A stretch of DNA of 28,144 nt from a virus, in IMG/VR virus record IMGVR_UViG_3300028925_011624, positions 1-28,144 of that record. One strand, given 5' to 3'. A model generated the notes under the pieces. That model did no database searches and was not told the origin of the DNA. It saw only the letters and a program-made list of their open reading frames with translations. The translations under genes were made by a program, and so were the position numbers. This document shows, in pieces, positions 1 through 28,144 of the stretch (the first letter of the stretch is position 1; each line of letters opens with the position of its first letter).

Positions 1-44
1 GAGCGAGCCACGTTTGGTGATGAGCAAACAAACCGAGCGAGGAG
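1..44 (+). repeat. Edge of a second TIGR-like 34-bp array
   Basis: The first bases hold block GAGCGAGCCA (1-10), 8 variable bases, block GATGAGCA (19-26), 8 variable bases, then a second degenerate GAGCGAGG (35-42). The block-to-block distance is exactly 34 bp. The blocks match those of the array at 6641-7289 (GAGCGAGCCA and GAAAAGCA when read on its minus strand), but lie in the opposite orientation. The next expected block is absent, so this is the 3' end of an array whose body lies outside the window. A 6-bp inverted repeat (ACTAGG 64-69, CCTAGT 78-83) follows; it has no T-run and is not a convincing terminator. Confidence 0.65.
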
Positions 45-134
45 ATGACTTGTGGCTACTGATACTAGGGGTGGGTTCCTAGTGGTGCTATAAAGTAGCG
101 ATGTACGGCATTCGATCATTGCAGTAGGGCTCTG

Positions 135-374
135 GTGGCTAGTTTGCCCTTATCTGCTTGTGTGCTGCTTCTTCTTTGCCCCGAACTTGAGTACATCCGG
201 ATCTTGGACTCGGAGCTATTCCGCAGGGCCGATTCTCTGTCAACTCAAGAGCCTCCAAAGGAAGTTGAAAGGGTTGAGGAGCCACGGGTGCTGCCCCCGA
301 TACCCAGGGAAAAGCCTCCCCGGCCTGTCGAGCCTCTAATTAACTACATTTTGCCGAACTTTAAGCTGGATTGA
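135..374 (+). CDS. Small proline-rich membrane-anchored protein, possibly Rz1-like
   Basis: An unrecognised 79-residue ORF starting at GTG, with AGGG about 7 nt upstream. Residues 4-15 are hydrophobic with two cysteines (LSAC at 6-9, LLLC at 12-15), a possible short lipoprotein or anchor segment. The second half is rich in proline and charge (EPPKE, PPIPREKPPRPVEP). Small outer-membrane spanins of the Rz1 type combine a lipobox with a proline-rich tail, so that role is possible, but the signal is unusually short. It is convergent with the EF-hand membrane gene at 380-724. An alternative start is TTG at 144. It could be a chance ORF; no minus-strand gene competes for the interval. Confidence 0.35.
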   Translation: MASLPLSACVLLLLCPELEYIRILDSELFRRADSLSTQEPPKEVERVEEPRVLPPIPREKPPRPVEPLINYILPNFKLD

Positions 375-379
375 ATCGA

Positions 380-724
380 TTATTTTTTTCGAGACATGAA
401 GGCAGCGGCCCCGAAGTAAGCTGAAACGACACCAGCCATGCCGATATAAAATAGGCTGAATAGGTCAGATAGGGCCTTAATCCGTGAATCCGGAAAGATT
501 GGCAGGAAGACCATGGCGGTAAAGACCAGCATGGCGATCATGGCAACCCAGGCCATCCTTCTCTGAGCATCCTGCTTCTCATGCATATCAAGGGCGGCTG
601 ACGCCACTAGTTCGCTGTCGGAGACAATCCCATCCCCATCAAGGTCCAATGGGTTGTACTTACTGCCGCTCTCTAATTTCTTCTGAACCATGGGGATACC
701 CGATAAAACCAAACTCATGGGCAT
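380..724 (-). CDS. EF-hand protein with two membrane segments (holin-like?)
   Basis: This 114-residue protein has a textbook EF-hand calcium loop (DLDGDGIVSDSE, residues 27-38), with Asp at loop positions 1, 3 and 5, Gly at 6 and Glu at 12. Two hydrophobic segments follow, near residues 59-76 (AWVAMIAMLVFTAMVFLP) and 87-109 (LFSLFYIGMAGVVSAYFGAA), and a basic end (SRKK). EF-hand plus transmembrane proteins of this size occur in marine phages. A holin or calcium-responsive membrane role is inference. The start is uncertain: Met1, Met3 and Met12 are all possible and none has a strong Shine-Dalgarno. It is transcribed divergently from the gene at 971. Confidence 0.75.
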   Translation of the reverse strand: MPMSLVLSGIPMVQKKLESGSKYNPLDLDGDGIVSDSELVASAALDMHEKQDAQRRMAWVAMIAMLVFTAMVFLPIFPDSRIKALSDLFSLFYIGMAGVVSAYFGAAAFMSRKK

Positions 725-864
725 TCTACGCTAATTGATGAAAATCGAAAAAAGCGTTTTGTTTAAATTTTTGAAAAAAATATTTTGCTTATGTTCAATG
801 ACTTATTTTGAGGACCAGCCCCAAACACGCGGAATCAGGCGGTTTCGGTCAATTTTAAAAATCG

Positions 865-931
865 GGTGTGGTATACTTAGTGTGCTACCTGTTCTTTGAC
901 ATTGTGAATATGAAACCGCGTTCGATGCGGG
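865..931 (+). promoter_or_regulatory. Promoter with boxA-like leader and hairpin
   Basis: An extended -10 (TGTGGTATACT, hexamer 872-877) has no clear -35. Downstream, TGTTCTTTGACA (890-901) matches 10 of 12 positions of the E. coli rrn boxA TGCTCTTTAACA, and a stem-loop follows (CCGCG 917-921, TGCGG 927-931, with one G-T pair). This leads to the + strand gene at 971. The boxA reading is inferred from similarity only; TTGACA at 896-901 could instead be a -35 box, but no good -10 lies 16-18 bp downstream. Confidence 0.45.
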
Positions 932-970
932 ACTTAGGAAAGTCGTGGGCCTCCAACCTTGGAGAAGTCT

Positions 971-1426
971 ATGACAAAGTCATTATTTAGCTCACTGCTA
1001 GGTGAGGCGCTTGGAGTTTCCAAGCCGAAGACAAAGAAAAAAGATATCTACGCGACAGCCAGAGCAAAGGCCAAGCGGATTGCCAAGAGGATCGGTGTCG
1101 AAATTGAGATTTGCCGGATAGGTCGGGACATCGACTACGACGTGTTTCCGTCAAAGGGCATTGAAGACCCCTTCGAGTACGGCAGACACATTTGTTACGA
1201 CTGGAACGAAGTGCTCGAAATGGTCGAGGTCTACGAGAAAATGGTGGTCGGAGTGAAAATAACCAAAGCTATGGCACGGTCGATTGCCAAAACCATCGAC
1301 AACGCCGGGAACCTCGACTGGCATGCGATCAGGGACCATGTAGACACAGCAACGTCAGGTGAACTCGACGCCTTCAAACTCGACATGATGACCGACTGGG
1401 TTGTCGAGGAGTGCGACAAGAAATAA
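971..1426 (+). CDS. Hypothetical phage protein, 151 aa
   Basis: I do not recognise a family. ATG at 971 is preceded by GGAG 7 nt upstream, which makes it a better start than the in-frame TTG at 959. The N-terminus is basic (KPKTKKK, then ARAKAKRIAKR near residues 28-40), suggesting nucleic-acid contact. The middle and end are acidic and Trp-rich, ending in DWVVEECDKK. A helical repeat-like stretch occupies about residues 95-140. It stands alone on the + strand behind a boxA-like leader, so it is probably expressed separately from the minus-strand genes. Its leader motif ACCTTGGAG recurs upstream of the minus-strand genes starting at 2964 and 5403, which suggests a shared translation signal. 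Confidence 0.75.
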   Translation: MTKSLFSSLLGEALGVSKPKTKKKDIYATARAKAKRIAKRIGVEIEICRIGRDIDYDVFPSKGIEDPFEYGRHICYDWNEVLEMVEVYEKMVVGVKITKAMARSIAKTIDNAGNLDWHAIRDHVDTATSGELDAFKLDMMTDWVVEECDKK

Positions 1427-1756
1427 TCAAGTAACAACAACCACGGCTCACGGCTTTCCTAATTCCTGTAAGCGGATTGAATTTTGTGGTGATTATGGGT
1501 GGGGGATACGCTACGCGGCTAAATCTGTGTCAACCCCACCCAGGGGGGTACGCAATAATAAATCACTTGACCCGACAGAAAGGCTAGGGTCTTAGGGTAC
1601 CTTGACCCCAAGCCCCAGCCCCTCGGTTGGATTAGAAAGTTAGTTGTTGGAACACAATCCAGAGTCCATAGCAGCAAACCAAAACACCGCATGGAATGTA
1701 GATCGACATTACCGTTCTGAATATAAAACGGTTGCGCCGTCTCCTGGCTCTACTGT
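1427..1756. other. Gene-poor spacer
   Basis: There is no convincing gene in these 330 bases between a + strand gene and the end of a minus-strand operon. It holds a short inverted repeat (ACCGTT 1711-1716, AACGGT 1727-1732) that may act as a weak bidirectional terminator. A C-rich stretch around 1600-1622 contains two TTGACC-like motifs nearby. I found no tRNA cloverleaf. Confidence 0.5.
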
Positions 1757-2110
1757 TCATGCTTCAACCTTCTGCTTGCTGTTATCGACGACGAGTCGAT
1801 CTTCCTCATCTGCATCTTCTAGCCAACTAACTAGGCCAAACTCACCAACACTTAATATGCCGATCAGTATCGGGATGTCGTAAGGATTTACCGGGCTACT
1901 GGACATATCCTCGCCGTCGTAGAATCTCCCTGCGTATCTCTCTTGCAATTCACGATCTTGCTTCCAGCGCCGCTGCCATTCAGCTTCGTGATTGAAATGT
2001 TCCGGAGACACCTTTGCGAACTTGCCAACCCTTCGGTTGATGTCGCGTGTCTGATGTTGGACCAGCGTCACACCAAGTCCTGTCGGCTGTATTAAAAATG
2101 TAACTTTCAT
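1757..2110 (-). CDS. Hypothetical phage protein, 117 aa
   Basis: No family is recognised. The start at 2110 is chosen because GGATAAGAAA directly precedes it, the same ribosome-binding arrangement as the upstream gene at 2581; an ATG four codons earlier (2122) is also possible. The N-terminus (KVTFLIQPTGLGVTLVQ) looks like two beta strands. The centre is charged and Trp/Arg/Glu-rich (residues 40-60). A hydrophobic stretch near residues 79-95 (IPILIGILSVGEFGLVSW) is followed by an acidic tail (EDADEEDR). It is the last gene of a three-gene set (2964 to 1757), each preceded by a GC-rich hairpin. Confidence 0.7.
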   Translation of the reverse strand: MKVTFLIQPTGLGVTLVQHQTRDINRRVGKFAKVSPEHFNHEAEWQRRWKQDRELQERYAGRFYDGEDMSSSPVNPYDIPILIGILSVGEFGLVSWLEDADEEDRLVVDNSKQKVEA

Positions 2111-2133
2111 TTTCTTATCCATTCTTAGTTAGT

Positions 2134-2158
2134 GGGGGCGAACACTGCGCCCGCCCCC
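2134..2158 (-). promoter_or_regulatory. 5'-leader RNA hairpin
   Basis: The minus-strand arms GGGGGCGGGC and GTTCGCCCCC pair over 10 bp, including G-U pairs, around a 5-nt loop. No T-run follows, so it is not a classic terminator. It sits 24 nt before the start at 2110 and matches the hairpin at 2606-2630 in stem length, loop length and position, with different inner base pairs. Confidence 0.6.
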
Positions 2159-2164
2159 GTTTCG

Positions 2165-2581
2165 TTAATCAGTAAGACTGTCGGAATAGGCTAGCCTAAG
2201 ATGACGGAACACGATTGCCTGAGCCGCGTCGAGTCCCAGGCCATTGCCGAGAACCTTTCCAGCGCCGCCCGCCATTTCCTCGAAGCCACTGCTCGCGACA
2301 ACCGAGGCCTTGTCCGCCTCGTCCACGATAATGTCGCCGACGCTCACGCTATGCATTTGGCCAACCGTTAAGACTTCGCCGCCCTCGTGATTGCCGAAGA
2401 CGAAAGCCTCGTCGAGGTTTCTTGCTGGGATTACCGCCACCGGGACGTACATGTCCAGGCGCTTTAGAGCGCCCTTCGACACGCTGCCCTCGGGCTGAAA
2501 GCCTCCCATCATTTCGGCGGCATCGTCTGCGTTCTCGCGGTAGTCGATCTGGAAGACTCGGTAAGTTTCTTTTTTCAGCAT
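2165..2581 (-). CDS. YodL-like phage protein
   Basis: This 138-residue protein starts at ATG 2581 behind AAGGGATAAGAAA. Its N-terminus (YRVFQIDYRENADDAAEMMGG) and the central pattern MHSVSVGDIIVDEADKASVVASSGFEEM resemble the YodL-like domain found in mobile-element and phage proteins, where an H-S-x-S-x-x-D-x-[IV]-V segment precedes an S-x-G-F-x-E segment. The molecular role of that family is not established. The C-terminus may extend it with a helix (LDAAQAIVFRHLRLAYSDSL). It is co-transcribed between the genes at 2964 and 1757. The YodL assignment is from pattern memory and only moderately certain; gene reality is more secure. Confidence 0.72.
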   Translation of the reverse strand: MLKKETYRVFQIDYRENADDAAEMMGGFQPEGSVSKGALKRLDMYVPVAVIPARNLDEAFVFGNHEGGEVLTVGQMHSVSVGDIIVDEADKASVVASSGFEEMAGGAGKVLGNGLGLDAAQAIVFRHLRLAYSDSLTD

Positions 2582-2605
2582 TTTCTTATCCCTTCTTGGT
2601 TTGGT

Positions 2606-2630
2606 GGGGGCCAGCACCTTGCCAGCCCCC
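2606..2630 (-). promoter_or_regulatory. 5'-leader RNA hairpin
   Basis: The minus-strand arms GGGGGCTGGC and GCTGGCCCCC pair over 10 bp (two G-U pairs) with a 5-nt loop AAGGT. It is not followed by a T-run, and lies 25 nt before the start at 2581. It is the structural twin of 2134-2158. Confidence 0.6.
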
Positions 2631-2640
2631 GGTTGATTGC

Positions 2641-2964
2641 TCAGTGAACAAACGTGGCGCGGAGCGTGTCGCAACTAACGCGATGACCCAGGACGGCAGC
2701 GCCCACACCCTTAACCGCGTGCGTTCCCTGGGGGAGGGTTCTTACCTCGACTTCGGAAAGTTTCGCCCGAGCCTCTGCCGCGACAGACGCTCTGTCGAGG
2801 AACTCAAGTTCCTCACGAATTTTCAAGGGAGCGTCCGCGATCAGGCCGTTGATGATCCCGGCACGTTTGCGCCGAGCGGCTGCGGCCTCGGCCTTATTCT
2901 CCAGCCAATCGAGGGTGAACTTGCCGAGGCGGGTATTCATTTTTAGGTTCCAGATATTAGCCAT
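2641..2964 (-). CDS. Hypothetical phage protein, 107 aa
   Basis: No family is recognised. ATG at 2964 has GGAGAAG 6 nt upstream inside an ACCTTGGAG leader shared with other genes. The N-terminal half is helical and rich in Ala, Arg, Lys and Glu (LENKAEAAAARRKRAGI, then APLKIREELEFLDRASVAAEARAKL), which suggests a small alpha-helical or coiled-coil protein. The C-terminus is more beta-like and ends TLRATFVH. It is the first gene of the transcript running towards 1757. A perfect 14-bp palindrome lies 22 nt before its start. Confidence 0.65.
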   Translation of the reverse strand: MANIWNLKMNTRLGKFTLDWLENKAEAAAARRKRAGIINGLIADAPLKIREELEFLDRASVAAEARAKLSEVEVRTLPQGTHAVKGVGAAVLGHRVSCDTLRATFVH

Positions 2965-2985
2965 TTGATCTTCTCCAAGGTTGCT

Positions 2986-2999
2986 GGGGTAGCTACCCC
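2986..2999 (-). promoter_or_regulatory. 5'-leader palindrome
   Basis: GGGGTAGCTACCCC is a perfect 14-bp palindrome located 22 nt before the start codon at 2964. It could be an RNA hairpin or a protein-binding site. Its position parallels the hairpins before the next two genes. Confidence 0.5.
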
Positions 3000-3112
3000 C
3001 GTTTGTCTCTAAGCTAGGCTTAGCTTATCGATCTACACACGACTTGTCTACTACTATTAATGCACCCAGATAAGGCCAGATCAGGCCAGGATAAGGGGGT
3101 TTAGAGGAGGGG

Positions 3113-3234
3113 TAGGAGGGCCCAGGGGCCAGAGCCCAAGACCCAAGGCCCAGGAACCGAACCCCAGACCCGACCCGACCCGACAGCATCGAACCCGACC
3201 CGACCCATCCCGACCCGACAGCCCGACCCGACAC
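3113..3234 (-). repeat. GGGTC-type tandem G-tract repeats
   Basis: On the minus strand this reads as runs of TCGGG and GGGTC pentamers, followed by GGGCC/GGGTCT-like G triplets. More than four GGG runs sit within 30 nt, so intramolecular G-quadruplex formation is possible. The tract lies immediately downstream of the terminator at 3235-3262. Similar tracts occur at 4350-4480 and 5579-5708. Confidence 0.7.
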
Positions 3235-3262
3235 AAAAAAAGGGCCCGCACGAGGCGAGCCC
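3235..3262 (-). terminator. Rho-independent terminator after the DUF932 gene
   Basis: On the minus strand, GGGCTCGC pairs with GCGGGCCC (8 bp, one G-U) around a 5-nt loop, followed by seven T. It lies 22 nt past the stop codon of the gene ending at 3284. Confidence 0.85.
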
Positions 3263-3283
3263 AATTTTCAGTGTGTGACCCGA

Positions 3284-4252
3284 CTACGCAGCGCGGGCCA
3301 TGTTTTGCAGGTTGGCAATCCAGACCACGGCGCGGTCCTGGCGACCCTCACCTAACGCGAGCGGGTCAGTGTTTTGCCGACGACGTACCGAAGGCATTGC
3401 TTCCGCTGTATTGCGTGGCGTTGACCATGCGGTTACAGCCGAAACGAGGGACCATAGAGTCTGACCGCGATCTTCCGACTCTTGTTCGAACTGCGACATA
3501 AGCAACTCAAGTTCGTTTCGAGGCGTCTGGAACACTGGCGAGCGTTTGTCCTCTTTCGCGTGCTCTTTTACCGCCTTGAGACCCTTTAGCAATTCGCGAG
3601 CGGTCTTCGCCGTGATCTTCGTGTCCGCCCATTTCCGGATGATATCGGCCTGCTGTTGGGCCTCCACCATCGCGGTGGCAATTTGATCGGGCGATACCCG
3701 GAACATGGTGTCTTCGGCGTGGCGGGTATGTTTCGCCTTAAAAACTTCGGCCAAACTGTTAAAGATCATCCCATTGTCACAGAAGTGATCGAACATCGCG
3801 ACCGCAACACTTGTGCCGGTAGAATTGTCGTAACTATTCCGAAGGAGAATCTCAAGCGATACCTTGGTCTCATGGTGTTTGCCGAGTTGACGAATACTAA
3901 AGCAAAGATCCTTCAGAACGTAACGGACACTCCAGCGCCCGCCGCTACGTCCGCCTTGGGTCGGGATAATATCCAGTTCACCATGGTATCCACCCTCGCG
4001 GATAGAGCCCTCCATCATGTCATGCGCGACCCGATTTTGGATCACCTTGTAACTAGGCGACACGGTGCCGACGCATTGGGCAGCGTCAAACAATCCTACG
4101 TGGGAAGCTTTGTTGCCCTGACCGTCGAATAGCTCCCGGCGATCAATTGGAGCGACAAAACGCGCCATGTTATCCGGGTACTGGTTCAGAACCGGGAGGC
4201 GCATGGTGGGGGCGGTGGAGGTCCAAGGTGATAGTGCTACTACGTTGGTCAT
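3284..4252 (-). CDS. DUF932 family protein
   Basis: This 322-residue protein belongs, by overall pattern, to DUF932 (YfjQ/YubP-like; phage and plasmid proteins of unknown function). The family segment with a conserved S-x-x-Y-x-x-x-Q-N is visible as VGTVSPSYKVIQN near residues 50-62, followed by a gymnast of beta-rich sequence (GRWSVRYVLKD, then TKVSLEILLRNSYDNST) and a helical C-terminal region. The C-terminus (VWIANLQNMARAA) is typical. ATG 4252 is chosen over the upstream ATG at 4315 because AAGGA lies 8 nt before it and the preceding residues are not family-like. It is a single-gene unit, bounded by a leader hairpin (4278-4290) and a terminator (3235-3262). DUF932 proteins have been linked to plasmid transfer and recombination contexts, but no biochemical role is claimed here. 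Confidence 0.9.
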   Translation of the reverse strand: MTNVVALSPWTSTAPTMRLPVLNQYPDNMARFVAPIDRRELFDGQGNKASHVGLFDAAQCVGTVSPSYKVIQNRVAHDMMEGSIREGGYHGELDIIPTQGGRSGGRWSVRYVLKDLCFSIRQLGKHHETKVSLEILLRNSYDNSTGTSVAVAMFDHFCDNGMIFNSLAEVFKAKHTRHAEDTMFRVSPDQIATAMVEAQQQADIIRKWADTKITAKTARELLKGLKAVKEHAKEDKRSPVFQTPRNELELLMSQFEQESEDRGQTLWSLVSAVTAWSTPRNTAEAMPSVRRRQNTDPLALGEGRQDRAVVWIANLQNMARAA

Positions 4253-4277
4253 TTTCGGTATCCTTTTATGTCGTGCC

Positions 4278-4290
4278 GGGCATATCGCCC
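4278..4290 (-). promoter_or_regulatory. 5'-leader hairpin before the DUF932 gene
   Basis: A GGGC/GCCC stem with a 5-nt loop lies 26 nt before the start codon at 4252. The stem is only 4 bp, so this is weak alone; its position matches the leader hairpins near 2134, 2606 and 2986. Confidence 0.35.
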
Positions 4291-4349
4291 ACCCTGATAA
4301 TAACACCATCCCCACACGATAAGCAACATATTCTAGCTAGAAAATAACG

Positions 4350-4480
4350 CACACTTCCAGGCCCAGGCCCATGCCCATACCCACCATGCCCACGAACCCC
4401 CATATGCCCTACCGCATGGGACCAAGTGCCCTACCAAGCCCCGACCCGACTCCCGACCCGACCCGACTATTATCCCGACC
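4350..4480 (-). repeat. G-tract repeats downstream of a terminator
   Basis: The minus strand contains TCGGG/GGGTC pentamers (about 4433-4480), then spaced G triplets of the GGGCAT and GGGCCT kind (about 4350-4425). The arrangement repeats that at 3113-3234: terminator, then GGGTC pentamers, then GGGCC-type triplets. Confidence 0.65.
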
Positions 4481-4509
4481 AAAAAAAAAGGCCCCGACTA
4501 AGCGAGGCC
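4481..4509 (-). terminator. Rho-independent terminator after the GP88 operon
   Basis: On the minus strand, GGCCTCG pairs with CGGGGCC (7 bp, one G-U) around a 6-nt loop, followed by nine T. It lies just past the stop codon at 4532 and ends the GP88-like two-gene unit. Confidence 0.85.
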
Positions 4510-4531
4510 CCGACTCCCGACTCCGTAGTCG

Positions 4532-4771
4532 CTATAGGAACGTATAGTCATCGTCATGACGTAATAGGACGACTTCGATTCTGTGATCGACTCCGCCTAC
4601 ATGGCGATAGTTAACCGGGTCGTCAGTTTCTTCCGTATCGAATCCTTCCGTTTGAATCCAGCGCATGAAAAGAGACTTCGCGCTTGCACGGGCCTCGCTT
4701 TCTGTCGCGAAAACTTGCGCGTTGCCTTGCCGCTCACCATCCTTGAACAGAAGCATAGGTTTGAATCCCAT
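4532..4771 (-). CDS. Small conserved phage protein, 79 aa
   Basis: This 79-residue protein has the pattern GFKPMLLFKDGE, GNAQVFATESEARASAKSLF and TDDPVNYR, which recurs in short proteins of many phages and related elements. Its function is unknown to me. The predicted fold mixes short beta strands with one helix. The start ATG overlaps the stop of the upstream GP88-like gene (TAATG), so the two are translationally coupled. It is the last gene before the terminator at 4481-4509. Confidence 0.85.
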   Translation of the reverse strand: MGFKPMLLFKDGERQGNAQVFATESEARASAKSLFMRWIQTEGFDTEETDDPVNYRHVGGVDHRIEVVLLRHDDDYTFL

Positions 4772-5403
4772 TACTTTACCCTCTCAATAATAACGTGGGT
4801 TGAGCTTTTAGGGTCATAGCATGCCATGCAATCGCGGCATTTCTGACCTGTGCAGTTTTCGTTTTCGTGCGGTTTCGAAATGTTATTGAATGCCTTATCA
4901 AACCACGCGGGCGGTTTGGTCATTATCTTGTCAACTATCGGATTAGAATAAACGAGAATGAGATTCTCCGGTTTCCCGTTCGCTTCGCAATACTGGCGGA
5001 TTAGTTGGTGCCGCTTAGTCCACCAAGAAAACCGCGCTTGTGGGTTCTCGCGAATGATTCGCATTACGTTGACTACATAGTCCGCGTTGACTATCTCGCC
5101 GTGTCCAGAGATTCGGACATATTCTCCGGGCTGGAATCTTTTTCTGCCTTTGCCCGCAAGCTTAATAACATCGTCAGGATTCCAAGGTTGAGACAAAACA
5201 TCCGTGTTGCGTTGCAATGCGGGAACCGTGTTAGCCCGGTATGCCTTTAGCATTTCGTGGGAATAACACGAGCGGCAAATAACGTCAGCGCGGGCGTTCT
5301 CGTACATCTTGAGGCAAAACGGGTTTGACCGTGTGTTGCTATTGATAGCCCGGAAGCTTTCTAACTTGCCCGTCATTGTCGAGGCGTAGACTTCGCGTTG
5401 CAT
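4771..5403 (-). CDS. GP88-like phage protein
   Basis: This 210-residue protein resembles the phage gene product 88 family. Diagnostic features are the N-terminal cysteine cluster (NPFCLKM, then VICRSCYS near residues 30-47), the central SGHGEIVNADYVVNVMRIIRENP segment, WWTKR, and a C-terminal cluster (NCTGQKCRDCMACY, residues about 183-196). The cysteines suggest a metal or Fe-S site. The family's function is unresolved. ATG 5403 is preferred because GGAGG sits 8 nt upstream; an ATG at 5424 would lie within the leader. It heads a two-gene unit and probably depends on the promoter near 6041-6068 or one not seen in the long spacer. Confidence 0.88.
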   Translation of the reverse strand: MQREVYASTMTGKLESFRAINSNTRSNPFCLKMYENARADVICRSCYSHEMLKAYRANTVPALQRNTDVLSQPWNPDDVIKLAGKGRKRFQPGEYVRISGHGEIVNADYVVNVMRIIRENPQARFSWWTKRHQLIRQYCEANGKPENLILVYSNPIVDKIMTKPPAWFDKAFNNISKPHENENCTGQKCRDCMACYDPKSSTHVIIERVK

Positions 5404-5578
5404 TTGATAACCCTCCAAGGTCATTAACTACGCGAAGAGTAACACAAGCAACATGCCCGGGCAATAGTTGTTTTTGCCCTAGTTATCGCGTCGATTTGGA
5501 CGAATACAACCATAGGTAGGTATATACCCGGTCCTAGAGGCCATTCCCGCCCAGTTGTTCAACCAAAGGTTGTATCCA

Positions 5579-5708
5579 GAACCCGACCCCGACAACCCGA
5601 CCCCGACTGAAAAACCCGACCCCGACCCCGACACATCCCACCAGGGGGGCAAAAGTGTAGACCCGACCACCCCGACAACCGCAGTAACCCGCCATTCCCG
5701 ACCCGACT
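5579..5708 (-). repeat. GGGTC/GGGGTC tandem G-tract repeats
   Basis: The minus strand has many GGGTC and GGGGTC units in two clusters, about 5579-5632 and 5660-5708. This third tract is not directly next to a recognisable terminator. It ends about 20 bp from the parS site. Confidence 0.65.
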
Positions 5709-5728
5709 AGGTCAGCAAGGGTGTCTAT

Positions 5729-5744
5729 TGTTTCACGTGAAACT
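5729..5744. promoter_or_regulatory. parS: parS-like ParB-binding site
   Basis: TGTTTCACGTGAAACT contains the perfect 14-bp palindrome GTTTCACGTGAAAC. It matches 15 of 16 positions of the chromosomal consensus TGTTTCACGTGAAACA recognised by ParB proteins of most bacterial phyla. No parA or parB is in the window, so a host ParB, or a phage one elsewhere, would have to bind it. Confidence 0.8.
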
Positions 5745-6040
5745 TGTTTGGGGGGAGAAAGGGAGAAAGAGTGGGAATTCGCTATTCCCGACCTATGGAT
5801 ACGACTCGACTCTCTCTATCTCTCTTATGGGTGTTTAGTTGTATTTGGGGTTACCAGGGCGGGGTTGAGCACACAGGGGATTGCTTAGGGTAGCCGCCGC
5901 TTTTTGGCGCTTCAGGTCTTAAAGATGTCTTCAGGATGTCAGGCGCTCCCCATCCATTAACATTCGTCAACATGGGGTTTTATTAGGCGCTGGGTTCTGC
6001 CGGTACAGTATCAATCAAGTTAACTCAGCAGATGTCCCAT

Positions 6041-6068
6041 AGTATACCAATTCAGGCCAAATTGTTAA
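6041..6068 (-). promoter_or_regulatory. Minus-strand sigma-70-type promoter
   Basis: TTAACA (6068-6063) and TATACT (6046-6041) are separated by 16 bp, and the -10 is preceded by TTGG. It lies just past the end of the gene at 6079 and points towards the GP88-like gene. GGTATACT also occurs in the promoter near 872. Confidence 0.6.
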
Positions 6069-6078
6069 GGCTTTAGTC

Positions 6079-6396
6079 CTACTTGTTAAGCCGCCACACT
6101 TTTATCTCCCTAGCGTGGTTACTGGTCCGCCTCGACTTAATCCGCCTCCCGGTAAACTCCCACTCCTTACCTCGGAAAAGACTTCCAGTGGCTGGCCCCA
6201 AGCTAAACGGTAATCCCAGTCGCTTTAGCTCCCGTCCAACGTCATCAGCAGATACACACCGGTCAGGGGTCTTCAAGGCAATCCGCCTCGCTATTTCCCG
6301 TGCCTCCTCAAGAGGAGTTACCGCCTTGGCCTCGGCGCGACCCATGCCCTCGTACTTGAGCCTTAAACTTTCCTCATAATCAAATAAGTCAGTCAT
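6079..6396 (-). CDS. Small phage protein with winged-helix-like C-terminus
   Basis: This 105-residue protein has an N-terminal amphipathic region (residues 5-25), then TPDRCVSADDVGRELKRLGLP, a helix-turn-helix-like stretch, then GPATGSLFRGKEWEFTGRRIKSRRTSNHAREIKVWRL. The last part, with xSLFR..W...G, paired arginines and a final WRL, recurs in phage proteins located near replication genes. DNA binding is plausible but not shown. It is separated by 2 nt from the preceding gene and is the last gene of the early operon. A purine-rich AAGGAAAG precedes ATG 6396. Confidence 0.8.
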   Translation of the reverse strand: MTDLFDYEESLRLKYEGMGRAEAKAVTPLEEAREIARRIALKTPDRCVSADDVGRELKRLGLPFSLGPATGSLFRGKEWEFTGRRIKSRRTSNHAREIKVWRLNK

Positions 6397-6398
6397 GC

Positions 6399-6635
6399 TT
6401 ACTTTCCTTTCTTCCTTGATTTTTCCAAATGCCGGTTATCGCTTGCCCTAATTGCCGTCAAATTGGCTGTCTCTCGGGCAAGACCGTACTCCAAGATCTC
6501 GATCCTTCGGTCTGCATCCTCCTGCCTCAGTTTACCAGATTTCACTAGCTCTGGGTAAAGTCTGCGACGGGCCTCTAAGTCTCGCTCGTACTCTTGGACA
6601 ATCTCGCTAAGAGTAACTGGATATGGGTTTCTCAA
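6399..6635 (-). CDS. Small phage protein, 78 aa, at the 3' end of the array
   Basis: The central pattern LEARRRLYPELVKSGKLRQEDADRRIEILEYGLA matches a very common class of short phage proteins of unknown function, usually found near replication genes. It is strongly helical and basic at its end (SRKKGK). The start is uncertain: there is no ATG; TTG at 6635 lies just outside the repeat array, while TTG at 6653 lies inside its last unit. For the first, the terminal repeat block (GGAGCGAG) would supply the purine-rich ribosome-binding sequence, which is an unusual arrangement. It is probably translated from the same transcript as the array. Confidence 0.78.
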   Translation of the reverse strand: MRNPYPVTLSEIVQEYERDLEARRRLYPELVKSGKLRQEDADRRIEILEYGLARETANLTAIRASDNRHLEKSRKKGK

Positions 6636-6640
6636 TATTT

Positions 6641-7289
6641 TGACTCGCTCCAATTTGTTGCTTTTCCGCCTTGTTGGCTCGTTCCGGTTCTATGCTTTTT
6701 ACGACTGATGGCTCGCTCCGGCTTTGTGCTTTTCGGTTGGCGTGGCTCGCTCCGATTGGTTGCTTTTCCGACAATTTGGCTCGTTCCGGTTCTGTGCTTT
6801 TCAGGACTGATGGCTCGTTCGCGGGGCTTGCTGATCTGCTTGTTTGGCTCGCTCTGATTCGTTGTTTTTCCGATCATGTGGCTCGCTCTCAAACGCTGCT
6901 TTTCTACTGATGTGGCTCGCTCCACAGAGATGCTTTTCGATAACTTTGGCTCGCTCCGCCTTGGGTGCTTTTCAGATAGCTTGACTCGCTCTCGCAACAT
7001 GCTTCTCTCTTTACGTGGCTCGCTCACAGGGCTTGCTGATCCTCTTATTAGGCTCGCTCCGTTTTGGGTGCTTTTCCCTCTACGTGGCTCGATCTTTGAA
7101 ACTGCTCTTCATTGGGTATGGCTCACTCGGGACTTGTGCTTTTCCGTTATTCTGGCTCGTTTCGCACAATTGCTTTTCAGCGTTCATGGCTCGCTCCGGG
7201 TGTGTGCTTGTCTATTCACTCGGCTCGCTCTCTTTTTGTGCTCTTCAAACAAAGTGGCTCAATTCGGTATCAATGCTTTTCGCTCATCC
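6641..7289 (-). repeat. TIGR-like array, 19 units of 34 bp
   Basis: There are 19 consecutive units; 16 of the 18 start-to-start distances are 34 bp and two are 35. On the minus strand each unit reads GAAAAGCA, a variable segment of 8-9 nt (A), GAGCGAGCCA, and a variable segment of 8 nt (B). Both blocks are well conserved; the segments differ from unit to unit, except for near-duplicates (units 2 and 5). Units 6 and 12 carry GATCAGCA in place of GAAAAGCA. The period is not a multiple of three, so it cannot encode a repeated protein. The two-spacer layout matches Tandem Interspaced Guide RNA arrays of TIGR-Tas systems. It starts 4 nt past the stop of the DnaA-like gene and lies in the same direction as the candidate TasA gene at 11064-10207, so it may be read through from the early operon. 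Confidence 0.82.
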
Positions 7290-7293
7290 TGAA

Positions 7294-7824
7294 TTAAATA
7301 AAAGCCGAGGTGGATCTGTTAACCCCGTATTTGCAGGGCGCACACAGTCTGTTGTGTATGCCCTCAGACTCAAACAAACCAGAACAGTGAAGGCAGGTTC
7401 TGGTGGTCATCACCGGTTTCGGGTGCAAAGGCCCCAATGGCCTTCTCTTTCTTGCCTTCTTCCGAGCCTTCCACTCATGGGTTTCTTCTTTAGTAAGGGG
7501 TCTAAGGTTCAATGATCCGTAAGAATGAACGCTGCTAAATTCTCTCATCAGTATTTGGGCGTCCCTGAATGTTTCTGAGTTAACGTCTTTCATGCGCTCG
7601 TTAACCGCTCTTTTGGCATGCAAAGCGGTCGTATGGTCCCGATTAAAGTGTTCAGCAATTGAAGCAATTGAGGCTTTCGTTAGCTTCGATGACATCCAAA
7701 TTGCCAATTGACGCGGCCACGCTATCTCGCGAGACCTTTGATCCCCCAGCATCACAGGCATCGAAATGTCATAATGAAGACACACCGCCCGTTGAATTTT
7801 CTTCAGGGTGGCAAGTTCACTCAT
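7294..7824 (-). CDS. DnaA domain IV-like DNA-binding protein with zinc ribbon
   Basis: This 176-residue protein lacks the AAA+ domain of DnaA but carries a domain IV-like helix-turn-helix (about residues 10-80), with PRQLAIWMSSKLTKASIASIAEHF followed by RDHTTALHA, close to the DnaA signature [GN]RDHTTVxxA. A basic linker follows (RKKARKRR), then a zinc-ribbon-like end with two CxxC pairs (C144/C147 and C161/C164, in CLHCSGLFESEGIHNRLCAPC). It probably binds DnaA-box-like sites for replication control or transcription; this is inference. Start ATG 7824 overlaps the stop of the previous gene (ATGAGTGA); upstream in-frame ATGs would overlap it more. Its stop is 4 nt from the array. Confidence 0.85.
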   Translation of the reverse strand: MSELATLKKIQRAVCLHYDISMPVMLGDQRSREIAWPRQLAIWMSSKLTKASIASIAEHFNRDHTTALHAKRAVNERMKDVNSETFRDAQILMREFSSVHSYGSLNLRPLTKEETHEWKARKKARKRRPLGPLHPKPVMTTRTCLHCSGLFESEGIHNRLCAPCKYGVNRSTSAFI

Positions 7825-8068
7825 CAGTTTCATCCATCGTGTAGGGGCCATCGTCCCCATCGTCGATAATCTTCTGATCCAAACCACCTTGAACCGGCAC
7901 CTCCTTACGGTGGCCCCCGGAATCAGGATAAGCCGACCAACAGACTCGATCTTTAGCTAAATACTTAACTCTGCCCTCTTCCCCGCACTCACATTGCGCG
8001 ATAATTTCGTCGGAATTCTCATCGTAGCCAATGCGATTTTTGAAATAACAGGTGTGATTACGTTTCAA
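7817..8068 (-). CDS. Small Cys-containing phage protein, 83 aa
   Basis: An unrecognised 83-residue protein beginning at TTG 8068, with GGAGG 7 nt upstream. It has CYF near the start, then CECGEEGRVKYL at residues 26-37 and a later Cys (VCWSAYP). The order C...C-x-C...C suggests a small metal-binding ribbon. The C-terminus is highly acidic (DDGDDGPYTMDETDE). It overlaps its neighbours by 11 and 8 nt, as usual in this compact operon. Confidence 0.75.
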   Translation of the reverse strand: MKRNHTCYFKNRIGYDENSDEIIAQCECGEEGRVKYLAKDRVCWSAYPDSGGHRKEVPVQGGLDQKIIDDGDDGPYTMDETDE

Positions 8069-8234
8069 CTGCGGTCCTCCACCCAGTAACCTTACTCAAA
8101 ACCAGACCATCCCCATCGCAGACATCGCAGTCGATAGGGACTGAACGTGTAGGCGACTTTTGTAGCCACAACTTGCCAGTGCCATCGCACTCAGAGCACT
8201 GTTTCGTTGCGTACATAGACCTGTCGCTATCCAT
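8058..8234 (-). CDS. DnaJ-type zinc-finger small protein, 58 aa
   Basis: This short gene has two CxxCxGxG-type motifs: CSECDGTGK (residues 13-21) and CDVCDGDGL (residues 36-44). They are the half-sites of the cysteine-rich zinc domain of DnaJ. Free-standing copies of this module are common in phages. It lacks any J domain. ATG at 8234 overlaps the stop of the preceding gene by 8 nt, and its own end overlaps the next start by 11 nt, supporting reality. Its partner is unknown; binding to a replication protein or chaperone is possible. Confidence 0.82.
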   Translation of the reverse strand: MDSDRSMYATKQCSECDGTGKLWLQKSPTRSVPIDCDVCDGDGLVLSKVTGWRTAVET

Positions 8235-8625
8235 CGTGCCTCCCCCTCATGTGCTGTAGCAGCCCGCCAAGCCTGACCTTCCACTGACTTCCCTGCGGGA
8301 GCATCTCGATTTGGGCCTCAGCCTTCTGGAAATCTTCGTCAGACCATTTTATCGGGGCTGCTATCTTTGCCACTTCGGGCACAGGCTCCCTGTGGATAAA
8401 TCGCTTCTCGAAAGCCTTCCATTCGCCAACCGTGGGAAACCACTTTCTTCCCGGCTCAACTAAAATTCTCTCGGCAACCTTGTTGAACTCATCGACCGTC
8501 AGGTTCTCCGTGAACCCTAGAAAATCCTCAAAGAAAATCTTGGTCTCAGGGTCACTCATTTGGCGCATTTGCAGATGAATCCGCAATCTGGCAAGGGTCT
8601 GCTTTTTCGCGTCCCGATCAGACAT
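8227..8625 (-). CDS. Putative helicase-loader / replication P-like protein
   Basis: This 132-residue protein is largely helical. The stretch LTVDEFNKVAERILVEPGRKWFPTVGEW (about residues 42-69) resembles small phage replication proteins of the P or helicase-loader type, which have a F-x-P-T-x-x-E-[WF] pattern. It follows a replication-organiser-like gene and overlaps it by 8 nt. The pairing of the two gene types is the classic phage O/P arrangement, so helicase loading is inferred. No AAA+ Walker motifs are present, which excludes a DnaC-type ATPase. A perfect DnaA box lies within it (8391-8399). Confidence 0.65.
   Translation of the reverse strand: MSDRDAKKQTLARLRIHLQMRQMSDPETKIFFEDFLGFTENLTVDEFNKVAERILVEPGRKWFPTVGEWKAFEKRFIHREPVPEVAKIAAPIKWSDEDFQKAEAQIEMLPQGSQWKVRLGGLLQHMRGRHDG
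8391..8399 (-). promoter_or_regulatory. DnaA box inside a replication gene
   Basis: TGTGGATAA is the exact complement of the DnaA consensus TTATCCACA. It is the only perfect copy I noticed. Since the window encodes a DnaA-domain-IV protein and lambdoid origins lie in replication genes, it may mark an origin. A single 9-mer can also occur by chance. Confidence 0.35.
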
Positions 8626-9112
8626 CTTTAAGTACCTTCAGGGCGTTAAGCGTGGCACTGGTCGGACACGGCTTCTTCTCGTCGTTTACGCGCTTAATCC
8701 AATTCCGAAAAGCAGCGAAATGGTCTCGCTTCGCCCCGTTCTTACTCGACATCGACCAGTTGCAATAAGCGTCAAACTCTGGGTGAGGGTTGAAGCCCGG
8801 ATATTCCTTGGCTACCCAGTCAACCCACTCCCTTGGCATAACCGACCACTCAGTCATCCTAGTGGCGCGGGATGATCCTTTGCCCTTAACCTTAATTTCG
8901 TTAAAGGCAGACAGCGGCTTGACCTTGAGATCAGGAGAGGACGACAGCCGGGATGCTGCCAAGACAAAACTGTCAGCGCCCTCTCTGTTCGGCCCAAACC
9001 AAATTACAGTGCTGCCCTCTAGGACGACGTACCCCTCCAGACATCCCGAGCCAACATCTTGATGAAGCGCCGATTGGTCTCCAACGGATTGGGGTTCTCT
9101 ACGGTCACCCAT
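8618..9112 (-). CDS. Putative phage replisome organiser (O/DnaT-like)
   Basis: This protein of up to 164 residues has a C-terminal region MPREWVDWVAKEYPGF, EFDAYCNWSMSSKNGAKRDHFAAFRNWIKRV. It resembles the C-terminal segment of phage replication organisers, where a W...W pattern ends in F-x-x-WI. The N-terminal half (VVLEGSTVIWFG) is beta-rich and unassigned. ATG 9112 has AAGGA about 8 nt upstream, but this makes a 94-nt overlap with the preceding gene, and the first 27 residues look less protein-like than the other frame. The true start could be later, for example TTG near residue 51. It overlaps the P-like gene by 8 nt. Confidence 0.65.
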   Translation of the reverse strand: MGDRREPQSVGDQSALHQDVGSGCLEGYVVLEGSTVIWFGPNREGADSFVLAASRLSSSPDLKVKPLSAFNEIKVKGKGSSRATRMTEWSVMPREWVDWVAKEYPGFNPHPEFDAYCNWSMSSKNGAKRDHFAAFRNWIKRVNDEKKPCPTSATLNALKVLKDV

Positions 9113-9273
9113 ACTTTATTTCCTTTCTTATGCGCCCTCATCTTTTGAATGAGGCCCTCCAAATAAGTCCGGTCGCGCCTTAAAGACTTAACCTGACTGC
9201 GGGATACACTAGCACTAATGCTACCGGTGGGGGTAGCTTTTTTGCGAGATTTCTCGCCTTTATCGCTTGGCAT
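9019..9273 (-). CDS. Hypothetical basic small protein, 84 aa
   Basis: No family is recognised. It is basic at the N-terminus (KGEKSRKKATPTG), then helical (SRSQVKSLRRDRTYLEGLIQKMRAHKKG), and ends in a region with VTVENPNPLETNRRFIKML. A coiled-coil or DNA-contacting role is possible. ATG 9273 and ATG 9282 are both possible starts; the first overlaps the preceding stop by 14 nt. Its 3' end overlaps the next gene by 94 nt if that gene really starts at 9112. Confidence 0.65.
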   Translation of the reverse strand: MPSDKGEKSRKKATPTGSISASVSRSQVKSLRRDRTYLEGLIQKMRAHKKGNKVWVTVENPNPLETNRRFIKMLARDVWRGTSS

Positions 9274-9466
9274 TCGATGCACTCATGTACAGGTAATCAC
9301 ATTGCTGACCGTTCCTGCGGATAGCGAGGCTAGCTAATCCATCCTTGTACTCAGCCCACTTTTCTTCAGCGACCCGCGAAGCAACCTTTGCTTTTACAGT
9401 CGGAACAGAATTAACCGTTTCTTGGCGGTCTTCCATTAAGTTCCCACACCAATATGTCTTCCACAT
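9260..9466 (-). CDS. Hypothetical small protein, 68 aa
   Basis: No family is recognised. ATG 9466 lies 1 nt after the stop of the SleB-like gene, with GGAGA 6 nt upstream; longer in-frame starts would run over that gene and are rejected. The sequence is helical with an aromatic N-terminus (MWKTYWCGNLME) and a repeated Ala/Glu/Lys stretch (KAKVASRVAEEKWAEY). Confidence 0.65.
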   Translation of the reverse strand: MWKTYWCGNLMEDRQETVNSVPTVKAKVASRVAEEKWAEYKDGLASLAIRRNGQQCDYLYMSASNAKR

Positions 9467-9467
9467 T

Positions 9468-9998
9468 TTAGTCTCCATAAAAAAGGTGAACTCCAATTTG
9501 CGCCATGAACGTATAGTCAGACGCCCACTTCGGCATGACGTAAGAGGCGTGGTAATGCGTTGCCTTATCGGTGTTCGCCACACGCACCCCGTCAAGAACC
9601 AACTCGGCAACGTAGATAGCTTCGTACCAAGCGCCCTCGTCGCTTACTTGCTCAGGCAGACCATCACACCAATACGAAAAGGCGCACCTATTCTTTATAG
9701 GCAATCCATTTAGATAATGACCGTAATGGACGACTCCGCAGACGGTGTTTGGAAATTCGGATCTCTCAACCCGCTCAAGGACAACACCAGCAACAGCAAG
9801 CTGTCCAAGAAAAGTTTCTGACCTTGCCTCAAAGTACACAGCCTCAGCGAGGCAACTCACTTGAGCCGAGAGATCTTCAGAATTTGCGGGGGATAAGGGA
9901 GAGAGCAGAGTGGAAAGAAAGGATATAAAAAACCACCCTGCTCTCGGTCCAACCTTGGAGGGTATATGGACACCTGCCTTATATACACGAGATTGCAT
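9468..9998 (-). CDS. SleB/CwlJ-type cell-wall hydrolase
   Basis: This 176-residue protein belongs to the Hydrolase_2 (SleB/CwlJ) family of peptidoglycan lytic enzymes. It shows AEAVYFEARSE (residues 51-61), in which Glu57 corresponds to the expected catalytic Glu; a Cys-bounded loop (C105 to C111, with FSYWCDG); and ATHYHASYVMPKWA (147-160). Residues 21-38 are hydrophobic and likely form a signal peptide or anchor, so it would act in the periplasm. It sits in the early operon, far from the holin/M15 lysis genes, an unusual location for a lysin. ATG 9998 overlaps the preceding stop (TAATG). It may be an entry, remodelling or second lysis enzyme. Confidence 0.88.
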   Translation of the reverse strand: MQSRVYKAGVHIPSKVGPRAGWFFISFLSTLLSPLSPANSEDLSAQVSCLAEAVYFEARSETFLGQLAVAGVVLERVERSEFPNTVCGVVHYGHYLNGLPIKNRCAFSYWCDGLPEQVSDEGAWYEAIYVAELVLDGVRVANTDKATHYHASYVMPKWASDYTFMAQIGVHLFYGD

Positions 9999-10207
9999 TA
10001 GGTCAACGACCCAGCATTGGTGACTTGCGTTTCTATTTCAAGTTCGTTGAACTCGTCTTGAACGACCGCAAGAAGGTCTTTGTACTCAAGCTCCAGCATC
10101 TTCGGATCGCTATGCAGCAAACCGGGCAAGATCCGCAGGAACCTATCAACGGCTTCATTAGATTTATCGCCCCATAAATGCGAAGGAATAGAAATCGGGT
10201 AACCCAT
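9998..10207 (-). CDS. Hypothetical small protein directly after candidate TasA
   Basis: This unrecognised 69-residue protein starts at ATG 10207, overlapping the stop of the candidate TasA gene by 1 nt (TAATG), and its stop overlaps the next start in the same way. It begins GYPISIPSHLWGD and is helical and acidic afterwards (LLAVVQDEFNELEIETQ). Tight coupling makes it a candidate accessory protein of the Tas module, but this is only positional inference. Confidence 0.7.
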   Translation of the reverse strand: MGYPISIPSHLWGDKSNEAVDRFLRILPGLLHSDPKMLELEYKDLLAVVQDEFNELEIETQVTNAGSLT

Positions 10208-11064
10208 TACGATATCTCCGGGCCAGGGGCCTCGATGATGTGTGCATGCTTCAAAATTGCAACGGGGTAGGGATCTGCCGGTGCTTTGCCGTATTCCCAT
10301 TCATACCAACGATAATGCAGGTGACTAAGCAAAATCTTAGCCGCATACCGTCGAGCACGAGCGTGAAGATGGGCTGGGGGCAATTTGCCAATTGAGTAGT
10401 GAGAGTAAGCTACAGTCGTTTTCCCAACAGCCTTGGCCTTATCCAAAGCGACATCCTTGAACTCCATACTTTCGTTGGCTGCTTCAAGGCGGTCCCTTTC
10501 CTTCCTGAATATCTTACCGTAAAAAGATTTTTCGCTACCTTGAGTCTTCACGAAAGATTCGCCAGCCTTAAACGCAACGAGCGTTTTTAGCTTCGCGTTC
10601 CAGGGCCGCTTCTTACCCTTCTCCCATTTCTTCTCGGGGTTCATCCCGGCGAACGACCAGAAGTGTCCGTAGGTCGGAGCCTTTCTGATGTCGAGATGCG
10701 AAAGAAGCCCCGCAGCAATGACCGGGCCAATACCGTGCTGAGCTAATAGCCAACGTCCAACAGGGTGATTATCGGCGTACACTTGAAGGCCAACCTTGGC
10801 GTTTTTTTCAAGCTGCTCGTAATTGTCACGAGTCAAAGAGAGAACGTGAACAGGCTCTCCATCTTTCGTCATTGACCGGATTTGAGCGCTAGTCGCAATC
10901 CGGTTGTCTTGAACAGTATAATACTGGTCAACAAGAAACCGTGCCTCTTGCTCACCAAGCGACTGAAACGCAATACGCTGATCTTTAGTAAGTCGCTTGA
11001 CGCTTTCAATCGTAAAGTCCTTCTCGACGGCAAGATCGTCAACGGCGCTAGACTGGGCTTCCAT
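10207..11064 (-). CDS. tasA: Candidate TasA: Nop/IS110-like RNA-binding protein
   Basis: This 285-residue protein has a Transposase_20/Nop-like core. A helix-hairpin-helix reads GIGPVIAAGLLSHLDI (111-126), followed by HFWSFAGMNP (134-143), a basic segment GKKRPWNAKLK (150-160), SFYGKIFRKERDR (180-192) and a basic C-terminal helix PPAHLHARARRYAAKILLSHL (229-249). This is the region IS110-family transposases use beside their DEDD catalytic domain, but no such N-terminal domain is present and no HNH or RuvC motifs are visible, so it is not a complete transposase. Related Nop-like proteins are the effectors of TIGR-Tas, and forms lacking a nuclease are TasA. The downstream TIGR-like array supports that. 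An excellent AAAGGAGG precedes ATG 11064. Its symbol is provisional. Confidence 0.72.
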   Translation of the reverse strand: MEAQSSAVDDLAVEKDFTIESVKRLTKDQRIAFQSLGEQEARFLVDQYYTVQDNRIATSAQIRSMTKDGEPVHVLSLTRDNYEQLEKNAKVGLQVYADNHPVGRWLLAQHGIGPVIAAGLLSHLDIRKAPTYGHFWSFAGMNPEKKWEKGKKRPWNAKLKTLVAFKAGESFVKTQGSEKSFYGKIFRKERDRLEAANESMEFKDVALDKAKAVGKTTVAYSHYSIGKLPPAHLHARARRYAAKILLSHLHYRWYEWEYGKAPADPYPVAILKHAHIIEAPGPEIS

Positions 11065-11173
11065 TTTTCCTCCTTTGTTGGTCTATACACGAGCCTAAGC
11101 GCACTACTAGGGCACGGTCAACTTGTTTTTGGGTGACGAGGCAAAAAAAACGCTTGACCCCAGCCTCAGTTTC

Positions 11174-11202
11174 TTGACCACAAGACAACTCATGTGTAAA
11201 TA
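11174..11202 (+). promoter_or_regulatory. Plus-strand promoter for the TerS-like pair
   Basis: TTGACC (11174-11179), a 17-bp spacer and TAAATA (11197-11202) form a good sigma-70-type promoter 40 nt before ATG 11242. A second TTGACC lies at about 11154. The minus-strand start of candidate TasA at 11064 shares this divergent 180-bp region. Confidence 0.55.
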
Positions 11203-11241
11203 TCTGCTATTATGACTGCGAGATCACAACGAGGTTTCAGC

Positions 11242-11436
11242 ATGCAAACCACTAAAGACTTGCTGAGGGTGATCGAGCCCTTACAGCTTCAGGTTGATAT
11301 TCTTCAGGCCAACATTGTTGCGATCAAAAATGACTTGATCCGCCAGACTGAAGAAAAATCCAACAAAACAAATTACTTTGATGAGTCTGAAAGTTATTTC
11401 AATTCAAGCTCCTTCAATCCCGGTCTTACTAGGTGA
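11242..11436 (+). CDS. Hypothetical small helical protein, 64 aa
   Basis: The protein is mostly helical (residues 3-35, TKDLLRVIEPLQLQVDILQANIVAIKNDLIRQTEE), with a heptad-like leucine/isoleucine pattern suggesting a coiled coil, followed by an Asn/Ser-rich tail. ATG 11242 has GAGG 9 nt upstream; an ATG at 11212 is in frame but lacks one. Its stop overlaps the GTG of the next gene (GTGA), so the two are coupled. Confidence 0.7.
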   Translation: MQTTKDLLRVIEPLQLQVDILQANIVAIKNDLIRQTEEKSNKTNYFDESESYFNSSSFNPGLTR

Positions 11437-11897
11437 GCGAAGAAGATCAGCTAAACGAACGGCAAAGAAAGTTCGTGCAAGAATTAGTGTACGGGAACTG
11501 TTCGCAAACAGAAGCCGCTCGCAGGGCCGGTTTTGCTCAACCAGCACAAGCCGCAAGCCGACTGTTAAAAGAGCCCAAGATTATTTCTTCTCGGCTAGAG
11601 ATGCAGGATGACGTTGCCGCCCAGTACGGCATCTCTGCTGAAAGAAGCATGAGAGACCTTCTCAACATTCGCAACGGGGCTATTGAAAACGGACAGTACG
11701 CTGCGGCGGTTCAAGCGGAGAAATTAAGAGCGCACATGGGCGGTCTTTTGAACTCTAAAAGAGAAGATCCAGTGAAGATGCTTACTAAAGAGCAACTCGC
11801 TAAACGGATTCAAGAAATAGAGAATATTGCTAACGCAAAAACCGTCGCGCTTGAAGATACAGGCGATGGAGTCTTTACGCCCAAGAACCTGAACTAA
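11433..11897 (+). CDS. terS: Terminase small subunit-like protein
   Basis: This 154-residue protein starts with LNERQRKFVQELVYGNCSQTEAARRAGFAQPAQAASRLLKEPKI (about residues 6-50), the typical Terminase_2 (TerS) pattern of RQ-x-x-F-V-x-E-x-L, an N-x-T/S-x-A-A-x-x-A-G-x helix-turn-helix and a helix ending at LLKEPKI. In phages TerS recognises packaging DNA. The C-terminus (MLTKEQLAKRIQEIENI) is helical, fit for oligomerisation or large-subunit binding. The GTG start overlaps the preceding stop. It is unusual in being on the + strand, apart from the minus-strand structural operon; the large subunit is not in the window. It is convergent with the gene at 11894 (stops overlap). Confidence 0.75.
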   Translation: MSEEDQLNERQRKFVQELVYGNCSQTEAARRAGFAQPAQAASRLLKEPKIISSRLEMQDDVAAQYGISAERSMRDLLNIRNGAIENGQYAAAVQAEKLRAHMGGLLNSKREDPVKMLTKEQLAKRIQEIENIANAKTVALEDTGDGVFTPKNLN

Positions 11898-12109
11898 TTA
11901 GCGTCAGTGTCCTCTAAGAAGTAAACAATAGTGCTTTCGTCGTATTTTTCACACTGCACACATTGTAATTTTCCGTTACCAGTTACCAAGAAAGCCATGC
12001 ACCCACATTCTTCACACGAACGAATGATGTCTTCCGGCTTGTACTGAGCACCTGTTTCTTTTTCGATTTGCTCAAGGGCGTTTTTAATCATCGGTGCACT
12101 CTTTTTCAC
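11894..12109 (-). CDS. Small zinc-ribbon protein, 71 aa
   Basis: The protein carries a CEECGC cluster (residues 32-37) and a LQCVQC pair (49-54), fitting one four-cysteine zinc ribbon. The N-terminal 25 residues are basic and helical, and the C-terminus is acidic. It may be a DNA- or RNA-contacting accessory protein. GTG 12109 is preferred because GAGAAG lies 4 nt upstream; ATG 12091 is an alternative. It ends the recombination operon, overlapping the stop of the converging terS-like gene. Confidence 0.75.
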   Translation of the reverse strand: MKKSAPMIKNALEQIEKETGAQYKPEDIIRSCEECGCMAFLVTGNGKLQCVQCEKYDESTIVYFLEDTDAN

Positions 12110-12692
12110 TGTACTTCTCGCTAATAAAACGCGCCTCCCATCTTGGGCTCATCAGGGAGTTATACGCCTTCACTTTCCAATTGTCGTAATAACCCTTAGA
12201 CATCAGGGCATCGCTTGCAGCATTGAGTAACGACAGGCGCTGTACAAATATCATCGCATAGTAGTCAAGCCCAGGCTGCTCATCATAAGTCTCATACAGA
12301 AATTCAAAATTCTCTGAATCAGGCTGGTCTTCCGGATGGAAGGACATTAAGTAAATGTCTGATGGGGCCAGAACTTTATTCGCCTCCATACAGGCTACGT
12401 CAGTGTTTTCAGCCGACCCTAATTCCTGCCAGTTAGGAATGGCAATGATGTGAACGTCCTTGTCGTCCTCAAGGATGCTTTTTATTCCATCGTCAAATAT
12501 TTCCGGACAACCGATTAACCCACCCTCGCACCCTTCCGGCAAGTTAAAGACTTCTATAGAAACCTTCTTTTGCTTCCAAGCAGACTTTGCATAAGGACAC
12601 GGCGGAAAGCCGTTTAGAAACTTTGAAGGCTCCTCAAGAACATCTCTACTCCACGAGCGAATGTCTTTTTTAATCTTGGTGCTGATGCTCAC
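12084..12692 (-). CDS. Hypothetical phage protein with PPCPYAKSAW motif, 202 aa
   Basis: This 202-residue protein begins IKKDIRSWSRDVLEEPSKFLNGFPPCPYAKSAWKQKKV. A W..DVL..P..FL...PPCPYAK..W pattern of this kind occurs in phage proteins of unknown function. The rest is alpha/beta (VHIIAIPNW near residue 80, DIYLMSFHPED near 110). It is translated from GTG 12692, overlapping the preceding gene's stop (GTGA). Its place in the recombination operon does not define a function. Confidence 0.8.
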   Translation of the reverse strand: MSISTKIKKDIRSWSRDVLEEPSKFLNGFPPCPYAKSAWKQKKVSIEVFNLPEGCEGGLIGCPEIFDDGIKSILEDDKDVHIIAIPNWQELGSAENTDVACMEANKVLAPSDIYLMSFHPEDQPDSENFEFLYETYDEQPGLDYYAMIFVQRLSLLNAASDALMSKGYYDNWKVKAYNSLMSPRWEARFISEKYSEKECTDD

Positions 12693-12991
12693 CGGATGTT
12701 CATCTCTGCTCGACGAGTAACTTCCCTTGTTCGGTTGTCCTCGAACTTCATTCGCATGTATTCAGCGCGAACGCGATAAATGTTGGCTTTCGTTCGAGCC
12801 TGAACCATATTCTCTATAAGCTCAGTGTACCGGGGGTCTCTCCGGGCTTTATGCTCAGCCTTGTTTACTGGAATATCAGGCCACTCTGACATGATTTGAG
12901 AGAAGACAATCTTTTTGTTTTCCTCCAGCAACCGGGCCGCGCCGTCGAGTTCTATCCAGTCTTCACTCGCTAGACGCCACTGCTCCGGCAA
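12689..12991 (-). CDS. Small helical phage protein, 100 aa
   Basis: The protein is almost entirely helical. The pattern WIELDGAARLLEENKKIVFSQIM, then KAEHKARRDPRYTELIENM and RAEYMRMKFEDNRTRE, resembles short phage proteins located between recombination genes, where residues A-x-x-x-x-R-Y-x-x-L/H are common. Function is unknown. The in-frame extension up to 13135 overlaps the HNH gene and reads as Ser/Pro-rich, low-quality sequence. TTG 12991 is therefore preferred, with GAGAGG 9 nt upstream. It overlaps the HNH gene end by 29 nt. Confidence 0.72.
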   Translation of the reverse strand: MPEQWRLASEDWIELDGAARLLEENKKIVFSQIMSEWPDIPVNKAEHKARRDPRYTELIENMVQARTKANIYRVRAEYMRMKFEDNRTREVTRRAEMNIR

Positions 12992-13307
12992 GTCGCTTTG
13001 CCTCTCGGATAACGTACCAGCCGGACTCATAGTCGCCGTCAGTCTCTCGGATAAGCTGGGCGAGCTTGAGGGGGTCAATCCCTTGACGTTTCCACCATTC
13101 TCGTTCGTTGCTTTTGTGTTGTGCATCAGGACCATCCGTGTGGTGATAAGGGCACAAAGGAACTACGCGGTCGTCGCTTGGTTTCATTCCCATTGCGTAA
13201 TGCCCAATTCGAACATGAGCAGCCTGAGCCTCTGCGCCACAGATGACACAACCAAGGCTGGCTACATACTTCCTGTAACGCCTTGATCTAAAACGGGATT
13301 TCGTCAT
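12963..13307 (-). CDS. HNH-type nuclease domain protein
   Basis: This 114-residue protein shows a metal-binding nuclease pattern: CVIC (C20, C23), AAH (H31), then CPYHH (C52, H55, H56), consistent with a zinc-stabilised HNH fold (DUF968/HNH-like). A basic N-terminus (MTKSRFRSRRYRKYV) suits DNA contact. The start is placed at ATG 13307, overlapping the SSB stop by 20 nt; the longer reading frame upstream runs over the SSB gene and is rejected. Its place next to SSB, Rad52 and exonuclease genes suggests a role in recombination or replication-fork processing. Confidence 0.83.
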   Translation of the reverse strand: MTKSRFRSRRYRKYVASLGCVICGAEAQAAHVRIGHYAMGMKPSDDRVVPLCPYHHTDGPDAQHKSNEREWWKRQGIDPLKLAQLIRETDGDYESGWYVIREAKRLAGAVASSE

Positions 13308-13713
13308 CAAGGTCTGGAGTAATTTCCTGAGTTTTCTTTTCAGGAGGAGAAAAAGAGTCGCCGCTTTTCTTGTCAACCAATTGAAGGTCTCCGTTATAAG
13401 CAGGAATAACGACTTCAGTTGTGTACTTTTCAACGCCCGACTTATCAGTCCACTTGCGCGTTTGTAGCTTTCCTTCAACATAAACCTTTGACCCCTTTTT
13501 AACGTAGTTCTCAACAAAAGAATTGATTCCTTTGCTGAAACTAACAATTCGGTGCCATTCTGTCTTTTCTTTTCGTTCTCCGGTCGCTTTATCCTTCCAT
13601 GTCTCAGAAGTAGCAACCGAGAGACTAACAACAGACCCACCGTTTTGCGTCTGCCTAACCTCGGGGTCTTTCCCGAGATTACCCATAATAATTACTTTAT
13701 TCACACCAGACAT
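13288..13713 (-). CDS. ssb: Single-stranded DNA-binding protein
   Basis: This 141-residue protein is a typical bacterial-type SSB: NKVIIMGNLGKDPEVRQTQNGGSVVSLSVATSETWKDK (residues 5-43) is the OB-fold start; WHRIVSFSKG is the central strand; VYVEGKLQTRKW is the usual K-x-Y-V-E-G-x-L-x-x-R-x-W signature. A Ser/Pro/Gln linker leads to the acidic tip DLDDEIPF, which binds partner proteins. It sits directly downstream of the Rad52-like gene, as expected of an annealing system. Confidence 0.95.
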   Translation of the reverse strand: MSGVNKVIIMGNLGKDPEVRQTQNGGSVVSLSVATSETWKDKATGERKEKTEWHRIVSFSKGINSFVENYVKKGSKVYVEGKLQTRKWTDKSGVEKYTTEVVIPAYNGDLQLVDKKSGDSFSPPEKKTQEITPDLDDEIPF

Positions 13714-13714
13714 T

Positions 13715-14374
13715 CTAACTTTCCTTTTTTGTAAGCGTGTCTTTCATTTGGTCTTTTGTTTTGACGAGAGCCTCATGCAGACCTTTGTCAAAATCCATTA
13801 CTTTCTTCAAGTTAACGGATGAGTTTACCCAAACATCCTTTAACTCTTCGAGAGACCCGCAGGACTTCAAGTTTTTCTCCACATCACCAACAATGGTCTC
13901 AACGAGAACTGCAAGGGTCTTTGTGTCTACCTTTACTCGCCCTCCAAGCATCCCCTTCAAGCGTGGCAATTCATCTTTAGCGATAACGTAAGACCTGCCC
14001 CTCGCCTCAAGTCTTACCCATGGACTGTCTAGGGAATAAAGATAACGACCAACTCCCCAAACAACGGCGGCTCTCTTAAAGGCATCTGACAACGCCCCCT
14101 TCGGGCCCTCAACGTCGGTGTCTCCGGCCCCGTTAGATTTCACCACCCAGTCTTCACCGCATTTTATAGAGATTTCGCAGACGGTTTTTTCTCCAGCATG
14201 GCTGTATCTACATTGCCAATTCTCTGGGCTGCAAACGCTATCAAGGCGCTCCATAACAGTGCGGGCGTCAATATACGCTAACGCAATACCTTTGGTTTTG
14301 TCTTTGGTGGTTGCCCCAACTCTCCAGTCGATTTCGTCGGGGTCAAAAGGCGCACTCAAATCAGGCAAATTCAT
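13715..14374 (-). CDS. Rad52/Rad22-type single-strand annealing protein
   Basis: This 219-residue protein matches the Rad52_Rad22 family. It has a D-x-x-x-x-DWRVG beginning, ALAYIDARTVMERLDSVCSPENWQ (about residues 33-56), a strand CEISIKCGEDWVVKSNGAGDTD, and the signature KGALSDAFKRAAVVWGVGRYLYSL (about 105-128). It anneals complementary DNA strands in phage recombination. ATG 14374 (MNLPDLSAPF) fits the family's N-terminus; an earlier ATG at 14452 would overlap the exonuclease by 92 nt. The C-terminus is helical and variable. It sits between the exonuclease and SSB, an exonuclease/annealase pair. Confidence 0.92.
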   Translation of the reverse strand: MNLPDLSAPFDPDEIDWRVGATTKDKTKGIALAYIDARTVMERLDSVCSPENWQCRYSHAGEKTVCEISIKCGEDWVVKSNGAGDTDVEGPKGALSDAFKRAAVVWGVGRYLYSLDSPWVRLEARGRSYVIAKDELPRLKGMLGGRVKVDTKTLAVLVETIVGDVEKNLKSCGSLEELKDVWVNSSVNLKKVMDFDKGLHEALVKTKDQMKDTLTKKES

Positions 14375-15224
14375 TCTCAGTACCTTCCTGATACTGCTTG
14401 CAAAATGCGCTTGCATTGCAGTATCGCTCACATCGCTTAAACTTTTCGCCAACTCGAACGTCTATTTTACCTTTACCAACTTTCGTGTAAAGGTATTCCT
14501 TGGCCTCTTCTTCCGTGTCGAGTACACGAGTGGCTCTTTTGGCTCCCGGCTTCATCACAGCGTAACGGTCTGGCGTTGCCCACCGGTCTTCATCACTGCA
14601 AAGAACTGTCCCCTTATCAAGGGCCAACTCAAGTGTTGCCAATCGATCCTTTATATATTCTTTTGCTTTGCTTTCGGACCAAAGGTCAATGTCGTACACG
14701 CCCCACATATGCTCAGGGTAGTCGCCCCCATCAAGCGAGCGGCGCTCGTTCCAATCCCTAAAGTAAGAAAAGATCTTCAGGCCCTTAACTTCATAGCCGT
14801 TATCGCGGGCGAGTTGAGCGTAAAGATTTAACTGAGGCTCCCAACCGTCATTACCAAACACTGCGCTCCACACGGAAGTTGTCTTCCAGTCGGTAATCAC
14901 GCCAGACTTCGATAGGTGATCCATCGTTCCAGTAAGGTTCCAGCCAAAATAATCCGCAGCCAGACTAAGCTCCTTAGCTTCCATATCCGGGTCGCCGTCA
15001 GAGTTATTTTCAATCACCGTATGGAACGCTGTTCCCAACATGGCATGCATCATTTCCGATACATCAACTTCCATGTTGTCCCAGTTTTGCCTTTCAAGGG
15101 CAGTCATGCGCGGAGGCTTTATGAGGGATGTCACCCTAACCTGTTTTTCCACTAAAGGTCGGTGGTTGCTCGACAGCGCCTTGACGAACGGATAAGGCAA
15201 ATTGTGTTTGTTATGTACTTCCAT
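14361..15224 (-). CDS. PD-(D/E)XK exonuclease, RecB/Cas4-like
   Basis: This 287-residue protein has the ordered motifs of a PD-(D/E)XK nuclease of the RecB/Cas4 type: GTAFH (64-68, the H before the core), GTMD (99-102), TDWKTTS (111-117, giving D and K of the catalytic pair), and QLNLYA (131-136, the Q-x-x-x-Y motif). The C-terminal cysteines (C265, C269, C275 in CERYCNASAFC) may form part of a Cas4-like iron-sulphur cluster, but the fourth ligand is not obvious. It likely generates single-stranded DNA for the annealing protein next to it. It overlaps that gene by 14 nt. Confidence 0.9.
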   Translation of the reverse strand: MEVHNKHNLPYPFVKALSSNHRPLVEKQVRVTSLIKPPRMTALERQNWDNMEVDVSEMMHAMLGTAFHTVIENNSDGDPDMEAKELSLAADYFGWNLTGTMDHLSKSGVITDWKTTSVWSAVFGNDGWEPQLNLYAQLARDNGYEVKGLKIFSYFRDWNERRSLDGGDYPEHMWGVYDIDLWSESKAKEYIKDRLATLELALDKGTVLCSDEDRWATPDRYAVMKPGAKRATRVLDTEEEAKEYLYTKVGKGKIDVRVGEKFKRCERYCNASAFCKQYQEGTENEFA

Positions 15225-15275
15225 ATTCTTTCCTCTCTTCTTCCTAAATACTGCACCATGGGTGGTTCCTGAGTT

Positions 15276-15467
15276 CTAGGCATAGGGAGACTCCCCCGGC
15301 ATATAGCCAGGAAGTCCCCACACCATGCACCATCGGAGCCATCCGTCGTACAAGGCCCTGACATACCGTAACGCTGTCAGGTCAACCGCCGCTTGTTCAG
15401 GAGCTACGCCCTGCTCTGCTGCCGCCTCGGTCTCTCGGGCTGCGGCTGGGGTGTAGCAGAATCCCAC
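15276..15467 (-). CDS. Hypothetical small protein, 63 aa, first of the recombination operon
   Basis: An unrecognised 63-residue protein starting at GTG 15467, with GGAGG 6 nt upstream. It is Ala/Glu-rich at first (TPAAARETEAAAEQGVAPEQAAVDL), then aromatic (LYDGWLRWCMVWGLPGYMPGESPYA). No signal or metal motif is evident. It lies directly downstream of the promoter at 15524-15552. A competing reading frame at 15152-15364 is rejected because it covers the exonuclease start. Confidence 0.55.
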   Translation of the reverse strand: MGFCYTPAAARETEAAAEQGVAPEQAAVDLTALRYVRALYDGWLRWCMVWGLPGYMPGESPYA

Positions 15468-15520
15468 AGTACCCCTCCAAAATCTCCCGGCGCTGTCGTT
15501 ATCCGACCACCAGAAGACAC

Positions 15521-15539
15521 ACTAATAAACGCTATTAGT
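15521..15539. promoter_or_regulatory. Perfect inverted repeat overlapping the -10 (operator)
   Basis: ACTAATAAACGCTATTAGT has perfect 7-bp arms around a 5-bp centre. It covers the -10 of the recombination-operon promoter, as a repressor operator would. The RHH protein encoded at 16036-16230 is a candidate ligand. Confidence 0.6.
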
Positions 15540-15552
15540 TGGGCTTGTCAAA
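15524..15552 (-). promoter_or_regulatory. Recombination-operon promoter
   Basis: A consensus -35 TTGACA (15552-15547), 17-bp spacer and TTTATT -10 (15529-15524) on the minus strand lie 57 nt before the GTG at 15467. Confidence 0.65.
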
Positions 15553-15676
15553 CCCGCTCGAAAAACGGCATAATGCACCCGCCCACCACCTCTCCCTTCC
15601 TCCCAGGTTGAAGAGGTAACTTACCTCCGGGGTTTTTTATAAATTCCGGGGGTATTTTTTCCACACTTGCCTTGCG

Positions 15677-15704
15677 TTGACACCCGGTACAAGTGATGTA
15701 CGAT
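15677..15704 (+). promoter_or_regulatory. Plus-strand promoter
   Basis: TTGACA (15677-15682), a 16-bp spacer and TACGAT (15699-15704) form a sigma-70-type promoter. GTACG/CGTAC arms overlap its -10 and start. It reads antisense through the DUF1064 gene towards the RHH gene at 16036. Confidence 0.5.
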
Positions 15705-15714
15705 TAGTAGCGTA

Positions 15715-16047
15715 CTATTTAACTATGACCACTTCGATGCCGTAGAGGGCCTCTACTAACTTCTTTTTGAGCCGAAAATCCCTAGTAACAAAACCTTTTA
15801 CGTCCTCGACAACCCGCTCCCCATCTTGGGTGTAGGCAAAGTCAGCCTTGTAGGAGCAAATCTTTTTGCCGTTAACAACGCAAGGGAAGGGGATTTGAAG
15901 CTCAAGGTCCGATATGTGGCCCGCTTGAAGGAGCATTTTTAACTCAAGATACCGACGCGACTCTCGTTTGCTGTCGAAAGTGATCCCATCAACGTCTGTT
16001 TTCTTGGCGTTGTACTTATTTTTTCGGAGAGACATATGCCCAATCAA
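15715..16047 (-). CDS. DUF1064 phage nuclease-like protein
   Basis: This 110-residue protein matches DUF1064: KYNAKKTDVDGITFDSKRESRRYLELKML (from residue 10), then LELQIPFPCVVNGKKICSYKADFAY, ERVVEDVKGFVTRDFRLKKKLVEALYGIEV. The E/D...D...E-D-V-K arrangement fits an endonuclease-like PD-(D/E)XK core; members are often described as phage resolvase- or endonuclease-like proteins. TTG 16047 has GAGGTG 9 nt upstream, but ATG 16035 is an alternative that abuts the ATG of the divergent RHH gene. It probably processes recombination or replication intermediates. Confidence 0.85.
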   Translation of the reverse strand: MIGHMSLRKNKYNAKKTDVDGITFDSKRESRRYLELKMLLQAGHISDLELQIPFPCVVNGKKICSYKADFAYTQDGERVVEDVKGFVTRDFRLKKKLVEALYGIEVVIVK

Positions 16048-16230
16048 AATCGCCGCACCTCATGGAAGACCCTTAGCATAGAGGACGAAAGTTACTCAAA
16101 CTTGGTTTACTTAGCCAAACTTGAAAACCGAAAACTTTCTGGGCAGATAAAACAACTTATCGATCAAGAGTATGTCCGCTTGGGCATTTCAAGGGATACG
16201 CCAAAGCCGGGAATAAACTCTTTATCCTAA
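16036..16230 (+). CDS. Ribbon-helix-helix regulator, 64 aa
   Basis: This 64-residue protein has WKTLSIEDESYSNLVYLAKLENRKLSGQIKQLIDQEYVRLG (residues 10-50), fitting a ribbon-helix-helix (Arc/CopG-type) beta strand and two helices. ATG 16036 has GGAGA 6 nt upstream, the best such site in the region. The gene is on the + strand, divergent from DUF1064, with starts at the CATATG junction. RHH proteins are short dimeric repressors; the operator at 15521-15539 and the inverted repeat at the plus-strand promoter (15677) are possible targets. An antitoxin is an alternative, but no toxin is adjacent. Confidence 0.7.
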   Translation: MPNQNRRTSWKTLSIEDESYSNLVYLAKLENRKLSGQIKQLIDQEYVRLGISRDTPKPGINSLS

Positions 16231-16662
16231 AGAATAACTGTTTCCGTCAAAGATAAGGAATTCTTTGCGGTTTACATTGGTAAAACTGACATGGACCCAG
16301 CCAGAATGCGGGTCTTCAGTGTTGTAGCACTCTAAGATCAATTGATCGTAGGGAAGGTTTTTCTTTATCCAGAGAGCAACCTCTCTGTTGTTAAAACCCG
16401 GAACCTCTATGTCAGCAGCTTGGCCCAAAGAATGCTGGCTTGTTATAGAGCCTCCGATGGCCTTATTTAGCTCTGGGCAGCGATATCCTGAGGATGGGCT
16501 AAAGGCTTGATCAAAATGCTTCCTAATGGGCTCTAAGACGTTTACGCAAAGAGCGCTCAAGGAATCCTTGGCCGCGTCATAAGGCGTATTGTCTATGTTG
16601 AGCCTAGACGCAACCTGACTGCGGACCATCTCTCTAAGAGAAAAGTGGGGGCTCAGTTGCAT
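16222..16662 (-). CDS. M15 family peptidase, endolysin
   Basis: This 146-residue protein is a Peptidase_M15_3-type zinc D,D-/L,D-peptidase. Visible features are SSGYRCPELNKAIGG (57-71), SQHSLGQAADIE (75-86) carrying the zinc ligands His77 and Asp84, and HSGWVHVS (119-126) with His124 as third ligand. The N-terminal HFSLREMVRSQVA pattern is typical. It cleaves peptidoglycan crosslinks at lysis. It starts at ATG 16662 overlapping the stop of the holin-like gene (ATGA), a classic holin/endolysin pair. It lacks a signal peptide, so the holin would be needed for release. Confidence 0.9.
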   Translation of the reverse strand: MQLSPHFSLREMVRSQVASRLNIDNTPYDAAKDSLSALCVNVLEPIRKHFDQAFSPSSGYRCPELNKAIGGSITSQHSLGQAADIEVPGFNNREVALWIKKNLPYDQLILECYNTEDPHSGWVHVSFTNVNRKEFLIFDGNSYSLG

Positions 16663-16895
16663 CAGGAAAAAATGCTAAAGACGTAAAGCGCCGCGTTGCT
16701 GAGGACTAAAGCAACCCCAAACCAAACAGCTTTGTAGATGCTATCAACCTTCACCTGAACGTGGTGAATGTCATTGGTTTTGATGGTGTTTAGGCGCTCC
16801 TCAAAAACAGTAGACATAGTGCCTACCTTTTCGTTGATAAGCCTTATGTCACCCTGTATTTCAGCGACCAACACGCGAAGCTCTTCACTGCTCAT
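16662..16895 (-). CDS. XhlA-like holin, 77 aa
   Basis: The N-terminal 50 residues are helical with a heptad pattern (LRVLVAEIQGDIRLINEKV...VFEERLNTI), and residues 55-77 form one hydrophobic segment (YKAVWFGVALVLSNAALYVFSIF). This layout, a cytosolic coiled coil followed by a single C-terminal transmembrane helix, matches XhlA-like lysis proteins. It probably works with the endolysin downstream, whose ATG overlaps its stop. It starts 1 nt after the stop of the large virion gene, with AAGGG upstream. Confidence 0.8.
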   Translation of the reverse strand: MSSEELRVLVAEIQGDIRLINEKVGTMSTVFEERLNTIKTNDIHHVQVKVDSIYKAVWFGVALVLSNAALYVFSIFS

Positions 16896-16896
16896 C

Positions 16897-19800
16897 TTAC
16901 ACCCTTACAGCACTCACGCCTCTATACGGTTGGGTCAAGTCAATTTGCTGTTGTTGCCGGAGAGAAGCTAACCCAGCAGACTGTTGTGCGCCAGTCGGTA
17001 TTGATGAGATGCCCGCAGCCGGTTGCGGTGGGGCAACAGGTGCTTGAGGGCGCTGCACCGGCTGAGGAACGGGCTGAGGGGAAGCGGGCTGTTGCGGAGA
17101 AACAATCCTAGCGGGTGCGGGAGGAACCTTACGAACAGTAGGAGTTTTGCTGGCAACCGGTTGCTGATCGATCTTCAGGAGTTTGTCTAATTTTCCTTGT
17201 TGAGCCTGAACCTCTTCTCGTGTCATCGGAATGCTTCCGTCTTCACCACCGTCAACAATTGTCCGCGTAAGGTTTGTCCACGCTTGAAGAAATGCTTTTT
17301 CCGGAATGCCGCCCTTTTCATCTTGCCTAAACAGACGAAGGCTTTCTTTCTTCGGGCGAGACAAGAGTTTCACAAAAGCAGGATTAGAGAAGAACTTAGA
17401 CAGGACGCCAAGCCCTGCGATGGTGCTTACAGTCGTAAGCGGGTCAATCAAGAGGCCAGCACCCAAGGCAAGGCCAAGGTTGGCACCAGCGATTGTCCCC
17501 TTGCCGGATGTAGCGCGGCCAGCTTGGAACTCAGCAAATCTAGCCAAGTTTTCCAGGCTTTTTATCGCCTCGTTTCCAGTGACCCCACCTCTTTCAAAAA
17601 CATACTCTAAAGTCTCGCGGGTTATGGTCGGGCTTTTTTGGCCCGTTCCAATCATGTTCTTCAATTGACGGAAGTTTAAGATCGCGTCAACGGGGTTGAT
17701 AGTCGATATGTCGCTCACATCATCGCCATTCCCGGCAATGTTGCTGAAGAACTTCTTCACACCAGCATCTTTTAGAGATTGCTCGATAGCGCCAAACTCT
17801 TCTTCACCCACCTGACCCTTCAGGCGGTCCAAGGTGGCGCGGACAGTCTGTAACGGAACCTTGCCCCCAACCATCAAGCTAGCGGCCTTCTCAAGGTCGA
17901 GCGAGTTAGGGTCAAGAAGAGATCTCTCAAAAGTAGTCCCGGTTACCTTCTTTAGCTCTTCTTTAAGACTACGTAGTGACCTCTTCAGGTCGTTCGGATT
18001 CATGCCTTTGTTGACTACGTCATCCATTAACGAACTAAATCTAGGCGGAAGATCCGAGCCAAACTCTTTATATGTTGCGCGGATTTGGTCCGCTATATCA
18101 AGGAACTCGCTAGCGCCATCCTTGCCCATGACCGTATTCAGAGCTTGTCTGTTTGTGTTAGCAGAGTTCGAAAATCTAAGTAAGTTTATGGACCTTACGC
18201 CATCAACAACGTCAAAAGAGTCGTTGTAAAGTTTCCGCATCATTATCCCGCCTAAAAGATCGCGGGCCTTTACCTGTGTGGTCTTGCCACCAAACCTAAT
18301 AGTCTCAATAGGAAGATTAGCATCGTCAGTTAACGTAGCTAGCCCCCTTTGAACTTCTTGCCTAGTTCCCCTTACGACCAATCGTTGTTGAAGCGCATTA
18401 AGGATCTTTGCGGTCTGGTTTTTTGAACGAAGTGGTGATTCTAAAAATTTAGCTAACTTATCAAAATCATTTGGTCTTTTCAGGGCCACACTAGCAATGT
18501 GCTCTATGTCCGCTCCAAGAATATCGTCGGATACCGTTGTTGCTGTTTTTAACCTAGCGTCTATTGCCTTGAGGCCAACATCCTCAAATATTTCTCTTTG
18601 AGAGGCATATGCCCCATTCATTTGACGCAACGCCCTGAGAGTTGATTGAATGTCAGATAATTTATTTCTAAGGGTTTTTACTGTTTGTTTTTTTGCTGGC
18701 TCATCAACAACCGACCCTCTTCCCGTCGCAGCCGCAGCAAGGTTTATCAACTCCTCAGACGGACTCAAGGTTGTTAAGTTATCGTCAAGCTGGTTAATGA
18801 CGCGGCCAAAATCATCTATAGACGTAGAGAAGCTATCTGTAAGACTTCTGTACATTTCTTGTGCTGCGCCTACGGGCACAGCCTCTCCCTTTCTGGCTGC
18901 TACCGCGTTTGAACCCCGGCTACCCAGTTGAAGGTTCATCACAGAGTTTAAATTAGATCGGGATTTGTTGTAATCGCCAAGGCTTATGTAGTTTCCATTT
19001 TGCCTAGCTGAGTTGTACAGGCTTTCTCCGCCAAGAGCCCTTATGTACTCATCTTTTAAGAGCACTTCATTGCCGCCAATGCGAGTAGTTTGATTTCCTA
19101 AACCGTCAATAATATCGAGTGTGTCTCCAATATTAACGACCAGAGGCTCGTAAACCTCGCCAACTCCGTCCTCGGCTTGAGAAACCCGAAACCTAATTGG
19201 AGGGACAAACGTGCCATCTTCGAGTGGTATCAACTTGCCCCCCAACAATTCGCGGTAGGCGGGAGTATTAAGGAAGTCAACTTCTTTGTTGAAAACAGTT
19301 TTAATGATTGAGAAGCCCGCACTAAGATCCTTCAACGACTGGTTGTCGAGCGCAGCAACAGATTTAGTCACAGCTTCAAGCTCTTCGCGGTTTCCACCAG
19401 CAATTGCCCTAGCAGCCCTTTCGCCAAGCGCCTCAACGGACTCGCCATAAACCCCAGCGATATCCTTGGCAACGGTTTCGGCAGCGCCTTGAGCAAGCTC
19501 GTTTGATCTTTCAAGAATCCCAAGCACAGTCCTCTGGGCTTCTTCAATTGGGATTCCGTCAGTACGACTAATCGTCTGAACTAAAGTTTCTAGGCTTTCC
19601 CTGATAACAGGGCCGCGCTTATTTCCAAGGACTTGCTCCGTTAAGGCTTGGACGCGGGCAAGAAGTGGCTTACCTGAGACAGTCGCAAGATCCGGAACGT
19701 ATGTAACATTGTTTTCTTTAGCCCACTTCAGAAGTTTACGGTGTTCAGCCCGCTGAGCATTTGTCGTGCTTCCCTTGATGAAGCGACCTACGAAAGAAGT

Positions 19801-20430
19801 AAGAAGTCGTCCACCAAACTCCCCCGTACCGGCAATAACTGCCTCCGTCAAAGCATCTTTGGCAACCTCTGATGCTGACTGACGTTGCAGTCCCTTTGAA
19901 TGCTCGATGCCCTCATCAATAAGTTTGCCAACGCCACCCGCCGCAGCCGCCGCTCCCAAAGCAGGAAGCAACCCCACGCCTCCGGTGAGAATGCCAACGC
20001 CAGCCGCAGCGGCTAAAGCAATCCCGCCCTCTCCTGCAAAATCAACAAGGTCGTATCGGCTAAAGCCCTTATCTTCTATCGAAAGGGGCACATCTCCGGG
20101 CTGACCTACAACTTCTCTTCCCTCTGGGGTTAAGGCATATGTTCCGTCAAGTCTTTTGAAATAATTACCAGAGCCAACGGCTCCGTCGAGAAAAAGTTGT
20201 TTTTCCTCATCTTTCTCAACATTTGCAAAACCGTACCGAAAGCCAGCATCCTTGACGCCAGTGGTGTCGATGTTTTGCTCTGCATCTATTTGTTTTTCTA
20301 AAACACCAGCGTCCTTCAAGTAATCCTGAATAAAGGCTTTTTCCACCTCATTTAGAGTTTCTCCCTCTATGTCAAACTGATAAGTCGCACCGGTTCCGTA
20401 CTTGTCATTTATAATGTTTATCTTTGCCAT
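16897..20430 (-). CDS. Large virion / DNA-ejection protein, 1177 aa
   Basis: This 1177-residue protein is unrecognised by motif but has the size, composition and position (next to the lysis genes) of internal virion proteins of podoviruses. It has an N-terminal beta-rich region (1-110), a Gly/Ala-rich hydrophobic segment at about 132-175 (GGIALAAAAGVGILTGGVGLL), long helical regions with no catalytic motif I can see, a second hydrophobic segment near 985-1020 (LGLALGAGLLIDPLTTVSTIAGL), and a Pro/Gln-rich C-terminus (about 1110-1160). The hydrophobic helices could cross the host envelope during DNA ejection. It may also carry an undetected lytic domain. Confidence 0.8.
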   Translation of the reverse strand: MAKINIINDKYGTGATYQFDIEGETLNEVEKAFIQDYLKDAGVLEKQIDAEQNIDTTGVKDAGFRYGFANVEKDEEKQLFLDGAVGSGNYFKRLDGTYALTPEGREVVGQPGDVPLSIEDKGFSRYDLVDFAGEGGIALAAAAGVGILTGGVGLLPALGAAAAAGGVGKLIDEGIEHSKGLQRQSASEVAKDALTEAVIAGTGEFGGRLLTSFVGRFIKGSTTNAQRAEHRKLLKWAKENNVTYVPDLATVSGKPLLARVQALTEQVLGNKRGPVIRESLETLVQTISRTDGIPIEEAQRTVLGILERSNELAQGAAETVAKDIAGVYGESVEALGERAARAIAGGNREELEAVTKSVAALDNQSLKDLSAGFSIIKTVFNKEVDFLNTPAYRELLGGKLIPLEDGTFVPPIRFRVSQAEDGVGEVYEPLVVNIGDTLDIIDGLGNQTTRIGGNEVLLKDEYIRALGGESLYNSARQNGNYISLGDYNKSRSNLNSVMNLQLGSRGSNAVAARKGEAVPVGAAQEMYRSLTDSFSTSIDDFGRVINQLDDNLTTLSPSEELINLAAAATGRGSVVDEPAKKQTVKTLRNKLSDIQSTLRALRQMNGAYASQREIFEDVGLKAIDARLKTATTVSDDILGADIEHIASVALKRPNDFDKLAKFLESPLRSKNQTAKILNALQQRLVVRGTRQEVQRGLATLTDDANLPIETIRFGGKTTQVKARDLLGGIMMRKLYNDSFDVVDGVRSINLLRFSNSANTNRQALNTVMGKDGASEFLDIADQIRATYKEFGSDLPPRFSSLMDDVVNKGMNPNDLKRSLRSLKEELKKVTGTTFERSLLDPNSLDLEKAASLMVGGKVPLQTVRATLDRLKGQVGEEEFGAIEQSLKDAGVKKFFSNIAGNGDDVSDISTINPVDAILNFRQLKNMIGTGQKSPTITRETLEYVFERGGVTGNEAIKSLENLARFAEFQAGRATSGKGTIAGANLGLALGAGLLIDPLTTVSTIAGLGVLSKFFSNPAFVKLLSRPKKESLRLFRQDEKGGIPEKAFLQAWTNLTRTIVDGGEDGSIPMTREEVQAQQGKLDKLLKIDQQPVASKTPTVRKVPPAPARIVSPQQPASPQPVPQPVQRPQAPVAPPQPAAGISSIPTGAQQSAGLASLRQQQQIDLTQPYRGVSAVRV

Positions 20431-20436
20431 TACTAA

Positions 20437-22851
20437 TTACTCAACCAACTCGCTTAACTTCCTTGTCGGGGTAGAATCAGGTTGATCTGGGTTGCTTGAC
20501 CCATCGGGTGAACCAAAAATTTTGAGAAAGTTTTCACCCAACCGTCCAAGGGCTTTGTTTTGAGAGATTGTTGGATTGTAAATTTTACCTTGCACTGGAT
20601 CCCAACTATCAGATTGGCTGGCTTCACCAACATTATCCAAGAATGTTTCTGACGCATCTTTTGATGTTTTTTGATACTTTCTTAGAATAGATTCAAGTTC
20701 GTCAATAGAGGCGTTCATTTCAAATTCAGTGGTCACCACACCAGCCTTGCTATAGTCAGCAAACCCACCCAGAAGGGCGATAACTCGGACACGGTCAGCG
20801 TCAGAGATTGTCCTGCCTGATTCACCAAGAAGGATCGGGGCAAGCTGAGCAGCGAGGGCGTTCTGAATAGTTTTATACTTAACGCGAGCCTGATATGACG
20901 TTAATTCTTCGGGTTTTGCACCTTCCCCAGGTCTCTCTGGCATTGTGAGATTAGTAATTTGAGGAAGTCGTCCTTGTATGAGCTTTTGAAGCGCCTCAGC
21001 ATCGCCACTTTCAGCCAAATCCTGAGCTTCCTTACCAAAATACTTTCCAATTTCGTCAGAAGACATTTCGGATGAAATATTTGCAGCAGCATTTTTGCCC
21101 GACAACAAGCCGCCAAGTTTGACGGTGTCAAATTCTTTTCTAGCTTTGGCAAAAATAGCACCCGCTAATTGTTCGGGTGTTCTGTCTATCTCATCCTGTG
21201 AAACCCCAGCAATCGCTCGCAATCTTCCCCCAAAAGCCGCCACTACGTTAGGTCCGCCAGAAATTTGAGGAACGTATGTCCGCATCTCCGCTGTTGACCT
21301 TAAGAATTTCGATGTATCTGCAAGTTGCGCGTTTAACCCGTTAGCAACGCCAGCTATGTCAATAGGGAGGACATGGCGAACTCCACTTCTATCGGTCCAC
21401 ACTTGAGCTTTGTATTTATCTCCGCCGACTTCTATCTCAGTTGATACTGGCTTAGCGCGTTCCATAAGTTGATCCATAAGGTTCTTCCTCGAGTCAATCC
21501 CCGCCTTAGATCTATACGCAGCCTTTGCACCCTCAGTCGTCATTGAAGACTTTAGAAAGTCCATCGGAACTATTGGTAAGCCAGCTTCAGTAGCCTCGTC
21601 TAGTTGCCTTGCGTTCATTCTGTAAAAAGATGCTCCGGGGCTACCGTTTTTATCAAAACTACCATCCCAAACACCAGCCCACGTTTTATTTTTGGCATAG
21701 GCGTCCGCTATTTTTTTCTCACCTAGAACAGTTGACACTAGCGAAGAGTCAATAGCCCGTTCTTTAGCGTCAAGAGCAAGTTTTGCTTTCAAAGCGCCTT
21801 CGCCCGCAGAACCAGCAGAACGAGCAAGCGCATTAAAGACGCTTTCTCCGGGGGCCCTCTGAGCGCCCATCAAGGAAAGGCTAAACGCAATTCCGGGGGC
21901 AGCTTTTTCCATGTCACTTAGGTTGAGGCCAAAAGTAGTCTTCAACTCGTTAAGCCTTTCTGTCTCGTTAAACTGAGCATCTGCACTACCCATAATACCA
22001 GCAATCGTGGTCCCATCTTTGCCTTTAACAAGAGAGGCTTCCTGTGAAAGATCCCCTGATTTTGTCGCAGCGGCAGCTTCTTCTGCACTCGACGGAGCGC
22101 CAGTTGCTTGACGAAGAGCCTCTTCTTCCGGGGAACTTACGGATGCAGCGGCTTGGGAAGCCTTAGCGGTTTCAGCAGCTTGCTCAGCCTGAGCAGCCTT
22201 GGCTTTCTCAACGGGCGTTGTTGGTGGCCTAAGAACTCCACCACTAAGAGCGTCGGCAGCGCGTTGTGTTTGAGTTTTTGCTTGGGCTTGGGCCTTTGCA
22301 AGATTAGATTTCTTCGCTTGAGATGATTCCAGCGCAGACTTCATAAGTTCGTCTTGAACTGACATTGCCTGTTTGGAAAAGGGACTTCTAAGGGCCTCTA
22401 GGCGAGCGGCCTCCTGCTTAATTGGCTCTAAAAAATTCGGAGGAAGTTGAGAGTTTGCTTCAGCGCGAGAGGCAGAATTTAATGCATCTGTTATGGATTC
22501 TCCATAGGAAGGTGATCGCGCTGCGTTCCTGTAATCTTGCATACTTGGAATTGGAGCAACTTTTTTAGCGATTCCTCTTGCTGTTTTTAGCTGATCTGGG
22601 TCAGATGCGGTCAAAAGGCCAGGAATGCCACGCCGTATGCCTCGCAAGGCATTTGCGCGCCTGTTCATTTCCTGCTGTTCAAAAGAAGCGCGGAGACGCC
22701 TTTCTCTGTCCGCGATTGGCTTCACTGTTAGTTGATAGATAGAGTCAGTAACCCTACCCAACTCAGTGGGGCTATCGGAGCGCGAAAGGAACGGCGCACC
22801 ACCCTGCTGCAACATCAAGGTCGGGATGCCTTTTCTGCGGTGAGCTTTCAT
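20437..22851 (-). CDS. Virion protein, 804 aa, internal/ejection type
   Basis: This 804-residue protein has no recognised motif. It is Ala-, Gln- and Lys-rich, with predicted coiled-coil near residues 160-250 (AQAKTQTQRAAD, AAQAEQAAETAKAS), and otherwise helical and soluble. The composition and its place between two large late genes suggest an internal or tail component. It begins with a basic segment (MKAHRRKGIP). ATG 22851 overlaps the preceding stop; ATG at residue 13 is possible. There is no strong Shine-Dalgarno, consistent with coupled translation. Confidence 0.75.
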   Translation of the reverse strand: MKAHRRKGIPTLMLQQGGAPFLSRSDSPTELGRVTDSIYQLTVKPIADRERRLRASFEQQEMNRRANALRGIRRGIPGLLTASDPDQLKTARGIAKKVAPIPSMQDYRNAARSPSYGESITDALNSASRAEANSQLPPNFLEPIKQEAARLEALRSPFSKQAMSVQDELMKSALESSQAKKSNLAKAQAQAKTQTQRAADALSGGVLRPPTTPVEKAKAAQAEQAAETAKASQAAASVSSPEEEALRQATGAPSSAEEAAAATKSGDLSQEASLVKGKDGTTIAGIMGSADAQFNETERLNELKTTFGLNLSDMEKAAPGIAFSLSLMGAQRAPGESVFNALARSAGSAGEGALKAKLALDAKERAIDSSLVSTVLGEKKIADAYAKNKTWAGVWDGSFDKNGSPGASFYRMNARQLDEATEAGLPIVPMDFLKSSMTTEGAKAAYRSKAGIDSRKNLMDQLMERAKPVSTEIEVGGDKYKAQVWTDRSGVRHVLPIDIAGVANGLNAQLADTSKFLRSTAEMRTYVPQISGGPNVVAAFGGRLRAIAGVSQDEIDRTPEQLAGAIFAKARKEFDTVKLGGLLSGKNAAANISSEMSSDEIGKYFGKEAQDLAESGDAEALQKLIQGRLPQITNLTMPERPGEGAKPEELTSYQARVKYKTIQNALAAQLAPILLGESGRTISDADRVRVIALLGGFADYSKAGVVTTEFEMNASIDELESILRKYQKTSKDASETFLDNVGEASQSDSWDPVQGKIYNPTISQNKALGRLGENFLKIFGSPDGSSNPDQPDSTPTRKLSELVE

Positions 22852-23888
22852 TGTGGTGAACCGGCTTTTACGCCAAAGGCGGGGCCTAATGCCCCCGGTT
22901 GTTTAGTGAACGGGTTGTAAATCTGGAGACCCAAGGTTCCAAGGCCAGCCAATTGCGCCAAGCCAAATGGTTGCGCTTGAGGTGAAGTTGTCCTGCTCAC
23001 GCTTGTCCCTCCCGCTTGAGGAACTCCAGTCAGAACATCCCTCACAAATCCAATCCGAGAGAATGGATCTTGCAACTGGGCAACACGCTGCGCCCTCTGG
23101 GCATCCTGCTGGGCCTGTAGCTGGCTCTGCTGTTGACCGCCAAGGCTAGAGAGAAGCTGAATGTCAGTCATGTCTGCATCTCTTTGAATGCCGCCAAGAC
23201 GAAGAACGTCCCCGCCGATATCTCTAATGGCGCTTCCAAGCTGCGGATATCGCATGGCAACGTCCCCAAGAAGAGACTGAAGGCCCTGTTGGCGAGCAAA
23301 CTGCTGACCAAACTCTTGTTGAGATTGACCCATTGCCTGTTGGTAACCCTGATACCGCAGGTTAGATAGCTGATCGTTCATCAGGTCGTCGTAACGGCGC
23401 TCAACACGCTCACGCGCCCTATCTGCGCCAGATCCGCCAAAAGCACCCGCTTGACCCGCAAGCTGAGAGGAAACATCCCCTAGAGCCTCTTGCCGTTGCC
23501 GACCGATGTTTGTCTCAATTTGCTGAGCGACTTGTTGCTCAAAGGGATTGAAAAACGCCTGAGCAGACGCCGGGTCATACTGGTACTGCTCCGGAGACAA
23601 TAGCCCCTGAATCCCAGATTGACTTGCTCCAAGGCCGCTCAAGGCTTTTTGAATAGCCTCTTGCTGTTGGGGGACAAAGTCAGCCGCCTGTTGAATGTAG
23701 GGGTTGAACCCGCCCACAGCTTCTTGGCCGCGTTGCATTGCTTGCAGTTGAAGTGGCGAGAACCCTGCGACAGGGATGTCCGGAACAGGAATTGGGGTTT
23801 TAGCCGCCTCGCGGGCTTCCTTCAAAAGAAGGCGTGTTTCTTCCTCAACAAAAGGAGCAAGGCTTGAGCCGGTTATAGCAATAGACAT
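22848..23888 (-). CDS. Virion protein, Gln-rich, 346 aa
   Basis: This 346-residue protein has an FSPLQLQAMQ motif, PYIQQAADF, SPEQYQYDPASAQAFFNPFEQQVAQQIETNIGRQRQEA and GSGADRARERVERRYDDLMNDQLSNLRYQGYQQAM. This set, with the Y-Q-G-Y-Q-Q-A and F-N-P-(Y/F)-E/Q-Q segments, is typical of a protein found in the late cluster of many marine podoviruses. The rest is Gln-rich, helical and possibly coiled coil. Role in DNA ejection or tail assembly is inferred from position. It overlaps the preceding stop (TAATG). Confidence 0.8.
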   Translation of the reverse strand: MSIAITGSSLAPFVEEETRLLLKEAREAAKTPIPVPDIPVAGFSPLQLQAMQRGQEAVGGFNPYIQQAADFVPQQQEAIQKALSGLGASQSGIQGLLSPEQYQYDPASAQAFFNPFEQQVAQQIETNIGRQRQEALGDVSSQLAGQAGAFGGSGADRARERVERRYDDLMNDQLSNLRYQGYQQAMGQSQQEFGQQFARQQGLQSLLGDVAMRYPQLGSAIRDIGGDVLRLGGIQRDADMTDIQLLSSLGGQQQSQLQAQQDAQRAQRVAQLQDPFSRIGFVRDVLTGVPQAGGTSVSRTTSPQAQPFGLAQLAGLGTLGLQIYNPFTKQPGALGPAFGVKAGSPQ

Positions 23889-25288
23889 TACGCTCTCCGC
23901 TCAAGTTGGTTCATCATGGCGTACATTCGGTCGGTGCCGAGATCGACACTGCCGCCTCCTGCACCCTTAACGGCGTCCGCCGTGAAAACAAATTCGTTAT
24001 TGGAAAGCATAGCCGGTACAAGATCGTCCGTTTCCCCACCCAAACCAGATATCTGCCCAGAACGGCGAGGAAAGCCCTGCCGAGCAATCATTTGATCTCG
24101 CAAGTCAGACAGTCCACCGCCTCTTGCGGCGCTGACGGCTCCCGGCATAGGCGGGGGCTCAGCTTGGCGCGGGGCCATGGGTAATGAAGTCCGGCTGGGA
24201 GAGTTCAATATCTTATCGATCTCAGCCTCCAACAAACTTTTTCTTTCCCTTAGCTCAGGAATGTTGGCCCCTTCACGAGCCATTTGACCTACGACGCCTG
24301 ATATTTGTTGGTTTATCTGGTTAATCCGACCGGCTTGTTGAGCAACTGTCATTGCGGGGGTTGCTGCCGGAGACCTGTTTAAAGCGGCAGCGGCCACCGC
24401 AGGGCTACCTCCTTCTGCCATAGGAACTCCGGGGCGAAGGCCCTCCAATTTCACGGGGGGCTCTGCTGGAAGTCTGAAGCTAAGGCGTAGCCTTTTGATG
24501 TCGTCAGCCGTCGCCTCACTACCTAGCGTTTCTCGCGCTAACAAATAATCTGAATATGTCTTCTCATTCTCAAACTCCTGCTTTTCAGCGCCAGAGCCGG
24601 AGAACAATGAAAATGCTGCTATACCAAGCCCTGCTGCTGGAAGAGGGTACTTTTTCGCTAAACCAACGGCGCTATCAAATAGGTTGCCAGAAAGACCTTT
24701 AGCCGCTGCCCCAGTAGCTTGGGATGACGCAAATCCCGCATTAATACCTGGAATTGTTCCCGCTGCTCCCGATGCGGCTCCACCTGGGATAAGCCCGCCT
24801 ATACCGGGAATGGCGCTAGCATAGCTCTGCATACCGGCTTGCAGACCAGGGAAAGCCACTCCGGCTCCGTAGCCCGCAACGCCTCCAAGCGCCGCCGCAG
24901 TTAACGCCTGTTGGGGGGTGCCACCTCCAACTAAAGAGCCAAGACCAGACCCAATAGCCGCACCCGTTGGGCCTCCGATCATAAAGCCAATAGCGCCGCC
25001 CACAGGCGCTGCTATCTTCTTAACTAAACGCTTAATCTTCTTGAAAAAGAACTCAGGCTGGCCCGTAATTGGGTTAATGCTATTTAGGTTGCTGCCGACC
25101 ACATATCTGCTTGGCTCGTCAATACCCATAGCCTTCATCTGGGCAAACAGGGCACCCTTGAGAATAGGATTGGCGTCCAAGACATCCCCCGGAACCACAG
25201 TCTCGCCTTGTGCGGCGTGGATCATGTAGGTGTCTTCGTATCTACCAAGAGCCGCTAGGTTGTCGGCTAAACTTTGAATTGGAGTCAT
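23888..25288 (-). CDS. Virion-associated protein, two-part architecture, 466 aa
   Basis: The N-terminal 70 residues include TYMIHAAQGETVVPGDVLDANPILKGALFAQM and IDEPSRYVVGSNLNSINPITGQPEFFFKKIKRLVKK. A Gly/Ala-rich segment follows (about 88-215: GGAIGFMIGGPTGAAIGSGLGSLVGGG and more), then a Pro-rich middle and a C-terminus SDDLVPAMLSNNEFVFTADAVKGAG-like. Both ends are widely shared among marine phage late genes. The Gly-zipper-like repeats suggest membrane insertion, so a role in membrane penetration or ejection is plausible. GAGGT lies about 9 nt upstream of ATG 25288. Confidence 0.8.
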   Translation of the reverse strand: MTPIQSLADNLAALGRYEDTYMIHAAQGETVVPGDVLDANPILKGALFAQMKAMGIDEPSRYVVGSNLNSINPITGQPEFFFKKIKRLVKKIAAPVGGAIGFMIGGPTGAAIGSGLGSLVGGGTPQQALTAAALGGVAGYGAGVAFPGLQAGMQSYASAIPGIGGLIPGGAASGAAGTIPGINAGFASSQATGAAAKGLSGNLFDSAVGLAKKYPLPAAGLGIAAFSLFSGSGAEKQEFENEKTYSDYLLARETLGSEATADDIKRLRLSFRLPAEPPVKLEGLRPGVPMAEGGSPAVAAAALNRSPAATPAMTVAQQAGRINQINQQISGVVGQMAREGANIPELRERKSLLEAEIDKILNSPSRTSLPMAPRQAEPPPMPGAVSAARGGGLSDLRDQMIARQGFPRRSGQISGLGGETDDLVPAMLSNNEFVFTADAVKGAGGGSVDLGTDRMYAMMNQLERRA

Positions 25289-25290
25289 GG

Positions 25291-25650
25291 TTAGGTAACC
25301 TCAAGTGCGGCCATAGTAACATGGAAAACATTTGCAGCAGAAGGAGTAACTTTTAAAGCGTCCGCCTCCTCAAGCACAATAATCGACTGCCCGTCCGCTG
25401 TACTTGCAGCGTTCTGGCCCAGCATCTCCTGGGAGATGCCAGCCCCAATACTTACGTTATTTAAGAAATTATAGGTTGCTGAGGCGCTACTATCTGTTAC
25501 CTGCATGGTAATAGTTGCAGCAGTTCCTGTGGTCACGTTAGTGACGCGCACGGACTTGACCACAGCGCTTGTCACAGCGGGGACCGTGTAGACCGTAGCG
25601 GAGCCCGTAGCGGTAAGGCTAGCAAAGCTATTTCTGTAAGTATTTGCCAT
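25291..25650 (-). CDS. Small beta-rich virion protein, 119 aa
   Basis: This 119-residue protein is Thr/Ser/Val-rich and almost wholly beta (VYTVPAVTSAVVKSVRVTNVTTGTAATITMQVTDSS, then SIIVLEEADALKV). This fits small marine-phage virion proteins, possibly a decoration or tail-associated beta sandwich. ATG 25650 is chosen over TTG at 25653; AAGG lies 4 nt upstream, overlapping the previous stop. Confidence 0.8.
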   Translation of the reverse strand: MANTYRNSFASLTATGSATVYTVPAVTSAVVKSVRVTNVTTGTAATITMQVTDSSASATYNFLNNVSIGAGISQEMLGQNAASTADGQSIIVLEEADALKVTPSAANVFHVTMAALEVT

Positions 25651-25656
25651 CAAGCC

Positions 25657-25905
25657 TTACCATTTTTTACAAGACCAATATCGGGGCGTCAGGATGTCTT
25701 TTGCGGTGTCGCACTTGTGCCTCGCCCTGAAAGACTTGCGTCTAGCGGGAATGTTCTTTTTTATCGTCATATTAGGGTCGCCAAACCTAACAAGTTTTTC
25801 TTTTCCAGCTTTATTCCGCGCTGCAACAGCAAACTTTTTTGGCTTCCCAGGAGTTCTTTTTGGCTTGTTATAGCCAGAAAATCGTTCGCCCCTAAAAGTT
25901 ATCAC
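25657..25905 (-). CDS. Small basic conserved marine-phage protein, 82 aa
   Basis: This 82-residue, highly basic protein has YNKPKRTPGKPKKFAVAA, VRFGDPNMTIKKNIPARRKSFRARHKCDTAKDILTPRYWSCKKW. The C-terminal pattern, an RFGD/FGDPNM turn and FRARH-x-C...YWSC-x-x-W, is shared by marine phages and looks like a small RNA/DNA-binding module; function is unknown. The start is GTG 25905, with GGGGAG unusually close; GTG is likely selected with help from translation of the preceding gene. Confidence 0.85.
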   Translation of the reverse strand: MITFRGERFSGYNKPKRTPGKPKKFAVAARNKAGKEKLVRFGDPNMTIKKNIPARRKSFRARHKCDTAKDILTPRYWSCKKW

Positions 25906-25909
25906 TCCC

Positions 25910-26083
25910 CTACCCGATAAACCAAGACTGAGCTTCAGCCTGATTCCTTATTTCCTGGGGCGTCTTAATGCTTCCAAGGATCAACTCCAAAGAATTTATT
26001 AAGGACGAAAATGTATTAACGTCATAAAATTCTGGTGCGGACGGAAGGCGAGACTTAGTTAAAACTTGATCTAACTTGCTCAT
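25910..26083 (-). CDS. Short hypothetical late protein, 57 aa
   Basis: This 57-residue ORF lies in a gap between two late genes. It starts at ATG 26083, overlapping the stop of the preceding gene (ATGA), and ends 4 nt before the next GTG. It begins SKLDQVLTKSRLPSAPEFYDVNTFSSLINSLE and is mostly helical, with no recognised motif. Tight packing on both sides and codon coupling support it as real. Confidence 0.75.
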   Translation of the reverse strand: MSKLDQVLTKSRLPSAPEFYDVNTFSSLINSLELILGSIKTPQEIRNQAEAQSWFIG

Positions 26084-27954
26084 CTTTGACCATCCTGTTG
26101 AATGTCCAGCCTGTTAGTCCCTAACCGCCAAGCCACGTTAAGCGTGTTTGACTCGACCCTCAAAGCAACTTGCCGCGCTCTGCCACGAATGTTTTGTTGA
26201 CCGCTGGTCGCCCCAATACTTGCAGTTGCCTTCGTTGACAAAGTATCGCCGGGAGCATTTCTTCCCTTGATGGTATAGGTTGCAGTCGGCCCGCTAGCTG
26301 TCCCTATAAAAGTAATATCGGGGATAAGCCTTTTAAAGAAAACGAACTGTTGACCGTCAGTCGTATCGATGTCGCTGCTTTCAACGTGAGCCGCGATTGC
26401 AGCGCCGTCATTCGAATAACCAAACTCGTGATAATAAAGACGGTGATCGGTCCCCGCCGCTATCGGATAAGAGTAAAGACCGCTTTCAATCCACGCCGTC
26501 CTGTCGAAAGTACCGATTGTCCAGATCTGCTGGCTAAAGTCGTAAGTTACGTACCTGTTGATATCGTCACTGTCCGCACTCGGATAGAACCAAGTAATCT
26601 CGTTGTGGTTTTTGTTAAACCCAGCAACAACTTTTTCAGCCTGAGCTAGGTTTATGTCCTCAAAAACGTAATCCTTGACAGTGCATGGGATGGCTTGAAC
26701 GCGACCGGTGTATGCATAAAACTCTTCTGTATCCATCCAAAACACGGCATTGTCAGCGGACACAGCAGCGTTAGGGCCGATTATGCTGGGACCAATGCTT
26801 GCAACCTCAAACCTATAGACAAGATCGCCGCCAACAAATTGCATCGAGTAAACGCAACTGTCAGTCCAAAGCAGTATTTCTTTTTGAGTTTCAAACGCGG
26901 TAATTATTGAAGAACCGTTCGAAAGAACCTGCCTTCCGGCGCTATTTTCTAGCGTTGGAGTCCAGTCAACTGCTGACTCAAAATCACTATAGCGGACAAG
27001 CATGGGGTCTCGGTCGCTTGAGCCAATTTCGTTGGTGCCAAAACTAATAATTTGTCGTTGCTGGTTGCTTACAATTATTTTGCGGCTAATAGTAGGAGCG
27101 CCGCTTGCCCCCCCTAGCGAGCCTAGCAGTACTCCGCGAGTAGCCGTTCCCGCGCTTGTGTCCCAGTAATAGACCGGACCATCTCTAACATTAAATACAA
27201 GGTCTTCACCCCAAGTGTCTTCCGACCAAAGACGAAGGATGTCACCGATGGCTAAACTGGACGCCGCAGAGCCCCAAGTCCCTCTGCCCCAAGACCCGGC
27301 ACCCCAACCAGTACCCGATACGGTGGTGTCAAGGCCGATGTCAATTTGATAAGTGCCAACTGTTGATCCGCCTCCGGTTCCGGTGTCAGATCCGTTTGCA
27401 GCGACAAGCGTTGGGTCTAGCGCTCCGTTAACCGTGATGGATGCTATTGTCGATACTTCACGGACTGAAATAGTGTATGAGTTGACGTTAACAACGGAAA
27501 TTACGTTGTACTCTTGGTTGAGCCGCGCAGCCGTTATAGTGCCCCCAAGGGTTGCCGCACCGCTGAATGTAACGAAGTCCCCCACACCCGCCCCGTGGTT
27601 TGAGTCAGTAACGGTTACCGTTGACTGTCCGCTTGTCGCAGAAAAGGTTACGTCCCCGGCAGACGTTGTACTCCTTATTGGAGTAATGTCGTAAAACCCA
27701 TCACCTTCATCAATGTAGTATTTAATGTTGGTCCCTACGGAAATGTACTTATTGCCGTCTAGGGCCACCCACGGGTGAAGAGACCGGCACGAGCCTAAAA
27801 ATGTATTAGGGCCTTTTTTCTCCCAACCCCCAATAACTTCCGGAAGTCCGTTGTTAAACCGGATTTTGTCCGAGTCAGACCAACCGCCTTCGTTGGTGTA
27901 GTCGGTCTGGTCTTTATTTATACCAGGGCGAAATTTTAATGAAAAAAGAGGCAT
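26080..27954 (-). CDS. Tail/virion protein, 624 aa
   Basis: The N-terminus (LFSLKFRPGINKDQTDYTNEGGWSDSDKIRFNNGLPEVIGGWEKKG, from residue 3) is a signature shared by a large protein family in marine podovirus late clusters; it begins with an F-x-P-G-I-N motif and G-G-W-x-D-x-D-K-I-R-F. What follows is largely beta, with multiple small repeats (VTFSGAATLGG, TISVREVSTIASITVNG). The fold suggests a tail tube, nozzle or beta-propeller-like tail component, inferred from composition and position only. The coding strand start is ATG 27954, with a weak TTTGAG upstream. Confidence 0.82.
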   Translation of the reverse strand: MPLFSLKFRPGINKDQTDYTNEGGWSDSDKIRFNNGLPEVIGGWEKKGPNTFLGSCRSLHPWVALDGNKYISVGTNIKYYIDEGDGFYDITPIRSTTSAGDVTFSATSGQSTVTVTDSNHGAGVGDFVTFSGAATLGGTITAARLNQEYNVISVVNVNSYTISVREVSTIASITVNGALDPTLVAANGSDTGTGGGSTVGTYQIDIGLDTTVSGTGWGAGSWGRGTWGSAASSLAIGDILRLWSEDTWGEDLVFNVRDGPVYYWDTSAGTATRGVLLGSLGGASGAPTISRKIIVSNQQRQIISFGTNEIGSSDRDPMLVRYSDFESAVDWTPTLENSAGRQVLSNGSSIITAFETQKEILLWTDSCVYSMQFVGGDLVYRFEVASIGPSIIGPNAAVSADNAVFWMDTEEFYAYTGRVQAIPCTVKDYVFEDINLAQAEKVVAGFNKNHNEITWFYPSADSDDINRYVTYDFSQQIWTIGTFDRTAWIESGLYSYPIAAGTDHRLYYHEFGYSNDGAAIAAHVESSDIDTTDGQQFVFFKRLIPDITFIGTASGPTATYTIKGRNAPGDTLSTKATASIGATSGQQNIRGRARQVALRVESNTLNVAWRLGTNRLDIQQDGQR

Positions 27955-27960
27955 CTCAAA

Positions 27961-28144
27961 TCACGGCGCGTCAGGCCACGTTGGGTCGCTCGCATCAGAC
28001 GTAGCCGCCGGAAGATTTCTCAATGCGGTCCGGTACGTCACCCACGCTGCCGGTACATCCTCACCAGCCTCTTGAGCCTTCACGACAACCCAGTCGCAAG
28101 CAGCGAGCAATCGATCACGTTTTGCTCGAAGCGCCACCCACTCG
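27961..28144 (-). CDS. Tail assembly chaperone-like protein, partial (5' end outside window)
   Basis: The 60 C-terminal residues visible have WVALRAKRDRLLAACDWVVVKAQEAGEDVPAAWVTYRTALRNLPAA, then PTWPDAP. The pattern R-x-x-R-x-x-L-L-x-x-x-D-W, W-x-x-Y-R-x-x-L-R-x-x-P and a C-terminal P-x-W-P is typical of phage tail-fibre or tail assembly chaperones (XkdW/gp-like). It lies 6 nt upstream of the next ATG. The 5' end lies beyond position 28144. Confidence 0.8.
   Translation of the reverse strand, partial: EWVALRAKRDRLLAACDWVVVKAQEAGEDVPAAWVTYRTALRNLPAATSDASDPTWPDAP

What the first reader, a model, noticed from the sequence alone, without database searches (positions are those of the whole stretch)
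6641..7289. A 19-unit TIGR-like guide array in a phage early operon
Seen: 19 tandem units, period 34 bp (35 in two steps), two conserved blocks per unit (minus strand GAAAAGCA and GAGCGAGCCA) alternating with two variable 8-9 nt segments. The period rules out a repeated protein. Known: TIGR arrays are defined by tandem repeats carrying two short spacers per unit and are processed to short guide RNAs of about one unit. The array starts 4 nt after a stop codon and ends beside the next gene, so it is probably read as part of a polycistronic RNA. Inference: this is a phage TIGR array, with up to 19 dual-spacer guides.
Basis: partly seen in the sequence, partly recalled or inferred. Interest (0 to 1): 0.93.

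Follow-up and report, generated by a model that had tools for sequence, protein, structure and literature searches.

The report
Phage RNA-guide array with its effector
A bacterial virus carries an array of 19 short two-part RNA guides (and the end of a second array) together with the gene for the matching guide-binding protein, making it a member of the recently discovered TIGR-Tas family; a related virus in a cultured bacterium has a guide that exactly matches a rival mobile element, a hint at what such systems are for.

Summary
In detail: 19 units at 6641-7293 (minus strand), period 34 (35 in three steps), two alternating repeats (GAGCGAGCCA, GAAAAGCA) and 8-nt variable segments. The TIGR reading is supported. 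It has no nuclease, so it is a TasA. Window bases 1-45 are the last unit of a second, convergent array. About 80 TasA relatives in phage contigs nearly all have such arrays nearby; controls have none. Two tests give the unit edge-A-loop-B-edge: rearrangements keep A and B together across the loop (46 versus 5 in this clade), and halves of consecutive edges covary family-wide (not resolvable in this clade). Spacers turn over between related phages. I found no targets for this window or among kin phages. In one cultured lysogen with a related TasA provirus, one guide matches exactly (16/16, correct geometry) an early gene of a 12.8-kb integrated island, and a second matches 14/16 in the same operon: suggestive, about 5e-4 by chance, post hoc. 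New member of a known kind.

The parts
6641..7293 (-). TIGR array 1: 19 predicted tigRNA units, edge GAGCGAGCCA (10 nt), spacer A (8 nt), loop GAAAAGCA (8 nt), spacer B (8-9 nt)
7290..7293 (-). 5'-truncated first edge repeat (TTCA), immediately after the stop codon of the upstream gene
   Evidence: other arrays of the clade begin likewise with ..AGTCA or ..TCA plus 8 nt plus loop
6641..6650 (-). last edge repeat (GAGCGAGTCA); with the preceding G it contains GGAG, a possible ribosome-binding site for the next gene (inference)
1..45 (+). last unit of array 2: GAGCGAGCCA CGTTTGGT GATGAGCA AACAAACC GAGCGAG (3'-truncated edge). The contig begins inside this array; contig L015, 99.9% identical to window 1-4595, carries it with 7 units
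10207..11064 (-). tasA: Nop-domain Tas protein, 285 aa, all-helical model, no nuclease domain
7294..7887 (-). gene directly upstream of array 1, with the DnaA C-terminal (DnaA-box-binding) helix-turn-helix. A DnaA-like ORF also precedes the array in the diverged relative G008 (by eye, not profile-scanned)
6399..6653 (-). gene directly downstream of array 1 (84 aa, phrog_19667, unknown function); probable start TTG at 6635-6633

Best explanation
This is a phage TIGR-TasA system. Array 1 is transcribed with the leftward operon that also encodes TasA (inferred from orientation). The transcript is cut inside the edge repeats (GAGCG|AGCCA) into about 34-nt tigRNAs of the form AGCCA-A(8)-GAAAAGCA-B(8)-GAGCG (inferred: the unit is shown by comparative tests, the cut is not). 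A TasA dimer binds one tigRNA. Spacers A and B pair with opposite strands of one roughly 16-bp DNA target (by homology to TasR and TasH). Having no nuclease, the complex would block transcription or replication of the target rather than cut it (inferred). The most likely use is to silence competing mobile elements in the same cell. A second array supplies more guides to the same TasA. The confidence given is for the identification as a TIGR-TasA system; for the rival-element use alone it is about 0.45.
For: Effector: NCBIfam TIGR_Tas_endo 191.6 bits, cut-off 100, E 1.6e-56. A profile of 38 relatives hits TasR 9mty at 7e-24 and TasH at 1e-13, ahead of IS621 at 1e-4. The AlphaFold model (pLDDT 88, all helices) matches TasH and TasR first, then IS621 and ISCro4. 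Array: dual repeats with 8-nt spacers and truncated edges. Association: in the 78 loci newly fetched around TasA relatives nearly all have a dual-repeat array nearby, against 0 of 13 loci without Tas and 0 of 39 shuffles. Unit: A-B partners are kept across the loop only in 46 cases and across the edge only in 5 in the window's clade, 239 versus 37 family-wide. Ends: edge positions 8 (upstream edge) and 3 (next edge) pair in 90.0% of cases, against 76.3% within one edge and a maximum of 83.3% in 500 order shuffles; joint changes 3-8 are 40 against 7.1 expected, and 4-7 are 22 against 1.4, in 66 non-redundant arrays. Guide-like turnover. Rival-element use: exact 16/16 A+rc(B) match of unit 2 of the KBS 96 provirus in a 12.8-kb island of the same host, plus 14/16 of unit 5 in the same operon, gap 0.
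Against: No target was found for this window's guides: none in 2.0 Mb of kin phage DNA beyond shuffled pairs, and three database scans gave chance-level numbers. The end-pairing covariation is not visible in the window's clade alone (Watson-Crick 48.6%, with G-U 85.7%, no different from other lags). The period is 34, not 36, and the loop is 8 nt. No terminator follows array 1. tasA is 2.9 kb away with several genes between. The island match is one lysogen, found post hoc. A second lysogen (Halomonas sp. NO4) gave no match for three guides.
Confidence: 0.87

Rival explanations
1. TIGR-TasA system whose guides act on the phage's own genome or on the host chromosome, as an RNA-guided repressor or DNA-bending aid, rather than on rival elements.
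For: TasA has no nuclease. Faure et al. suggest regulation or help to integrases as options (PMC12045711). The array sits beside a gene with a DnaA-type DNA-binding domain.
Against: No excess of A+rc(B) sites in the window or in kin phages. Fast spacer turnover is not expected for guides to conserved self sites. The one good match found lies in another mobile element.
Confidence: 0.25
2. A degenerate or dead TIGR array drifting without function.
For: Many repeats carry substitutions (AATTGAGCCA, AAACGAGCCA, GATCAGCA), and edge end-pairing is relaxed in this clade. Shared spacers also carry point changes.
Against: TasA is an intact open frame with 95% identity in relatives. All 19 units keep both repeats and near-constant spacing. 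The same array positions are kept in relatives with 70-92% DNA identity. A-B pairs are kept together through rearrangements.
Confidence: 0.1
3. A protein-coding or structural minisatellite.
For: Open frames cross parts of the array on both strands.
Against: A 34-nt period shifts the frame at each unit. Variable segments are replaced between related phages. A Tas protein is present and the same repeat type accompanies Tas genes in dozens of phages.
Confidence: 0.02

Closest known systems
TIGR-TasA dual-repeat systems (e.g. Flavonifractor plautii FpTIGR; Faure et al. 2025, PMC12045711)
   Same: Solo Nop-domain protein; two alternating short repeats with two short spacers per unit; array borders with truncated edges; phage location
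   Different: 34-nt unit with an 8-nt loop (published tigRNAs are 36 nt); 8-nt spacers; array 2.9 kb from tasA inside an operon without its own terminator; two convergent arrays
TIGR-TasH of Salicola phage CGphi29
   Same: Phage system; 16 nt of spacer per tigRNA (8+8); TasH structures are the best structural matches of the TasA model
   Different: TasH has an HNH nuclease; this protein has none
TIGR-TasR (PDB 9mty)
   Same: Nop fold and best sequence match
   Different: TasR has a RuvC nuclease; repeats UG...CCA with 9-nt spacers
IS110/IS621 bridge-RNA transposases
   Same: Same RNA-binding fold
   Different: No DEDD catalytic domain here; NCBIfam IS110 score 22 against a cut-off of 140

Membership tests
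TIGR-Tas (TasA type) | Tas protein with Nop domain near the array | tested here: met
   NF052498 above its curated cut-off; fold match to TasH and TasR; gene 2.9 kb upstream, same strand
TIGR-Tas (TasA type) | Two alternating 8-12-nt repeats separated by about 9-nt spacers, several units | tested here: met
   10-nt and 8-nt repeats, 8-nt spacers, 19 units
TIGR-Tas (TasA type) | Edge and loop repeats share end motifs (box D and box C) that change together between loci | tested here: met
   Both repeats start GA and end CA in the window; in L095, L097 and L102 both end CCG
TIGR-Tas (TasA type) | Array starts with a 5'-truncated edge and ends with a 3'-truncated edge | tested here: met
   Array 1 start TTCA at 7290-7293; array 2 end GAGCGAG at the end of window 1-45. 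The 3' end of array 1 is a near-full edge, so that end is unclear
TIGR-Tas (TasA type) | Predicted rho-independent terminator after the array (typical, not obligatory) | tested here: not met
   None after array 1; one is visible after the Microcystis phage array
TIGR-Tas (TasA type) | Edge-to-edge tigRNA unit with paired ends | tested here: met
   Spacer linkage in the window's clade and family; end covariation family-wide but not resolvable in this clade
TIGR-Tas (TasA type) | Processing into 36-nt tigRNAs bound by Tas | not testable with these tools
   Needs RNA sequencing; about 34 nt predicted here
TIGR-Tas (TasA type) | tigRNA-guided DNA targeting, A and B on opposite strands | not testable with these tools
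   Only indirect: candidate natural target of a related system in that geometry
TasA subtype | No nuclease domain | tested here: met
   285 aa, all-helical model, no HNH or RuvC match
CRISPR | 25-36-nt repeats, long single spacers, Cas proteins | tested here: not met
   8-10-nt repeats, 8-nt spacers; no Cas effector in the ten window proteins scanned, only a weak Cas1g hit to an exonuclease-like gene
IS110 transposon | DEDD domain plus bridge RNA | tested here: not met
   No DEDD domain, IS110 model far below its cut-off

The most novel reading that the evidence does not exclude
TIGR-TasA systems of temperate phages are guide libraries for nuclease-free silencing of rival integrative elements. 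The KBS 96 pair (TasA provirus at tRNA-Phe; 12.8-kb capsid-gene-bearing, satellite-like island at tRNA-Glu, hit by two guides in its excisionase/replication operon) would be a natural target seen in a sequenced lysogen, and the window's two arrays would do the same job in another phage lineage.
Probability: 0.4. Interest if true: 0.88.

Novelty: new member of a known kind. Interest (0 to 1): 0.6.

Why it matters
The natural targets of TIGR systems and the way their arrays change are described as open by their discoverers (PMC12045711). This phage clade offers several related arrays in fixed genomic positions, which shows that edge-to-edge units are lost and shuffled as modules and that spacers also change by point mutation. 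The relatives include TasA proviruses in named bacterial strains (Acidobacteriaceae bacterium KBS 96, Halomonas sp. NO4) and a sequenced Microcystis phage. The KBS 96 island match turns the question 'what does TasA target?' into a direct experiment.

Tried and rejected
Rfam found nothing. The first target search used the wrong spacer phase and was redone with the right one: no excess in kin phages. A wider search of 780 spacer pairs in 2.0 Mb of TasA-phage DNA also gave no excess. A and B spacers show no relation to each other, though both share the same position-specific base bias. Exact scans of three conserved window guides in IMG/VR gave 12, 21 and 15 stretches, the order expected by chance. 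Two of these phages had a second guide match with one mismatch, which I judge inconclusive. Pattern matches in L016, L018 and L019 are chance. No TasA relative was found in plasmids, and only one in sequenced phages. The one-mismatch match of KBS 96 unit 4 lies in a housekeeping region and is at chance level.

Full report
What is there. On the minus strand between 7293 and 6641 the window has 19 copies of GAAAAGCA alternating with GAGCGAGCCA, separated by variable segments of 8 nt (sometimes 9). The step is 34 nt, and 35 nt in three places. The array begins right after the stop codon of 7294-7887 (-) with a 4-nt remnant (TTCA) of the longer repeat and ends at 6641 beside the next gene. A de novo detector finds it and finds nothing in 13 loci without a tas gene or in 39 Markov shuffles.

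The effector. It scores NCBIfam NF052498 TIGR_Tas_endo 191.6 bits against a cut-off of 100. A profile of 38 relatives hits TasR (9mty, 7e-24) and TasH (1e-13) before IS621 (1e-4). The predicted structure (mean pLDDT 88, helices only) has TasH and TasR as its best solved matches. There is no nuclease, so by the naming of Faure et al. (PMC12045711) it is a TasA. It lies in a cluster with SSB, Erf-like annealing protein, exonuclease and resolvase genes.

A second array. Window bases 1-45 read GAGCGAGCCA CGTTTGGT GATGAGCA AACAAACC GAGCGAG on the plus strand. This is the last unit of another array seen in L011, L012 and L015. L015 is 99.9% identical to window 1-4595 and carries that array with 7 units. 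The contig therefore broke inside array 2, and the phage has two convergent arrays about 6.6 kb apart.

Phase and anatomy. The A-rich 8-nt repeat fits the 'loop' and the GC-rich 10-nt repeat fits the 'edge' of the published anatomy. [quoted passage not shown] In most relatives the loop is 10 nt and the unit 36 nt; this clade has a shortened 8-nt loop and a 34-nt unit. Both repeats start GA and end CA. In three relatives both end CCG, so the ends change together.

Two tests of the unit. First, when related arrays rearrange, the two spacers flanking a loop stay together 46 times while those flanking an edge stay together only 5 times (window's clade; 239 against 37 in the wider family) (pairs are not independent). 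Breakpoints therefore fall in edges. Second, in 66 non-redundant arrays position 8 of one edge and position 3 of the next edge pair by Watson-Crick rules in 90.0% of cases, against 76.3% within the same edge and at most 83.3% in 500 order shuffles. Joint changes at 3-8 are 40 against 7.1 expected and at 4-7 are 22 against 1.4. These are the two ends of one tigRNA. The window's own clade (70 mates) shows no such lag effect, so there the end pairing is not demonstrated.

Turnover. In relatives the borders of array 1 are fixed while the interior differs: 19 units in the window, 13 in L007, 15 in L020 and at least 9 in L011, whose flanks are about 92% identical to the window. Shared spacers often carry one or two substitutions (for example AATAAGAG, AAAAAGAG, GATATGAG).

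How widespread. An alignment search found 180 TasA-encoding viral contigs, 80 kept. Nearly all have a dual-repeat array within a few hundred bases of tasA, or, as in the window's clade, a few kilobases away. Relatives also lie in Microcystis phage Mvi-JY20 and in bacterial genomes, including the strains Acidobacteriaceae bacterium KBS 96 and Halomonas sp. NO4.

Targets. No match excess was found in the window, in kin phages, or in 2.0 Mb of TasA-phage DNA. For the two lysogens I searched host genomes for A followed by rc(B), the geometry that I derived from the published cut sites. Unit 2 of the KBS 96 provirus has one exact 16/16 match, at 6,329,962. Summed over its six units, about 0.014 exact matches are expected in 6.7 Mb at that GC content. 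The site lies near the start of an excisionase-type helix-turn-helix gene in a 12.8-kb element bounded by a 27-bp repeat at a tRNA-Glu. The element has an integrase, a repressor, a head maturation protease and a major head protein, so it is a satellite-like island or small provirus. Unit 5 matches the same operon at 14/16, with both mismatches at the outer end of spacer A; about 0.03 such matches are expected by chance (own arithmetic for five units, gap 0). Of 30 mismatched pairings, one reached two mismatches in the island, none fewer. The TasA provirus itself sits next to a tRNA-Phe with integrase-, portal-, capsid- and tape-measure-like genes (judged by eye). Halomonas NO4 gave no match for three guides. 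The joint chance is of the order of 5e-4, but the test was post hoc and concerns a relative, not this window.

Verdict. The TIGR reading is right and is strengthened by the effector gene and the second array. It is a new member of a known kind, with a short 34-nt unit and an array placed apart from tasA within an operon. Steps shown: array, effector family, unit phase, turnover. Steps inferred: transcription, processing, TasA binding, DNA binding without cutting, silencing of rivals.

Noticed in passing
window 1-45 (+): End of a second TIGR array at the contig edge; the assembly broke inside it.
   Followed up: yes
window 7294-7887 (-): Protein with the DnaA domain IV helix-turn-helix directly upstream of the array; a DnaA-like ORF also precedes the array in G008 (L042 905-1321 -), judged by eye. 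A functional link to the array is unknown.
   Followed up: partly
window 3167-3233, 4440-4467, 4509-4524, 5580-5680: Clusters of CCCGAC/CCCCGAC short repeats in mostly intergenic DNA; meaning unknown.
   Followed up: no
L009 5893-6950 (PP438412.1): Microcystis phage Mvi-JY20 has a TasA annotated as hypothetical, followed directly by a TIGR array of about nine units (ACGAAACCCA / ATGCGAGCCA) and a terminator: a sequenced phage with a named host that could serve as a model.
   Followed up: partly
L182 and L195-L199 (G064, Acidobacteriaceae bacterium KBS 96): TasA provirus with a 6-unit array; unit 2 matches exactly, and unit 5 14/16, the early operon of a 12.8-kb integrated island in the same chromosome.
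   Followed up: partly
L183 (Halomonas sp. NO4), same array as L073: TasA provirus in a named Halomonas strain with a short array upstream of tasA; three guides had no host match with up to one mismatch.
   Followed up: partly
L212, L228/L239: Phage contigs that match one window guide exactly and another with one mismatch; not clearly above chance.
   Followed up: partly
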